Below are positions 1-64,000 of a stretch of 64,000 nt of DNA, piece by piece; positions within the stretch are counted from its first letter, which is position 1; each line of letters begins with the position of its first letter. This stretch comes from Hymenobacter edaphi (GTDB taxonomy: Bacteria > Bacteroidota > Bacteroidia > Cytophagales > Hymenobacteraceae). The position numbers were made by a program, and so were the translations under genes. The stretch is from contig NZ_QHKM01000003.1 in the NCBI RefSeq assembly GCF_003258365.1, forward strand, positions 124,001-188,000, read 5' to 3'. Below the pieces are notes generated by a model that ran no database searches, was not told where the DNA came from, and saw nothing but the letters and a program-made list of their open reading frames with translations.

Positions 1-1
1 C

Positions 2-322
2 GCCGCCCTGCGCCAGCACCGCCGCAACGCGCCCATGCTGGCCGTGACGGAAAATGAATACCCCGAAGCCGTGGCCGACGAGGAGCTGATCCTCTCGAAC
101 TACAACTTCACCGAATTACTCAAGATGGTTCAGGACCTGGCCCCGCGCTACCGCATGGTGTTCAACCTGTTTGCCATCGAAGGCTACGGCCACAAAGAAA
201 TTGGCGAGATGCTCGGCATTTCGGAGGGTACCAGCAAGTCGCAGTACTCCCGCGCCCGCGCAATTCTGAAAGCCAAGCTTGAAAGACTCGACCAGCATTA
301 CAATGACACCCGTTTCCAATAA
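2..322 (+). CDS. ECF-type RNA polymerase sigma factor, C-terminal part (5' end outside window)
   Basis: The reading frame is already open at the window edge, so only the last 106 residues are present. They hold sigma region 4: a helix-turn-helix around HKEIGEMLGISEGTSKSQYSRAR, preceded by the usual linker (LAPRYRMVFNLFAIEGYG), which contacts the -35-type promoter element. Region 2 must lie upstream. The stop overlaps the next gene, a membrane-anchored protein, by about 20 bases, the usual arrangement of a sigma factor with its anti-sigma partner. Family membership is clear; the target regulon cannot be told from the sequence. Confidence 0.88.
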   Translation, partial: AALRQHRRNAPMLAVTENEYPEAVADEELILSNYNFTELLKMVQDLAPRYRMVFNLFAIEGYGHKEIGEMLGISEGTSKSQYSRARAILKAKLERLDQHYNDTRFQ

Positions 323-1931
323 CCATAACGACCACCGGCCACCCACCGGCAATCTGGAGGAGCTGTTCCGCCAGAAGATGGCCGAGGCCGAGCTGACGCC
401 CCGCGCCGACGTGTGGGACCGGCTCGACCACGAGCTGCTGCTGCGCGAAAACCAGGGCTACCGGCGCCGGCTGGTGGGCTACCGCCGCGCCGCCGCCGCG
501 GCTGTGGCCGTGGCCACGTTGGGCATCGGGGGCTGGCTCACGCAGCGTACCCTGGTGCCCGCGCCCGGCACCGAAGTAGCCGTGGTCGACAGCAGCGCGG
601 CCACCCGCCGCGCCGCCCGTCTGGCGCAGGCCGCGCAGCCCTCGGCAGCTGGCACTGCTCGGAGCACCGCTACTGCCCGCGCCGCCAGCCCGGCGGCCAG
701 CACCGCTCGTCCGGGCTTCTCGAATGAGGATGCCTCGGCTGCCGGCGCCGTCTCGCAACCCGAAACCGGGCTGCTGGCCGGCACCACTGCCGCCCCGACC
801 ACGACTCCGGTGGATAACCTGCGGGAGTCATTTGGCGCCCGGCGCCGGGTGGCCGCCGGCCGGGCCGACCAACCCAGCCTGATCAACCGCGCCGTAGCCG
901 CTATTCGACAGACCTTCGGCGGCGGGGCCGCTTCGCCCGCCGGGCGCAGTGGCTCGCTGCTGCCGGCCAGCCCGGCCCTGGCGCCGCGCGGCAATGCTGG
1001 CGCCACCCTGCTGGCCAGCACCGCGCCCACGGGTGTTCGGAGCACGGGCGTTGCTGCCGCGTTGGCCGCGGCCGAAAGCGAGGCAGAGGCCATGCCGTTC
1101 ATTGCCAGCCGGCTGCGCCGCGCCGGGCTGGGCAGCAACGTGCCCGACTCGCTGAAGCCCGCCCTGCTGAGCACGCCGGTGCTGCTGGCGGCTCAGGCCC
1201 CCGCTGCTGAGGAGCAGGACAATCAAAAAGCGTCGGCCAGCAGCCATTGGCGCTGGCGGGGGAGCTTCGGGGCCCAGCGCTTCGCCCCGAACGTGAGCAG
1301 CGTGGTGGGCAGCGGCATTGCCTTCAGCGCCATGCCCACGCCGACGGTGGCCCAGCGCGCCCCGCTCCCCGAAGAGCCCACCCGGTTGCAGACCGGGCTG
1401 GCCCAGCGCGGTATGTTTGGGGTAGCCGTGCCGCTCAGCAAAAAGCACTGGACGCTGCTGACCGGCGCCGAAGTGGCCGTTATATCGGGCCGCACGGGCC
1501 GGGAGGTGCCCCAAACCCTGCTGAATAACAACGCCGACGAGAAATTCCAGACCGGCCGCTACCACCTCACCACCGTGGGCGTGCCCGTGCAGGTGCGCTA
1601 CGAAAGCCGCAAGCAGGGCTGGGGCGTGTACGCCGCCGTGGGCGCCGCCGTCAACGTGATTCTGCGCAACCGCACCGCCGTCGGCACGCAGGCCACCACC
1701 GACGACTCCTCGTACCGCCGCATGCTGGCTACCACCCGCGGCAGCGCCGGGGTACGGTTTTCGCCCGCCAGCGGCAACTGGCAGCTCAACGTGGGCCCCG
1801 AAGCCGAAGCCGGCCTGACCACGCTCAACGCCAACCCCTCCGAAACCTGGAGCCAGCGCACCCGGCCCTACGCCCTCGGGCTGTCGGCCAGCGTGGAGTT
1901 TGGCGGCGGCAAAGCCGAGCCCGCGCGCTGA
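303..1931 (+). CDS. Membrane-anchored protein with C-terminal beta-barrel-like domain, probable sigma-factor partner
   Basis: A 542-residue protein if started at the ATG at 303, inside the sigma gene; a TTG at 279 would add eight residues. Order of parts: a short hydrophilic N-terminus with a conserved-looking segment (LEELFRQKMAEAELTPRADVWDRL) typical of Bacteroidota sigma-linked proteins; one hydrophobic helix at about residues 64-83; a long Ala/Pro/Thr-rich, probably disordered linker (about 90-320); and a C-terminal region with alternating beta strands ending in SASVEFGGG, as in small outer-membrane beta-barrels. I infer that the N-terminus holds the sigma factor in the cytoplasm while the rest is in the periplasm. 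Whether the C-terminus really reaches the outer membrane is uncertain. Confidence 0.72.
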   Translation: MTPVSNNHNDHRPPTGNLEELFRQKMAEAELTPRADVWDRLDHELLLRENQGYRRRLVGYRRAAAAAVAVATLGIGGWLTQRTLVPAPGTEVAVVDSSAATRRAARLAQAAQPSAAGTARSTATARAASPAASTARPGFSNEDASAAGAVSQPETGLLAGTTAAPTTTPVDNLRESFGARRRVAAGRADQPSLINRAVAAIRQTFGGGAASPAGRSGSLLPASPALAPRGNAGATLLASTAPTGVRSTGVAAALAAAESEAEAMPFIASRLRRAGLGSNVPDSLKPALLSTPVLLAAQAPAAEEQDNQKASASSHWRWRGSFGAQRFAPNVSSVVGSGIAFSAMPTPTVAQRAPLPEEPTRLQTGLAQRGMFGVAVPLSKKHWTLLTGAEVAVISGRTGREVPQTLLNNNADEKFQTGRYHLTTVGVPVQVRYESRKQGWGVYAAVGAAVNVILRNRTAVGTQATTDDSSYRRMLATTRGSAGVRFSPASGNWQLNVGPEAEAGLTTLNANPSETWSQRTRPYALGLSASVEFGGGKAEPAR

Positions 1932-1977
1932 TAAAAGTCGGTCAAACGAAGTATAACCCATTCACTCACCTGGGTCG

Positions 1978-2012
1978 AACCCCGCGGCTGGTTTCCGGTC
2001 GTGGGGTTTTTA
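1978..2012 (+). terminator. Rho-independent terminator
   Basis: AACCCC pairs with GGGGTT around a GC-rich loop and is followed by a T-run (TTTTTATTT). It lies 47 bases after the beta-barrel gene, so it probably ends the sigma/anti-sigma transcript. Confidence 0.7.
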
Positions 2013-2017
2013 TTTGA

Positions 2018-2346
2018 CCACTGATGGCGGTGATTGGTCGCTGATTGCGCTGATTCGTTCTGGACTGCTGATGGGACTGATTTGCTGATGACGCTGATTC
2101 GTTCTGGCTGTTGCTGGGGCTAATTCGTGCTTGCGAGGCGGGTTTTGGCTACCTTGGCCGGCCTCCGAAAATGCCGCTGAGTTTTGTCAGAACGGTGGAA
2201 ACCTCTGCTGCTCAACTGTAGTTTAGAGGAGAATAATCTGGCCGCATCGAGCCGGCCGGGTGCCGCGCTGACGGAAGTTGTTTTCTATCAGCGCCATCAG
2301 TTCTTCATCACCGCCATCTGCGGTCCATCAGCGAAACATCAGCGCA
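2018..2346. repeat. Degenerate CTGAT/ATCAG repeat region upstream of uvrB
   Basis: Between 2018 and 2100 the motif CTGAT(T/G) recurs about eight times at 8-15 base spacing (for example GCTGATTGCGCTGATTCG). Between 2288 and 2345 the reverse-complement motif ATCAG/CATCAGCG recurs. The whole reads as an imperfect inverted repeat with a less ordered centre. Similar ATCAGCG-type intergenic repeats are common in Bacteroidota. The reading frame of uvrB is open back to 2184 through the right arm, but the protein family starts at 2358, so this is not counted as coding. Confidence 0.5.
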
Positions 2347-2357
2347 ACCTGCGGTTC

Positions 2358-4397
<2,040 letters not shown>

Positions 4398-4412
4398 GCT
4401 GCCCGCTTGTTT

Positions 4413-4455
4413 CGAGTAAGCCGGTCAGGTCCTGGAGACCTGGCCGGCTTACTCG
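4413..4455 (+). terminator. Long hairpin after uvrB
   Basis: Two 19-base arms (4413-4431 and 4437-4455), pairing throughout with a single G-T wobble, enclose a 5-base loop, starting 15 bases after the uvrB stop. The tail (CTTCTGC) is not a true T-run, so this may be a factor-assisted terminator or an RNA-stabilising hairpin instead of a classic intrinsic terminator. Confidence 0.6.
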
Positions 4456-4790
4456 CTTCTGCACCACCCTGACGCGGCCGCCGCGCTCCAGCCCGACCGG
4501 GCAAATGGCGGCGAGGAAGCTGCTGCCGAAGGTGCGCTTGCCCGGCAGCCGCAATAGCGCCACGCAAACTCCCAGCGCTGCCCGCGTCGCCAGCCGGTGG
4601 GCTTCGATGGGGTGCGAATCGACCCACCGGCCCGGCAGGAGGACATGAGGACATGAGGAAGCGCAACGGCGCTGGCTGCCATGGTACCTGGGGCGCCTGT
4701 TCAGCAGCCGAGCGCCACATCATCATGCGTTGCCGGGCGCTGGGGCGGCTGCTACTTTTGGCCGCACAACCCGCTCTTATTCCAAGCCAT
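4456..4790. other. Intergenic stretch, no recognised gene
   Basis: About 335 bases with no frame that resembles a known protein. A short direct repeat GAGGACAT occurs at about 4640-4655. Open frames here are short and compositionally like shadows of GC-rich DNA. Confidence 0.5.
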
Positions 4791-5201
4791 ATGCGCAACC
4801 ACCGCTTCCTCCGCCTGCTGCCCGTATTCCTGCTGCTGCTACTGCCGCTGCTGCCCCAGCGCAGCCTGGCGCAAGTATCTAAGGCCGGCACCTACCAATT
4901 TATGCAGATGACCACCATCGAATCCGTCGTGGCCGGCGGGCTGGGTCGCTCCCGCATCACCTTCACGCCGGAGTTCAAGGGCACGAAGGAAGCAACGATG
5001 GAAAACCTCTTCAGCCTCACCGGCATCAACATGCAAAACGTGCGCGCCAACGAGGAAGCCATCATCCGCTACCTGCAGGAAGTGCAGACCGAGGGCTGGG
5101 ACCTGGTGCAGGTAACCCCGCTGACGCAGACCCTGCAAAGCGGCGGCTCCACGGGCCAAGGCATTTTCATGACCCGCTACCTCTTCCGCAAGGCCAAATA
5201 G
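4791..5201 (+). CDS. Small exported protein, function unknown
   Basis: A 136-residue protein with a clear signal peptide: MRNHRFLRLLP, a run of leucines, then a likely cleavage site near RSLAQ. The mature part starts VSKAGTYQFMQMTTIESVV and ends in MTRYLFRKAK. The ATG at 4791 is chosen because it opens directly onto the signal peptide; an upstream in-frame ATG at 4653 would add 46 residues that do not look like protein. The mature segment (GTYQFMQMTTIE, then IIRYLQEVQTEGWDLVQVTP) resembles small Bacteroidota periplasmic proteins with a DUF4177-like pattern (TIE...GWDLVQV), which is only a suggestion. It is followed by a strong terminator. Confidence 0.75.
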   Translation: MRNHRFLRLLPVFLLLLLPLLPQRSLAQVSKAGTYQFMQMTTIESVVAGGLGRSRITFTPEFKGTKEATMENLFSLTGINMQNVRANEEAIIRYLQEVQTEGWDLVQVTPLTQTLQSGGSTGQGIFMTRYLFRKAK

Positions 5202-5226
5202 CCCCGCAACTCCGCTGTCCCGAAAG

Positions 5227-5263
5227 CAAAGGGCCCCGCAGATACCATCTGCGGGGCCCTTTG
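5227..5263. terminator. Bidirectional terminator hairpin
   Basis: A perfect 17-base stem (CAAAGGGCCCCGCAGAT and its complement) with a 3-base loop. It begins 26 bases after the exported-protein gene and also lies downstream of the minus-strand tRNA-like gene, so it could end both convergent transcripts. Confidence 0.75.
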
Positions 5264-5270
5264 CGGTTAG

Positions 5271-5314
5271 CGGCTGTATCGGCAGGAGGCCGAGGACGGC
5301 TGCCGATACAGCCG
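5271..5314 (-). terminator. Second perfect hairpin, next to the tRNA-like gene
   Basis: Arms of 15 bases (CGGCTGTATCGGCAG and its complement) enclose 14 bases. On the minus strand it starts six bases past the 3' end of the tRNA-like gene. It may be the terminator or a 3' processing signal of that RNA. Confidence 0.5.
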
Positions 5315-5319
5315 CGGCG

Positions 5320-5433
5320 CTGTAGAAGAAGGACTCGAACCTCCACGGAGTAGTTAGCCAGAGTCCCCCCGGTTTTTCCCAAACCTCCACCCTCGAGACA
5401 GGAGGGCATGTCTGCCAGTTTCATCATTCTACA
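5320..5433 (-). tRNA. Unusual tRNA-like gene, 114 nt, Leu-like D arm, GTC in the anticodon position
   Basis: Read on the minus strand: a perfect 7-bp acceptor stem (TGTAGAA/TTCTACA), a D arm with AAACTGGCAGACATG like tRNA-Leu, a 5-bp anticodon stem CCCTC/GAGGG closing the loop CTGTCTC, a 45-base region where the variable arm should be, and a normal T arm (GGAGG, TTCGAGT, CCTTC). Discriminator G; no CCA encoded. The central trinucleotide would be GTC (Asp), odd for a class II tRNA, and position 37 is T where a purine is expected. The 45-base insert is about twice the usual class II variable arm and contains GGTTT/AAACC; its GGACTC could also pair with GAGTCC of the T arm. It may be a tRNA pseudogene, a tRNA with non-standard use, or a tRNA-mimicking small RNA. 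Confidence 0.55.
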
Positions 5434-5465
5434 GAATCGGCGGGTCGGCTACCCGCATATAGCCG

Positions 5466-5497
5466 CAAGCATACGGCCCCCGCGACGCAATACCAAA
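5466..5497 (-). promoter_or_regulatory. Candidate Bacteroidota promoter for the tRNA-like gene
   Basis: On the minus strand TTTG (5497-5494), 20 bases, then TATGCTTG (5473-5466), one mismatch from the TAnnTTTG consensus. The -7 element ends 32 bases before the tRNA-like 5' end. Confidence 0.45.
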
Positions 5498-5606
5498 TAT
5501 TTTTCGATATAATGCCTTGAACGAACGTGTGTTAGCCGCGAATTGACGCTTTGCCGTCCTGGCAAGCTTACCGAGGAATAGCTCGGACAGGCCTGCTTCC
5601 GCGCGC

Positions 5607-6638
5607 TTACAGGCGTTGGGAGGAGGCGCGCACCAGCAACTCGGGCGTCAGCACCACCGGCGGCAGCGGTGCGCTGCCGGGCGCTTCCAGCAGGCGTAGC
5701 AGTTGCTGCACGGCGGTAAGGCCCATCAGGTGGCAGCGCTGGTCCACCGAGCTGATGGTGGGCTCGGTAAGGGCGGTGAAGGCCTCGTTGCTGAAACCAA
5801 CCACGGCCACGTCGGCTGGAATGCGCCGGCCGTGGGCCTTGAGCACCTGCATGGCGCCTACGGCCGCCAGGTCATTAGAAGAAAACACCGCGTCGGGCGG
5901 CTCCGCCAGCTGCAGCAACTGCCGCATGCCCAGGGTGCCGGTTTCCTGGTTGAGGTCGGCAACGAACACCAGCTCCTCCGGTGCGGACAGGCCGTGGTCG
6001 CGCAGCGCGTCGAGGTAGCCCTGGTGGCGGTTGCGGTGGATATTCAGGTGCAGTGGCCCCGAAAAGTGCGCGATGCGGCGGTAGCCCTGCCCGGCCAGGT
6101 GTGCCACCGCTGCGTAGGCGCCGGCGTGGTCGTCGAGCACCACGGCGCTGGTGTAGGGCCCGGCCATGTCCTCCACGATGCGGTCGAAGAACACCAGCGG
6201 CGTGCCGGCGCGGCGCACGGCGTCGAAGTGGCTGAAATCCTGAGTGGTACTGGCCAGCGACACCAGGATGCCCTCAACCTGGGCATTCATCAGCAGCTCG
6301 ATGTTGCGCTGCTCCTGCCGCACGTCCTCGTTCGACTGGCAGATCATCACGTTGTGGCCCGTGCGGCTGGCCTCGATGGCAATGCCGTTGACAACTTCGG
6401 GGAAGAAATGCCCAGTGATGTAGGGTACCAGCACCCCAATGGTGTTGCTGCGCCCGCGGCGCAGGGCGGCGGCCAGCTGGTTGGGCTGAAAGTGCAGCTG
6501 CTCGGCCAGCTCACGCACCCGCTGTTTGGTAGCCTCGCTCACCTGCGGGTGCCCCGTCAGGGCCCGCGACACGGTGGAAGGCGAGAGGTTCAGGGCCCGG
6601 GCCAGGTCGGTGATGGAAGTCCGGTGGGGTGCCTTCAT
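5607..6638 (-). CDS. LacI-family transcriptional regulator
   Basis: A 343-residue regulator of the LacI/GalR family. The start at 6638 gives MKAPHRTSITDLARAL, which leads straight into the helix-turn-helix (TDLARALNLSPSTVSRALTG, residues 8-27) and hinge helix (QPNQLAAALRRGRSNTIGVLVP). An upstream GTG-type extension to 6797 adds 53 residues that do not fit. Residues about 60-335 form the periplasmic-binding-protein-like sugar sensor (GVLVPYITGHFFPEVVNGI; VVLDDHAGAYAAVAHL; DAVFSSNDLAAVGAMQ; VGFSNEAF). Such proteins repress sugar-use genes until an effector binds. No sugar operon is adjacent in this window, so the target is not known. Confidence 0.93.
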   Translation of the reverse strand: MKAPHRTSITDLARALNLSPSTVSRALTGHPQVSEATKQRVRELAEQLHFQPNQLAAALRRGRSNTIGVLVPYITGHFFPEVVNGIAIEASRTGHNVMICQSNEDVRQEQRNIELLMNAQVEGILVSLASTTQDFSHFDAVRRAGTPLVFFDRIVEDMAGPYTSAVVLDDHAGAYAAVAHLAGQGYRRIAHFSGPLHLNIHRNRHQGYLDALRDHGLSAPEELVFVADLNQETGTLGMRQLLQLAEPPDAVFSSNDLAAVGAMQVLKAHGRRIPADVAVVGFSNEAFTALTEPTISSVDQRCHLMGLTAVQQLLRLLEAPGSAPLPPVVLTPELLVRASSQRL

Positions 6639-7492
6639 GCGAATAAGAAACCCCGTTGACGCTGTGGAAGCACGGGTGGGACGGGCGGAAAAGATGGGGA
6701 GCAGCAAACAGGGCGCAGGCCGTGCGCAGGCAGTAAACATAAGCACGATCTGACATTGTTGCCACGTCCGGTCAGGCAGCTCCGCCAGCCCCGGCATCGG
6801 CAGTGTTCGGGTTCAAGCCAGCGGCTCGGGGTAGTGGCGGGGCGTGGTCAGCCCATGAACGCCGCCCGCCAGCGCGCTGCTCGGACCAGCGAAGGAGGTC
6901 GGCGTAAACTGCGTCGGTGTGCCTGCGCCGCCTGGCGGTGCCGACGCCCGTGTTGCGCCTGCTTACGGGCGGGCCGGTACCGCACTATGAAGACTGAACG
7001 GTATTCCAAACCGTGTTCAGGTACTGAATATCCTTGTTGAACGCCTGGTTTCAAGCTGCAGAGAAAACCCCGCCGAACCCGGTCTGCTTTCATCTAAAGC
7101 GGGCTTTCCGGTGACGTAGATCAGCCAAGAGACATTGGGCATTCGGGCGAAACGGACTGTTGCGCAATAATCCTGGCCCGACGGAAAAAACGTGCCGCTG
7201 CCTGGCGCAGACCGGAGTGTTCAGGACAGTAGTGGCGCCGCAGAGTCCGGACCGAACGATGTTGGTTCAGATAGTGGCGCCGCTTGGCAGGCGTGCTCCC
7301 TCGCCTGATTTCGCAGAAGAGGGCTTTTGAGCAAGGCAATGAATCACACGGCAAAGGACTATATATGCCGCAATGGTCTTGGTAGGCTGAGAATTACGTT
7401 TACCGGCCTCTACCGACGGCAAGCGGCTGCGTGCCAATGATGCAGTTCACTCAATCTTTAGGCTGTGTAAACTACGGTTTCAATCAAAAACA
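6639..7492. other. Long intergenic stretch without a recognised gene
   Basis: About 850 bases with several short open frames on both strands, none recognisable. Codon composition is unlike the neighbours, and local GC is lower towards 7340-7490. The segment TAGTGGCGCCGC occurs twice (about 7228 and 7273), each near a GTTCAG-containing stretch, as a short direct repeat. It may be decayed coding DNA next to a tRNA gene, but no transposase or integrase remnant can be named. Confidence 0.5.
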
Positions 7493-7528
7493 AATCAGCC
7501 ACTCAGACCTATGTCTAAGTGGCTGATT
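7493..7528 (-). terminator. Terminator of tRNA-Gly(CCC)
   Basis: Arms 7493-7508 and 7513-7528 (AATCAGCCACT/AGTGGCTGATT plus AGAC/GTCT) form a hairpin with a 4-base loop. On the minus strand it is followed by TTGTTTTTGATTG, a T-rich tail, and lies eight bases after the tRNA 3' end. Confidence 0.8.
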
Positions 7529-7535
7529 CTAAGTG

Positions 7536-7608
7536 AGCGGGAAACGAGGCTCGAACTCGCGACCCTCAGCTTGGGAAGCTGATGCTCTACCAACTGAGCT
7601 ACTCCCGC
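7536..7608 (-). tRNA. tRNA-Gly (anticodon CCC)
   Basis: A complete 73-nt cloverleaf on the minus strand: acceptor GCGGGAG (pairing with TTCCCGC, one G-T), D arm AGCTCAGTTGGTAGAGC, anticodon stem TCAGC/GCTGA around TTCCCAA with anticodon CCC, and T loop TTCGAGC. No CCA encoded. Almost identical in its 5' half to tRNA-Gly(TCC) at 36681. Confidence 0.95.
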
Positions 7609-7624
7609 TGATGATTTGGTAGGG

Positions 7625-7654
7625 CAAAAATACACAGTGGCAGCGAATATCCAA
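7625..7654 (-). promoter_or_regulatory. Promoter of tRNA-Gly(CCC)
   Basis: On the minus strand TTGG (7654-7651), 18 bases, TATTTTTG (7632-7625), an exact TAnnTTTG -7 box of the Bacteroidota type. The tRNA 5' end is 17 bases downstream, so the leader would be about ten bases. Confidence 0.65.
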
Positions 7655-7767
7655 CATGTGAGGACGCATCTCGTCGGGCGCTGGGGCGGGCGGGAGGCGG
7701 CGGTTCAGGTGGGCGCCGCGGCGGCAGGCAAGGCAACGCCCGATCAGATATTGCGTTTTGTTTAGCT

Positions 7768-8034
7768 ATGGCTACTTCTCTTTCTCCGGCAACCCGGCGC
7801 GTCGTCGGGCTAATGCTGATTGTGGCGGGCGGGCTGTTGGTGGCGGCGCAGATACTAAGGTTTGGCGTATCGGCGGCCGAATGGCAGCAGGGCGGCTGGA
7901 ACGCCGTGCAGACTACCTACTTGGTGCTGTCGGTGCTGATGCTGGGCGTGGGCGTGCTCATCGTCCGCTACGGCTGGCGGATGCGGCAGGACGGGCGCAT
8001 CTCCGACGAGCCCGGCGGCGGCCGCGTGTCGTGA
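7768..8034 (+). CDS. Small two-helix membrane protein, function unknown
   Basis: An 88-residue protein. Two hydrophobic helices are visible at about residues 11-31 (VVGLMLIVAGGLLVAAQIL) and 47-66 (TTYLVLSVLMLGVGVLIV), joined by a polar loop; the C-terminus RYGWRMRQDGRISDEPGGG is positively charged and probably cytoplasmic. ATG start at 7768. It lies 34 bases before the GNAT gene and may be transcribed with it. No family recognised. Confidence 0.65.
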   Translation: MATSLSPATRRVVGLMLIVAGGLLVAAQILRFGVSAAEWQQGGWNAVQTTYLVLSVLMLGVGVLIVRYGWRMRQDGRISDEPGGGRVS

Positions 8035-8068
8035 CGAACGGCTGCGCGTTTCGTTTCTTTGCCGGGCT

Positions 8069-8605
8069 ATGTCGTCACCGCTCCGCATTGTTTCGGCCAA
8101 ACGAACCGCCGCCACCGCCGCCCAACTCGCTGAGTTTGGCCGCCAGACGTTTCAGGCTACCTACGCCGCCCAGAACACGGCCGAGGATATGGCCCTGTAC
8201 CTCGCCGAGCATTTCGGCCCGGAACAGCAGCTGGCTGAGCTGCAGGACCCCAATACGGTCTTTTTTCTGGCGCTGATGCAGCAGCAGCTGGTGGGCTACG
8301 CCAAGCTCACCATCGGCTCGGCCCTGGGCGCGGAGCCCGGCGCCGACGTGCGCACCCGCGCCGAGCTGCAGCGCCTCTACGTGCAGGAAGACTGGCAGGG
8401 TACCGGGCTGGGAGCAACGTTGCTGCGCCGTTGCATCGACGAGGCGCGGCAGCGTGGCTGCCGCACCCTGGTGCTGAGCGTGTGGGAGAAAAACACCTCG
8501 GCGCGGGAGTTCTACCAGCGCAAGGGGTTCCGGCAGATCGGTGAAGCCGAATACCGCGTGGGCCACGACGTGCAGAACGACTTCATCCTACGCAAAGGCC
8601 TGTGA
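8069..8605 (+). CDS. GNAT-family N-acetyltransferase
   Basis: A 178-residue acetyltransferase of the GNAT fold. The acetyl-CoA site is seen as LQRLYVQEDWQGTGLGATLLRRCIDEARQRG (residues about 103-133, matching motif A, Q/RxxGxG/A in the form WQGTGLGA), followed by LVLSVWEKNTSAREFYQRKGFRQIGE (motif B), as in the RimI/PhnO-like branch. These enzymes move an acetyl group from acetyl-CoA to an amine; the substrate is not predictable here. The stop overlaps the upstream region of the next gene, indicating co-transcription with the lipoprotein that follows. Confidence 0.92.
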   Translation: MSSPLRIVSAKRTAATAAQLAEFGRQTFQATYAAQNTAEDMALYLAEHFGPEQQLAELQDPNTVFFLALMQQQLVGYAKLTIGSALGAEPGADVRTRAELQRLYVQEDWQGTGLGATLLRRCIDEARQRGCRTLVLSVWEKNTSAREFYQRKGFRQIGEAEYRVGHDVQNDFILRKGL

Positions 8606-8607
8606 GA

Positions 8608-9669
8608 ATGCGGCGGCTCGGCGGGAGCGGGGTGTGGACGGCTGGCCTGGGAATCAGCCTGTTGACGGCCTGCTCGCCGGCGGCTGAGCAGCAGCGCGCC
8701 GCCCCCGTGGGCCGTTACGAAGGCACGCTCACGTACCGGGGTGCCGAGTTGCCGGTGGTGCTCAACCTCTACCAGGACTCGGCCAGCCAGGTGGTGCAGC
8801 TGCAGCTGCGCACCCCGGCGGCGCCGGGGTATGGCCGCTGGTTCGACAGCGTGGCGTACCAGGCGCCTTCCCTGGCGGGCCGGCTGCCCGGCGGTAGCCG
8901 GCTGGCGCTGCGCGAGGAGCCGAATTTTCTGACCGGGGCCGTGTGGCTGCACGATACCCTGCGTGCGGAGCTGGTGGCCGTGCGCCGCGGCGCGCCCGAC
9001 CTGCCCGCCTACGCTGTGACGCGGCAGCCCGCGGCCGCTGGTGCTCCAGCCGTGCGCCGCTACGTCCCGCTCGACACCGGCCGCCACCGCGCGGCGCTGG
9101 TGTACTGGCCCGCCGCGGGTGCTGCCGGCCCGGCTTACGGCTGGGCCGACTGGCTGGCTAGTCAGGGCCTGGTGGTGGTCGTTGCCCACCCCGCGGCCGG
9201 GCCCGATTCGGTGGCCGGGCAGCAGCTCAGCGCTGCCTTGCAGCGCCTGAGGCACGAAGCCGGCGTCGATTCGGTACGGGTGGGCGTGTGGGGCACCGGG
9301 CCCGGCGGCCGGGCGGCGCTCCGGGCCGTGGCGCAGCCAGCCGGTGGCCCGCCGCGCTTCGTACTGGTACAGGGAGCCGCTTTCGGCACGGCCGACCGGG
9401 CGTGGCTGCGCCCCCTGGGCCGGCAGAAAGCAGCGGTGCTGGGCCTGTACGGCGCCCTCGATACCACGCTGAACGTGTCAGAGAGCAGTCAGCTGCTGCG
9501 CAATGCAGTGCGTCGGCGCGGCTCGGGGGTGAAGGTGTACGAGGCCGCCGACGGGGCCTTGCTGCTGCGCCGGCCCGAAAAGCCGGACTCGGTGCGGCGC
9601 TGGCCGCTGCCACCGGCCGATCTGGCGCCCAGCCTGAAGCAGTGGCTGGGCAATCAGCTGGGCCAGTAG
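8608..9669 (+). CDS. Lipoprotein with alpha/beta-hydrolase-like region
   Basis: A 353-residue protein starting two bases after the GNAT stop (a GTG at 8602 is also possible). A lipoprotein signal is clear: MRRLGGSGVWTAGLGISLLTAC with the lipobox LTAC at about residue 22, so it is probably anchored in the outer or inner membrane. Residues 30-130 look like a beta-rich domain (GRYEGTLTYRGAELPVVLNLYQD). The second half has a hydrolase-like pattern: RAALVYWPAAGAAG, GLVVVVAHPAAGPD, then RVGVWGTGPGGRAAL, where a nucleophile elbow GxSxG would be expected but the serine is replaced (GTGPGG). I infer a hydrolase fold that has lost catalysis. Confidence 0.6.
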   Translation: MRRLGGSGVWTAGLGISLLTACSPAAEQQRAAPVGRYEGTLTYRGAELPVVLNLYQDSASQVVQLQLRTPAAPGYGRWFDSVAYQAPSLAGRLPGGSRLALREEPNFLTGAVWLHDTLRAELVAVRRGAPDLPAYAVTRQPAAAGAPAVRRYVPLDTGRHRAALVYWPAAGAAGPAYGWADWLASQGLVVVVAHPAAGPDSVAGQQLSAALQRLRHEAGVDSVRVGVWGTGPGGRAALRAVAQPAGGPPRFVLVQGAAFGTADRAWLRPLGRQKAAVLGLYGALDTTLNVSESSQLLRNAVRRRGSGVKVYEAADGALLLRRPEKPDSVRRWPLPPADLAPSLKQWLGNQLGQ

Positions 9670-9679
9670 GGCCGCGGCC

Positions 9680-11992
9680 TTATACCAGCAGCAGGCCCTT
9701 CTCGCGCAGCAGCCGCCAGGCCGGCGCCGCCAGAAACGACTCGAAGCCCAGCCCTGCCTCGGCAGCCGGGAACGAGGCGGCGGCTTCCTTCAGCAGCAGC
9801 TTGGCGTCGTAGTCGGTGGCCAGGCGGGTGAGCAGGTCCGCCAGCCAGCGGCCGATGACGGGCGTGGTTTTCAGCTCGAAGTCCTCGGCCTGCTCGTAAA
9901 ACGTCAGCACGGCCTGCTCGGTGGGGCGGCCCTTCTTGTGCCTGGTTTCCAGGCGCAGCTCGGGCGCGTTGCCCAGCCAGAACAGGCGCATGTTCTGCTT
10001 GGCCAAGTCGGGCTTGCCGGGCTCCGTCAGGGCCGATTCGATGAGCTGGCGCGGCACGGTGGTACGGGGTACCCGCAGCTCGTCGAACCAGAACTGCAGC
10101 GGCTCGTGCAGGGCCACGCCGTGCATGTAGTTGTAGAGCGCCTTGGCCAGGCCGGGGCCGAACTGCTCGTGGTCGGCGCCGGTGGGGTCGTCGTGCCAGA
10201 GGTCGTTCCAGGCAAAGTCGCCGGGCTCGGGACCGATCTGCTGCACTTTGTACTTCGCCGGGTTCTGGCCCACGGGCGAGTGGGCCGTCATGGCGAAGCG
10301 GTGCCAGTAGCCCGACTGTACGATGCCGGCCTGGAACAGCTGCCGCACCACTTCCAGCGAATCTACCGTTTCCTGGGCGGTTTCGGTGGGGAAGCCGTAC
10401 ATCAGGTAGGCGTGCACCATGATGCCGGCCTGGGTGAAGCCCTCGGTTACGCGGGCCACCTGGGCAATGGTGACGCCCTTTTCCATCAGGGCCAGCAGCC
10501 GGTCGGAGGCCACTTCCAGCCCGCCCGACACGGCAATGCAGCCCGCGGCGGCCAGCAGGCGGCAGAGGTCGGGCGTGAAGGTTTTCTCGAAGCGGATATT
10601 GCCCCACCAGGTGATGCTCACGCGGCGGCGCAGCAGCTCGATGGCCAGGTCGCGCAGGGCCAGGGGCGGGGCGGCCTCGTCCACGAAATGAAAGCCCGTC
10701 TGCCCGGTCTGCCGCACAATCTGCTCGATGCGGTCCACCAGGAGCGTGCTCGGCGCGGTTTCGTAGCGGCGGATATAGTCCAGGGTCACGTCGCAGAACG
10801 AGCAGCGCTTCCAGTAGCAGCCGTGGGCCACGGTGAGCTTGTTCCAGCGCCCGTCGCTCCAGAGGCGGTGCATGGGGTTCAGCACCTCAATCACCGAGAG
10901 GTAGTCCTGAATCGGCAGCCCGTCGTAGTCCGGCGTGCCCACTTCAGTGTGCGGAATATCGGCTGTGGTGGCTTGGTTGTGGTACTCCACCCGCCCGGTG
11001 GCGGGGTTGCGCAGGAAAGTGCGCTGAAATTGAGTTGCCAGTTGCGAGTTGTCAGTTGCCAGGGCAGACGTGGCAAAAGCTGCCAGCTGTTTGCTTTCGG
11101 CCTGACAACTCGCAACCGACAACTGACAACCCGAAAAAGCCTCCAGCAGCCGCAGCCAGGGGCCTTCGCCGTCGTCGAGGGTGAGAAAGTCGATGTAGTC
11201 GAAAAAGCGGGGCTCCTTGAGGCCGCGCAGCTCGGTGTTGGGGTAGCCGCCGCCCATCAGGGTGCGGATTGCGGGGCGCTGCTGCTTGGCAAACTGCGCC
11301 AGCCGCAGGGCCCCGTAAAGGTTGCCGGGGAAGGGCACGGTGAAGCCGATGACGTCGGGCTGCTCGCGGTCCAGCACCTCGGCAAAGCACTCCAGCATAA
11401 ACTCGTCCACCAGGTTGGGCGGCGTCTGCAAGGCCTGGTGCAGCTCGTCGAAGCTGGTGGCGGTGAGGCCCAGGTGCTCGGCGTAGCGCGAGAAGCCGAA
11501 CTGCGGGCCGACGGTTTCTTTGAGCAGGTCGGCCAAGTCTTCGAGGTAGAGCGTGGCCAGGTGCCGGGCCTGGTCGGTGAGGCCCATGGTGCCGAAGGCC
11601 GATTCCAGGTCGGCCACGTTGTCGAAGCGGGCGGCTTCGGGCAGGAAGCGGCCGTGGCAGATGCGCGAAGCCAGCGTCAGGTCCTTGTTCTGCAGAAACC
11701 GGATGACCGGCTCCACCGTGGCCTCGTAGCGGTGGCGCAGGCGCAGCATGCGGCGGGCGTTGTCTGTCAGCTCGTACGGCCCGGCTTCGATGGCGTCGAA
11801 CACCCGGCGCAGGCCCGCGGCCGAAAACAGCCGCAGCACCAACTCAATACCGATATCGGCCTGGGCGGCGTGGTAGCCGCGCCCGCGCAGGAAGCCCGTG
11901 AGGTAGGCCGTGGCCGGGTACGGGGTGTTCAGCTGCGTGAGCGGCGGGGTGATGAGCAGGATGCGCAGGGGCAGGGTAGAAGTCGTCGGCAC
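9680..11992 (-). CDS. B12-binding-domain radical SAM protein
   Basis: A radical SAM enzyme of the B12-binding type, about 770 residues from a GTG at 11992 (VPTTSTLPLRILLITPP); an ATG at 12097 would run through a repeat and is rejected. Residues about 1-210 resemble the cobalamin-binding domain, with PDVIGFTVPFPGN and TLMGGGYPN near 200-250. The radical SAM core has cysteines C392, C397 and C400 (CYWKRCSFC), spaced C-x4-C-x2-C, followed by FHFVDEAAPP and GGLEVASDRLL. Such enzymes use SAM and a 4Fe-4S cluster, often for methylation or ring chemistry. A repeat of about 100 bases sits in frame at about residues 287-322. Substrate unknown. It converges with the lipoprotein gene, stops ten bases apart. 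Confidence 0.88.
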   Translation of the reverse strand: MPTTSTLPLRILLITPPLTQLNTPYPATAYLTGFLRGRGYHAAQADIGIELVLRLFSAAGLRRVFDAIEAGPYELTDNARRMLRLRHRYEATVEPVIRFLQNKDLTLASRICHGRFLPEAARFDNVADLESAFGTMGLTDQARHLATLYLEDLADLLKETVGPQFGFSRYAEHLGLTATSFDELHQALQTPPNLVDEFMLECFAEVLDREQPDVIGFTVPFPGNLYGALRLAQFAKQQRPAIRTLMGGGYPNTELRGLKEPRFFDYIDFLTLDDGEGPWLRLLEAFSGCQLSVASCQAESKQLAAFATSALATDNSQLATQFQRTFLRNPATGRVEYHNQATTADIPHTEVGTPDYDGLPIQDYLSVIEVLNPMHRLWSDGRWNKLTVAHGCYWKRCSFCDVTLDYIRRYETAPSTLLVDRIEQIVRQTGQTGFHFVDEAAPPLALRDLAIELLRRRVSITWWGNIRFEKTFTPDLCRLLAAAGCIAVSGGLEVASDRLLALMEKGVTIAQVARVTEGFTQAGIMVHAYLMYGFPTETAQETVDSLEVVRQLFQAGIVQSGYWHRFAMTAHSPVGQNPAKYKVQQIGPEPGDFAWNDLWHDDPTGADHEQFGPGLAKALYNYMHGVALHEPLQFWFDELRVPRTTVPRQLIESALTEPGKPDLAKQNMRLFWLGNAPELRLETRHKKGRPTEQAVLTFYEQAEDFELKTTPVIGRWLADLLTRLATDYDAKLLLKEAAASFPAAEAGLGFESFLAAPAWRLLREKGLLLV
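11034..11130. repeat. Inverted-repeat element inside the radical SAM gene
   Basis: Arms GTTGCGAGTTGTCAG (11041-11055) and its exact complement (11102-11116), each continued by related GTTGCCAGTT/AACTGACAAC motifs. The segment adds about 35 residues rich in Q, L, A, S and T (for example CQLSVASCQAE, ALATDNSQLATQ) without breaking the reading frame. The AACTGACAACT type of sequence is a familiar interspersed repeat in Bacteroidota. Confidence 0.75.
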
Positions 11993-12037
11993 GGGGCAAC
12001 AACCGCCACGCGGCGGCAAAGGTGCCCACAAAGGTAG

Positions 12038-12086
12038 ACCACGGATTCTCGCGGATTTTTTCGGATGCCACGGATTTTGTAGACGG
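12038..12086. repeat. ACCACGGATT interspersed repeat, copy 1
   Basis: About 49 bases with three CGGATT motifs and the ends ACCACGGATT...GTAGACGG. A near copy lies at 19955-20001. It sits just upstream of the radical SAM gene and includes a stretch that would otherwise be read as its N-terminus. Confidence 0.75.
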
Positions 12087-12162
12087 TGCAATGACAACCT
12101 GGGAGCGGCAGCAGTTACCGGGGCTGCAGGTGCGAAAGAATCGACTACCCGCGCAGCATGGA

Positions 12163-12370
12163 CTACTGGGCACGCACAACGGACTCCTGCCGTGTTCAGC
12201 GCACTACTGGCCGGTTCAGCGGACTACTGGCCGACCGAAATAAACTACTGGACGCCGAAAACGCTCTGCTGGCCGGTATCAGCCAACTGCGGAGCACCTG
12301 CAACGAACTGCGGGCCGCCGGAAACCGACTACTGGCCATCGGTAGCGGACTACTGGGCGCCGGAAACGGA
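12163..12370 (+). repeat. Tandem repeat of about 21 bp (ten degenerate units), possible heptad-coding ORF
   Basis: Ten units beginning CTACTGG or a variant (CTGCTGG, CTGCGG). The last seven (12224-12370) are exactly 21 bases, consensus like CTACTGGGCGCCGGAAACGGA; two earlier units are 20 bases. In the frame from an ATG at 12158 to a stop at 12430 (90 residues) the 21-bp units encode heptads such as LLDAENA, LLAGISQ, LRAAGNR and LLGAGNG, with leucine at regular positions as in a coiled coil. The other two frames are also open, as expected for a repeat whose unit is a multiple of three. Expression is not shown, so this is annotated as a repeat. Confidence 0.7.
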
Positions 12371-12457
12371 CTGCGGCTTACCCGCGGCCAACGACCAGGC
12401 AATAGCTGCGGCCAACAATCCGGCCGGTAACTTGGCGGGCCCATACCAGCACTGAAT

Positions 12458-12991
12458 ATGCCTGCTGCCAGCAACCTGCTGTCCATCACGGCCGAAGCCG
12501 CACTACAGAAGCTGCGGGCCGGCGAGGCGCTGCGCGGCTACCGCATAGCCGGCCCGCTCGATCTGGCCGCCCTGACGATGGAGCACTGCTGGGTGGAGGA
12601 TATGCGCGGCTCGGGTGGGTACTCGTTTCAGCAGCCCGTGGTGCTGCGACAAACGCATTTCGCCAGGGCAGCATTTGTCTTTGCCTACTTCCTGCAGGGC
12701 CTGACGATGCAGGGCTGCACCTTCGACGGCTACCTGGATTTTCAGGCGGGCGGCCACAACAAGCCCGGGTATCCGGTGCGGCTGCTCGGCAATACGTTTC
12801 ACGGCTTCGTCAACTTCTTCGACTGCTGGTACGAGGCCGACGTGCAGCTGGAAGGCAACAACTTTCGCCAGGGCACCAACCTGCTGGGCGCCCCGCACGG
12901 TATTCCGGTAACCTTCGACGTGCCGCCGCAGATTTCGGGCAACCTCGGCCGGCTAGACCACGACGACGAAGGCCCGGCGCAACCCGGCTGA
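12458..12991 (+). CDS. Pentapeptide-repeat-like beta-helix protein, function unknown
   Basis: A 177-residue soluble protein, ATG at 12458. After an N-terminal stretch (LLSITAEAALQKLRAGEALRG) it shows repeated short beta segments with alternating aromatic and aliphatic residues: RIAGPLDLAALTMEHCWVED, VVLRQTHFARAAFVFAYF, LTMQGCTFDGYLDF, VRLLGNTFHGFVNFF, DVQLEGNNF. This spacing (about 20 residues per turn, with F/L at stacked positions) fits a right-handed quadrilateral or beta-helix fold of the pentapeptide-repeat type. No signal peptide. It converges with the metal-cluster outer-membrane gene, the stops being three bases apart. Confidence 0.7.
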   Translation: MPAASNLLSITAEAALQKLRAGEALRGYRIAGPLDLAALTMEHCWVEDMRGSGGYSFQQPVVLRQTHFARAAFVFAYFLQGLTMQGCTFDGYLDFQAGGHNKPGYPVRLLGNTFHGFVNFFDCWYEADVQLEGNNFRQGTNLLGAPHGIPVTFDVPPQISGNLGRLDHDDEGPAQPG

Positions 12992-12993
12992 GC

Positions 12994-14472
12994 CTACATC
13001 TTCATGCCGCCGCCCATGCGCATCAGCGGGGCATTCAGCCGCAAATACACTTCGGCCGAAACCGGCGTCTTGCCGTAGTAGCCGCGCAATTCGGCATCCG
13101 GCCGGTACACCGAGCCCTGCGCGCCCAGGTGCAGCTCGGGGCCTTTCCGGCCGAGCTGGGTGAGGCGGTAGCTGCTGCCCACGGTGAGGGCGTGGATGTT
13201 GAACGCGCTGGCGCCCTCGTGCAGGTGTGGCACCTGCAGCTCGTCGGGGTCTTTCTGCACGAACTCGTAGCGGCCGTACAGGGTGGGGCGGCCCAGGGTG
13301 AGGTTGGTTTCGGCCAGCACGGCGTGCTCCCGGCCGTGGTCCGAGCTGTTCAGCCCCCAGATCAGCGACGACGCCACGAAGCGGTAATCGGCCCACTGGC
13401 GGCTGTGCAGCACGGCGGCAGTGGTGCGCGTCACGTTGTCGTCGGGGTGCAGCTCCTCGGGGCTTTTGATGTAGGCCTGCCCGGCTTCGAGCACCAGCTC
13501 CCGGGTGGGGGCCCACTGCAGGCGGGCAGCCCAGGAGTCGGCGCGGGGCCGGTCGAAGTTGTAGCGGTGCTCGTCGGGCTCCCGGCCGGTGAAGTTGGAA
13601 CCTTCCAGCTTGAACTGCCGGTAGCGCAGCCCCACGGTGGCCACCCCGAAGCTGATGTGCGTGGCATCAACCCAGTGGTGGGAGAGGGGCGCGTCGGGGT
13701 TGGGCATGGCCGAAATGCGGTGCATAAAGGCCGTGGGGCCCACGGCCGGCTCGCCGGGGTAGCCCAGGTACAGCGTCAAATCCACGTCCGGCGAAAAGGC
13801 GTGAGTGTAGCCGATGCTCAGGGCCGAAAACAAATCGTGCGGGTGCTGGCGGTCCACCAGCGGCCGGCCACGGTACGCCTCGCCGCTCTGAAACAGCAAG
13901 GGGTAGCCGTTGCCGCCCTCGGTGATGGGGTCCAGCGAAATCATGGCCGTCAGGTTCAGCAGGCCTTTTGCGCCGACGTTGCGCTGGGCCATGGTCATCA
14001 GCCAGTTGGGCGCGTCGAAGGTGCGGCCGCCGCGCTGGGCGCCCGAGCGGCCAAGGTTCTGGTTGGTGTAGCGCCCGAAGACGGCGCCGTGGTTCATCAC
14101 CATCCACTTGCCGTGGTGGCTCATCCACATGTACATCGGCGTGGCGTCGGGCTGCCAGGCCGTGCCCGAGCCGTTGCGCGCCATGGGCAGCTGGCGCGAG
14201 TAGGCGTGCGACATGCCTTCCATCGCACCGTGCGCGCCGTGCTGCATCGTGGAGTCGGCCGCCATGCCCGGCATCGGGTGGCCGGCGTGCTGAGTGTGGT
14301 CGGGGGCGGGCGGCTGGCCGTGGTCGGTGTGATTCATGCCCGGCATGGCGTGGCCCTGGTGGGTGGTATCGGCGGGCGCCGGACGGGCGGGCTGCGCGGG
14401 CGGGTTGTGCTGGTGTTGGGCGGCAGCAGCCAGGGGCAGCCACAGCGCCAGGAGGGGCAGAAGTCGTTTCAT
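12994..14472 (-). CDS. His/Met-rich outer-membrane-type protein, probable copper or other metal handling
   Basis: A 492-residue exported protein. Signal peptide MKRLLPLLALWLPLAAAAQ. Residues about 19-90 are very rich in His and Met (HQHNPP, QGHAMPGMNHTDHG, HTQHAGHPMPGM, MQHGAHGAMEGM), the type of segment that binds copper in CopB/PcoB-like proteins. The rest is made of amphipathic beta strands (MYMWMSHHGKWMVMNHG, SFGVATVGLRYRQFKLEGSNF, TLYGRYEFVQKD) ending VYLRLNAPLMRMGGG, as in outer-membrane barrels. The nearby AraC regulator with a CxxC heavy-metal domain supports a metal role. Copper is inferred, not shown. Similar proteins in Bacteroidota are usually annotated as hypothetical. Confidence 0.72.
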   Translation of the reverse strand: MKRLLPLLALWLPLAAAAQHQHNPPAQPARPAPADTTHQGHAMPGMNHTDHGQPPAPDHTQHAGHPMPGMAADSTMQHGAHGAMEGMSHAYSRQLPMARNGSGTAWQPDATPMYMWMSHHGKWMVMNHGAVFGRYTNQNLGRSGAQRGGRTFDAPNWLMTMAQRNVGAKGLLNLTAMISLDPITEGGNGYPLLFQSGEAYRGRPLVDRQHPHDLFSALSIGYTHAFSPDVDLTLYLGYPGEPAVGPTAFMHRISAMPNPDAPLSHHWVDATHISFGVATVGLRYRQFKLEGSNFTGREPDEHRYNFDRPRADSWAARLQWAPTRELVLEAGQAYIKSPEELHPDDNVTRTTAAVLHSRQWADYRFVASSLIWGLNSSDHGREHAVLAETNLTLGRPTLYGRYEFVQKDPDELQVPHLHEGASAFNIHALTVGSSYRLTQLGRKGPELHLGAQGSVYRPDAELRGYYGKTPVSAEVYLRLNAPLMRMGGGMKM

Positions 14473-14637
14473 CGGAGGCAGCAGTCAGTGCTAGCCTACA
14501 TACCCCAATACCGGCCCAGGGGTTGGTGCAGGATTAGGGGCCGGGCCGTACGATATTTGGCGGGCCCGGCCGCACCCGAGGCGTGGTTTGGGTGTTAAGC
14601 GTAAACACCCGCGTAGGCCCCGCTGCCGCATTCCTGT

Positions 14638-14964
14638 ATGAGCACGAATCCTTTCTATCAGCAGATTCAGGCGGCGTACCGCACCCAGCTACGGCCTTCG
14701 GAGCAGGAAATCGAGCAGGCGCTCCGCCGCATCTACGGCCACCAGTTTCACCCCACCAGCGCCGGTCCGCGCCTGATTGCCGGGGCCGAGTCGCTGCGCA
14801 ACATCATCCGCACGATTAACCGCATCCGCCTGGAAACCGGCTACCTGGATACTTACGTGCCCGCGCCCCGGCCAGGCCCGCCGGCCCTGCGCTGCGCCCA
14901 CGAAGGGTGCCAGGAGCTGGCCATCGACCGGAGCAGCTTCTGCTACATGCACGACGCGGAGTAG
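14638..14964 (+). CDS. Small protein with C-terminal Cys/His metal-binding pattern
   Basis: A 108-residue soluble protein, ATG at 14638, divergent from the His/Met-rich gene. The first 70 residues look helical (FYQQIQAAYRTQLRPSEQEIEQALRRIYG; AGAESLRNIIRTINRIRLETG). The C-terminus CAHEGCQELAIDRSSFCYMH has a C-x4-C-x10-C-x3-H arrangement that could hold zinc. No family recognised. It is convergent with the AraC/HMA gene, 11 bases apart. Confidence 0.65.
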   Translation: MSTNPFYQQIQAAYRTQLRPSEQEIEQALRRIYGHQFHPTSAGPRLIAGAESLRNIIRTINRIRLETGYLDTYVPAPRPGPPALRCAHEGCQELAIDRSSFCYMHDAE

Positions 14965-14975
14965 CGCGCCGGGCG

Positions 14976-15539
14976 CTAGGCCAGCTGGTCGAGCGAGGTA
15001 CGCTGCGGGTTGGTCTTGTACTCGGTCACCGTCTGGCCCGTCACCTGCCGAAACTGCGTGCTCAGGTGCTGGGACGAGCTGTAGCGCAGCTCGTCGGCAA
15101 TTTCGGCCAGGGTGAGCTGCCCGTAGCTGAGCAGCTCTTTCACCCGCTCAATCTTCAGACGAATCAGGTACTTCTCCAGCGTGAGCCCCACCACCCGCGA
15201 AAACAGCTTGCTCAGGTGGGCGTACGAAGCCTGAAACTGCTCTTCCAGAAACGCCGACGTGGTCAGGGGGGCGCGGGCCGAGCGCAGGTGCTCCAAATAG
15301 GCGGCCAGGGCCACTTTCACCTGCTCCACCAACTGCTCGTCGCGGCTCTGCAGCAGCGCGAAGCCGGCGGCTTCCAGCCGCGGGCGCAGCAGGGCGGGGT
15401 CGGCCGGGGTGGCAGGGCTGAGCACGGCGTGGCCCAGTGTCACTTCCGTGGGCTGCAGGCCGGCCTCGGTCAGGATCTGCTGCACGGTGCTGATGCAGCG
15501 CGGGCAAACCATGTTTTTGATGTGCAGCTCGGTGGTCAT
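14976..15539 (-). CDS. AraC-family regulator with N-terminal heavy-metal-associated domain
   Basis: A 187-residue protein; ATG at 15539 chosen because it opens onto MTTELHIKNMVCPRC, an HMA-like betaalpha fold with the metal-binding CxxC (MVCPRC, Cys12 and Cys15). Residues about 85-187 form an AraC DNA-binding domain with two helix-turn-helix motifs (LTLEKYLIRLKIERVKELLSYGQLTLAEIADELRY; SSQHLSTQFRQVTGQTVTEYK). The gene is short because it has no cupin-type sensor; the HMA part takes that place. I infer metal sensing, probably copper, silver or zinc. The HMA-AraC pairing is seen in other Bacteroidota. It lies next to a small membrane protein gene with 11 bases between them. Confidence 0.85.
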   Translation of the reverse strand: MTTELHIKNMVCPRCISTVQQILTEAGLQPTEVTLGHAVLSPATPADPALLRPRLEAAGFALLQSRDEQLVEQVKVALAAYLEHLRSARAPLTTSAFLEEQFQASYAHLSKLFSRVVGLTLEKYLIRLKIERVKELLSYGQLTLAEIADELRYSSSQHLSTQFRQVTGQTVTEYKTNPQRTSLDQLA

Positions 15540-15550
15540 GGCACGGGGGG

Positions 15551-15928
15551 CTAGTCGGAGTTGGCGGACGAGCGGGGGGCGTAACGGGTTGGTTTGGGGC
15601 CCGCCGGCGTTTTGGGCGTATTGGCAGCCCGGGGCTTGCGCGCCGGCTGGGGCGTGGGGTGCTCGGCCCAGCTGCGGCCAAACCAGTTGTCGGCCGCCCA
15701 GTTGACAAACGGCACCACCGCCAGAAAAGTGACACCCAGCAGCACAAACCACACGAACGTGGCCCCCACCAGCCGGCCGAAAAAGCCGTCGAACCCGAAC
15801 AGGTAGGCCACCAGCAGCAGCGCCAGCCCGAAGCTGACGGCCAGCAGAATACCGGCCCGCCGCACCAGCGGGTGCGCCAGCCAGGAGGAATTTCGGGGCG
15901 CAGCAGCGCGACGACGGGGAGCAGCCAT
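15551..15928 (-). CDS. Small membrane protein, function unknown
   Basis: A 125-residue protein, ATG at 15928 (an open frame runs 165 bases further upstream without protein character). Two or three hydrophobic helices: about residues 26-45 (GILLAVSFGLALLLVAYLFG), 52-75 (LVGATFVWFVLLGVTFLAVVPFV). The C-terminal 40 residues are proline/lysine/arginine-rich and cytoplasmic (WAEHPTPQPARKPRAAN). It is immediately upstream of the AraC/HMA gene and in the same direction, so may be co-transcribed and metal-related; this is only an inference from position. Confidence 0.65.
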   Translation of the reverse strand: MAAPRRRAAAPRNSSWLAHPLVRRAGILLAVSFGLALLLVAYLFGFDGFFGRLVGATFVWFVLLGVTFLAVVPFVNWAADNWFGRSWAEHPTPQPARKPRAANTPKTPAGPKPTRYAPRSSANSD

Positions 15929-16153
15929 GCGGCAAAGATAGACCGCAGAACCGCTCGGCCGGACCGGCGCGGGGCTGCCGGCTGCGGCCCGGGACGCATC
16001 GGACGGCCTAGCCGGCGGCCGGCCCTGCTTAGCGGCCCCGCAATCAGCCACATAACCAAAGCCCGGCGGCCGCGTTTGTGCTAGCAGCGGCATTTTGCCG
16101 GCTGCGGCCGCTGCGTATATTGCCTGCCGACCATACTTACTCCCTCAACTTCC

Positions 16154-16426
16154 ATGAACACCTTCCTCCACCCGCTGCGCACCCTGGGCGCGGCCCTGCT
16201 GCTGGCCGCCGGCCTCAGCGCCTGCAGCACCGGCACCGAATCGGGCGACACCAACGTGGAACGCGGCACCGAAAAAGTAGCCCGCGACCCCGGCGCGCAA
16301 ACCGCCAACGGCGGCATCGACACCATGCGGGCCCAGCGCGACACCGCCGTCAGCGCCCAAGAGCGCCTTTACGATAAGTCCCGCGAGCGGAAAGACCGCG
16401 ACAACGACGGCAAAGCCGACCAATAA
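16154..16426 (+). CDS. Small lipoprotein, function unknown
   Basis: A 90-residue protein with a lipoprotein signal peptide: MNTFLHPLRTLGAALLLAAG followed by the lipobox LSAC (Cys at about residue 24). The mature part is hydrophilic and charged (STGTESGDTNVERGTEKVARD... RERKDRDNDGKADQ) with a DNDGKAD segment like a calcium-binding thrombospondin-3-type repeat. Stand-alone gene with a strong terminator after it; probable envelope protein. Confidence 0.75.
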   Translation: MNTFLHPLRTLGAALLLAAGLSACSTGTESGDTNVERGTEKVARDPGAQTANGGIDTMRAQRDTAVSAQERLYDKSRERKDRDNDGKADQ

Positions 16427-16443
16427 GCCCCGCCGCCCAACGA

Positions 16444-16484
16444 CAAACCGGCCCCGCCAGCACGTAGCTGACGGGGCCGGTTTG
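16444..16484. terminator. Bidirectional terminator
   Basis: CAAACCGGCCCCG pairs with CGGGGCCGGTTTG, with an inner CAGC/GCTG pair and a 5-base loop. It separates the small lipoprotein gene from the convergent YncE-like gene. Confidence 0.8.
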
Positions 16485-16515
16485 CTGTAGTGGGGCAGGT
16501 CGCTGCGAACGAGCC

Positions 16516-17592
16516 TTAGCGGAACGAGACGGCGCTGGCCCCGATGCCCACCGTAAACGAGTCGACGGGCGCGTAGCTGGTATTGTAGCGCACGGCGCGG
16601 CCATCGGCCGAGAACGAGCCGGTAGCCAGGTACAGCTCGTTGTTGCTCGGGTCGACGCCGAAGCCGTTGAAGCTGCGGCGCAGCACCGGCGTGGCGGGCA
16701 GCGCCGTGGCGGTGGTGGCCAGGCGGTAAATACCCGAACCGTAGCGGTAGTAAAGCGCCGCGCGGTCGGACGACAGCTGCAACTCGGAGGGCCCGCCGGC
16801 CGGGAAAGCCAGGGTGGTCTGCACCGCGTACGGCGCCGTGGCGCTGAACCGGATCAGCGCGCCGGGTTCACTCGAGATGACGCTGTAAGTCGGAGCCGGC
16901 CCGTAGCGCGTGATGCCGTTACAGGCCACCCACACGTTGCCGGCGGCGTCCTGCACCAACGATTTTGGCCCCGCGGCCACCGTCAACGTCGATTCCACCT
17001 GCTTGGAGGTCAGGTCGATGACGCTGACCGTGTTTTCGTCGGAGTTCGGCACAAACAGCTTGGTGCCGGCCACCAGCGCCCGTTCCGGGTTGCGGCCGAC
17101 CGTCACGGTGCCGGTGACGGCATTGGTGTTCAGATCGATGATGGACACGCGGCCGGGCAGGTAGCCCGAAAACGATCCTTGCCACTCGGTCAGGTAGCCC
17201 GTGCTGCCGTTTGCGGCCAGGTAGCGCGGCTGCGAGCGGCCGTCGATGGTGGCCACGGCGTTGAACTTGGGCAGCTCCACCACTTCCACCTTGCCGCTGT
17301 TGTTCACCACCACGTAGCCCTTGTTGCCCACCACCGTCATCGACTGCACCACGTCGCCCACGGTGCGGCCGTTGGCCCGCTCAAACTGGTCTTTTTCCGA
17401 TTCTTTGGTTTCGCGGCGGTAGCCGCTCACCGAGCCGTTCGGGGTGCCGTACTGGCCCTGGTTCAGCACGTACACGTTGGCGTCGAGGGTCTTTTTTTCG
17501 GTTTCGTCTTTGCCGCAGCTGCTCAGCAGCGTGGCCGCCAGGGGCAGCATCAGCAGGGGCCGGAGGCGCGAGGCGAGGGGAGAGAAGTACAT
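16516..17592 (-). CDS. YncE-like beta-propeller lipoprotein, co-transcribed with the BtuB-like receptor
   Basis: A 358-residue lipoprotein: signal MYFSPLASRLRPLLMLPLAATLLSSC with lipobox LSSC at about residue 23-26. The rest consists of repeating beta blades with YVLNQGQYGTPNGSVSGY, GYVVVNNSGKVEVVELPKFN, VSIIDLNTNAVTGTVTVGRNPE, SVIDLTSKQVESTLTVAAGPKS, consistent with a seven-bladed YncE/DUF5074-like propeller. It follows the TonB-dependent receptor with a 27-base gap, both downstream of a cobalamin riboswitch. Such surface or periplasmic lipoproteins accompany BtuB in many Bacteroidota and probably help capture B12 or a cobamide; binding is inferred from context. Confidence 0.88.
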   Translation of the reverse strand: MYFSPLASRLRPLLMLPLAATLLSSCGKDETEKKTLDANVYVLNQGQYGTPNGSVSGYRRETKESEKDQFERANGRTVGDVVQSMTVVGNKGYVVVNNSGKVEVVELPKFNAVATIDGRSQPRYLAANGSTGYLTEWQGSFSGYLPGRVSIIDLNTNAVTGTVTVGRNPERALVAGTKLFVPNSDENTVSVIDLTSKQVESTLTVAAGPKSLVQDAAGNVWVACNGITRYGPAPTYSVISSEPGALIRFSATAPYAVQTTLAFPAGGPSELQLSSDRAALYYRYGSGIYRLATTATALPATPVLRRSFNGFGVDPSNNELYLATGSFSADGRAVRYNTSYAPVDSFTVGIGASAVSFR

Positions 17593-17619
17593 GGGTATGA
17601 TGGAAAGGTGAGTGACGAG

Positions 17620-19614
17620 TTAGTGCCAGGCCGCGCGCAGGCTCAGCGTGCCCGCCCGGGGCGGCATGGCCCGGAAGGCGTAGTTCTGGTAGCGGGCGTT
17701 GGCGAGGTTGTGGCCCTGCAGCAGGGCTGTCAGCTGCCAGCGGCCGCAGTGCCAGCGCCGCCCCACGCTGCCGTGCAGCAGGGCGTAGGCGGGCAGAAAG
17801 TCGGAGCCCGAGGCCGTGGTGAAGCGCTGGTCGGTGAAGGTGGCGGCCGTGGTCAGCAGCCAGCCGCGCCAGTCGTGGTCGGTGCTGAGCGAGGCGGTGT
17901 GCCGCGGCACGTACGCCAGCTGCACGCCCACCGGATCGGCGTCCTGAGCGTAACCGCGGCGTTTCTGGCTGTGGGTGAAGGCGTAGCCGGCCGAGGCGCG
18001 CAGCTGATAGGCGCCACGGCGCCACTGGGCCTGAGAGCTGGCTTCGAGGCCCTGGCTGCGCACCTCGCGCAGGTTCTGCGGCGTCCAGGTGCCGCCGGCG
18101 TCGGGCAGCCACTGCACCCAGTTGTCCACCAGCAGGCGGTAGGCCGTCAGGTCGGCCTGCAGGCTGAGCTGGGCGCCGGGCAGGGCCTCGTAGTGCAGCC
18201 CTGCCTCACCGCCGACGCTGGTTTCGGGCAGCAGGTCGGGGTTGCCGCCGGGGCGCCAGTACCGCTCGTTCAGGGTGGGGGCGCGGTAGCTGCGGGCGGC
18301 GCTGGCCTTCAACCACAGCTGCTGCCGGGCCGTGCGCCAAGCCTGCCACTCGGCGCCGGCCGTGGGCGCCAGCGGCGGCCGGCGGCCGGGCAGCGCCGCC
18401 TGGCGCGCATTCAGCGTGAGGCGCAGCCGGGCCGAAGGGTCGTAGCGCAGCAGCGCGAAGCCGGCGTAGCGCTGCTCCGCCACCGGGCGGCGGTAGCCGT
18501 CGACGCGGGCTGCGAAGTGCTGGGCTTCGGCCCCGAGGCGCAGGCTGAGGGTGGGCCGCCACTGCCAGGTGTGCTCCAGCTGGGCCTGCCGCACGCTGCT
18601 GCGCGAGTGGCTGGTGCGGAGCTGGTCGTTCTGGTAGTCGATCAGGTCGCCAAACCAGGCGACCCGCACGCTGGTTTCGCCGCGGGCGGCGCGCCGGCGG
18701 TAGCCCAGCACCGCGCGGGCGCTCTGGTCCCGCTCGCGGGCGTGGGTGTTGCTGGAGCCGATGGCGGGCTGAATCTGCCGGTTGGCGTCGGTGAGCCAGA
18801 GCGCGGCCGTCACCTCACCGCGCGGCCCGGCCTGCACCGTTACGTCCTGCTGCAGGCTGCTCTGGGTGAGGGCCGCGTTTTCCTGACGCCGCCGCACCTC
18901 GCCCCGCAGCTCCCGGCTGTAGTAATAGAAGTCGTTATCGGCCTGCCGCACCAGAAAGCTGGTGCGCACGGCCACGCGGGCGTCGCGCTGGCTGCCGCTG
19001 AAGCTGAAGGCCCGGGCGCCGAAGCTGCCCGCCTCGGCCGCCGCGCTGACCTGCGTGCCCGCCGGCGCCGCGGCCGCGCCCAGCACCACTGCTCCGCCCA
19101 CCGCGCCAGTACCGTAAAGCGCCGCCGCGGGGCCGTGCTGCACGTCCACGCGGCCCAGGCCAGCTACCGGCAACAGGGAAAAATCCGCCTCGCCCAGCGT
19201 CGGAAAGTTCAGGTTGAAGCCGTGCCAGAGCACCGCCGTGTGCCGCGCCGAAGTGCCCCGAATCGACAGCGAAGCCAGCTGCCCGGGTCCGTAAGTGCGC
19301 AGATACAGCGGCGTGCGGCCCGACAGCGCATCGGCCACCGTGCCGCCCTGGTAGGGGGCCAGCGCGGCCGAATCGAGGGAGGTGAAGCGGCTGCCGGCGG
19401 CGTAGCGCGCGGGCCGCAGGGCCTGCACCTGCACCGCCGGCAGCACGTGCCGAACCGAATCGGCGGCGGGGCGGCCCGACTGCGCCCACGCCGGCGCGAG
19501 GCCGCTGCCGAGCAGCAGCGCCAGCCAGCCGCGATGGAGCGCGGCGCAGAAACGGGGAGCGTACAACCGAACCAAAGTTTTCGTAGCCGAAAAATTCGGT
19601 TCAGAACCAGGCAT
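17620..19614 (-). CDS. btuB: TonB-dependent receptor, probable cobalamin (BtuB-like) transporter
   Basis: A 664-residue TonB-dependent outer-membrane receptor. Signal peptide-like N-terminus (WLALLLGSGLAPAWAQ), then a candidate TonB box (LPAVQVQAL) at about 58-66, a plug domain (about 75-190: YQGGTVADALSGRTPLYLRTYGPGQLASLSIRGTSARHTAVLWHGF; GRVDVQHGPAAALYGTGAVGGAVVLG), and a 22-strand-type barrel ending QNYAFRAMPPRAGTLSLRAAW with C-terminal aromatic residue. Control by a cobalamin riboswitch just upstream, and the YncE-like lipoprotein downstream, point to vitamin B12 or corrinoid import. BtuB identity is from context and general family pattern, not from residue-level comparison. The gene is slightly longer than E. 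coli BtuB. Confidence 0.9.
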   Translation of the reverse strand: MPGSEPNFSATKTLVRLYAPRFCAALHRGWLALLLGSGLAPAWAQSGRPAADSVRHVLPAVQVQALRPARYAAGSRFTSLDSAALAPYQGGTVADALSGRTPLYLRTYGPGQLASLSIRGTSARHTAVLWHGFNLNFPTLGEADFSLLPVAGLGRVDVQHGPAAALYGTGAVGGAVVLGAAAAPAGTQVSAAAEAGSFGARAFSFSGSQRDARVAVRTSFLVRQADNDFYYYSRELRGEVRRRQENAALTQSSLQQDVTVQAGPRGEVTAALWLTDANRQIQPAIGSSNTHARERDQSARAVLGYRRRAARGETSVRVAWFGDLIDYQNDQLRTSHSRSSVRQAQLEHTWQWRPTLSLRLGAEAQHFAARVDGYRRPVAEQRYAGFALLRYDPSARLRLTLNARQAALPGRRPPLAPTAGAEWQAWRTARQQLWLKASAARSYRAPTLNERYWRPGGNPDLLPETSVGGEAGLHYEALPGAQLSLQADLTAYRLLVDNWVQWLPDAGGTWTPQNLREVRSQGLEASSQAQWRRGAYQLRASAGYAFTHSQKRRGYAQDADPVGVQLAYVPRHTASLSTDHDWRGWLLTTAATFTDQRFTTASGSDFLPAYALLHGSVGRRWHCGRWQLTALLQGHNLANARYQNYAFRAMPPRAGTLSLRAAWH

Positions 19615-19739
19615 GCGGCCGCGGGGGCTACGTACCGGGCTGAGGCAGAATCAGGGAAGCCGGGCCCGCCGCCTGACGACGACGCAGCCCAATAATGATT
19701 CATTCTCCGCCCGTCCTCCGCAGGCGCCGAACACTAAGA

Positions 19740-19928
19740 TGCGCACGGGCAGGTCTCCTGACTTGCTTCGCGCCGGGCGGCCTTCCCATTCCTCCGCCGG
19801 TCGGGTCGACCGGCATCAGCGGAACAGTGGCGAGGTGGGCCCGGCGCATGATGGAAGCTTACAGTTGCGGGGACAGCTGCCGAATTTCACGGCATTCCCT
19901 TTTCAGCCGCGCCCCCCGATTGGGGTCT
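19740..19928 (-). promoter_or_regulatory. Cobalamin riboswitch
   Basis: Read on the minus strand the sequence carries the diagnostic blocks of the B12 riboswitch: AAAAGGGAATGCCGTGAAATTC, then the core CAGCTGTCCCCGCAACTGTAAGC (B12 box part), GCCACTG, GGGAAGG, and GTCAGGAGACCTGCC. It precedes the BtuB-like receptor by about 125 bases. Cobalamin binding should reduce expression of the receptor and propeller genes. Ends are approximate. Confidence 0.93.
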
Positions 19929-19954
19929 GGCCACCCATGCGTGGGGCAAAGATA

Positions 19955-20001
19955 ACCACGGATTCGACGGATTTTGCGGATTCCACGGATTTTGTAGGCG
20001 G
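19955..20001. repeat. ACCACGGATT interspersed repeat, copy 2
   Basis: About 47 bases with the same order of motifs as 12038-12086: ACCACGGATT, CGGATTTT, CGGATTCCACGGATTTTG, GTAGGCGG. It lies upstream of the riboswitch promoter region and before the DNA glycosylase gene. Confidence 0.75.
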
Positions 20002-20093
20002 TTGCCGATCGGTTCTTGTTGCTTGTCAGTAGGTTGGTATATGTGCCGCAACTGCTGCGGCCAGCCGGAGCGGATTTTGGCCGTACAAGGCGC

Positions 20094-20693
20094 ATGAAAC
20101 TCCCGCTTGCCTACTACCGGCAGCCCGATGTGGTGGCCCTCGCCCGCGACCTGGTGGGCAAATACCTCTTTAGTTGCATCGACGGCGTGCTGACCGGCGG
20201 CCGCATCGTCGAAACCGAAGCCTACGCCCACCTCGACGACCAGGCCTGCCACTCCCACCTCGGCCGCTTCACCAAGCGCACCCGGGTGATGTACGAAGCC
20301 GGCGGCGTAGCCTACGTGTACCTGATCTACGGGCGCTACGCCCTGTTCAACATCATCACCAACGTGGCCGGCAAGGCCGACGCCGTGCTCATTCGCGGCC
20401 TGGAGCCCACCGAAGGGCTGGCCGAAATGCAGCTGCGCCGCGGCCTGGCGCAACCGGCCCGCAACCTCACCGCCGGTCCCGGCCTGCTCACCCAGGCCCT
20501 CGGCATCGGCGTGCCGCACTACGGCACCGACCTCACCGGCAACCTCATCTGGCTCGAAGACCGACAGGAGCCCGTGGCCGCCGCCGACATCGTCGCCAGC
20601 CCCCGCGTCGGTATCGACTACGCCGGCGCCGACGCCGCCCTGCCGTGGCGCTTCCGTCTGAAAGGCAGCCCCTGGACCAGCCCGGCGAAGTGA
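20094..20693 (+). CDS. mpg: DNA-3-methyladenine glycosylase (AAG/MPG family)
   Basis: A 199-residue monofunctional glycosylase that removes alkylated purines from DNA. The ATG at 20094 gives MKLPLAYYRQPDVVALARDLVGKYL, the usual start; an open upstream frame lacks character. Typical motifs are GGRIVETEAYAHLDDQACHS (with the catalytic Glu in ETEAY), RTRVMYEAGGVAYVYLIYG, FNIITNVAGKADAVLIRGLEP, and LTAGPGLLTQALGI. All active-site elements of the family are present and length is normal. It is convergent with the methyltransferase downstream. Confidence 0.95.
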   Translation: MKLPLAYYRQPDVVALARDLVGKYLFSCIDGVLTGGRIVETEAYAHLDDQACHSHLGRFTKRTRVMYEAGGVAYVYLIYGRYALFNIITNVAGKADAVLIRGLEPTEGLAEMQLRRGLAQPARNLTAGPGLLTQALGIGVPHYGTDLTGNLIWLEDRQEPVAAADIVASPRVGIDYAGADAALPWRFRLKGSPWTSPAK

Positions 20694-20741
20694 GCTGGTG
20701 ATTAGTGACTTGGTGCGTTAACGTTCGAAGGGCTTGAATGC

Positions 20742-20780
20742 GCAAACGGCCCCGGCAGCCAATGCCGCCGGAGCCGTTGC
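20742..20780. terminator. Imperfect GC-rich hairpin between convergent genes
   Basis: GCAAACGGCCCCGGC pairs, with one bulge and a G-T pair, with GCCGGAGCCGTTGC. It lies between the glycosylase and the convergent methyltransferase, where a shared terminator is expected, but a T-run is missing. Confidence 0.45.
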
Positions 20781-20843
20781 CATGTTATTGATGCCGGCGC
20801 TAACGCTGCCCAAACAACAACTCACTATATCACCACCTCACCG

Positions 20844-22040
20844 CTACGGCGCCAGCCGGTCACACACCAGCACGATCAGGCGGCCGGTGAGGTCGGTGGT
20901 GGCCATCAGGTAGGTGGTGCCGCCCTCGCGGATGCCCGTGCGGTGGCGGAAATCGGCCACCGAGTCGGGGAAGTTGCGGGTGGTGACGTGGGCACGCTGC
21001 TCGGGCCCGAGGTGACTCAGCAGCTCCTTTTTGTCGTAGCGGCACACGGCCCGGCAGCGGAAGATGCGGCCGGGAAAGTCCTCGCGCAGCTGGTTGGACG
21101 TGTAGAGGTGGCTGTGCTGGTGCAGCTTCAATAGGCTGAAGCTGGTGCCGATGCTCTTGAAGCTGCCGGCCTTGAGCACCGCCACGTTGGGTTCGTAGAT
21201 GTAATCCTGCGGTTCGGCATAGCGTGGCACGGCTTTCGTCTCCCGGGTGCGGTTCGAGCGGAAGGTTTGTTCCCGCCCATCGCGCAACAGGTTTACCGTC
21301 AGGCGCTCCGGGTCCACGGCGGGCTCCTGGCCCAGCTCGTAGAGCACTTCCTTGCACTCGTTATCCACGGCCACCACCCAGAGGCGGCGCACGCGGCCCA
21401 GCTCCTGAATGGCCTGTTCCACGTCGAGCATGGGCGAGGTCTTGAGCAGCACGCGCTCGGCCTTGCGCAGCAGCAGCGGCAGCAGGCGCACCACGTCCGG
21501 CTCGCAGTCGGCCAGGCGGAAAATCTTCTTGTCGGCGGTGTCGCGGCGGGCCGGGTCGAGGTACAGCCAATCGAAGTGCCCATCGGGCTGCTCGCGCAGC
21601 CACGCGGCGGCGTCGCCCACGTGCAGGTGCACGTTGGGCACGTCGAGCACCTCGAGGTTGTGGCGCACCACTTCCACCAGCTGCGCGTTGCGCTCCACAT
21701 AGTGCACTTCCTGCACGCTGCGGGCAAAGTGGCTGCTATCGACGCCGAAGCCGCCGGTGAGGTCGGCCAGGCGGGTGCCGCTTACCAGGGAGGCCTTGAA
21801 CGTGGCCGTGCGGGCCGACGAAGCCTGCTCCACCGACAGCGCGGGCGGAAATACCAGGTCGGGGTTGGCGGCCCAGGCGGGCAGCTTGGTCTTGGCCTTC
21901 TGGCGGGCCTGAATCTGGCGTACCAGCTCGGGTACGGGTAGATTGGGGTAACGGCGGGCCTGCAGGGCCAGCTTGGCGGGGTCGTCGTGCAGGTGCTCGG
22001 CTACGTATTGCCGGGCGGCCGCCGACAGAGAAACGTCCAT
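20844..22040 (-). CDS. Class I SAM-dependent methyltransferase with THUMP-like C-terminal domain
   Basis: A 398-residue protein; ATG at 22040. The N-terminal 90 residues are helical (ARQYVAEHLHDDPAKLALQARRYPNLPVPELVRQIQARQ). A Rossmann methyltransferase core follows: motif I LADLTGGFGVDSSHFA, VHYVERNAQLVEVVRHNLEVL, and WLYLDPARRDTADKK at about 160. The C-terminal part (RAVCRYDKKELLSHLGPEQRAHVTTRNFPDSVADFRHRTGIREGGTTYLMATT) matches the THUMP-like domain found with such enzymes in Bacteroidota. The likely target is RNA, but the exact residue is unknown. Confidence 0.85.
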   Translation of the reverse strand: MDVSLSAAARQYVAEHLHDDPAKLALQARRYPNLPVPELVRQIQARQKAKTKLPAWAANPDLVFPPALSVEQASSARTATFKASLVSGTRLADLTGGFGVDSSHFARSVQEVHYVERNAQLVEVVRHNLEVLDVPNVHLHVGDAAAWLREQPDGHFDWLYLDPARRDTADKKIFRLADCEPDVVRLLPLLLRKAERVLLKTSPMLDVEQAIQELGRVRRLWVVAVDNECKEVLYELGQEPAVDPERLTVNLLRDGREQTFRSNRTRETKAVPRYAEPQDYIYEPNVAVLKAGSFKSIGTSFSLLKLHQHSHLYTSNQLREDFPGRIFRCRAVCRYDKKELLSHLGPEQRAHVTTRNFPDSVADFRHRTGIREGGTTYLMATTDLTGRLIVLVCDRLAP

Positions 22041-22086
22041 CACAACGGTAAGATAGCGCCTGAAAGGCGCAAAGGTAGGGGTGGGA

Positions 22087-22701
22087 CTAGCGCAGCGTCC
22101 AGCCCACCAGCAGCTGCGGCCGGCCCGTGGGGGCCGTCACGCCGAGCAGGTCGGGCATGGCTCGCTCCATTCCCATACGGCGCGCGGCCGGCGAAGTCGC
22201 ATTCTGGGCTTCCACCGCGCGGATAAAATGCTCGTTGGTGTGGCGCGTGATAAACGAATTGGCAATCAGGCTGACCACGGCCACGCCGATGGCGGCTTTC
22301 TGCGGGCCGCTGAAGTACTGCGGCTTATCGGCGCTGAACACCTGCTGGGCGTACAGCCCAGCCGAGCCCACAAACACGGCCCGCTCGGCCAGATGCAGCC
22401 AGCGCTGCCGACGGTAGCGGTCGAGGCTGGCAATGGCCTGCTCGTCGACGAGGTAAGGGCGCAGACGCTGGCCGAAGAAGCCCGCGTTCTTGTACTGCTC
22501 ACCGCCGCCGGTGGTAAACCAGAAATTTTTTTGCACGCCGTTCAGGCCGCGGTCCTGGTCTTCGGGGCTCAGGCGGATGCTGGTACCCGGTGCAACCGGC
22601 GTCTGCTGGGCCAGGGCCGGAGCCGCGGCGCCAAACAGCAAGGGCAAGAAGAGAGCAGCGGCGCGCAGGCGCAGCGGTTTCAGCAGGGCGGTAGACGTCA
22701 T
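22087..22701 (-). CDS. Exported protein, function unknown
   Basis: A 204-residue protein with a signal peptide (LRLRAAALFLPLLFGAAAPALAQ, cleavage near residue 31). The mature region has a DQDRGLNGVQKNFWFTTGGGEQYKNAGFFGQRLRPYL segment, then two weakly hydrophobic stretches (AVFVGSAGLYAQQVF and AAIGVAVVSLIANSFI). It precedes the methyltransferase gene in the same direction with 46 bases between. No family recognised; probable envelope location. Confidence 0.7.
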   Translation of the reverse strand: MTSTALLKPLRLRAAALFLPLLFGAAAPALAQQTPVAPGTSIRLSPEDQDRGLNGVQKNFWFTTGGGEQYKNAGFFGQRLRPYLVDEQAIASLDRYRRQRWLHLAERAVFVGSAGLYAQQVFSADKPQYFSGPQKAAIGVAVVSLIANSFITRHTNEHFIRAVEAQNATSPAARRMGMERAMPDLLGVTAPTGRPQLLVGWTLR

Positions 22702-22822
22702 GCTACAAAGTTAATATTCAGGGACTCGGTTCCGTACAACTTCCGACGAACGGCCCAACCAAACCGACGAACGTTACGTTTTCACGCCCAACGCATGTGG
22801 TGTTCACTTAATTCCTTCCTTC

Positions 22823-23587
22823 ATGAACCACCCTCTGAAACGCATTGGTCACCTCCTGCTTCTGGCCGCAGTGCCCGCCACCATCCTCTCCAGCTGCGGC
22901 GGCGACGATGACCCGGACCCGGTAACGCCCACGCCCGATCAGGGCAAAGTAATGCTGGTGCACGCGGCGGCCGCCTCCAACGTGCAGGTCACGGCTTTCA
23001 TCAACGACGGCCAGGTCGGGCAGCTCAACTACGGGCAGAACAGCACCTACCTGAACGTGAATACCGGCACGCCCACGCTGCGCATCAACAACGGGAGCAC
23101 GGCGCTGGTTTCGCAGGGCTTAACCATTGCCAAGGACCAGAACTATTCGTCCTTCGCGTATTCGCCCTCGGCCACGATAGGAGCCACGCCTGCCATCCTC
23201 ACCGTCACCGACGACCTGGCGGCCCCGGCCTCGGGGCAGGCCAAAGTGCGCATCGTGCATCTGGCCGTCAATGCGCCGACGCCCGTGCGGCTGACCGTGC
23301 CCTCGGCCGTTCCCAGCACCCCCGGCACCGACATTTCGGGTGACGTTGCTTTCGGCGCGGCGTCTAATTTCTTCGCCATCAACGCCGGGCAGCTGAACCT
23401 GAACGTGACGGCCGCCGGTACGCCGCTGCGCACGACGGTGCTGGCCGTTGGCGACGGCTCGGGCTCGGGCACCGGCGTCAAAAACTACGAAGCCGGGAAA
23501 ATCTACACCATCCTGGTGCGCGGCATTGCCGGGTCCGGGGTGCCGGCCGCCCAGGCCGCGCAGGCCGTCATCATCCAAAACAACTAG
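22823..23587 (+). CDS. DUF4397-type lipoprotein
   Basis: A 254-residue lipoprotein: MNHPLKRIGHLLLLAAVPATILSSC with lipobox LSSC at about residue 25. The mature part is a beta-sandwich-like repeat: KVMLVHAAAASNVQVTAFINDGQ, QNSTYLNVNTGTPTLRINNGST, then QAKVRIVHLAVNAPTPVRLTV, as in DUF4397 proteins, which are abundant in the Bacteroidota cell surface. Function of the family is not known. The ATG at 22823 starts 120 bases after the divergent gene. Confidence 0.88.
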   Translation: MNHPLKRIGHLLLLAAVPATILSSCGGDDDPDPVTPTPDQGKVMLVHAAAASNVQVTAFINDGQVGQLNYGQNSTYLNVNTGTPTLRINNGSTALVSQGLTIAKDQNYSSFAYSPSATIGATPAILTVTDDLAAPASGQAKVRIVHLAVNAPTPVRLTVPSAVPSTPGTDISGDVAFGAASNFFAINAGQLNLNVTAAGTPLRTTVLAVGDGSGSGTGVKNYEAGKIYTILVRGIAGSGVPAAQAAQAVIIQNN

Positions 23588-23611
23588 GCAGACCTGCCGC
23601 TGACCAGATGC

Positions 23612-23642
23612 AAAAGCCCGGGCCCACGTCCGGGCTTTTGTT
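23612..23642 (+). terminator. Rho-independent terminator
   Basis: AAAAGCCCGG and CCGGGCTTTT close a small loop, followed by GTTAT. It ends the DUF4397 gene transcript. Confidence 0.85.
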
Positions 23643-23645
23643 ATA

Positions 23646-23677
23646 TTGGCTTACGCCGAACAAATCAGGTAACTTTG
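23646..23677 (+). promoter_or_regulatory. Promoter of ahcY
   Basis: TTGG (23646-23649), 20 bases, TAACTTTG (23670-23677), an exact TAnnTTTG -7 box; 31 bases before the start codon. Consistent with the Bacteroidota sigma-A consensus. Confidence 0.75.
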
Positions 23678-23708
23678 TACTTGTATTGCGACATTTCCAC
23701 GACTGACC

Positions 23709-25022
23709 ATGGTTGAGACCAAGACCTACGTACCGTATAAGGTAAAAGACATTTCGCTGGCCGAGTGGGGCCGCAAGGAAATCCGTTTGGCCGAAGCAGA
23801 AATGCCCGGTCTGATGGCCCTGCGCGCGCAGTACGGCGCCAGCAAGCCCCTGCAAGGTGCCCGCGTTGCCGGCTGTCTGCACATGACGATTCAAACGGCG
23901 GTGCTCATCGAGACGCTGCAGGCCCTGGGCGCCGAGGTGACCTGGTCGTCGTGCAACATCTTCTCGACGCAGGACCACGCCGCCGCGGCCATTGCCGCCG
24001 CCGGCACGGCCGTGTACGCCTGGAAGGGCATGAACGAAGAGGAGTTCAACTGGTGCATCGAGCAGACGCTGTACTTCGGCGAGGAGCGCCAGCCGCTGAA
24101 CATGATCCTGGACGACGGCGGTGACCTGACCAACATGGTGCTGGACCGCTTCCCCGAGCTGGTGAGCGGCATCCGCGGCATCTCGGAAGAAACGACCACC
24201 GGCGTGCTGCGCCTCGTGGAGCGCATGAAAGCCGGCAAGCTGCCCCTGCCCGCCATCAACATCAACGACTCGGTTACCAAGTCGAAGTTTGACAACAAGT
24301 ACGGCTGCAAAGAGTCGGCCGTGGACGCTATCCGCCGCGCTACCGACGTGATGATGGCTGGCAAAATTGCCGTGGTAGCCGGTTACGGCGACGTAGGAAA
24401 AGGCACCGCCGCCTCGTTGCAGGGCGCCGGCGCCCGCGTCATCGTGACGGAAATTGACCCGATCTGCGCCCTGCAGGCCGCCATGGACGGCTTCGCGGTG
24501 AAGAAGATGAGCAACGCCATCAAGGAGGCCGACATCGTCATCACCACCACTGGCAACTGCGACATCGTGCGCGAAGAGCACTTTCGCGCGCTGAAGGACA
24601 AGGCCATCGTCTGCAACATCGGCCACTTCGACGACGAAATCGACATGGCCTGGCTGAACAAGAACTACGGCCACACCAAGGACACGGTGAAGCCGCAGGT
24701 GGACCTCTACACCATCGACGGCAAAGAGGTGATTATCCTCGCCGAAGGCCGCCTGGTGAACCTGGGCTGCGCCACCGGCCACCCCTCGTTCGTGATGTCC
24801 AACTCGTTTACGAATCAGACGCTGGCGCAGCTGGAGCTGTGGCAGAACCACGACCAGTACGAGAACAAGGTGTACACCCTGCCCAAGCACCTCGACGAGA
24901 TGGTAGCCCGCCTGCACCTCGCCAAAATCGGCGTGGAGCTGGACGAGCTGACGCCCAAGCAGGCTGACTACATCAAAGTACCGGTGGAAGGCCCGTTTAA
25001 ATCGGACCTGTACCGCTACTAG
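23709..25022 (+). CDS. ahcY: Adenosylhomocysteinase
   Basis: S-adenosylhomocysteine hydrolase, 437 residues, which splits SAH to adenosine and homocysteine in the methyl cycle, using bound NAD. Motifs: [27 protein letters not shown], the NAD-binding [13 protein letters not shown] (about 220), [38 protein letters not shown] and the C-terminal KSDLYRY. Normal length. It is a single-gene unit with its own promoter and a strong terminator. It supports the SAM-using enzymes in this window, for example the methyltransferases and radical SAM protein, by removing their inhibitory product. Confidence 0.98.
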
Positions 25023-25040
25023 GCCGTTCGAAGCCTGATG

Positions 25041-25080
25041 AGAAAGCCCCGCCGGAGCAATCCGGCGGGGCTTTCTTTAT
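25041..25080 (+). terminator. Terminator of ahcY
   Basis: A 15-bp stem AGAAAGCCCCGCCGG/CCGGCGGGGCTTTCT with loop AGCAAT, followed by TTAT. It starts 19 bases after the stop. Confidence 0.9.
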
Positions 25081-25081
25081 T

Positions 25082-25123
25082 CCGCCGGCTGATGCCAGGA
25101 CACGCCCTGGCATCAGCCGGCGG
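25082..25123. repeat. Second, perfect hairpin after the ahcY terminator
   Basis: CCGCCGGCTGATGCCAGG pairs perfectly with its complement across a 6-base loop (18-bp stem). It starts almost where the first hairpin ends, as in the pair at 5227-5314. Confidence 0.7.
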
Positions 25124-25393
25124 TGAGCCGTAGAACGGGATTTATAGAATCGTGCTACCGTTCCGGCTCGGTTACGTCCTCATCCGCACTATGCGGGCCC
25201 CAGGACGTCACAGTCGGGTAGTAGGTGGTGGAGCGGCCCCGGCCTTTGTGCCTACGGAGCCGCGTTGCCCCGTACGCCGCCGGTTCAGCAGAACGGACCG
25301 TGCCTTGAAAGCAGAGGTAGCCCCGACGCCGTCCAGGCCTGTTGATGAACTGTGCTGGCCGGTTGGATGAGGCAGAAAGAGTGAAATCCAGTG
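25124..25393. other. Intergenic stretch, no recognised gene
   Basis: About 270 bases without a recognisable coding frame. The segment GTGCTACCGTT occurs at about 25152 and again at 25391, the second copy at the end of the downstream gene; it may mark a small duplication. Confidence 0.4.
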
Positions 25394-26221
25394 CTACCGT
25401 TTGCGGCCCGCCGGCTGCTTGGGTGCCGGCTTGGCCAGGGCCGCCAGATAGGGGCGCACGTATTGATTTTTGGGGTTGAGCTTCAGCACCCGTTGGCCGA
25501 AGTAGCGGCATTTTTCGGCATCGTGGATTGCAAAGAAGCACTCGGTGAGGTAGCCCAGCGCCTGTTCGCGAATGGTCGCATCGAGGTAATCCAGCGTCTG
25601 CGCCCCCAGCAGAAAACGCGAAATACTGAGAATGGCCTCGGGCCACTGCTCATTGTCCATGTGTAGGGTACCGAGCTTCCAGTAGGCTTCCACAAAATGC
25701 ACATCCACGGCCACCGCTGAGTCAGTAGCCGGCACGGCCGCGTCGAGCTGGGTAATCAGGCGCTGGTAAAGGGTGTAGGCGCGGGGCTTGGTGGCGTCTG
25801 TTTTGTAGAGGGCCCGGGCCAGCTGATAGGTGATAAACGGGTTATCGGGCTCGTGCAGGGCCGCCGTTTCCAGCAGCTTGGCTGCGCGAGGAAAATCACC
25901 GGTTTCGTAGGCCTGTTCTGAATCGATGATGGCCAGCCCGTAGCGCGCCGAGCGTACCAGCGGCTGCGCAGTCACCTGGCCGATAATCTGCCCGGGGTTG
26001 ACCTCGGTGTTGAGCAGGGTCGAATCGAAGTCGACGCTGGTCAGAACGACGGTGTTGATTCGTCGGGGCAACGCCACGTCGGCATTGCGGAAGTAATAAC
26101 GCGACTGGCCGCGCGTCAGCAGCGGTAACAACCACAGCAACAGCGCTAAAAAAGTATAACGACCTGACAACACGAAATAGGGCAAAAGATGAACGGGTAA
26201 ATATGGGAAAGCCCGCGGCAC
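25394..26221 (-). CDS. Exported TPR-like protein, function unknown
   Basis: A 275-residue protein from a GTG at 26221; a second GTG at 26173 would leave a tidier signal peptide (VLSGRYTFLALLLWLLPLLTRGQS), and the true start is uncertain. After the signal the protein has a beta-rich part (YYFRNADVALPRRINTVVLTSVDFDSTLLNTEVNPG) then helix pairs of the TPR type (AIIDSEQAYETGDFPRAAKLLETAALHEPDN, QLARALYKTDATKPRAYTLYQRLI, AYWKLGTLHMDNEQWPEAILSISRF, ECFFAIHDAEKCRYFGQRVLKLNPKN). It is divergent from the glycosyltransferase operon with 36 bases between starts. Likely periplasmic scaffold protein. Confidence 0.72.
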   Translation of the reverse strand: MPRAFPYLPVHLLPYFVLSGRYTFLALLLWLLPLLTRGQSRYYFRNADVALPRRINTVVLTSVDFDSTLLNTEVNPGQIIGQVTAQPLVRSARYGLAIIDSEQAYETGDFPRAAKLLETAALHEPDNPFITYQLARALYKTDATKPRAYTLYQRLITQLDAAVPATDSAVAVDVHFVEAYWKLGTLHMDNEQWPEAILSISRFLLGAQTLDYLDATIREQALGYLTECFFAIHDAEKCRYFGQRVLKLNPKNQYVRPYLAALAKPAPKQPAGRKR

Positions 26222-26257
26222 ATTAGCAACGGCCGCGGCTGCCGATATTTGCCCCTT

Positions 26258-27028
26258 ATGCCCGCAGTCCCGCTCTCAGCCGTCATCATCACCTTCAACG
26301 AGGAAGCCAACATCGGCCGTTGCCTGGGCGCCCTGGCCGGCCTGGCCGACGAGGTGGTGGTGGTCGACTCCGGCTCCACCGACCGTACCGTGGCCATCTG
26401 CCAGGAGCACGGCGCCCGCGTCGTGGTGCATCCCTTCGCCGGCTACGTCGCGCAGAAGAACTTCGCCACCGCCCAGGCCCGCCACAACCACGTACTCCAG
26501 CTCGACGCCGACGAAGTGCTGACCGAGGCCCTGCGCGGGGAAATCCGGCGGGTACTGGCCGGCTGGCAGCACGCGGGCTACAGCCTGCCGCGCCTCACCA
26601 ACTACTGCGGCCACTGGGTGCGCCACGGCGGCTGGTACCCCGACCGGAAGCTGCGCCTCTACGACCGGCGCCTCGGCGCCTGGCAGGGTCAGCTGCTGCA
26701 CGAGCGGTACGAGGTGCAGCCCGGCCGGACGGTGGGCCAGCTGCAGGCCGATTTGCTGCATTATTCTTACCCCACCATCGAAAGCCACGTGCAACAGCTT
26801 AATAAGTTCACGACCATCGGCGCCGAGGAGCTGGCCGCCCGCGGCAAGCGCGCCGGTGCTCTGCAGCTGTGGTTGAAACCGGTGTGGAAGTTCTGGCACC
26901 TCTACCTTGTGCGCGGCGGCTGGCTCGACGGCTCTGCCGGCCTGAGCATTGCCGCGCTGTCGGCCTGGGGCGTGTTTTTGAAGTACGCCAAGCTGCGTGT
27001 GCTCACCCGTAAGCCGGCCACTGCATGA
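26258..27028 (+). CDS. Family 2 glycosyltransferase (lipopolysaccharide type)
   Basis: A 256-residue GT2 enzyme, ATG at 26258. The Rossmann core shows SAVIITFNEEANIGRCLGAL, VVVVDSGSTDRTVAIC and the DXD-like LQLDADEVLTEAL (about 88), then LRLYDRRLGAWQGQLLHERY, matching the KdtX/WaaE-like branch that adds a sugar to inner-core lipopolysaccharide. A C-terminal helix with LRVLTRKPATA is weakly membrane-associated. It is the first of three genes with short or overlapping junctions (ATGA at 27025), so a glycosylation operon. Confidence 0.92.
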   Translation: MPAVPLSAVIITFNEEANIGRCLGALAGLADEVVVVDSGSTDRTVAICQEHGARVVVHPFAGYVAQKNFATAQARHNHVLQLDADEVLTEALRGEIRRVLAGWQHAGYSLPRLTNYCGHWVRHGGWYPDRKLRLYDRRLGAWQGQLLHERYEVQPGRTVGQLQADLLHYSYPTIESHVQQLNKFTTIGAEELAARGKRAGALQLWLKPVWKFWHLYLVRGGWLDGSAGLSIAALSAWGVFLKYAKLRVLTRKPATA

Positions 27029-28056
27029 ACACCTTCCTCGTCAGCCGCACCGACGCCATCGGCGACCTGGTGCTGACTTTGCCCGTCTGCGGCTGGCTGA
27101 AGCAGCGCTACCCCGGCTGCCGCGTGGTCTTGCTCGGCCGCGACTACACCCGCGCCGTGGCCGCCGCCTGCCCCGCCATCGACGAATTCATCAGCGACGA
27201 CGACCTGCAGCAGCTGCCGGTGGCCGAGCAGGTAGCCGCGCTACGCGCCGTGGGCGCCGAGGCCGTGCTGCACGTGTTTCCCAGCCGCCGCCTGGCCCGG
27301 CTGTGCCGGCAGGCGCGCATTCCGCTGCGCATCGGCACGCGCAACCGCTGGTTTCACTGGCTGACCTGCAACCGCCTGGTGCCGCTGAGCCGCCGCAACT
27401 CGCCCCTGCACGAGGCCCAGCTCAATATGGAGCTGCTGCGCCCGCTCGGCCTCACCGCCGTGCCCAGCCTGGCCGAACTGGTGCCGCTCGGCCGCCTGGT
27501 CGCTGCCACACCGCTCACGCCCGCTCACGCCGGGCTGCTGACGCGCGAGCGGCCCGGGCAGTTGAATATCATTCTGCACCCCCGCTCCCGCGGGCACGGC
27601 CGCGAGTGGGGCCTGGAGCACTACGGCGCCCTGGCCCGCGCCCTGTACCAGCGCGGCCACCGCGTGTTCGTCAGCGGCACCCAGGCCGAGGGCGACTCCA
27701 TGCGCGAGTGGCTGCACGCGCACGCCCCCATCCTGACCGACCTCACCGGGCAGCTGTCCTTGCCGCAGTTTATGGCGTTCATTGCCGCCGCCGATGGGCT
27801 GGTGGCTTCCGGTACCGGACCGCTGCACCTGGCGGCGGCGCTGGGGCGGCACGCGCTGGGCGTGTTTCCGCCCATGCGGCCCATTCACCCGGGCCGCTGG
27901 GCGCCGTTGGGCCCGCACGCCGGGTACGTGGTGCTCGACCGGCCCGACTGCCAGGATTGCCGCCAGGCGCCCACCGCCTGTACCTGCATCAAAGCTATTG
28001 CCGCCGCCGAGCTGCTGAGCCGCATCGATACTTGGCAGCCCCTGGCCGCGTTGTAG
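27025..28056 (+). CDS. Family 9 glycosyltransferase (heptosyltransferase-like)
   Basis: A 343-residue GT9 protein overlapping the previous gene by 4 bases. N-terminus MNTFLVSRTDAIGDLVLTLPVCGWLKQRYPGCRVVLLGRDY is the usual heptosyltransferase start (GDxVLTLP). Later LNIILHPRSRGHGREWGLEHYGALARALYQRGHRVFVSGTQAEGD, then LTGQLSLPQFMAFIAAADGLVASGTGPLHLAAALG, as in WaaC/WaaF/RfaQ. A CxxC pair (DRPDCQDCRQAPTACTC) near the C-terminus is unusual. It probably adds a heptose or similar sugar to the lipopolysaccharide core. Confidence 0.93.
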   Translation: MNTFLVSRTDAIGDLVLTLPVCGWLKQRYPGCRVVLLGRDYTRAVAAACPAIDEFISDDDLQQLPVAEQVAALRAVGAEAVLHVFPSRRLARLCRQARIPLRIGTRNRWFHWLTCNRLVPLSRRNSPLHEAQLNMELLRPLGLTAVPSLAELVPLGRLVAATPLTPAHAGLLTRERPGQLNIILHPRSRGHGREWGLEHYGALARALYQRGHRVFVSGTQAEGDSMREWLHAHAPILTDLTGQLSLPQFMAFIAAADGLVASGTGPLHLAAALGRHALGVFPPMRPIHPGRWAPLGPHAGYVVLDRPDCQDCRQAPTACTCIKAIAAAELLSRIDTWQPLAAL

Positions 28057-28084
28057 CTTTGGCCGCTTGTTTTTGTCTTTTCGC

Positions 28085-29359
28085 GTGGAAGCTCACCCGA
28101 ACCCGGTAACGCAGTGGTACCGCCGCGGCTACCTCTCCCAATACCTGTTGCTGATAGCCTGCGTGGCCGGCATCGTTGGCCTGCTGTGCACGGCCCGCGC
28201 CCTGGTGGCGCTGGCGCCGGTGGCGGCCGTGGTGGCGGCGCTGCTCAATCCGCAGCTGCGCCGGGCTGCGGCGCAGTGGCTGCGCAACGGCGCCGCTCAG
28301 CGCGCGGCCGCGCTGTACCTGCTCATTCCGCTCACTTGGTGGTACACCGCCGACTGGCCCGTGTGGCGCCACGAGGTTTACCGGCAGCTGCCGCTCATCG
28401 GCGTGCCGCTGGCATTTGCCCTGGCCGTGCCCCTGTCGGGGCGGCAGCGCTTTGGGTTGGGCGCAGGTTTTGTGGGCAGCACGGCGCTGCTGGGGCTGGC
28501 CACGTTGGGCCGCTACCTCGCCGACCCCGCCTGGGCGCAGGAGCTGATCGGTACCGGGCAGAACGTGCCCTCGGTTACCGGCATTTTCCACATTTACTTC
28601 GGCGTGATGCTGGCCCTCTCGGCGTTCTGGGCCGTGTCGCTGAGCCAGGAGCCGCGGGCCGGGCGCCTCGGCCGCGGGCTACTGCTCGGTGCCGCCGCCG
28701 CGGCCACCATCAGCCTGCACGTGCTGGTGTACCGCACCGGGCTGCTGGCGTTTTACACCGCGCTGTTTGTCTCGGGCGTGCTGCTGCTGTTTCGTCGGCC
28801 CGTGCTGGCGCTGGGGCTGCTGGTGGTGGGCCTCGGGCTGGCCGTGACGGCCTACGTCAGTCTGCCTTCGGTACAGAAGCGCGTCGGCGCCACGCTCTAC
28901 GACCTGCAGGAATACAACGCCGGCCGCGACATCAACCAGCTGTCCATCGGCCGGCGGCTGGCGGCGCTGCAAAACGCGCAGGTACTGATAACCGAGCACC
29001 CCTGGCTGGGCGTGGCCCCGGCCGACGTGCGCCAAGCCATGGACGAGCAGTTTGCGTGGCAGACCTACGGCCTGGCGCAGCAAAACCGCGTGATGGTTCA
29101 CAACCAGTACGTGCACTACCTCGTTGGAGCCGGCGCAGTAGGCCTGCTGGTGTGGCTCTGGGTACTGATTACGCCCCTGGTGCAACCCGGGCTGCGCCAA
29201 AATCCGTACGTGAGACACTACCTGCTCATTTTCGCGGCGGCGGCCCTGGCCGATTCGCTGCTGGAAATGCAGATAGGCTTCAACCTGTTCGTCTTCCTCT
29301 ATGGCTTTCTGGTCGTCGCGGCCGAGCGGCGGCGCCAGACCACTGGTGTAACCCGTTGA
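28085..29359 (+). CDS. O-antigen ligase/polymerase family membrane protein (Wzy/WaaL)
   Basis: A 424-residue integral membrane protein starting at GTG 28085 (a TTG at 28067 is also possible). About ten hydrophobic helices are visible (for example YLLLIACVAGIVGLLCTARALVALAPVAAVVAALL; LGRGLLLGAAAAATISLHVLVYRTGLLAFYTALFVSGVLLLF). A long periplasmic loop carries SIGRRLAALQNAQVLITEHPWLGVAPADVRQAMD and the HNQYVHYLVGAGAVGL segment, the region typical of WaaL/Wzy ligases. It would link or polymerise glycan units in the periplasm. A second family member is at 56786. Confidence 0.88.
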   Translation: MEAHPNPVTQWYRRGYLSQYLLLIACVAGIVGLLCTARALVALAPVAAVVAALLNPQLRRAAAQWLRNGAAQRAAALYLLIPLTWWYTADWPVWRHEVYRQLPLIGVPLAFALAVPLSGRQRFGLGAGFVGSTALLGLATLGRYLADPAWAQELIGTGQNVPSVTGIFHIYFGVMLALSAFWAVSLSQEPRAGRLGRGLLLGAAAAATISLHVLVYRTGLLAFYTALFVSGVLLLFRRPVLALGLLVVGLGLAVTAYVSLPSVQKRVGATLYDLQEYNAGRDINQLSIGRRLAALQNAQVLITEHPWLGVAPADVRQAMDEQFAWQTYGLAQQNRVMVHNQYVHYLVGAGAVGLLVWLWVLITPLVQPGLRQNPYVRHYLLIFAAAALADSLLEMQIGFNLFVFLYGFLVVAAERRRQTTGVTR

Positions 29360-29419
29360 ACCCAACCTTTCGTTACATTTAGCCGAGGCAATACTCACCT
29401 GCCTGAACCACCCACCTCT

Positions 29420-30070
29420 ATGAGCGACACTCCCGAACGGGTTCCCAAACTGAGCAAGGAGGAGAAAGACCGTCGTTTCCAAGCCGAGCTGCTGCCCGTG
29501 CTGGATTCCCTCTACAACTTTGCCTTCCGCCTGACCCTCGACGAAGACGACGCCAACGACCTCGTCCAGGAGACGTACCTGAAGGCGTACCGCTTCTTCG
29601 AATACTTCGAGCCCGGAACCAACGCCAAAGCCTGGCTGTTTCGCATCCTGAAAAATTCGTTCATCAACGATTTTCGGAAAAAGAGCAAGCAGCCCGCCAA
29701 GGTCGACTACAGCGAAATTGAGGGCTATTACAACACCGAGGACGTGGACGCCGACGCCGACACGGGCGCCAGCTCGCCCGACCTGCGGCAGCAAGCCACC
29801 CGCGACCTGATCGGCGACGAAGTAGCCAGCGCGCTGAACTCGTTGCCGGTCGATTTTCGCACCGTCATTATCCTTTGCGACCTGGAAGGTTTCACCTACG
29901 AGGAAATGGCCAAGGTGCTCGATATTCCCATCGGAACGGTTCGTTCCCGCCTGCACCGCGCCCGTAATTTCTTGAAAGACAAACTGGAGCGCTACGCAAA
30001 AAAAATGGGTTACGGCAACGATTCTGAGGAAGACGATGTTGCCCCAGCGTACGATGAAGACGAAGACTAA
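29420..30070 (+). CDS. ECF-type RNA polymerase sigma factor
   Basis: A 216-residue ECF sigma factor. Region 2 is at about residues 25-90 (LLPVLDSLYNFAFRLTLDEDDANDLVQETYLKAYRFFEYFEPGTNAKAWLFRILKNSFINDFRKK), region 4 at about 135-195 (ALNSLPVDFRTVIILCDLEGFTYEEMAKVLDIPIGTVRSRLHRARNFLKDKL). An acidic linker in between and an acidic C-terminal tail (EEDDVAPAYDEDED) are notable. It is followed 39 bases later by a small Cys/His protein likely to be its anti-sigma factor. Regulon unknown. Confidence 0.95.
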   Translation: MSDTPERVPKLSKEEKDRRFQAELLPVLDSLYNFAFRLTLDEDDANDLVQETYLKAYRFFEYFEPGTNAKAWLFRILKNSFINDFRKKSKQPAKVDYSEIEGYYNTEDVDADADTGASSPDLRQQATRDLIGDEVASALNSLPVDFRTVIILCDLEGFTYEEMAKVLDIPIGTVRSRLHRARNFLKDKLERYAKKMGYGNDSEEDDVAPAYDEDED

Positions 30071-30109
30071 GTACATTTAACCCTCCTCCACCGACCTACT
30101 TCCTCCGCT

Positions 30110-30400
30110 ATGGCCCCGAAGTCTACACCCAACCAACAAGGTCCGGCCGCACACATTGCCGCCGGCGCCGACTGTGAGCGTGTGAACACCATCCTCGACC
30201 AAATTATCGTAGGCCAAGAGCCTACCATCGAGGACGAAGAGTACTTCGTCCATCATGCGGAAGACTGCTCGCCCTGCTTCGATAGCCTTGATAAGCAGCG
30301 GGTTTTCATCGATTTCGTGAACCAGTACGTAGGGCGCAAAGGCGTACCCGCTGGTCTTTCTGCCAACATTATGGCGCGCGTACAGGCCGAAAAGGTCTAA
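30110..30400 (+). CDS. Small zinc-type anti-sigma factor
   Basis: A 96-residue soluble protein with an HHAEDCSPC segment (H-x3-C-x2-C) and an upstream Cys (DCERV), the ZAS-type zinc-binding pattern of redox-sensing or constitutive anti-sigma factors. Its place directly after the sigma gene strengthens the call. No membrane helix, so it would act in the cytoplasm. It is ten bases before gmk, which suggests the sigma/anti-sigma pair shares its transcript with gmk-nadD. Confidence 0.82.
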   Translation: MAPKSTPNQQGPAAHIAAGADCERVNTILDQIIVGQEPTIEDEEYFVHHAEDCSPCFDSLDKQRVFIDFVNQYVGRKGVPAGLSANIMARVQAEKV

Positions 30401-30409
30401 TTTTGCCCT

Positions 30410-30994
30410 ATGCAGGGCAAAATCATCGCGTTTTCGGCGCCTTCAGGGGCCGGCAAAACCACCATCGTCCACCGGCTCATGGAGCGTATTCCGGAGCTGA
30501 GCTTTTCTATCTCGGCCTGCACGCGTGACCGACGCGGCCGGGCCGAGCAGAACGGCAAGGACTACTATTTCATCACCGTTCAGGAGTTCCAGGAGAAAAT
30601 CCGCCACGACGAGTTCGTGGAGTGGGAAGAAGTCTACGAAGGCTCCTACTACGGCACGCTGAAATCGGAAATCGAGCGGATCTGGGAAGGCGGCAAGCAC
30701 GCCATCCTCGATATCGACGTGAAGGGTGGCCTCAGCATCAAGGACTTCTACAAAGAGCGTGCCCTTTGCATTTTCGTGAAGCCGCCGTCTCTGGAAGTGC
30801 TGGAGCAGCGCCTGAAGTCCCGCGCCACCGACTCGGCATCGAGCATTTCGGCCCGCCTTTACAAGGCCAACTTCGAACTGACCTTTGAGGACCGCTTCGA
30901 CGCCGTCATCGTCAACGACGACCTCGATCTGGCGACCTTCCAGGCCGAAAAGCTGGTGCGCGACTTTATCACCGCCGAGCCGGCCATCGTCTGA
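30410..30994 (+). CDS. gmk: Guanylate kinase
   Basis: Guanylate kinase, 194 residues, phosphorylates GMP to GDP. The P-loop GKIIAFSAPSGAGKTTI opens the protein, followed by ACTRDRRGRAEQNGKDYYFI, DEFVEWEEVYEGSYYGTLKSEI and DIDVKGGLSIKDFY, then IFVKPPSLEVLEQRLKSR. The GMP-binding TxRxxR region is somewhat different from the usual TTRxPRxGE. Start and length are normal. The stop overlaps the nadD start by one base. Confidence 0.97.
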   Translation: MQGKIIAFSAPSGAGKTTIVHRLMERIPELSFSISACTRDRRGRAEQNGKDYYFITVQEFQEKIRHDEFVEWEEVYEGSYYGTLKSEIERIWEGGKHAILDIDVKGGLSIKDFYKERALCIFVKPPSLEVLEQRLKSRATDSASSISARLYKANFELTFEDRFDAVIVNDDLDLATFQAEKLVRDFITAEPAIV

Positions 30995-31590
30995 TGAGCA
31001 GCCCGCGCCGCGTGGGCCTGCTCTTCGGCTCGTTCAATCCCATCCACGTCGGCCACCTGATTCTGGCCAACCACCTGGCTACCCGCACCGATCTGGAGGC
31101 GGTGTGGCTGGTGGTGTCGCCGCAGAGCCCGTTCAAGGTAGGGGAGGAGCTGCTACCCGAGCAGGCGCGCCTGCAGCTGGTGCAGCTGGCCATTGTCGGT
31201 AACGAGCGGTTGCGCGTCCTTGATATTGAATTCCGCCTGCCCAAGCCCAGCTACACCATCGACACGCTTGATGAGCTGCGGCGGCAGTATCCCGGCACCG
31301 AGTTCGTGCTACTCATGGGCGGCGACAATCTGCCGGGCCTGCCTCGCTGGAAGTCGGCCGACCGCCTGCTGACCGAGTTTGAGGTGTACGTGTACCCCCG
31401 GCCCGGCTACGCGCTGCCGGAGCCGCTGCCCGCGAAAGTACGCGTGGTGGAAGCCCCGCTGCTGGATATTTCGGCTACGTTCATCCGTACCAGCATCCGC
31501 GCCGGGCAGTCCATCCGCTACCTCGTGCCGGAAGCGGTGGAGCGTGAAATAGAAGCCCAAGGTTACTGGCGCGGCAACCAGACCAAGTAA
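30994..31590 (+). CDS. nadD: Nicotinate-nucleotide adenylyltransferase
   Basis: NadD, 198 residues, joins nicotinate mononucleotide and ATP to make deamido-NAD. The HxGH nucleotidyltransferase motif is RRVGLLFGSFNPIHVGHLILANHLA, the second signature is ISATFIRTSIRAGQSIRYLVPEAV, with FVLLMGGDNLPGLPRWK between. Start at 30994, overlapping gmk by one base (TGATG), so translationally coupled. Length normal. Confidence 0.97.
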   Translation: MSSPRRVGLLFGSFNPIHVGHLILANHLATRTDLEAVWLVVSPQSPFKVGEELLPEQARLQLVQLAIVGNERLRVLDIEFRLPKPSYTIDTLDELRRQYPGTEFVLLMGGDNLPGLPRWKSADRLLTEFEVYVYPRPGYALPEPLPAKVRVVEAPLLDISATFIRTSIRAGQSIRYLVPEAVEREIEAQGYWRGNQTK

Positions 31591-31593
31591 ACG

Positions 31594-31631
31594 CAACGCG
31601 GCCCGGCTGAGGAATCAGCCGGGCCGCGTTG
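31594..31631. terminator. Bidirectional terminator between nadD and frr
   Basis: A 17-bp perfect stem CAACGCGGCCCGGCTGA/TCAGCCGGGCCGCGTTG with a 4-base loop followed by TTTG. It can end both convergent transcripts. Confidence 0.85.
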
Positions 31632-31653
31632 TTTGTCAGCTTAAGCCGGAAGC

Positions 31654-32217
31654 TTAGATGGTCATAATCTCAGCTTCCTTCTTGCTCATCGCGTCGTCAA
31701 TCTTCACGATGTAGCTGTCGGTGTACTTCTGCACCTTGGTTTCGGCGTCCTTCACGGCGTCTTCCGAAGCGCCTTCCTTCTGCAGCTTGCGCAACGACTC
31801 GTTCACGTCCTTGCGGATGCCGCGAATGCGGACTTTGCCGTTTTCGGCTTCGTTTTTCACCTGCTTCACCAGGTCGCGGCGGCGCTCCTCGGTCATCGGG
31901 GGCAGGTTCAGGCGAATCGAGTCGGCGTCCGAAATGGGGTTCAGGCCCAGGTCGCTGTTCTTGATGGCCTTGGAAATTTCGCCCAGCATGTTCTTTTCCC
32001 AGGGGCGGATAACCAGCGAGCGGGCGTCGGGGGCCGACACGTTGGCCACCTGCGCCACCGGCGTGGGCGTGCCGTAGTAGTCGACGCGCAGGGAGTCCAG
32101 CATAGCGGGCGTCGCCTTGCCGGCCCGGATGCGGCTCAGCTCCGTGTTGGTGTGCTGCAGCGCCTTCGCCATCGATTCTTCGGCGTCGCTCAGGTACAGC
32201 TGAATTTCTTCGTCCAT
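31654..32217 (-). CDS. frr: Ribosome recycling factor
   Basis: RRF, 187 residues, works with EF-G to split the ribosome after termination. Typical sequence: MDEEIQLYLSDAEESMAKALQHTNTELSRIRAGKATPAMLDSLRVDYYGTPTPVAQVANVSAPDARSL (the RAGKA...VDYYG signature), then LTEERRRDLVKQVKNEAENGKVRIRGIRKD. Length normal. It lies downstream of pyrH on the minus strand with a palindromic repeat between, an order (pyrH-frr) found in many bacteria. Confidence 0.98.
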   Translation of the reverse strand: MDEEIQLYLSDAEESMAKALQHTNTELSRIRAGKATPAMLDSLRVDYYGTPTPVAQVANVSAPDARSLVIRPWEKNMLGEISKAIKNSDLGLNPISDADSIRLNLPPMTEERRRDLVKQVKNEAENGKVRIRGIRKDVNESLRKLQKEGASEDAVKDAETKVQKYTDSYIVKIDDAMSKKEAEIMTI

Positions 32218-32244
32218 GTGTAGAGGGGTGAATTAAAAATTGAG

Positions 32245-32326
32245 AATTAAAAATTAAAAATGAAGGCGGGGCCCGTTTGCAGTGCCGTGGGGCCCATTTT
32301 TAATTCTTCATTTTTAATTTTTAATT
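32245..32326. repeat. AT-rich palindromic repeat between frr and pyrH
   Basis: AATTAAAAATTAAAAATGAAG (32245-32265) and its exact complement (32306-32326) form a 21-bp stem, with an inner GGGCCC-rich part. It ends just at the pyrH stop codon. This is the well-known poly-AATTAAAAATT type of interspersed palindrome of Bacteroidota, and may also fold as an RNA hairpin between the two genes. Confidence 0.85.
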
Positions 32327-32329
32327 GAA

Positions 32330-33127
32330 TTAAGCCTGTTGCCCGCTGGAGGCGGGGGAGGAGTGGTGCAGGTCGGGCTGCAAACCGCTGTGCTTGGGGT
32401 CGAGGTTGGGTTCGGTGCCGTTCATCGTCACCAGCGTACCCACGGCCTCGCCGCGGAGCAGCTTCTGCAGGTTGCCTTCCTTGTTCATGTCGAACACGAT
32501 GATGGGCAAATTATTTTCCTTGCAGAGCGTGAAGGCCGTCATGTCCATCACGTTGAGGTTCTTTTCCATCACCTCGTCGAAGGTAATCTGCGGGTAGCGT
32601 GTGGCCGTGGGGTCCTTCTCAGGGTCGGCCGTGTAGATACCGTCGACGCGGGTGCCTTTCAGCACCACGTCGGCCTCCACTTCGATGGCGCGCAACGAGG
32701 CAGCTGAGTCGGTGGTGAAGTACGGGGAGCCGATGCCGGCGCCGAAGATGACCACGCGGCCTTTTTCGAGGTGGCGCATGGCCCGGCGGCGGATGTACGG
32801 CTCGCACACGCGCTGAATGGTGAGGCCCGAGAGCAGGCGCGTGGGCGTACCCAGCTTTTCCAGGGCGCTCTGCAGGGCCATCGAATTGATGACCGTGGCC
32901 AGCATGCCCATGTAGTCGCCCTGCACGCGGTCGAGCCCGAAGGCTTCGGCCTGCACGCCGCGGAAGATGTTGCCCCCGCCGATGACCACGGCCACTTGCA
33001 CGCCCAGCTCGGCCACGGCGCGCACTTCTTCGGCGTACTGCATCAGGCGCTCAGCATCGATGCCGTACTGCTGCTTGCCCATCAGGGCCTCGCCGCTTAG
33101 CTTCAGCAGGATTCGGTTGTATTTCAA
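32330..33127 (-). CDS. pyrH: Uridylate kinase (UMP kinase)
   Basis: PyrH, 265 residues, phosphorylates UMP to UDP. Motifs: [24 protein letters not shown] at the N-terminus, [33 protein letters not shown], and [22 protein letters not shown]. The core ends near GTLVTM; the remaining about 25 residues ([30 protein letters not shown]) are a tail beyond the usual 240-residue family length, probably disordered. Upstream of frr in the same direction. Confidence 0.97.
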
Positions 33128-33192
33128 CGGTCTGGAGTTAGGTTGATGACTTTGCTACGTACGCGACGCGGCAGGAGAGCGGCCGAAACAGC

Positions 33193-33693
33193 TTACGCAA
33201 ACTGAATCAGCACCTGGCCCTTCTGCACGTTGTCGCGCATGCCCACTTTTACGGCGCCCACCACCCCGTCGCCGGGCGACTTGAGGATGTTCTCCATTTT
33301 CATGGCTTCCAGCACCAGCAGCGGGTCGCCCTTCTGCACGGCCTGGCCCGGCTCCACCCGAATGGCCACAATCAGGCCCGGCATGGGTGCTTTCACCTCG
33401 TTGATCTTGGTGCTGGCCGCCTGACTCATGCCCAGTTTATCCAGCAGCAGATCGAAGCGGTCCTTGGCCTGCAGCTCAAAACGCTGCCCGTTAAGCTTGA
33501 GAAGTACGGTCTTGGCGGCCGCGTCGATTTCCAGCAATTCGGCGGCGTAGGAGCGCCCCTGATACAGCAGGTGGTAGCGGCCTTCGCCCAACTCAATCAG
33601 GTCCCACTCAAAGGGTTGCTCGTCGACGGAGATGCCGTGGGTGTTGATGTCGACACTCCACGAGTGTCCGGGGCCAGCGCTGACCTGTAGCAT
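33193..33693 (-). CDS. Biotin carboxyl carrier-type protein (biotinyl domain)
   Basis: A 166-residue protein. The C-terminal 75 residues are a biotinyl/lipoyl domain (KAPMPGLIVAIRVEPGQAVQKGDPLLVLEAMKMENILKSPGDG VVGAVKVGMRDNVQKGQVLIQF) with the biotin attachment site EAMKM (Lys at about residue 131). The N-terminal half resembles the carrier subunit of acyl-CoA carboxylases (WDLIELGEGRYHLLYQGRSYAAELLEIDAAAKTVLLKLNGQRFELQ). No carboxylase or transferase subunit is adjacent. It is probably a carrier for a propionyl-CoA or acetyl-CoA carboxylase encoded elsewhere. Confidence 0.88.
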   Translation of the reverse strand: MLQVSAGPGHSWSVDINTHGISVDEQPFEWDLIELGEGRYHLLYQGRSYAAELLEIDAAAKTVLLKLNGQRFELQAKDRFDLLLDKLGMSQAASTKINEVKAPMPGLIVAIRVEPGQAVQKGDPLLVLEAMKMENILKSPGDGVVGAVKVGMRDNVQKGQVLIQFA

Positions 33694-33803
33694 GCGGGTG
33701 GGGTAGGATGAGGGGGAGAATGCGGCGGAAAAGGGCTTAAAGATAGAGGGAATCTGAAATTATTTCGGAACTTCAACCCTCAGATTACCCCAACTAGCTC
33801 CTC

Positions 33804-36386
33804 ATGAAATATCCGGCACTCGGGGCTTTTACGCTGGCTATTGCATTGCCTTTTACCTTGCTGGGACAGCCTTCGAAGCCGGGTTCGGTTAAGAAGAACA
33901 CCCCCCACAAGGCCGCGGCCACCGAGCCGACCGACAGCAAGCAGCCGGCTTCCCAGTCCATCATGATTGTGCCGAACTGGCTGCCGCCGGTCAACCCCAT
34001 TCAGCCGGCCGCCACCCTGCTGCACGACCTGGTCGATACCCGGCTCGACGTACGCTTTGACTGGGCCAAACAATGGCTGCTGGGCACGGCCACCGTCACG
34101 GTGCGCCCGCACTTCTACCCGCAGACGCAACTGGTGCTCGACGCGAAGGGCTTCGACGTGAAGAGCGTGAAGCTGGTGACGGGCGGCAAGGAAAAGACCC
34201 TGAACTTTCAGCACGACAAGCGCCGTCTGGCTATTACGCTGGATCGGGCATACGCCCGCACCGAGCCGTATCAGGTGCGCATTCAGTACGTGGCCAAGCC
34301 CAACGAGCTGCCCACCGGCGGCAGCGCGGCCATTCGCGCGTCCAAGGGTCTGTACTTCATCAATCCGCTGGGCACCGAGAAAAACAAGCCCCGCCAGCTC
34401 TGGACCCAGGGCGAGACGGAAGGCAGCTCCTGCTGGTTTCCGACCATTGACCGGCCCAACCAGCGCATGACGCAGGAAATCAGCCTGACGGTGGAAGGGC
34501 AGTTCAAGACCCTGTCCAACGGCCTGCTGGTAACGTCGAAGAAAAACAACGACGGCACCCGCACCGATACCTGGAAGCAGAGCCTGGCCCACGCGCCCTA
34601 CCTGGCCATGATGGCCGTCGGCGACTTTGCCGTCGTCAACGACTCCTGGCACGGCAAGGCCGTCGACTACTACGTGGAGCCGCAGAACGCCGCCGATGCC
34701 CGGCCGCTGTTCGGGCGCACCCCGCAGATGCTGGAGTTCTTCAGCAAGAAGCTGGGCATGGAGTTTCCGTGGGAGAAGTACAGCCAGGTCGTGGTGCGCG
34801 ACTATATCTCGGGGGCTATGGAGAATACCTCGGCTACCGTGCACGGCACCGAGATGACGTTGAAAACCCGCCGCCAGCTCCTCGACGGCAACAGCGACGA
34901 CGTCATTGCCCACGAGCTGATTCACCAGTGGTTCGGCGACCTGGTGACGGCCGAATCGTGGAGCAACCTGCCGCTCAACGAGGCCTTTGCCAACTACGGC
35001 GAATACCTCTGGAACGAATTCAAGTACGGCCGCGACGCCGCCGACCTCTGGAGCCAGAAGCAGGCCGCGCTGTACTTCGAGGAGGCCCAGAGCAAGCGGG
35101 AGCCGCTGGTGCGCTACCGCTACGCCGACAAGGAGGACATGTTCGACCGGCATTCCTACCAGAAGGGCGGGCAGGTGCTGCACATGCTCCGCAACTACGT
35201 CGGCGACGACGCGTTTTTCACGGCGCTCAACCGCTACCTGACCCAGCACAAGTTCTCGGCCGTCGAGCTGGCCGAGCTACGTATGGTCTTCGAGGAAGTC
35301 ACCGGCGAAGACCTGATGTGGTTTTTCGACCAGTGGTTTCTGCAGCGCGGCCACCCCACGGTTGCCGTGGCGCATTCCTATGCCGACGGCAAAGTGACGC
35401 TGCGCGTGGTGCAGAAGCAGGATACACTCTACCAGCCGGTCTACCGCCTGCCCGTCACCGTTACCACCTGGGTCAACGACAAGCCCACCGACCACCGCCT
35501 CGTCGTCACCAAAGCCAGCCAGACCTTCCAGCTGCCCGTCAGCCAGAAACCCGGGCTGGTGCAGTTCGACTCGGATAAAACCCTGCTGGCCGAGTTGACG
35601 GAGGAGAAAAGCCAGGACGAGCTGGTGTACCAGTTCTACCACGCCCGCAACTTCCTCTCGAAAACCCAGGCTATTGCCGAGCTGAAGCCCAAAGTGGCGG
35701 ATCTGGGCGTGAGCAGCATGATGCGCAACGCCCTCAACGACCCGTTCTGGGGCGTGCGGGCTGCTGCCGCCGAAGGGCTGCGCCGCTACCGGGGCCCCGA
35801 GGGCGGCGCCGTACGCAAGGACCTGGAGCGCGTAGCCTCGACCGATAAGGACAGCCGCGTCCGGGCCGTAACCATTGCTACCCTCGCCGCTTTCCAGAAC
35901 GAGGACTTCAGCAAGGTGTTCAGTCAGGCCCTGAATGACAGTTCTTACCTGGTTATGGGAGCCGCCATTACCGCCCTCACCAAATCCCCGACGGTAGCCG
36001 CCCAGTCGCGCATCGAAGCCCTGCGCACCGAGAAGAACCCGCTTATCGTGGGGGCGCTGTCTACCTACTTCACGTTGAACGGTACCATCGACCATTACCA
36101 GTGGTACCTCACCCAGCTTGACGACGCCGACGCCGCTACGCTGTACCAGCTGCTGCAGGATTTTGGCACCTACATGCTCCGCATCCCGGCCGTAGAGCGC
36201 GACAAAGCCCTCAAGAAGATGGAGCAGATGGCCCGCACCAACCCCCATTACGAGGTACGGCTCGGGGCCTACCACGGGCTGCGGACACTCTCTGCCAATA
36301 TGCCGGCGCTTAAAACAACCCTGGCTGACATTCGCAGCAAGGAAAAAGATGAGCGCCTCATCGGTATCTATAACCTGCTGCAATAG
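33804..36386 (+). CDS. M1-family metallopeptidase (aminopeptidase)
   Basis: An 860-residue M1 aminopeptidase with signal peptide (MKYPALGAFTLAIALPFTLLGQ). The substrate-binding GAMEN motif (SGAMENTSATVHGTE) and the zinc site HELIHQWFGDLVT with downstream ESWSNLPLNEAFANY (third ligand Glu in NEAFANYGEYLW) are all present. After the catalytic domain (about 30-560) comes a C-terminal region of HEAT-like helices (about 600-860: VRAAAAEGLRRYRGPEGGAVRKD; SRVRAVTIATLAAFQNEDF). It removes N-terminal residues from peptides in the periplasm or cell surface. Single-gene unit. Confidence 0.95.
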   Translation: MKYPALGAFTLAIALPFTLLGQPSKPGSVKKNTPHKAAATEPTDSKQPASQSIMIVPNWLPPVNPIQPAATLLHDLVDTRLDVRFDWAKQWLLGTATVTVRPHFYPQTQLVLDAKGFDVKSVKLVTGGKEKTLNFQHDKRRLAITLDRAYARTEPYQVRIQYVAKPNELPTGGSAAIRASKGLYFINPLGTEKNKPRQLWTQGETEGSSCWFPTIDRPNQRMTQEISLTVEGQFKTLSNGLLVTSKKNNDGTRTDTWKQSLAHAPYLAMMAVGDFAVVNDSWHGKAVDYYVEPQNAADARPLFGRTPQMLEFFSKKLGMEFPWEKYSQVVVRDYISGAMENTSATVHGTEMTLKTRRQLLDGNSDDVIAHELIHQWFGDLVTAESWSNLPLNEAFANYGEYLWNEFKYGRDAADLWSQKQAALYFEEAQSKREPLVRYRYADKEDMFDRHSYQKGGQVLHMLRNYVGDDAFFTALNRYLTQHKFSAVELAELRMVFEEVTGEDLMWFFDQWFLQRGHPTVAVAHSYADGKVTLRVVQKQDTLYQPVYRLPVTVTTWVNDKPTDHRLVVTKASQTFQLPVSQKPGLVQFDSDKTLLAELTEEKSQDELVYQFYHARNFLSKTQAIAELKPKVADLGVSSMMRNALNDPFWGVRAAAAEGLRRYRGPEGGAVRKDLERVASTDKDSRVRAVTIATLAAFQNEDFSKVFSQALNDSSYLVMGAAITALTKSPTVAAQSRIEALRTEKNPLIVGALSTYFTLNGTIDHYQWYLTQLDDADAATLYQLLQDFGTYMLRIPAVERDKALKKMEQMARTNPHYEVRLGAYHGLRTLSANMPALKTTLADIRSKEKDERLIGIYNLLQ

Positions 36387-36450
36387 CGCGGTTTAGGCCT
36401 TTTTTGGGGAAAAGGGCGAAAAAAAATAGTTCAGGTTTTTGCGCGGGTGC

Positions 36451-36480
36451 TTGACTTGCATCAGAAAGCCCCTAATTTTG
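36451..36480 (+). promoter_or_regulatory. Promoter of the tRNA-Tyr-Gly-Thr-tuf operon
   Basis: TTGA (36451-36454), 18 bases, TAATTTTG (36473-36480), an exact TAnnTTTG box. It precedes tRNA-Tyr by 85 bases, so a short leader would be processed away. Confidence 0.6.
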
Positions 36481-36565
36481 CAATCCAATTCAGCGACCTA
36501 CTCACCGCAGCAAGGTTCTGAAGAGGACAAAATGAGCTTCGGCATCCGGCCGAAGACCTGAAAAC

Positions 36566-36648
36566 GGGGGGATTCCAGAGCGGCCAAATGGGACGGACTG
36601 TAAATCCGTTGTCTTACGACTTCGAAGGTTCGAATCCTTCTCCCCCCA
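36566..36648 (+). tRNA. tRNA-Tyr (anticodon GTA)
   Basis: An 83-nt class II cloverleaf: acceptor GGGGGGA/TCCCCCC, anticodon loop with GTA (GACTGTAAATC), long variable arm, T loop TTCGAAT, discriminator A. No CCA encoded. Confidence 0.97.
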
Positions 36649-36680
36649 CTTCATTTCTTCTTGCTAAATCAGCTCATCAC

Positions 36681-36753
36681 GCGGGAGTAGCTCAGTTGGT
36701 AGAGCGGCAGCCTTCCAAGCTGCAGGTCGCGGGTTCGAACCTCGTCTCCCGCT
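36681..36753 (+). tRNA. tRNA-Gly (anticodon TCC)
   Basis: 73 nt: acceptor GCGGGAG/CTCCCGC, D arm AGCTCAGTTGGTAGAGC, anticodon stem GCAGC/GCTGC around CTTCCAA (anticodon TCC), T loop TTCGAAC. Nearly the same 5' half as tRNA-Gly(CCC) at 7536. Confidence 0.97.
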
Positions 36754-36791
36754 CTCTTTCCGCCGACCGAGTCTGATAAGTCAAGTTTCAA

Positions 36792-36863
<72 letters not shown>

Positions 36864-37026
36864 CAAGAGTGAACCTAACGGGGCAGCGCGCCTGCCGCCG
36901 TCTGGCCTGCAGCAAGCGACGTGCAGTTTTTTCCTAGGGAGAAGTCTGCGTATCGCTTTCTTGCAGTATACCCGCAGCGCGTAAGCACCCTCTTTTCCCT
37001 CAAAATTTCTTCCCAATCTCTTTACA

Positions 37027-38214
37027 ATGGCTAAAGAAACTTTTGACCGGTCCAAGCCGCACGTAAACATCGGCACGATCGGTCACGTGGACCACGGCAA
37101 AACGACTCTGACCGCCGCCATCACCACGGTGCTGGCTAACAAAGGTCTGGCCGCCAAGCGTGACTTCTCCTCGATCGACAACGCTCCGGAGGAAAAAGAG
37201 CGCGGTATCACTATCAACACCGCTCACGTCGAGTACTCCACCGCCAACCGTCACTACGCTCACGTTGACTGCCCGGGTCACGCTGACTACGTGAAGAACA
37301 TGGTAACCGGTGCTGCTCAGATGGACGGCGCTATCCTCGTGGTAGCTGCTACCGACGGCCCGATGCCCCAGACCCGTGAGCACATCCTGCTGGCTCGCCA
37401 GGTAGGTGTGCCGCAGCTGGTGGTGTTCATGAACAAAGTCGACATGGTCGACGACCCCGAGCTGCTCGAACTCGTTGAGATGGAAATCCGCGAGCTGCTG
37501 TCGTTCTACGACTTCGACGGTGACAACATCCCGGTTATCCAAGGTTCGGCCCTCGGTGGTCTGAACGGTGATGCCAAGTGGGTTGGTACCATCGAGGCCC
37601 TGATGGATGCTGTTGACTCCTTCATTCCGATTCCTCCCCGTCTGACGGACCAGCCGTTCCTGATGCCGGTAGAAGACGTCTTCTCGATTACCGGCCGTGG
37701 CACCGTAGCTACCGGTCGTATCGAGCGTGGCGTAATCAACTCGGGTGAGCCGGTTGAAATCCTCGGTATGGGTGCTGAAAACCTCAAGTCGACCGTAACC
37801 GGCGTTGAGATGTTCCGCAAAATCCTGGACCGTGGCGAAGCTGGTGACAACGTAGGTCTGCTGCTCCGTGGTATTGAAAAAGAAGCCATCCGTCGCGGCA
37901 TGGTTATCTGCAAACCCGGCTCGGTAACCCCCCACAAACGTTTCAAGGCCGAAGTTTACGTTCTGTCGAAGGAAGAAGGTGGCCGTCACACGCCGTTCTT
38001 CAACAACTACCGTCCGCAGTTCTACTTCCGCACCACCGACGTTACCGGTATCATCTCGCTGGCTGAAGGCGTGGAGATGGTAATGCCCGGCGACAACGTG
38101 ACCATCACCGTTGAGCTGATCAACGCAGTGGCCATGGAGAAAGGCCTGCGCTTCGCAATTCGCGAAGGTGGCCGTACGGTAGGTGCCGGTCAGGTAACCG
38201 AAATCCTCGACTAA
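37027..38214 (+). CDS. tuf: Elongation factor Tu
   Basis: EF-Tu, 395 residues, GTP-dependent carrier of aminoacyl-tRNA to the ribosome. All GTPase motifs are present: [13 protein letters not shown], the switch region ([16 protein letters not shown]), [12 protein letters not shown] and NKVDMVDD. Domains 2-3 follow ([45 protein letters not shown]). The start gives [21 protein letters not shown]. Placed behind the tRNA trio, as usual. It is likely the only tuf copy in the window. Codon use is strongly biased, as for highly expressed genes. Confidence 0.99.
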
Positions 38215-38239
38215 TTACGACGAAAGTTGTATTAGGCGC

Positions 38240-38280
38240 GCAGCCTCTATCGGGAAACCGGTAGAGGCTGCTGTGTTTTC
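38240..38280 (+). terminator. Terminator of tuf
   Basis: A 14-bp stem GCAGCCTCTATCGG/CCGGTAGAGGCTGC closed by GAAA (one G-T pair), followed by TGTGTTTTC, 25 bases after the stop. Confidence 0.85.
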
Positions 38281-38494
38281 GGCCTTGCCGTGACTAACCT
38301 GGGTTGACCCGATGCAACGCCGATAGGCAGGCTTCCTAAAAAGCCAGGAGCATTTATAGTAGGAAGACGAATTTGTGCATCTATAAGGACCAGATGGACC
38401 CTGCTATTAGCCAAAACATAGAAGCCGGCACGGTAAATCAAGCGTAATTGTCGGTCTGTCAAGAGAATCTGTTCGCGTTTTTTTTGCAGCCAAA

Positions 38495-38525
38495 TTTGTT
38501 TTATCCATAACCTTCGGTACATTTG
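38495..38525 (+). promoter_or_regulatory. Promoter of tRNA-Trp-secE-nusG-rplKAJL operon
   Basis: TTTG (38495-38498), 19 bases, TACATTTG (38518-38525), exact Bacteroidota boxes. tRNA-Trp begins 40 bases later. Confidence 0.75.
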
Positions 38526-38565
38526 CACTCCGAATTGAAGCATACCCGCCTCAATAGGAACTTAC

Positions 38566-38636
38566 ACGGGCGTAGTTCAAGGGTAGAATAGAGGTCTCCA
38601 AAACCTTTGATGGGAGTTCGAATCTCTCCGCCCGTG
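38566..38636 (+). tRNA. tRNA-Trp (anticodon CCA)
   Basis: 71 nt: acceptor ACGGGCG/CGCCCGT, anticodon loop CTCCAAA with CCA, T loop TTCGAAT, discriminator G. It is cotranscribed with secE, the order seen in many bacteria. Confidence 0.97.
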
Positions 38637-38706
38637 CAGATTAAACCTAAAGACGGCCGCTGCTGAAGCGGCCGCTTTTGCCTTACCGCCAACCGGTCCT
38701 TCAACC

Positions 38707-38901
38707 ATGGATAAGCTGTCGAAATACTTCCGCGATACCGTCGAAGAGATGCGCTACAAAGTGACGTGGCCGTCGTTCGAGGAATTGCAGAAGAGTGCCG
38801 GCCTGGTGCTCATCGGTTCGCTGGTGTTTGCCATCGTGGTAGGCCTGATGGATGTGACGTTTGAGTCGCTGCTGAAGGCGTTTTACAACTCGTTCCGCTA
38901 A
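38707..38901 (+). CDS. secE: Protein translocase subunit SecE
   Basis: A 64-residue SecE, part of the SecYEG channel. Short N-terminal amphipathic helix (MDKLSKYFRDTVEEMRYKVTWPSFEELQKS, with the conserved W-P motif), then one transmembrane helix (AGLVLIGSLVFAIVVGLMDVTF). Length matches other Bacteroidota SecE. It lies between tRNA-Trp and nusG, 25 bases before the latter. Confidence 0.96.
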   Translation: MDKLSKYFRDTVEEMRYKVTWPSFEELQKSAGLVLIGSLVFAIVVGLMDVTFESLLKAFYNSFR

Positions 38902-38926
38902 CCTTCACCTATAACCAGTAAGGACA

Positions 38927-39487
38927 ATGGGAGAATTGAAGTGGTACGTGGTGCGCTCGGTGAGCGGCCAGGAGAAGAAAGCCAAGCAATACCTCGAGAC
39001 GGAGATTCACCGCCACGGGCTCGACGAGCTGGTGCCGCAGGTGCTGATTCCGGCCGAGAAGGTGTACGAAATGCGCAATGGCAAGAAGCGGGTGCGCGAG
39101 CGTAGCTTCTTCCCGGGGTACATCCTCATCCACGCTGATTTAACGCATGGCGAGGTTGACCACATTATCACCACCACGCCGGGCGTGCTGGGCTTTCTGA
39201 GCGACAAAGAGGGTAAAACCTCGAACGCCAAGCCCATTCCGCTGCGCATGAGCGAGGTGAACCGTATCCTCGGCATCGTGGATGAGACGGAAGAGCAGCC
39301 GGCAGCGCTGGAAGTGCCTTTCGTAGCCGGTGAGCTGGTGAAGATTATTGACGGTGGCTTTGCGGGCATGTCGGGTACCGTATCCGAGGTATTCGAGGAG
39401 CGCAAGAAGCTGAACGTCATCGTGAAGATTTTCGGCCGTAGCACTCCGATGGAGCTGAGCTACACGCAGGTCGAAAAAGAAGTTTAG
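38927..39487 (+). CDS. nusG: Transcription termination/antitermination protein NusG
   Basis: NusG, 186 residues. NGN domain at residues 1-110 (MGELKWYVVRSVSGQEKKAKQYLETEI; RVRERSFFPGYILIHADL), KOW domain at about 130-165 (AGELVKIIDGGFAGMSGTVSEVFEERKKLNVIVKIFGRSTPMEL). NusG travels with RNA polymerase and couples to Rho and S10. Start and length normal. The operon continues with rplK 110 bases later. Confidence 0.97.
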   Translation: MGELKWYVVRSVSGQEKKAKQYLETEIHRHGLDELVPQVLIPAEKVYEMRNGKKRVRERSFFPGYILIHADLTHGEVDHIITTTPGVLGFLSDKEGKTSNAKPIPLRMSEVNRILGIVDETEEQPAALEVPFVAGELVKIIDGGFAGMSGTVSEVFEERKKLNVIVKIFGRSTPMELSYTQVEKEV

Positions 39488-39597
39488 AACTGTTACAGTT
39501 GGGCTACTGGTCGTCCGCTCCGGACTGGTAGCCGCTTCCATAGGAGCATTTTTCACAGCGGCGGTGGGAGCCACCCACAGCCGAAGTAATCAACCAA

Positions 39598-40041
39598 ATG
39601 GCCAAGGAAATCAGAGGTTACCTGAAACTTCAGGTAAAGGGAGGCGCGGCAAACCCTGCCCCGCCGATTGGACCTGCGCTTGGTTCGAAAGGCTTGAACA
39701 TCATGGAGTTCTGCAAGCAGTTCAACGCTCGCACCCAGGATAAAGCCGGCCAAGTGTTACCTGTTCTCATCACCATGTACACTGACAAGTCGTTTGACTT
39801 TGTCATTAAGACGCCGCCTGCGCCGATCCTGCTCATGGAAGCAGCGAAGATTCAGAGCGGGTCGAAAGAGCCGAACCGGAACAAGGTTGGCTCGGTGACC
39901 TGGGACCAAGTCCGCCAAATTGCCGAAACGAAGATGCCCGACTTGAACGCGTTCAAGATCGAGTCGGCCATGAAACTCGTTGCTGGCACCGCTCGCAGCA
40001 TGGGCCTCACCATTACGGGCGAAAGCCCCCTCACCAAGTAA
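39598..40041 (+). CDS. rplK: 50S ribosomal protein L11
   Basis: L11, 147 residues, binds 23S rRNA in the GTPase centre. Conserved N-terminal part [37 protein letters not shown] and C-terminal RNA-binding part ending [16 protein letters not shown]. Same direction as rplA, 12 bases apart. Confidence 0.98.
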
Positions 40042-40053
40042 TCGGCTAAGACC

Positions 40054-40752
40054 ATGGCTAAAGTGAGCAAAAAGCGCAAGGAAGCCCTTGCCAAATTCGA
40101 TCTGACGGAAGTACGGTCGCTGCAGGACGCCGCCAAAGTGGTAAAGGAAATCACCTTCACCAAATTTGACGCTTCGGTAGACATCGACGTACGCCTGGGT
40201 GTTGACCCGCGCAAAGCGGACCAGATGGTTCGCGGCGTGGCAACGCTGCCCCACGGCACGGGTAAAACCGTACGTGTTCTGGCCCTCGTTACGCCGGACA
40301 AAGAAGCCGAAGCTACCGCTGCTGGTGCTGATTTCGTGGGTCTGGACGACTACATCTCGAAAATCGAGAAGGGTTGGACCGACGTGGACGTTATCATCAC
40401 GATGCCGGCTGTAATGGCGAAAGTGGGCCGTCTGGGCCGCGTATTGGGTCCGCGTGGCCTGATGCCAAACCCGAAATCGGGCACCGTAACCACGGACGTA
40501 GCCAAAGCTGTGCAGGAAGTGAAGGCTGGTAAAATCGACTTCAAAGTTGACAAGACCGGTATCATTCACACCTCGGTTGGCAAAGTGTCGTTCGACGAGC
40601 AGCAGCTGGCCGAAAACGCACTGGAGCTGATCCAGACCCTGCAGCGTCTGAAGCCTTCGTCGGCTAAGGGTACCTACATCAAGAGCATCACGCTCTCGAG
40701 CACGATGAGCCCTGGCGTACCGGTTGACACGGCTGCCAATTCCGCCAAGTAA
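40054..40752 (+). CDS. rplA: 50S ribosomal protein L1
   Basis: L1, 232 residues, part of the mobile L1 stalk that helps release deacylated tRNA, and in many bacteria a translational repressor of its own operon (rplKA). Sequence: [71 protein letters not shown], typical start; ends in [16 protein letters not shown]. Normal length. Confidence 0.98.
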
Positions 40753-40766
40753 TTACACGCCTGATC

Positions 40767-41321
40767 ATGACGAAGGAAGAAAAATACGCCCTCGTAGATG
40801 AGCTGGCCGGTAAATTCGGCGAGTACAGCTTCTTCTACATCACGGATGCCTCGGGCATGTCCGTGGCGAAGATCAACGAATTCCGTCGCCTGTGCTTCAA
40901 CCGCGGGATGGAATACAAGGTCTACAAAAACACGCTGATCCGGAAAGCACTGGACCGTCTGGAGGGTGATACCTCGGCGATGGACGAGGCGCTGAAAGGC
41001 CAGTCGGGCATCCTGTTCTCGCAGGAATCCGGCTCGGCTCCGGCCAAGCTGCTGAAAGACTTCTACAAGTCGCAGAACTACGGCCGCGGCGTTGAGCCCA
41101 AGCCGGTGTTCAAAGGCGCTTACCTGGACAGCGACGTGTACGTTGGTACCAACCAGCTCGACACGCTCAGCACCATCAAAGGCAAGCAGGAACTCATCGG
41201 TGACATCATCGGTCTGCTCCAGTCGCCCGCCAAAAACGTTATCAGCGCTCTGTCGAGCGGTGGCAACAAGCTGGCCGGCATCCTCAAAACCCTTTCGGAA
41301 AAAGAAGAGGCCGCAGGCTAA
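40767..41321 (+). CDS. rplJ: 50S ribosomal protein L10
   Basis: L10, 184 residues, forms the stalk base that holds L7/L12. MTKEEKYALVDELAGKFGEYSFFYITDASGMSVAKINEFRRL at the N-terminus and a C-terminal helix VISALSSGGNKLAGILKTLSEKEEAAG that would bind L7/L12. It lies 14 bases after rplA. In E. coli L10-L12 controls its own leader; no such leader is obvious in the 14-base gap here. Confidence 0.98.
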   Translation: MTKEEKYALVDELAGKFGEYSFFYITDASGMSVAKINEFRRLCFNRGMEYKVYKNTLIRKALDRLEGDTSAMDEALKGQSGILFSQESGSAPAKLLKDFYKSQNYGRGVEPKPVFKGAYLDSDVYVGTNQLDTLSTIKGKQELIGDIIGLLQSPAKNVISALSSGGNKLAGILKTLSEKEEAAG

Positions 41322-41381
41322 CCGCTGCTCTCTTTCTCTCTCAATTCATCGTTTTCAACAACACCCCAAATTTTTTGCAAA

Positions 41382-41759
41382 ATGGCAGATCTGAAAGCAT
41401 TTGCAGAGCAGCTCGTTAGCCTGACCGTTAAAGAAGTTAACGAACTGGCTGGTATCCTGAAGGACGAGTACGGCATCGAGCCGGCTGCTGCTGCTCCGGT
41501 AATGGTAGCTGGTGGCGGCGGCGCTGCTGCTGAGGCTCCCGAAGAGAAGACGTCGTTCGACGTAATCCTGAAAGCCGCTGGCGCTCAGAAACTGGCTGTC
41601 GTGAAGCTGGTGAAAGACCTGACGGGCCTGGGCCTGAAAGAAGCCAAAGAACTGGTTGACGGCGCTCCGAAGCCCCTGAAAGAAGGTGTGACCAAGGACG
41701 AGGCTGAAGGCCTGAAGAAGCAGCTGGAAGAAGCTGGTGCTGAAGTAGAGGTTAAGTAA
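41382..41759 (+). CDS. rplL: 50S ribosomal protein L7/L12
   Basis: L7/L12, 125 residues, the stalk protein that recruits translation GTPases. N-terminal dimer part ([34 protein letters not shown]), Ala-rich hinge ([23 protein letters not shown]), C-terminal globular domain ([47 protein letters not shown]). Clear full-length gene. Confidence 0.99.
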
Positions 41760-42106
41760 TTACCTCTCTCCACTACCTGCTTTAACCGGACTGATAAACC
41801 TTAAACAGAACACGGTTTAATTCATTTGCCGCACCTGTTTTTCCAGTCCGACAAAGCATGGATTAGACCTGGCAACTAAGTCAGGTCTTTTCCTGTTTGT
41901 AGCCTGCAAACTTTGCTAAAAGCCGTTTCTACGCTCTGGGAGCGTTTTTACGGCGAAACAGTAGCGCGAACCCACCACGGCTTAACTGTACCGAAGAACG
42001 TTTTTGTAGCCCTCCGGGTTATTCTTCGATGCGTGAGTGGTTGGCTCGCGCTACTGGCATGGTTTGAAGATTCCATCCTCCCAGTGTCATTTTAATTCTT
42101 AACACA
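41760..42106 (+). other. Gap between rplL and rpoB with an attenuator-like hairpin
   Basis: Holds a hairpin AGACCTG (41865-41871)/CAGGTCT (41882-41888) followed by TTTTCCTG, which could act as an attenuator or partial terminator between the ribosomal stalk genes and rpoB, as found elsewhere in this operon. No further gene. A short open frame at 41913-42095 is not recognised. Confidence 0.55.
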
Positions 42107-45991
<3,885 letters not shown>

Positions 45992-46368
45992 TTAAAAGCT
46001 GCTAACAGAATGGTTGTCGGTGCCTCGGTGCCGGCAACCATTTTGCGCATCCTGCCCTAAGCTGACTCGTCGGCAAATAGGAGGGAGGCTAAGCAGAATA
46101 GACGCATAGTACGAGCGGCTTTGCGACATGCTTTCGGCCGTTGTTCCGAGATAAGGTCAGGACAACACCACAGGGCCCGGAAGTCATCAACAAGCTGGTC
46201 GATTGGAGCCGACGAGGCTTCGCCCAGACCCGGAAAACCTACTGCGCGGCGTACCTATCCGACCCGCAGAGCACTTTTCCCGGAGTCGAGCTGTTCTGAG
46301 TGTTTGGGCACTGCCCGAAGAAACCGAACGGTGAAATAGCAACAAGCTAAAGCTTAAACACAAGCAAC
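45992..46368 (+). other. rpoB-rpoC gap with terminator-like hairpin
   Basis: TGGTTGTCGG (46011-46020) pairs with CCGGCAACCA (46031-46040) close to the rpoB stop, followed by TTTTGCGC. Open frames in the rest of the gap (for example 46121-46339) have no protein character. The length, longer than in most bacteria, could hold a separate rpoC promoter, but no exact TAnnTTTG box was found. Confidence 0.5.
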
Positions 46369-49300
46369 ATGGCGTTTGCAAAAACGAAGAAGCTGGTTCA
46401 AGACTTCTCGAAAGTCACCATCTCGCTCGCCTCTCCGGAAGCCATTCTGGAGCGCTCGAACGGGGAAGTGGTGAAGCCCGAGACGATCAACTACCGCACG
46501 TACAAGCCCGAAATGGGCGGCTTGTTCTGCGAGCGGATCTTCGGACCGGTAAAAGACTGGGAGTGCCACTGCGGCAAATACAAGCGCATTCGCTACAAGG
46601 GCATCATCTGCGACCGTTGCGGCGTGGAGGTGACCGAGAAGAAGGTGCGCCGTGAGCGGATGGGCCACATCGAACTGGTGGTACCCGTTGCGCACATCTG
46701 GTACTTCAAGTCGCTGCCCAACAAGATTGGTTACCTGCTGGGCCTGCCCACCAAGAAGCTCGACCAGATCATCTATTACGAGCGTTACGTGGTAGTGCAG
46801 CCGGGCTTGCTGGAGGCCGACGGCGTACAGCAGTTCGACTTCCTGACGGAAGACGAATACCTGGACATCATCGACAAGCTCCCCCGCGAGAACCAGATGC
46901 TGCCCAACGAGGACCCGCAGAAGTTCATTGCCAAGATGGGGGCCGAAGCGCTGCAAATGCTGCTCGAGCGCCTGAACCTGGACGAGCTGAGCTACTCCCT
47001 GCGTGACTCCGCCGCCCACGAAACCTCGCAGCAGCGTAAGGCGGAAGCCTTGAAGCGTCTGCGCGTGGTGGAAGCATTCCGCGAAGCCAACGGCCGCATC
47101 GAGAACCGCCCCGAGTGGATGGTGATTCGCATGGTGCCGGTGATTCCGCCGGAGCTGCGTCCCCTCGTGCCCCTGGACGGTGGCCGTTTCGCCACCTCCG
47201 ACCTGAACGACCTGTACCGTCGCGTTATCATCCGCAACAACCGCCTCAAGCGCCTGATCGAAATCAAGGCCCCGGAGGTGATTCTGCGCAACGAGAAGCG
47301 CATGCTGCAGGAAGCTGTCGACTCCCTGTTCGACAACTCGCGCAAGGTGAATGCCGTGCGCGCCGAAGGCAACCGTGCCCTGAAGTCGCTGTCCGATATG
47401 CTGAAAGGCAAGCAGGGCCGCTTCCGTCAGAACCTGCTCGGTAAGCGCGTCGACTACTCGGGCCGTTCGGTTATCGTGGTAGGCCCCGAGCTGAAGCTGC
47501 ACGAGTGCGGTCTGCCCAAGAACATGGCGGCCGAGCTGTTCAAGCCGTTCATCATCCGCAAGCTCATCGAGCGCGGCATCGTGAAGACGGTGAAGTCGGC
47601 CAAGAAAATCGTGGACCGCAAGGACGCCGTGGTGTGGGACATCCTGGAGAACGTGCTGAAAGGCCACCCGGTGCTCCTGAACCGTGCTCCTACGCTGCAC
47701 CGCTTGGGTATCCAGGCGTTCCAGCCGCGTCTGATCGAGGGCAAAGCTATCCAGCTGCACCCGCTGGTGTGTACCGCCTTCAACGCTGACTTTGACGGTG
47801 ACCAGATGGCTGTGCACGTGCCCCTCGGGCCGGCCGCCGTGCTGGAAGCCTCGATGCTCATGCTGGCCTCGCACAACATCCTGAACCCGGCCAACGGCGC
47901 CCCGATTGCGGTACCGTCGCAGGACATGGTTCTGGGCCTGTACTACGTGACCAAGGGCAAGCGCACCACCGAAGAGGAAGTAGTGCAGGGCGAAGGCCGG
48001 GCGTTCTACTCCGCTGAAGAGGTTGTTATTGCCATCAACGAAGGTCAGCTCTCCAAGCACGCCTACATCAAGGTGCGCACGAAAATCCGCGACGAGGAAG
48101 ACAACCTGGTGACGAAGGTGATTGAGACCGTGGCTGGCCGCGTGCTCTTCAACCTGCACGTGCCGGAGGAAGTCGGCTTCGTGGACGAGCTGCTGACCAA
48201 GAAGAAGCTGCAGCAGATCATCTCGCTGGTGTTCAAGCGGACGGGCATGGCCCGCACGGCGCAGTTCCTCGACGACATCAAGACGCTGGGCTTCCAGTCG
48301 GCTTACAAAGGTGGTCTGTCGATGGGTCTGGGCGACATCAACATCCCGAAAGAGAAGGATGAGCTGATTCTGCAGGCCCAAAACGACGTGAAGGCGGTAA
48401 CTCAGAACTACCAGATGGGTCTGATTACCGACAACGAGCGTTACAACCAGGTTATCGACATCTGGACGCGTATCAACAACCAGATTACGGAGACCCTCAT
48501 GTCCCGCTTGGAGAAGGAGAAGCAAGGCTTCAACTCCATCTACATGATGATGCACTCCGGTGCCCGTGGTTCGCGCGAGCAGATCCGTCAGCTCGGCGGG
48601 ATGCGGGGTCTGATGGCCAAGCCGCAGAAGTCGCTGCAGGGTTCGGTGGGCGAGATTATCGAAAACCCGATTCTGTCTAACTTCAAAGAAGGCCTGGACG
48701 TAATCGAGTACTTCATTTCGACGCACGGTGCCCGTAAGGGTCTGGCCGACACCGCGCTGAAAACGGCTGACGCCGGCTACCTGACCCGCCGTCTGGTGGA
48801 CGTGTCGCAGGACGTTATCGTGAACGACGTCGACTGCGGTACCCTCCGCGGCATCGAAACCTTCGCCCTGAAGGACAACGAGGACATCGTGGAGCCGCTG
48901 GCCGAGCGTATCCTGGGCCGCGTGGCGGTGCACGATATCGTGGACCCGCTGACGGACGAGGTAATCCTGCCGGCCGGCGAAGAAATCACCGAGGAAATCA
49001 CGCGCCGCATCGACAACACCAGCATCGAATCGGTGGAAATCCGCTCGGTACTGACCTGCGAAGCCAAGCGTGGTATCTGCGGCAAGTGCTACGGCCGTAA
49101 CCTGTCGTCGGGCCGCATGGTCCAGAAAGGTGAGGCTGTCGGCGTAATTGCTGCCCAGTCCATCGGTGAGCCGGGCACCCAGCTCACGCTGCGTACCTTC
49201 CACGTAGGTGGTACGGCCTCGAACATTGCCGTGGAAGCCAACATCCGCGCCAAGTTCGCCGGCGTCATCGAGTTTGAAGACGTGCGCACCGTGGATTCGG

Positions 49301-50715
49301 TGAATGCCGAAGGCGAACCGGTGAAAGTGGTGATGGGCCGCTCGGGCGAAGTACGTATCGTGGAGAAAGGCACCGGTAAGGTGTACATCTCGAACCACGT
49401 GCCGTACGGCTCGTTCCTGCTCGTCGACGAAGGGCAAGAGGTAGAGAAGGGCCAGGAGCTCAACAACTGGGACCCGTACAACGCCGTTATTCTGGCCGAA
49501 TTCGATGGTACCATCGTCTACGAGGGTATCAAAGAAGGCATCACCTACCGCGAGGAGTCGGACGAACAGACCGGCTACCGCGAGAAAGTGTTTATCGAAT
49601 CCAAGGACAAAACCATGGCTCCGGCCATTATGGTGAAGGCCGGACGTTCGGGCGGCGACGAAAACCAGAAGGCGTACAACATCCCCGTAGGCTCGCACAT
49701 CAACGTGGAGAACGGCGAGAAAATCAAGGCCGGTCACATCCTGGCCAAGATTCCGCGCGCCGTGGGCAAAACCCGCGACATTACGGGTGGTCTGCCCCGC
49801 GTAACCGAGCTGTTCGAGGCCCGCAACCCGTCGAACCCGGCGGTGGTGTCGGAAATCGACGGCGTGGTAACCTATGGAACGGTGAAGCGTGGTAACCGTG
49901 AAATCTTCGTGGAGTCGAAAGACGGCGTGAAGAAAAAATACATGGTGCCGCTGTCCAAGCACATTCTGGTGCAGGACAACGACTTCATCCGTGCCGGCTC
50001 GCCGCTGTCGGATGGCGCCATTACGCCGAACGACATCCTGAGCATTCAGGGCCCGGGTGCCGTGCAGGAGTACCTCGTGAACGAGATTCAGGAAGTGTAC
50101 CGCTTGCAGGGCGTGAAAATCAACGATAAGCACATCGAGGTGGTCGTCCGCCAGATGATGCAGAAGGTGATTATCATGGACCCGGGCGACACCTCGTTCC
50201 TGGAGCACCAGTCGGTCGACAAGGTGACGTTCATGGAAGAAAACGACTCCATCATCGACATGAAAGTCGTGACGGAGGAAGGGGATTCTTCCATCCTGAA
50301 GCGTGGTCAGATCGTGACGGCCCGCAAGCTGCGCGACGAGAATTCCTCGCTGCGTCGCCGCGACCTGAAACTGGTGGAAGTGCGCGACGCTTCGCCGGCC
50401 GTTTCGCGTCCGACGCTGCAGGGCATCACGCAAGCCTCGCTGGGTACGCAGTCGTTCATCTCGGCCGCTTCGTTCCAGGAGACGACCAAGGTGCTGTCGG
50501 AAGCTGCCATCCGTGGCAAAGCCGACGAACTGCTGGGCCTGAAGGAAAACGTTATCGTGGGTCACCTCATTCCGGCCGGTACCGGTCTGCGCGAGTACAC
50601 GCGCATTCAGGTCGGCTCGACGGAGGATCCGGAACCGGCACCCGCCGCTCCGGCCGCCCCGGAAACGCGCCCCGCCCGCGCCAGCCGCAGCAAGCGCGAA
50701 GTATCGGCGGACTAG
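46369..50715 (+). CDS. rpoC: RNA polymerase subunit beta'
   Basis: RpoC, 1448 residues. N-terminal zinc-binding region ([26 protein letters not shown]), the catalytic site [16 protein letters not shown] (three Asp that hold magnesium), and the second zinc site ([16 protein letters not shown]). [24 protein letters not shown] is the usual Bacteroidota start. The C-terminal about 30 residues ([28 protein letters not shown]) are an Ala/Pro/Arg-rich tail not needed for the core. Strong terminator follows. Confidence 0.99.
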
Positions 50716-50746
50716 TCCGTCGGCCGCTTCGGCTGATTAAGTAAGG

Positions 50747-50785
50747 AAGCCCGCCGGAAGCAATTCCGGCGGGCTTTTCTTTTTA
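50747..50785 (+). terminator. Terminator of rpoC
   Basis: A 13-bp stem AAGCCCGCCGGAA/TTCCGGCGGGCTT, loop GCAA, followed by TTCTTTTT. 32 bases after the stop. Confidence 0.92.
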
Positions 50786-50803
50786 GGGGGTTACTTTTGA
50801 TTT

Positions 50804-51286
50804 ATGAAGCTTGCCGCTATACTTATCGGATTAGTGACTTCAACCAGTTGTTCCATGCAGAAAGATGATGCCGCCCAGCTGACGGATACAAGGGAATCCA
50901 AATATCAGATTGGACAAGTTTGGCAGTACAAAACCCGGCCAGCGGAGCCGAAGTCCACGCTCACTATTTTCAAAGTGGAACAATCACCCAAGGATGGCGT
51001 CATCGTCCATGTCAGCATTGATGGTCTGCAGATGGCAAATCCGCAAAATCTCTCCGGCGCCAGCAATTCTATTGGGCACATGCCATTCGCTGAGGCTGCT
51101 ATTGATTCCAGCGTGACAGCATTGCTGAAGAGCAATCAAGTCGTGACTGCTGACTTTATGGACGGCTACAACTATTGGCGCGAGGCCTTTTTAGCCGGTA
51201 AAGGCGGTATCTTTTCCGTTCCAGTGAAGGAAGCAGTAGCGTACTCGGAAGAAACTGTAACTACGGGCAAGCGCACCGCAGAATAA
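50804..51286 (+). CDS. Lipoprotein-like protein, function unknown
   Basis: A 160-residue protein, ATG at 50804. The N-terminus MKLAAILIGLVTSTSC has a hydrophobic run and a Cys at about residue 16 in an STSC context, a plausible lipobox. The mature part (QLTDTRESKYQIGQVWQYKTRPAEPKSTLTIFKVEQSPKDGVIVHVSIDGL) looks beta-rich. Base composition is visibly less GC-rich than its neighbours, which may mean recent arrival. No family recognised. It sits between the rpoC terminator and the DUF3467 gene. Confidence 0.62.
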   Translation: MKLAAILIGLVTSTSCSMQKDDAAQLTDTRESKYQIGQVWQYKTRPAEPKSTLTIFKVEQSPKDGVIVHVSIDGLQMANPQNLSGASNSIGHMPFAEAAIDSSVTALLKSNQVVTADFMDGYNYWREAFLAGKGGIFSVPVKEAVAYSEETVTTGKRTAE

Positions 51287-51332
51287 ATAACACGGTGGAA
51301 TACAACCTTTCCGCCCATTCATAGACGACCAC

Positions 51333-51662
51333 ATGGCCCAACAACCACCCGTTCCCGGACCCGAAGAACAACAAATCAACATCGAGCTGTCGGAAGACGT
51401 AGCCGAGGGCGAATACGCCAACCTGGCCATGATTGCGCATTCCAGCAGCGAATTCGTCATCGATTTTATCCGCCTAATGCCCGGCCTGCCCAAAGCCAAG
51501 GTGAAAGCCCGGGTGGTCATCACGCCGGAGCACGCCAAGCGGCTGCTGGCGGCGCTGCAGGACAACCTGGACCGCTACGAGCGGAGCTTTGGCCCGGTGA
51601 AAACGCAGACGGAAATGACCAGCTTCCCGATGAACTTCAGCGGGACGATGGGGGAGGCATAA
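51333..51662 (+). CDS. DUF3467-family protein
   Basis: A 109-residue protein matching DUF3467: EEQQINIELSEDVAEGEYANLAMIAHSSSEFVIDFIRLMPGLPKAKVKARVVITPEHAKRLLAALQDNLDRYERSFG. In Bacteroidota and some other bacteria this gene is often next to rpoC, as here. Function unknown. Strong purifying pattern and good codon use make it a real gene. Confidence 0.9.
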   Translation: MAQQPPVPGPEEQQINIELSEDVAEGEYANLAMIAHSSSEFVIDFIRLMPGLPKAKVKARVVITPEHAKRLLAALQDNLDRYERSFGPVKTQTEMTSFPMNFSGTMGEA

Positions 51663-51731
51663 TCCGCGTCATTGTCGACGACAACCTTCAGGAGCTGCGG
51701 CGTTGTCCGCGGCTCTTGCTATTTTCAGCCA

Positions 51732-52472
51732 ATGGCCCTCGACCGTTTCTCCTCCCACGCCGCCCAGTACGCCCAGTTCCGTATCAGTTACCCGCCGGCG
51801 CTGTACGAGTTCCTGCTGTCCATCACGCCCGGCCGCACGGCTGCCTGGGACTGTGGCACCGGCAACGGCCAGGTAGCTGCCGACCTGGCCCCGCACTTCG
51901 GCCGGGTGGAAGCTACCGACATCAGCGAGAAGCAACTGACGCAGGCAGTAGAGCAGCCCAATATCCATTACCACGTCAGCGGGGCCGAGCACACGCCGTT
52001 TGCCGCCGATACCTTCGACCTCGTGACCGTGGCGCAGGCCCTGCACTGGTTCGATGCGGCGGCCTTTCACCAGGAAGCCGCGCGGGTAGCCAAGCCCGGT
52101 GCCACTATTGCCGAGTGGGGTTATGGTCTGGTGAAAGTCAACGCGCAGATTGACCCGCTGATTCAGCATTTCTACACCGATATCGTCGGGCCGTACTGGG
52201 ACGAGAACCGCCGGCACATCGACGACGAGTTTGCCCGCATTCCGTTTCCTTTCGCTGAGGCGCAGCACCGACGCTTCGAGGAGCGGCAGCATTGGGATGC
52301 CGAACGGTTTCTGCGTTACTTGCAGACGTGGAGCAGCGTGCAACACTACCAGCAGGCAGTAGGGGAGGAGCCGCTGCGGCAGATTGAGCAGCCGCTGCGG
52401 GAGCTATGGGGCGCAGAAAAGCGCGAAGTCTGCTTCCCGATATTCCTGCGGACCGGCAAAATCAGTAAGTAG
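51732..52472 (+). CDS. Class I SAM-dependent methyltransferase
   Basis: A 246-residue methyltransferase; the ATG at 51732 opens on MALDRFSSHAAQYAQFRISYPPALYEFL, the usual start for this small family; the ATG at 51672 adds 20 odd residues. Motif I AWDCGTGNGQVAADLAPHF, motif post-I VEATDISEKQLTQA, then ADTFDLVTVAQALHWFD, as in UbiE-like and related enzymes. The substrate cannot be told. Stand-alone gene, with no clear partner. Confidence 0.9.
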   Translation: MALDRFSSHAAQYAQFRISYPPALYEFLLSITPGRTAAWDCGTGNGQVAADLAPHFGRVEATDISEKQLTQAVEQPNIHYHVSGAEHTPFAADTFDLVTVAQALHWFDAAAFHQEAARVAKPGATIAEWGYGLVKVNAQIDPLIQHFYTDIVGPYWDENRRHIDDEFARIPFPFAEAQHRRFEERQHWDAERFLRYLQTWSSVQHYQQAVGEEPLRQIEQPLRELWGAEKREVCFPIFLRTGKISK

Positions 52473-52525
52473 TAAACTACGCTACGGAATGCCGTTATTG
52501 GTAAATAAGCTTACGAATCACGCAA

Positions 52526-52819
52526 ATGTGCTTGGTAGAACTGGGCTTTGAGTACCGCATCATCTGCACGTTGACCATCGAGCAGGCCAACAGCATCCTC
52601 GCCAAAGCCCCCAACCTCGACCATTGCGACGAATTAGGGCGGCATGAGTACCGCGGTTCCGGCAGCTTAACCGGTATGCCCGATGCGGAGCTGCAGCGCG
52701 CCGAGTACGGCCTCTACTTCTGCGACTACAGCCGCAGCCGCACCAGCCTGGAGGTACTGGGCTACGTTCTCAGCCGCTGCGCCGACCTGGGGCCGGTGAC
52801 GCTGCAGGCAGCGGATTAG
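52526..52819 (+). CDS. Small protein, function unknown
   Basis: A 97-residue soluble protein, ATG at 52526. MCLVELGFEYRIICTLTIEQANSILAKAPNLDHCDELGRHEYRG... ends with VLGYVLSRCADLGPVTLQAAD. Alternating sheet and helix, three cysteines in the second half. No family recognised. A terminator follows, so it may be a single-gene unit. Confidence 0.55.
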   Translation: MCLVELGFEYRIICTLTIEQANSILAKAPNLDHCDELGRHEYRGSGSLTGMPDAELQRAEYGLYFCDYSRSRTSLEVLGYVLSRCADLGPVTLQAAD

Positions 52820-52847
52820 CGCTGATTTCGACTTGTTCCGCTTCCCG

Positions 52848-52876
52848 AAAGCCCGCTCGATTCCGAGCGGGCTTTT
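52848..52876 (+). terminator. Rho-independent terminator
   Basis: AAAGCCCGCTCG/CGAGCGGGCTTT with a 4-base loop followed by T-rich sequence. It ends transcripts before the str-type operon. Confidence 0.85.
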
Positions 52877-52963
52877 ACCATTCTATAAGGTCGGCCGCCC
52901 TACTACCGCCAAACCCACTGATACTGAGCCTGCCGGCCTCTTCAGGTTAAGTTATAATACCCG

Positions 52964-52995
52964 TTTGCTATTGTAAATCAGAGTATCTACCTTTG
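52964..52995 (+). promoter_or_regulatory. Promoter of rpsL-rpsG-fusA-rpsJ
   Basis: TTTG (52964-52967), 20 bases, TACCTTTG (52988-52995): exact -33 and -7 boxes of Bacteroidota. rpsL starts 50 bases further. Confidence 0.8.
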
Positions 52996-53044
52996 CAAGC
53001 CTAATTTTTTGGGAGAAGACCCTCCCGGACAAAACGCTCAATAG

Positions 53045-53473
53045 ATGCCAACCATCAACCAATTAGTGCGCAAAGGCCGCGAGAAGCTGACGACGAAATC
53101 CAAGTCGCCGGCCCTCGATTCGTGCCCGCAGCGCCGTGGTGTGTGCACCCGCGTGTACACCACCACGCCCAAGAAGCCGAACTCGGCCATGCGTAAAGTA
53201 GCTCGCGTGCGTCTGACCAACGGCAAAGAAGTTAACGCCTACATCCCGGGCGAAGGCCACAACCTGCAGGAGCACAGCATCGTGCTGATCCGCGGTGGTC
53301 GTGTGAAAGACCTTCCCGGCGTGCGTTACCACATCATCCGTGGCGCTCTGGACACCGCCGGCGTAAACGGCCGTCTGCAGCGCCGCTCGAAGTACGGTGC
53401 CAAGCGTCCGAAGCCCGGTCAACCGGCTGCAGCAGCTGGCAAAGGTGGCAAACCCGCAGGCAAGAAGAAATAG
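53045..53473 (+). CDS. rpsL: 30S ribosomal protein S12
   Basis: S12, 142 residues, sits at the decoding centre. [71 protein letters not shown]; the streptomycin-related lysine of TPKKPNSA is present. The C-terminal about 20 residues ([19 protein letters not shown]) are an Ala/Gly/Lys tail beyond the usual length. First gene of the str-type operon. Confidence 0.98.
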
Positions 53474-53582
53474 TAATCAGGCAGTTGGGGCCTGAACGTT
53501 GACCACGGGTCTGAGTAATGCGCCGCAAAGCGCGTGAAGCTAGGTCACGAACTACCCCAGTCCCCACGACTCCTCATATACC

Positions 53583-54050
53583 ATGAGAAAAGCAAAACCG
53601 AAGAAGCGTATCCTCCTGCCGGACCCCAAGTTCGGCGAGACGCTGGTAACCCGTTTCGTTAACTACCTGATGTACGACGGCAAGAAGAGCCTGGCGTACG
53701 GCATCTTCTACGATGCCCTGGAGCAGGTAGAATCGCGCACCAAGGAAAACGGCCTCGAGCAGTGGCGCAAAGCCCTGAACAACGTGATGCCGACCGTGGA
53801 AGTAAAGAGCCGCCGCGTAGGCGGTGCTACCTTCCAGGTGCCCACCGAAGTTCGCCCCGACCGTCGTATTGCCGTTGGCTCGAAGTGGCTGATTCAGTAC
53901 TCGCGTCGCCGCGGTGAGAAGACGATGAAAGACAAGCTGGCCGGCGAGATTATCGCCGCCGCCAAAGGTGAAGGTGCCGCCGTCAAGAAGAAGGACGACA
54001 CCCACCGGATGGCCGAAGCCAACAAGGCCTTCTCGCACTTCCGCTTCTAA
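53583..54050 (+). CDS. rpsG: 30S ribosomal protein S7
   Basis: S7, 155 residues, an assembly-starting head protein. [95 protein letters not shown]. Normal length. 109 bases after rpsL and about 100 bases before fusA, with a structured gap in between. Confidence 0.98.
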
Positions 54051-54067
54051 CCATAGGAATTTGGGTG

Positions 54068-54128
54068 CTTGGGGACTTTCGGGCGGGAATTGTTGTTAAG
54101 TCGCAATTCTCATCCTAGAGTCCCCAAG
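54068..54128 (+). promoter_or_regulatory. Nested inverted repeats in the rpsG-fusA gap
   Basis: CTTGGGGACT (54068-54077) and AGTCCCCAAG (54119-54128) form a 10-bp outer stem, and GAATTG/CAATTC an inner 6-bp stem. In RNA this would be a large stem loop just before fusA. In E. coli, S7 binds between rpsL and rpsG; a comparable role here is only a guess. Confidence 0.55.
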
Positions 54129-54149
54129 TTCCTAAGACCCCATACTGAC

Positions 54150-56288
54150 ATGGCCGTCAACGAAAACCTGAAGTACCTCCGCAACATTGGGATTATGGCG
54201 CACATCGACGCCGGTAAGACCACGACCTCGGAGCGCATTCTTTACTACACGGGCAAGACCCACAAAATCGGGGAAGTGCACGAAGGTGCCGCCACGATGG
54301 ACTGGATGGAGCAGGAGCAGGAGCGTGGTATCACCATCACCTCGGCCGCTACCACCACGTTCTGGAACTACCCGACCAACGAGCAAGGTGACCCGACTCC
54401 GGACACCAAGCAGTACAAAATCAACCTGATTGACACCCCCGGCCACGTTGACTTCACCGTTGAAGTTGAACGTTCGCTGCGCGTGCTCGACGGTGCCGTT
54501 GCTCTGTTTTGCGCCGTATCGGGCGTAGAGCCGCAGTCGGAAACCGTATGGCGTCAGGCCGACAAATACAAAGTGCCGCGCATCTGCTTCGTCAACAAGA
54601 TGGACCGCGCCGGTGCTGACTTCTTCAAAGCCGTAACCGAAATCAAGGACAAGCTCGGTGCTAACCCCGTGCCCCTGCAGATTCCGATTGGCGCTGAAGA
54701 CACCTTCAAAGGCGTAGTGGACCTGCTCACCGGCAAAGCCATCGTGTGGGACGACGCTACCCAAGGCAAATCGTACCACGAAATCCCGGTTCCCGAGGAT
54801 CTGGTGGAAACGGTAGCCGAGTGGCGCCAGAAGCTGGTGGAAAGCGTTGCCGAGTACGACGACGCTCTGCTGGAGAAATTCTTCGAAGATCCGGACAGCA
54901 TCACCCGCGAGGAAATGATGAAGGTAATCCGCCAGGCGGTTATCGACATGAAGTTCTCGCCCGTAATGTGCGGCTCGGCCTTTAAAAACAAGGGTGTTCA
55001 GTCGATGCTGGATGGCGTAATGGCCTACCTGCCCTCGCCGCTCGATATGCCCGCCATCATCGGTACCAACCCCGACACCGGCGAGGAAGTAGAGCGTCAC
55101 CCCGACAACTCGGAGCCCTTCACCGCCCTGGCGTTCAAGATTGCCACCGACCCCTTCGTGGGCCGTCTGTGCTTCTTCCGCTGCTACTCGGGTCAGCTCG
55201 ATGCCGGTTCGTACGTGTTCAACAACCGGACGGGCAAGAAGGAGCGCATCTCGCGTCTGATGCAGATGCACTCCAACAAGCAGAACCCCATCGACAAAAT
55301 CCAGGCTGGTGACATTGCCGCCGGTGTGGGTTTCAAAGACATCAAGACCGGTGACACCCTGACGGAAGAGAAAGACCGTCTGGTGCTCGAGTCCATGTCG
55401 TTCCCCGAGCCCGTAATCGGCTACGCCATCGAGCCCAAGACTCAGGCTGACGTTGATAAGATGGGTATGGCCATTGCCAAACTCGTGGAAGAAGACCCCA
55501 CCCTCACGGTATTCACCGACCAGGAGACTGGCCAGACGGTACTGCGCGGCATGGGTGAGCTTCACCTGGAAATCATCATCGACCGCATGCGCCGGGAGTT
55601 CAAGGTTGAAATCAACCAAGGTGCTCCGCAGGTAGCCTACAAAGAGATGATTACCAAGAAAATCGAGCACCGCGAAGTCTACAAGAAGCAGACGGGTGGT
55701 CGTGGTAAATTCGCTCACGTTGAATTCGAAATCGGTCCGAAAGAAACCGAGCCGGAGAAACCCGGTCTGGAATTCGTCAACGGCATCACCGGCGGCGTTA
55801 TCCCGAAAGAATTCATTGCTCCGCTGCAGAAAGGCTTCGAAGAAGCCATGAAGCACGGCGTACTGGCGGGCTTCCCGATGGACTCGATGCGCGTGCGGAT
55901 CTACCACGGTTCGTACCACGACGTTGACTCGGACGCCCTGTCGTTCGAAATGGCAGCTCGTCTCGGCTACAAAGAGGCAGCCCCGCGTTGCGCTCCGAAG
56001 CTGCTCGAGCCCATCATGGCTGTAGAAGTAGTGTCGCCGGACGAGTACACGGGCCCGGTAACGGGTGACCTGAACCGTCGTCGTGGCATCATGAAAGGCA
56101 TGGACACCAAGGCTGGCGCTCAGGTTATCAAGGCTGACGTTCCGCTGTCGGAGCTGTTCGGCTACGTGACCGATCTGCGCACCATCTCCTCGGGCCGCGC
56201 TTCGGCTTCGCTGACCTTCTCGCACTACGAGCAGGTGCCGCAGAACCTCGCCGAAGGCATCATCGCCAAAGTAAAAGGCGGTAAATAA
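54150..56288 (+). CDS. fusA: Elongation factor G
   Basis: EF-G, 712 residues, translocation GTPase. ATG at 54150 gives [35 protein letters not shown]; the longer in-frame start at 54069 lies in the inverted repeat and is rejected. Switch and GTPase motifs: [38 protein letters not shown]; later domains up to [26 protein letters not shown]. Length and order normal. Confidence 0.98.
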
Positions 56289-56312
56289 TCATTGCTTTCA
56301 CAAGCTGACCTC

Positions 56313-56618
56313 ATGAACCAGAAAATTCGTATCAAACTGAAGTCTTACGATCATAACCTCGTCGACAAGTCGTCGGAGAAGATCGTAAAGGCGGTGAAAG
56401 CAACGGGTGCCATCGTGAGCGGCCCGATTCCTTTGCCGACGGTAAAAGAAAAGTTCACCGTGCTCCGTTCGCCCCACGTGAACAAGAAGTCGCGTGAGCA
56501 ATTCCAGCTCTGCACCTACAAGCGCCTGGTGGACATCTTCTCGACCTCGTCGAAAACGGTGGACGCTCTGATGAAGCTCGAACTGCCGAGCGGCGTTGAC
56601 GTAGAAATCAAAGTCTGA
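56313..56618 (+). CDS. rpsJ: 30S ribosomal protein S10
   Basis: S10 (NusE), 101 residues; ATG at 56313 leads to [75 protein letters not shown]. It sits 24 bases after fusA and ends the transcript at a strong terminator, instead of running on into rplC as in most bacteria. Confidence 0.98.
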
Positions 56619-56634
56619 GCCTAACGGCTCCGCA

Positions 56635-56671
56635 AAAAAGCCCCGCTGGCCTCGGCCGGTGGGGCTTTTTG
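56635..56671 (+). terminator. Terminator after rpsJ
   Basis: AAAAAGCCCCGCTGG/CCGGTGGGGCTTTTT stem (with one G-T pair), followed by TTTTTGTTTG. It separates rpsJ from the following membrane protein gene. Confidence 0.92.
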
Positions 56672-56785
56672 TTTGCAACCATTCCCCTCCTCCGCTGCTC
56701 TGCGTAGAAGGGGAGCAACGCCGTGCCCGGCAAGGCTGGCACGAAATCGGTAACTTGCGTTTCGCCCAAGCGTGCAGCTGTGGGT

Positions 56786-58105
56786 ATGCGTCCAACGTCT
56801 GTGAGTATTTCTGCCGTTTCAAGTACGTCTTCCTGGCTAACGGTCGGCCGCATCCAAACGGCCGCGGCTATCAGCTGCGGCATGGTGATTACCGGGTTGT
56901 TCACCTTCCCGTTCTTCCGCGTGCTGTCGAGCATTGGCCAGGGCTGCCTGTTGTTATGCGCCCTGAGCTACTTCGCGCATTTCCGAGAAGTGGCCCAGCG
57001 CAGCAAGTGGCCGGTATACCTGGGCTTCGCCCTGATTTTCCTGATGCACCTGGTAGCCGGGCTGAATACCAGCGCCGCCAACGCCAAGGAGTTCTGGCGC
57101 GATATTCTGCTGCAGTTGCCCTTCGTGCTGCTTCCTCTGTCGTTCTGGATTTTGCCGCCGCTCCTGATCAGTGATTTAAAACGGCTGTACAAGCTGCTGC
57201 TGGGCGTCACCACTTTTTCCGCCATCGGCAGCACCATTTATTACCTGCTGAATGCGGAGTACATCAACGAGCTGTACACCCATTCCAAGATAATGCCCAC
57301 GGTGCCCGACCACATTCGGTTCAGCCTGCTGATCGTGCTGTCTATTGCCGTGGGCGCCGTGATGCTGAACCGTATGGTTCTGACGGGCTGGCGCCGAGCG
57401 GCCGTGCTGGCCGCGACGATATTCCTGGCCGGCTTCCTGCACCTGCTGGCCGTTCGTAGCGGTTTGGTCGCGCTGTATGTGCTGGCAGTAGTAGCCATTG
57501 GCTATCTGGTGAAAAAATGTGCCTGGCGCAAGGCGGCCTTCGTGGCGGCGCTGATGATTACGCTGCCGGTTGCTAGCTACTTTGTGCTGCCCACGTTCTA
57601 CAACAAGTACCACAATACCAAGGACGACGCCAGCCGGGTGGAGCAGACCCGCTCGGCTAACAACTATTCCCTGGTTGGCCGGGTGTACTCGTACCAGACG
57701 GCCCTGCAGGTATGGAAAGACCACCCGCTGTTCGGTGTTGGTAAGGCTGATCTGCGCGATGAAATGTCGGCGCGCTACCGGGAGTTCTTTCCCCAGATCG
57801 ATGCGGCGCACCAGATTCAGCCGCACAACCAGTTCCTGTTCTACCTAGTTGCGTTCGGCACCTTGGGACTGGCATTTTTTGTGGCGGCGTTTTACTACCC
57901 GCTGTGGTGGGCCCGCCGCCGGCACGCGCCCATGCTGGTGGCGCAATACATCATCGTAACACTGTCCTTTATGGTCGAGCCGACGATGGAAGGGCAGACT
58001 GGCCTCACTTTCTCGTTGTTCTTTCTACTGCTACCCTTGAGCAGCGTAGCCGGATGCCGCCAGGAGCGAGGGGTACGCAAAGGCCGGCAGTGGCGCCCGG
58101 CATAA
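56786..58105 (+). CDS. O-antigen ligase/polymerase family membrane protein
   Basis: A 439-residue membrane protein (ATG at 56786; an upstream GTG at 56723 is less likely). About ten hydrophobic helices (VITGLFTFPFFRVLSSIGQG; ILLQLPFVLLPLSFWILPPLLI; VLAATIFLAGFLHLLAVRSGLVALYVLAVVAIGYL) and a large loop near the C-terminus with GRVYSYQTALQVWKDHPLFGVGKADLRDEMSARYREFFPQIDAAHQIQPHNQFLFYLVAFGTLGLAFF. The loop matches the WaaL/Wzy pattern also seen in the ligase at 28085. It joins or polymerises glycans. Its place between rpsJ and rplC is highly unusual. Confidence 0.85.
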   Translation: MRPTSVSISAVSSTSSWLTVGRIQTAAAISCGMVITGLFTFPFFRVLSSIGQGCLLLCALSYFAHFREVAQRSKWPVYLGFALIFLMHLVAGLNTSAANAKEFWRDILLQLPFVLLPLSFWILPPLLISDLKRLYKLLLGVTTFSAIGSTIYYLLNAEYINELYTHSKIMPTVPDHIRFSLLIVLSIAVGAVMLNRMVLTGWRRAAVLAATIFLAGFLHLLAVRSGLVALYVLAVVAIGYLVKKCAWRKAAFVAALMITLPVASYFVLPTFYNKYHNTKDDASRVEQTRSANNYSLVGRVYSYQTALQVWKDHPLFGVGKADLRDEMSARYREFFPQIDAAHQIQPHNQFLFYLVAFGTLGLAFFVAAFYYPLWWARRRHAPMLVAQYIIVTLSFMVEPTMEGQTGLTFSLFFLLLPLSSVAGCRQERGVRKGRQWRPA

Positions 58106-58368
58106 TCCAATAAGCCGCGCGTAAATAGGATTTGGCCGCGCTTAGCAAATTGCTGACCAGATTCGTGAAGCGGGCAGGATAAGGGGGACAGAGGCTGCTG
58201 CTGCGGGCAGCAAACTGATTGACTGATAGCCGCAAGGGCAGACCGGAGTATCTGAATTATTTTCAGATAGGGTAATGCTTTTGTCTTAACAATTCCCTAG
58301 CTTTGCACTCCCTTTCCGAAAACGCCATTCGGGCGTTTTCTCTGTGTCTTTTCTAAAACCCCATTCGA
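58106..58368 (+). promoter_or_regulatory. Leader of the second ribosomal operon: -7-like element and hairpin before rplC
   Basis: TAGCTTTG at 58298-58305 matches the TAnnTTTG box, though no TTTG at the right spacing upstream was found. A 9-bp hairpin GAAAACGCC/GGCGTTTTC (58318-58340) with a T-rich 3' side follows in the leader of rplC. Taken together this region probably starts the rplC transcript and may hold an L4-type control site. The rest shows no gene. Confidence 0.6.
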
Positions 58369-58989
58369 ATGCCTGGCATTATCGGTAAAAAAATCGGTAT
58401 GACAAGCCTCTTCACTGCGGACGGTCGGAACGTGCCTTGCACGCTCATCCAAGCCGGTCCGTGCGTAGTGACGCAGGTGAAGACGCTCGACGTTGACGGC
58501 TACACGGCCGTTCAGCTCGGCTACGGCGACAAGAAGGCCAAGAACACCAACAAACCGTTGGCTGGCCACTTCGCTAAGGCGGGAGTTACCCCCCGCAAGA
58601 AACTCGTCGAGTTCCGCACCGACGACGTGGCATCCTACTCGCTGGGTGCTGAAATCAAAGCTGACTACTTCGCCGAAGGTGACTTCGTGGACGTGGTAGG
58701 TACCTCGAAAGGTAAAGGCTTCCAGGGCGTTGTAAAACGCCACAACTTCGCCGGTGTGGGTGGCCAAACCCACGGTCAGCACAACCGCGGCCGTCACCCC
58801 GGCTCGATCGGTGCTTGCTCCTGGCCTTCCCGCGTGTTCAAGGGCATGCGTATGGCTGGCCGCATGGGCGGTGACCGTGTAAAAATCCAGAACCTGAAGG
58901 TGCTGCGCGTGGTGAACGAGCATAACCTGATTCTGGTGAGCGGCTCGGTACCCGGTGCTAAAAACGGTTACGTGATTCTGGAGAAATAG
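58369..58989 (+). CDS. rplC: 50S ribosomal protein L3
   Basis: L3, 206 residues, early assembly protein near the peptidyl-transferase centre. [56 protein letters not shown], and the conserved loop [37 protein letters not shown]-type segment ([21 protein letters not shown]). Normal length. Followed by rplD five bases later. Confidence 0.98.
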
Positions 58990-58994
58990 GCGCG

Positions 58995-59633
58995 ATGGAA
59001 CTCTCTGTATTGACGATCAAAGGCGAGGACACCGGCCGCAAGGTGACGCTGTCCGACGCAATCTTCGGGCTGGAGCCGAACGAGCACGCCATGTACCTCG
59101 ACGTGAAGCTGTACCTGGCCAACCAGCGCCAGGGCACGCACAAGTCGAAGGAGCGCGCTGAAATCGCCCGCACGACCAAGAAACTGAAGAAGCAGAAAGG
59201 TACCGGCGGTGCCCGCGCTGGTTCGATGAAGTCGCCGGTGTTCATCGGTGGTGGCCGCGTGTTCGGTCCCAAGCCGCGTGACTACGGCTTCAAAGTGAAC
59301 AAGAAAACCAAGCAGCTGGCCCGCCTGTCGGCCCTCTCGGTACTTGCTCGCGAAAACCGTCTGGCCCTGGTGGAGAACTTCTCCCTGGAAGGCCCCAAGA
59401 CGAAGGATTTCCTGAACATCCTGAGCGGCCTGAAGCTGAACACCGGCAAGAAGACCCTGCTGGTAACCGGCTCGGTTGACAAGAACGTGGTACTGTCGGC
59501 CCGCAACATCCAAAAGGTGAAGGTGGCTGTTCCCACGGCCCTGAACACCCACGACCTGCTGAACACCGACACGCTGCTGCTGTCGGAGGCTGGTCTGGAG
59601 ACGCTCACCCAACTTTACACGGCCGCTGAGTAA
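58995..59633 (+). CDS. rplD: 50S ribosomal protein L4
   Basis: L4, 212 residues. In many bacteria it also represses its own operon through the S10 leader. MELSVLTIKGEDTGRKVTLSDAIFGLEPNEHAMYLDVKLYLANQRQGTHKSKERAEIARTTKKLKKQKGTGGARAG is the typical tunnel-lining loop. The stop overlaps the rplW start (TAATG). Confidence 0.98.
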   Translation: MELSVLTIKGEDTGRKVTLSDAIFGLEPNEHAMYLDVKLYLANQRQGTHKSKERAEIARTTKKLKKQKGTGGARAGSMKSPVFIGGGRVFGPKPRDYGFKVNKKTKQLARLSALSVLARENRLALVENFSLEGPKTKDFLNILSGLKLNTGKKTLLVTGSVDKNVVLSARNIQKVKVAVPTALNTHDLLNTDTLLLSEAGLETLTQLYTAAE

Positions 59634-59920
59634 TGAGCATCATCAAGAAGCCCATCGTGACCGAGAAGGCAACGTCGCTGAACGAGAAAGGCCAGTATGC
59701 CTTTGAAGTGGAGCGCACCGCCAACAAGGTTGAAATCAAAAAAGAAATCGAGAAGCTCTACGGCGTGACCGTGGTGGGCATCAGCACCATCCGCAGCCAG
59801 GGCAAACTCAAGTCGCGCTTCACCAAAACCGGTGCCGTTACTGGCCGTCGTGCTTCCAGCAAGAAGGCCATCGTAACCGTGAAGGAAGGCGAAGTAATCG
59901 ACTTCTACAGCGGCATCTAA
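59633..59920 (+). CDS. rplW: 50S ribosomal protein L23
   Basis: L23, 95 residues, at the exit tunnel where SRP and trigger factor dock. MSIIKKPIVTEKATSLNEKGQYAFEVERTANKVEIKKEIEKLYGVTVVGISTIRSQGKLKSRFTKTGAVTGRRASSKKAIVTVKEGEVIDFY. Overlaps rplD stop by one base, indicating coupling. 51 bases before rplB. Confidence 0.98.
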   Translation: MSIIKKPIVTEKATSLNEKGQYAFEVERTANKVEIKKEIEKLYGVTVVGISTIRSQGKLKSRFTKTGAVTGRRASSKKAIVTVKEGEVIDFYSGI

Positions 59921-59971
59921 GCCAGCTGAATTTCTGACCGAGGCCCCTCGCTAGAGCATTTTCGCTATAAA

Positions 59972-60799
59972 ATGGCACTCAAAAAACTAAGACCAACATC
60001 ACCGGGTCAGCGCTTCCGTATCGCCCCGGGTTTCGACGAGATTACCACGTCGACGCCGGAGAAGTCGCTGTTGGCACCCAAGAAAAAATCCGGTGGCCGG
60101 AATGATTCCGGGAAAATGACCAACCGTTACATCGGTGGTGGTCACAAGCAACAGTATCGTATCATCGACTTCAAGCGTAGCAAGCACACTGTGCCGGCTA
60201 CCGTGAAGAGCATTGAGTACGATCCGAACCGTACGGCGCGCATCGCCCTGATCAGCTACGCTGACGGCGAGAAGGCCTACATCATCGCTCCGAATGGCCT
60301 GCAGGTGGGTGCTACCGTGGTAGCTGGCCCCGGCGCCGCTCCGGAACTGGGCAACGCCCTGCCGCTGCGCGAAATGCCGCTCGGTACGATTGTTCACAAC
60401 ATCGAGCTGATGCCGGGTGCCGGCGCAGTGCTGGCCCGCTCGGCCGGTACCTACGCCCAGCTGGTAGCTCGCGAAGAAAAGTACGCGACGCTGAAACTGC
60501 CCTCCGGCGAGATGCGCATGGTCCTGGTGACCTGCATGGCTACGGTTGGCACCGTTTCGAACGGTGAGCACATGAACGTACGTCTCGGCAAAGCCGGTCG
60601 TCACCGTTGGTTGGGCTACCGTCCGCGTGTTCGTGGTGTGGCAATGAACCCCGTTGACCACCCGATGGGTGGTGGTGAAGGCCGCTCGAGCGGTGGTCAC
60701 CCGCGCAGCCGCAAAGGCCTGCTCGCGAAGGGTTACAAGACCCGCAACAAGAACAAGTACTCTGAGCAACTCATCGTTTCGCGTAAAGGCAAGAAGTAA
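59972..60799 (+). CDS. rplB: 50S ribosomal protein L2
   Basis: L2, 275 residues, needed for subunit joining and peptidyl transfer. [69 protein letters not shown], and the C-terminal [48 protein letters not shown] with the conserved histidine near the active centre. Overlaps rpsS start by one base. Confidence 0.98.
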
Positions 60800-61077
60800 T
60801 GGCACGTTCGCTTAAAAAAGGCCCGTACATCGACTTCCGCCTGGAGCGGAAGGTGCAGGTGATGGAGGAGTCCAACAAGAAATCGGTGGTGAAGACCTGG
60901 TCGCGCCGCTCGATGATTTCGCCGGACTTCGTAGGGCATACCTTCGCCGTGCACAACGGCAATAAGTTCATCCCGGTGTACGTGACCGAAAACATGGTTG
61001 GTCACAAGCTTGGGGAATTTGCGCCCACGCGCAACTTCCGCGGCCACGTAGCCAAGAAAGATAAAGGCAAGCGCTAA
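60799..61077 (+). CDS. rpsS: 30S ribosomal protein S19
   Basis: S19, 92 residues. [92 protein letters not shown]. Head protein near the A site. Overlaps rplB stop by one base. Confidence 0.98.
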
Positions 61078-61080
61078 GAC

Positions 61081-61581
61081 ATGGAAGCAGTAGCCAAACT
61101 CCGTAACGTACCGACCTCGCCGCGCAAGATGCGCCTCGTGGCCGGCCTAGTACGCGGCAAAAGCGTTACCCGTGCCTTGGGCTTGTTGAAGTTTGAGGCC
61201 AATTCGGGTGCTGAGAAAATCGAGAAACTGCTCCTGTCGGCCCTGGCCAACTGGCAGCAGAAGAACGAGGATGAGCGCATCGAAGACGCTAACCTGTACA
61301 TCAAAGAAATCTTCGTTGACGAAGGCCGCCAGCTGAAGCGCCTGCGCCCCGCCCCCCAGGGCCGTGGCCACCGCATCCGCAAGCGTAGCAACCACGTCAC
61401 GCTGATCATCGACTCGAAGGTGGAAGCCATTGGCAGCCGCCAGGGGCTGAAAGACGCCGCCGCTAAAGTGGAAACCGCTCCCGCCGCCAACTCGGCTGCT
61501 GAAGCTGCTCCCGCTAAGAAGACGGCCCGTCGTTCGACCAAGAAAGCTGACACCCAAACCGCGGCTAACGCCGCCGAATAG
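61081..61581 (+). CDS. rplV: 50S ribosomal protein L22
   Basis: L22, 166 residues; core ends near residue 120 with the long tunnel hairpin ([24 protein letters not shown]). The remaining about 45 residues ([36 protein letters not shown]) are an Ala/Lys-rich tail longer than in E. coli L22 (110 residues). [38 protein letters not shown] is the normal N-terminus. Confidence 0.97.
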
Positions 61582-61586
61582 TAACC

Positions 61587-62501
61587 ATGGGACAGAAAGT
61601 TAATCCCGTTGGCTTCCGCCTCGGTATCGTTAAAGGTTGGGACTCTAACTGGTACGGCGGCAAAGACTTCGCCGACAAGCTGGTAGAGGACGAAAAGATC
61701 CGCAAATACATTCTGGCACGCATCCCGAAGGGCGGCATCTCGAAAATTATCATCGAGCGCACCCTGAAGCGTATCACCATCACCATCAACACGGCTCGTC
61801 CGGGTGTGGTCATCGGTAAAGGCGGCCAGGAAGTTGATAAGATCAAGGACGAACTGAAAAAGCTCACGAGCAAGGACGTTCAGATCAACATCTTCGAAAT
61901 CAAGCGTCCGGAACTCGACGCCAAGCTGGTAGGTGAGAGCATTGCTCAGCAGCTGCAGGCTCGAATCTCGTTCCGCCGCGCGATGAAGCAAGCCATTCAG
62001 GGCGCACTCCGCGTGGGCGCTGAAGGCATCAAGGTGCAGTGCGGCGGCCGCCTCGGCGGTGCTGAAATTGCCCGTTCGGAACAATACAAGGAAGGCCGCA
62101 CCCCGCTGCACACCCTCCGCGCTGACATTGACTACGCCCTCTCGGAAGCCCAGACGGTGTATGGCAAAATCGGCATCAAGGTGTGGATCATGCGTGGCGA
62201 GGTATTCGGCAAGCCCGACCTGTCGCCCAACCAGCTGCTGAGCCAGCAGCAAGGCCCGGCCGGCAACGACCGTGGCGACCGTGGCCCGCGCGGTGAGCGT
62301 GGCGACCGGGGTGACCGTGGTGGCCGTGGCGGCGACCGTGGTGGCCGTGGTGGCAACGACCGTGGCCCGCGTGGCGGCGGTGACAACCGTGGTGGCCAAG
62401 GTGGCTTCGGCGGTGGTGCCGGTGGCAACCGTGGCGGCCAAGGTGGCGGCGCTAATCGTGGCGGTCAAGGCGGCGGCGCAAGCCGTGGCCCGCGTCGCTA
62501 G
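61587..62501 (+). CDS. rpsC: 30S ribosomal protein S3 with long RGG-type C-terminal tail
   Basis: S3, 304 residues: usual core ([34 protein letters not shown] domain around [94 protein letters not shown]) to about residue 222, then 82 residues of repeats such as [19 protein letters not shown] and [10 protein letters not shown] with only R, G, D, N, Q, A, S, P, E. E. coli S3 is about 233 residues. The tail is encoded at 62253-62498 and is low-complexity, probably disordered and RNA-binding. Confidence 0.97.
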
Positions 62502-62537
62502 TCCTTCTTCCTTCCACTTCTTTTTCGAGACTAAGAC

Positions 62538-62960
62538 ATGTTACAACCGAAAAGAACCAAGTATCGGAAGATGCAGAAGGGCCGCGTAAACGGCCTGGCC
62601 TATCGTGGCAGCTCGCTGGACTTCGGTTCGTTTGGCATTAAGTCGCTGGAGGCCGCTTGGATCACCGCGCGTCAGATTGAAGCTGCTCGTATCGCCATGA
62701 CCCGCGCTATGAAGCGTGAAGGTCAAGTGTGGATCCGCATCTTCCCGGACAAGCCTATCACCAAGAAGCCCGCCGAGGTACGTATGGGTAAGGGCAAAGG
62801 CTCGCCCGAATACTGGGTAGCCATTGTGAAGCCCGGCACCATCCTGTTTGAATCGGATGGCGTTTCGCTGGAACTCGCACAGGAGTCGCTGCGTTTGGCG
62901 GCTCAGAAGTTGCCGGTTCGCACCAAGTTTGTCGTTCGTCGTGACTTCGTTGAGGCATAA
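62538..62960 (+). CDS. rplP: 50S ribosomal protein L16
   Basis: L16, 140 residues. [105 protein letters not shown], typical. It organises the A-site side of the large subunit. Next gene six bases away. Confidence 0.98.
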
Positions 62961-62965
62961 GCAAG

Positions 62966-63166
62966 ATGAAAAACGCTGAAATCCGTGCCCTTTCGATCGA
63001 GGATCTGAAAGAGCAAATCAACAAGGAGCAGACGGGCGCGCAAACCCTGCGTTTCGCCCACGCTATTTCCCCGCTCGAAAACCCGGTCCGCATCAAAACG
63101 GCCCGCCGGAACATCGCCCGCCTGCTCACCGAGCTGAAGCGTCGCGAGCAGGAGCAGCAATCGTAG
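62966..63166 (+). CDS. rpmC: 50S ribosomal protein L29
   Basis: L29, 66 residues. [66 protein letters not shown]: two helices, at the tunnel exit, normal size. Confidence 0.97.
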
Positions 63167-63179
63167 TCCCCCGCTAGTA

Positions 63180-63470
63180 ATGGAAAACAACGCAGAACAG
63201 CAGGGCACCGCTACGGTAGAGCGTAACCTGCGCAAAGAGCGTATCGGCCGCGTGACCAGCAGCAAGATGGATAAAACCATCGTGGTCGTGGTCGAGAGCA
63301 AAATGAAGCACCCGATTTACGGCAAGTTCGTAACGAAATCGACCAAATTCACCGCTCACGACGAGAACAACGAGTGCGGCGAAGGCGATACGGTGCGCAT
63401 CATGGAAACCCGCCCGCTGAGCAAGCGCAAGCGGTGGCGTCTGGTAGAAATCGTAGAGCGAGCCAAGTAA
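63180..63470 (+). CDS. rpsQ: 30S ribosomal protein S17
   Basis: S17, 96 residues. [92 protein letters not shown]. Body protein binding 16S rRNA. One-base spacing to rplN. Confidence 0.98.
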
Positions 63471-63471
63471 T

Positions 63472-63840
63472 ATGATCCAGCAAGAATCCCGTCTGACGGT
63501 AGCCGACAACAGCGGCGCCAAAGAAGTGCTCTGCATCCGTGTCCTCGGGGGCACCGGCAAAAAGTACGCTTCGGTAGGCGACAAAATTGTCGTAGCTATC
63601 AAGTCGGCCATCCCTTCGGGCAACGCCAAGAAGGGTTCCGTATCGAAAGCTGTGGTGGTTCGCACGAAGAAGGAAGTACGCCGTAAAGACGGTTCGTACA
63701 TCCGCTTCGACGACAACGCCGCCGTGCTGCTCAACAACAACGACGAGCCTCGCGGCACGCGTATCTTCGGCCCGGTGGCCCGCGAACTGCGCGAGAAGCA
63801 GTTCATGAAGATCGTTTCGCTGGCTCCTGAAGTTCTCTAA
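63472..63840 (+). CDS. rplN: 50S ribosomal protein L14
   Basis: L14, 122 residues. [122 protein letters not shown]. Intersubunit-bridge protein. Normal length. Confidence 0.98.
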
Positions 63841-63845
63841 CCGCA

Positions 63846-64000
63846 ATGGCACTGAAAACCAAAGAAGCAAAGCCCGCGAAGCTGCACGTGAAAACCGGTG
63901 ATACCGTCCAGGTAATCGCCGGTGACGAGCGCGGCAAGACTGGCGTCATCAAATCGGTGAACCGCCAGACCCAGCGCGTCATCATCGAAGGCCTGAACCT
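63846..64000 (+). CDS. rplX: 50S ribosomal protein L24, N-terminal part (cut by window end)
   Basis: Start ATG at 63846, six bases after rplN. The readable part MALKTKEAKPAKLHVKTGDTVQVIAGDERGKTGVIKSVNRQTQRVIIEGLN matches L24, with the KOW motif (GDTVQVIAGDERGKTGVI). The gene continues beyond the window. Confidence 0.95.
   Translation, partial: MALKTKEAKPAKLHVKTGDTVQVIAGDERGKTGVIKSVNRQTQRVIIEGLN

Follow-up and report, generated by a model that had tools for sequence, protein, structure and literature searches.

A conserved family of tRNA-like RNAs in the Bacteroidota has an anticodon loop that reads as that of tRNA-Asp with one base changed, commonly lies divergent from a gene for an AsnC-like regulator, and in some relatives trades places there with asparagine synthetase A. 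On balance, we favour the reading that this RNA is a dedicated, non-decoding tRNA that serves as a platform for tRNA-dependent asparagine synthesis.

The RNA and its fold

The copy described here lies in the window, a 64,000-nt stretch of the Hymenobacter edaphi genome that was analysed as a whole. Its parts are:

5320..5433, minus strand: the whole tRNA-like RNA, 114 nt, with T1 at 5433 and G73 at 5320
5427..5433, minus strand: acceptor 5' strand TGTAGAA; U1 pairs with A72 (5321)
5408..5424, minus strand: D arm of the tRNA-Leu type, with a 3-bp stem and GG in the loop, assigned by covariation and comparison with tRNA-Leu
5390..5406, minus strand: anticodon arm CCCTC-CTGTCTC-GAGGG, a 5-bp stem and 7-nt loop, assigned by covariation
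5397..5399, minus strand: GTC in the anticodon position (34-36), followed by U37 (5396) and C38 (5395)
5347..5389, minus strand: variable domain with stem GGAG/CTCC and inner stem CCGG/CTGG, assigned by covariation; it also holds conserved unpaired strands, GGGAWAAA and CTAAC
5328..5344, minus strand: T arm GGAGG-TTCGAGT-CCTTC, assigned by covariation
5321..5327, minus strand: acceptor 3' strand TTCTACA; the discriminator is G73 (5320), and C74 is encoded (5319)
5270..5315, minus strand: hairpin of 15-16 bp just 3' of the RNA

An earlier note, made from the sequence of this DNA, had placed the RNA exactly. The four arms that it described are all present: the acceptor stem has 7 perfect pairs (TGTAGAA/TTCTACA), the anticodon stem has five (CCCTC/GAGGG), the D arm is of the Leu type and the T arm is normal. 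The variable region, of about 45 nt, lies between the anticodon and T stems, and the anticodon triplet GTC is, as the note said, followed by T (loop CTGTCTC; T37). The family, the AsnC link, and the tRNA-Asp loop with its changed position 37 go beyond that note.

The overall layout is that of a canonical elongator tRNA: a 7/5 acceptor-T arrangement, D and T arms, and a 3' end ready for CCA. The encoded C74, found also in all five tRNAs of the window, suggests that CCA is added to the RNA. The 15-bp hairpin that the note saw at once downstream is real (5271-5285 with 5300-5314) and is possibly a terminator or a processing stop; the sister genome G002 has no such hairpin. Elsewhere in the window are a cobalamin riboswitch (19731-19953, minus strand, 99.1 bits) and a tRNA cluster, Tyr-Gly-Thr with Trp 1.7 kb further on (36566-38637, plus strand).

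The minimum-energy fold of the window RNA (−39.1 kcal/mol, versus −23.9 for the cloverleaf) includes the GGACTC:GAGTCC pairing proposed earlier. That pairing exists, yet the sister genome, with GAATCC, does not conserve it, and the alternative fold was rejected. Nor does the RNA stand out in fold energy from its shuffles (z −1.46; 17 of 200 equally stable). Energy alone thus does not favour the cloverleaf, and relatives are needed to decide the fold.

Conservation and spread of the family

Between the window genome and G002, 113 of the 114 RNA positions are identical. Identity is 65% over the 150 nt upstream, 45% over the next 20 nt downstream and 71% over the following 100 nt, and about 80-94% in stretches 150-700 nt from the RNA on either side. 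Judged from this alignment, the window copy is under selection.

Compensatory changes, which the note had proposed looking for in relatives, are abundant in the cloverleaf stems. In an alignment of 43 copies, 99.1% of 1158 cells are paired in the cloverleaf and variable-arm stem, and 75 cells show double changes (21.1 in shuffles); RNAalifold, unprompted, recovered the acceptor, anticodon, V and T stems and missed the D stem. A larger alignment, which had been fitted to the structure, comprises 84 copies, 82 of them distinct, taken from 65 loci; here 97.4% of 2207 cells are paired, and both sides change in 21 of 27 pairs, with 277 cells of this kind where shuffles give 72.5. The large insert sits within the variable arm and has covarying stems of its own, which disposes of an ordinary tRNA-Leu with a processed intron, an alternative the note had raised.

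By blastn, the family is seen in three of eight genomes of the genus, and at E<=0.1 matches occur in 109 of 200 genomes of the window's family, some of them fragments. A covariance-model search of the class, whose filters may lose weak copies, found a copy of at least 72 bits in 69 of 395 genomes: 15 of the 16 in the window's order and 54 of the 379 outside it, across 16 families. Scores fall into two groups, copies of the RNA from about 72 bits upward and a lower group of about 85 nt at no more than about 64 bits; both members examined from the latter are tRNA-Leu. Among the matches listed are at least 80 named loci, all Bacteroidota by title, including Chitinophaga, Niabella, Saprospiraceae, Cyclobacteriaceae, Algoriphagus, Dyadobacter, Pontibacter and Hymenobacter. 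A mobile element was considered and rejected, the window copy having no blastn match in plasmid or phage collections.

Rfam 15 does not contain the family: the window RNA has no match at the gathering score or at E<=5, and 15 relative loci have none at the gathering score. ARAGORN does not call the window RNA a tRNA, nor the long copies among sampled relatives. Among the titles and abstract openings listed from the open-licence PMC literature, none describes the RNA.

Copies range from 109 to 176 nt, with one exception of 77 nt (L131:1501-1577, in G011). This member shares the acceptor ends of the family, has the loop CTATCTC and almost lacks a variable arm; it scores 69.7 and 73.2 bits with the first and second covariance models, and alone among the sampled relatives it is called by ARAGORN, as tRNA-Asp(atc). 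The variable domain is thus dispensable there. Several g5 genomes, near 1e-14 with R1, may hold similar short forms.

Some loci carry tandem arrays: four copies within about 780 nt in L105 (G380:C9), and three each in L116 and L142. The short spacers suggest tRNA-style processing. Low-scoring, apparently decayed copies also occur in relatives (L034, L070-L072). The one at L034:3442-3552 (G006; 19 bits), seemingly a decayed copy of the window RNA, again lies after a homologue of the gene at 5607-6797, which, judged by eye, would encode a LacI-type regulator. Within 100 nt upstream, 50 of the 84 copies have a TAnnTTTG box (5.5 expected from simple shuffles), which we take to be the Bacteroidota promoter motif.

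Invariant positions and decoding

The first pair is U1-A72 and the discriminator G73 in all 84 copies. Of the 83 seven-base anticodon loops, all have U35 and C36, 82 have C38 and 79 have U37. Position 34 is looser (G in 65, C in 10, A in seven, U in one), and its drift extends to genomes without AsnA (G020, G310). Position 33 is U in 64 copies and another base in 19.

The determinants of aspartate identity, as given in the part of PMC9976931 drawn on here, are G73, G34, U35, C36 and C38; the window copy has all five. By sequence comparison, the loop differs from that of tRNA-Asp in having U rather than A at position 37: a Dyadobacter tRNA-Asp has CTGTCAC where the RNA has CTGTCTC. That tRNA-Asp begins with a G-C pair. 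Bacterial tRNA-Asp keeps G1-C72, which is said to help position the 3' end in AspRS, and the RNA departs from tRNA-Asp in having U1-A72 throughout. By the published rules, U1-A72 confers amidation of Asp-tRNA, and G1-C72 and U20a block it; the cited part of PMC4206432 names U1-A72 as the pair read by GatCAB.

The RNA is no tRNA-Asn, which would require the anticodon GUU (C36 is found in 83 of 83 loops), and no tRNA-Leu, which would require A73 and a Leu anticodon (G73 is found in 84 of 84 copies, with NUC in the anticodon position). It lacks the 12-bp acceptor domain of the allo-tRNAs (8/4 or 9/3), its own layout being 7+5.

An elongator tRNA is also expected to have U33 and a purine at 37, a combination that the family does not show. 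Among 19 distinct called tRNAs, U33 is present in all and purine 37 in 18, the exception being the 77-nt family member. With position 33 other than U in 19 of 83 loops, these sequence features make it unlikely that the RNA decodes codons.

An AsnC-like regulator and an exchange with asparagine synthetase

In 42 of 65 loci a gene for an AsnC/Lrp-type regulator lies 101-266 nt from the RNA, and in all 42 it is divergent. The other 23 have no asnC within the fetched flank; two of these have little flank. Across 20 neighbourhoods (16 kb, one of 11.5 kb), all chosen for known presence of the regulator, it is the sole protein found in every one, the next most shared occurring in five. The regulator matches the NCBIfam AsnC model at 1.6e-45 and 154.7 bits, below the cut-off of 227, and its best PDB match is the AsnC entry 2cg4. 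An Lrp with a leucine link was rejected, since both the profile and the PDB searches favoured AsnC.

The RNA swaps with asparagine synthetase A beside asnC in some relatives. In G009, G012 and G014 an archaeal-type asparagine synthetase A (AS-AR) adjoins asnC; the G009 protein falls just below the family cut-off, and the RNA copies of that genome lie elsewhere. The same asparagine synthetase A gene is beside asnC in G029, and a different gene occupies the slot in G017. In the 80-genome panel described below, all three AS-AR genes adjoin asnC.

The window genome carries asnC about 388 kb from the window RNA, on the same contig. Beside asnC lies a copy that retains acceptor and T arm and has lost the D and anticodon arms, and the same holds for three genus-mates; in these copies (L280:1238-1351 in G000, L279, L281 and L282) the two arms are replaced by sequence that differs in each species. 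They score 17.7 bits in the window genome, 23.8 in G001, 11.2 in G007 and 10.9 in G003, the last two being called from position and from reading the sequence.

In Hymenobacteraceae the RNA on the asnC side is followed 3' by a pair of hairpins with the loop ATCTGGGTGGGT, the second ending in a T run. Such hairpins occur at 42 loci (some the same place twice), for example L006:1664-1675 and 1698-1709, and L279-L282; two per locus were matched, and three in L072. The window contains none.

GatCAB, asparagine synthetases and AspRS

Gene content was compared in a hand-picked panel of 40 genomes with the RNA (RNA+) and 40 without it (RNA−). GatB is encoded in all 40 RNA+ genomes and in 28 of the 40 RNA− genomes (Fisher p 1.9e-4, with shared descent ignored). 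Thus the RNA combines U1-A72 with the presence of GatCAB, as judged by GatB, as expected of a GatCAB substrate. GatB and the RNA have been lost together in G524, compared with G693 of the same genus, and in G584, compared with its f56 sisters G544, G617, G732 and G800.

Known asparagine synthetases fail to separate RNA+ from RNA− genomes. E. coli-type AsnB is found in none of the 40 RNA+ and eight of the 40 RNA− genomes, AsnA in three (G000, G119, G023) and none, and AS-AR in one and two. Any of the three occurs in four RNA+ and nine RNA− genomes, a difference that is not significant (p 0.22), so absence of a synthetase does not predict the RNA. The window genome itself has AsnA. Presence of AsnB was rejected as a test: the broad model TIGR01536 matches 74 of the 80 genomes, 72 over its cut-off. 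Four synthetase models found no match in RNA+ genomes G310, G511 and G800, nor in RNA− genomes G543, G571 and G584.

Class II synthetases were sought with PF00152 in 38 genomes, 30 of them RNA+, and named by score group and size. All 30 RNA+ genomes have one AspRS-sized and one AsnRS-sized gene, and 29 a LysRS-sized gene (in G551, a piece of 140 codons was matched instead); a further, weak match of 332 codons occurs in G020. In the 21 RNA+ genomes with readable AspRS, the position of the His of non-discriminating (ND) enzymes of known structure holds K, L or Q, and the ND Gly is missing; we presume that this His and Gly matter. Both are likewise missing in all eight readable RNA− genomes, so the trait is not specific to RNA+ genomes.

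The consulted portion of PMC4206432 places Bacteroidetes among genera that have AsnRS, GlnRS and GatCAB and no Asn synthetase, and in which Asn is possibly made on tRNA-Asn. In the Bacteroidetes surveyed in PMC3927822, as far as the part used here states, GlnRS is present except in F. taffensis, and among those with GlnRS only S. ruber has gatCAB.

A model for the RNA

An RNA that unites aspartate and GatCAB determinants, and whose gene stands where an asparagine synthetase gene can stand, is a candidate platform for asparagine synthesis. AspRS would charge the RNA with Asp through its tRNA-Asp-type loop (G34, U35, C36 and C38) and G73. GatCAB would then amidate the bound Asp to Asn, reading U1-A72, a pair missing from true tRNA-Asp. 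Three features would bar Asn-RNA from the ribosome, where its use would place Asn at Asp codons: the base U37, the relaxation at position 33, and a variable domain that is large and structured. Because U37 and a loose position 33 would spoil decoding and leave the charging and amidation determinants untouched, the platform is presumably a non-decoding one. Asn would be released, and AsnRS would load it on ordinary tRNA-Asn. The divergent AsnC-like regulator would tie the RNA level to asparagine supply, in most of the loci sampled. The window genome has AsnA, and its asnC adjoins an arm-less copy; there the RNA of the window may be a second version that is still selected.

The main weak points of this model are that nucleotide 34 is other than G in 18 of 83 loops, that the asnC-side copies of the genus are arm-less, that AsnB-like proteins are widespread (74 of 80 genomes), and that GatB occurs in 28 of 40 RNA− genomes. 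Also counting against it are the missing G1-C72 with its help in placing the 3' end in AspRS, the 23 of 65 loci with no asnC in the flank, and the below-cut-off score of the regulator.

Alternatives

The RNA could instead be a sensor or regulator that, when charged or when bound by AspRS, AsnRS or GatCAB, reports Asp or Asn status and controls AsnC or other genes, with no bulk route to Asn. The conserved divergent pairing with the AsnC-like regulator would suit this, as would the unpaired strands conserved within the variable domain (GGGAUAAA and CUAAC), which could bind a partner, the conserved ATCTGGGTGGGT-loop hairpin pair on the asnC side in Hymenobacteraceae, and the genus copies that retain the acceptor and T arm only. 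Yet tandem arrays of up to four copies resemble the dosage of a carrier, 23 of 65 loci have no asnC in the fetched flank, and charging and amidation determinants are retained jointly; we regard this reading as doubtful. It is close to the regulatory mimic offered in the earlier note, an option that keeps some standing, although an aminoacyl carrier is the better fit. Another carrier role, in which Asp or Asn is taken outside translation to a peptidoglycan bridge, a lipid or a peptide, would call for the same charging features, and a tRNA-Gly serving the pentaglycine bridge of the cell wall has been described (PMC8007984, in the part cited). However, no protein other than the AsnC-like regulator, present in 20 of 20 neighbourhoods, is found in more than five, and this role appears improbable.

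Decoding of Asp (or Glu) codons by a rare tRNA is less probable still. The cloverleaf has intact D and T arms and ARAGORN names the 77-nt relative a tRNA-Asp, but positions 33 and 37 depart from those of called tRNAs, changes at nucleotide 34 would alter the codon read, and a Dyadobacter has a normal tRNA-Asp alongside the RNA. A decayed tRNA-Leu gene, finally, is hardly credible. The Leu-type D arm and base of the V arm, and the seemingly decayed copies in relatives, would be in keeping with one. Near-identity of the RNA amid immediate flanks of 45-71% identity refutes it for the window copy, and so does the covariation in 21 of 27 pairs; the spread across the class also counts against it. 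With the pseudogene discarded, the non-canonical tRNA is the one of the note's three options that gains support.

Relation to known systems

The closest parallel to the proposed platform is the indirect pathway on tRNA-Asn (ND-AspRS plus GatCAB; Deinococcus, Thermus, Bdellovibrio), which, according to the cited part of PMC4206432, makes the same conversion of Asp to Asn on a U1-A72 RNA and supplies Asn where synthetases are missing. Unlike tRNA-Asn, the RNA has a GUC-type rather than a GUU anticodon, U37, a class II body and a large variable domain; its own gene is often beside asnC, and the AspRS here is without ND-type residues.

The RNA resembles tRNA-Leu in its D arm, its class II layout and the base of its V stem (TGGAG...CTCCGTG, identical in L133 of the order), and differs in G73 rather than A73, U1-A72 rather than G1-C72, the Asp-type loop and the large variable insert. 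With tRNA-Asp(GUC), represented by the one from Dyadobacter, it shares the loop save position 37, along with G73 and C38, whereas tRNA-Asp has G1-C72 and no long variable arm. Allo-tRNAs and selC* tRNA-Cys also have long variable arms and unexpected anticodons, GUC being common among the 8/4 allo-tRNAs; in the portion of PMC7609411 used here, these have 8/4 or 9/3 layouts, Ser (some Ala) or Cys identity, and other phyla as hosts. In contrast, the RNA is 7/5 with Asp-type determinants.

For the genetic arrangement, the parallel is E. coli, in which AsnC is encoded with a divergent asnA. Here too an AsnC-like regulator is divergent from a putative asparagine-supply gene, but the partner in 42 of 65 loci is a gene for an RNA.

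Implications

More tentatively, and with rather less than even confidence, we propose that a free-standing gene for an off-ribosome tRNA, under the control of an AsnC-like regulator, itself serves as asparagine synthase in many Bacteroidota: AspRS and GatCAB would make free Asn on its product, and the gene would replace, or be replaced by, asparagine synthetase A. In the papers cited, tRNA-dependent Asn synthesis takes place on tRNA-Asn, within translation. If the proposal is true, an RNA would occupy the place of a metabolic enzyme; the retention of GatCAB in Bacteroidota that have one AspRS and an AsnRS would find an explanation; and automatic calls of asparagine auxotrophy would be corrected.
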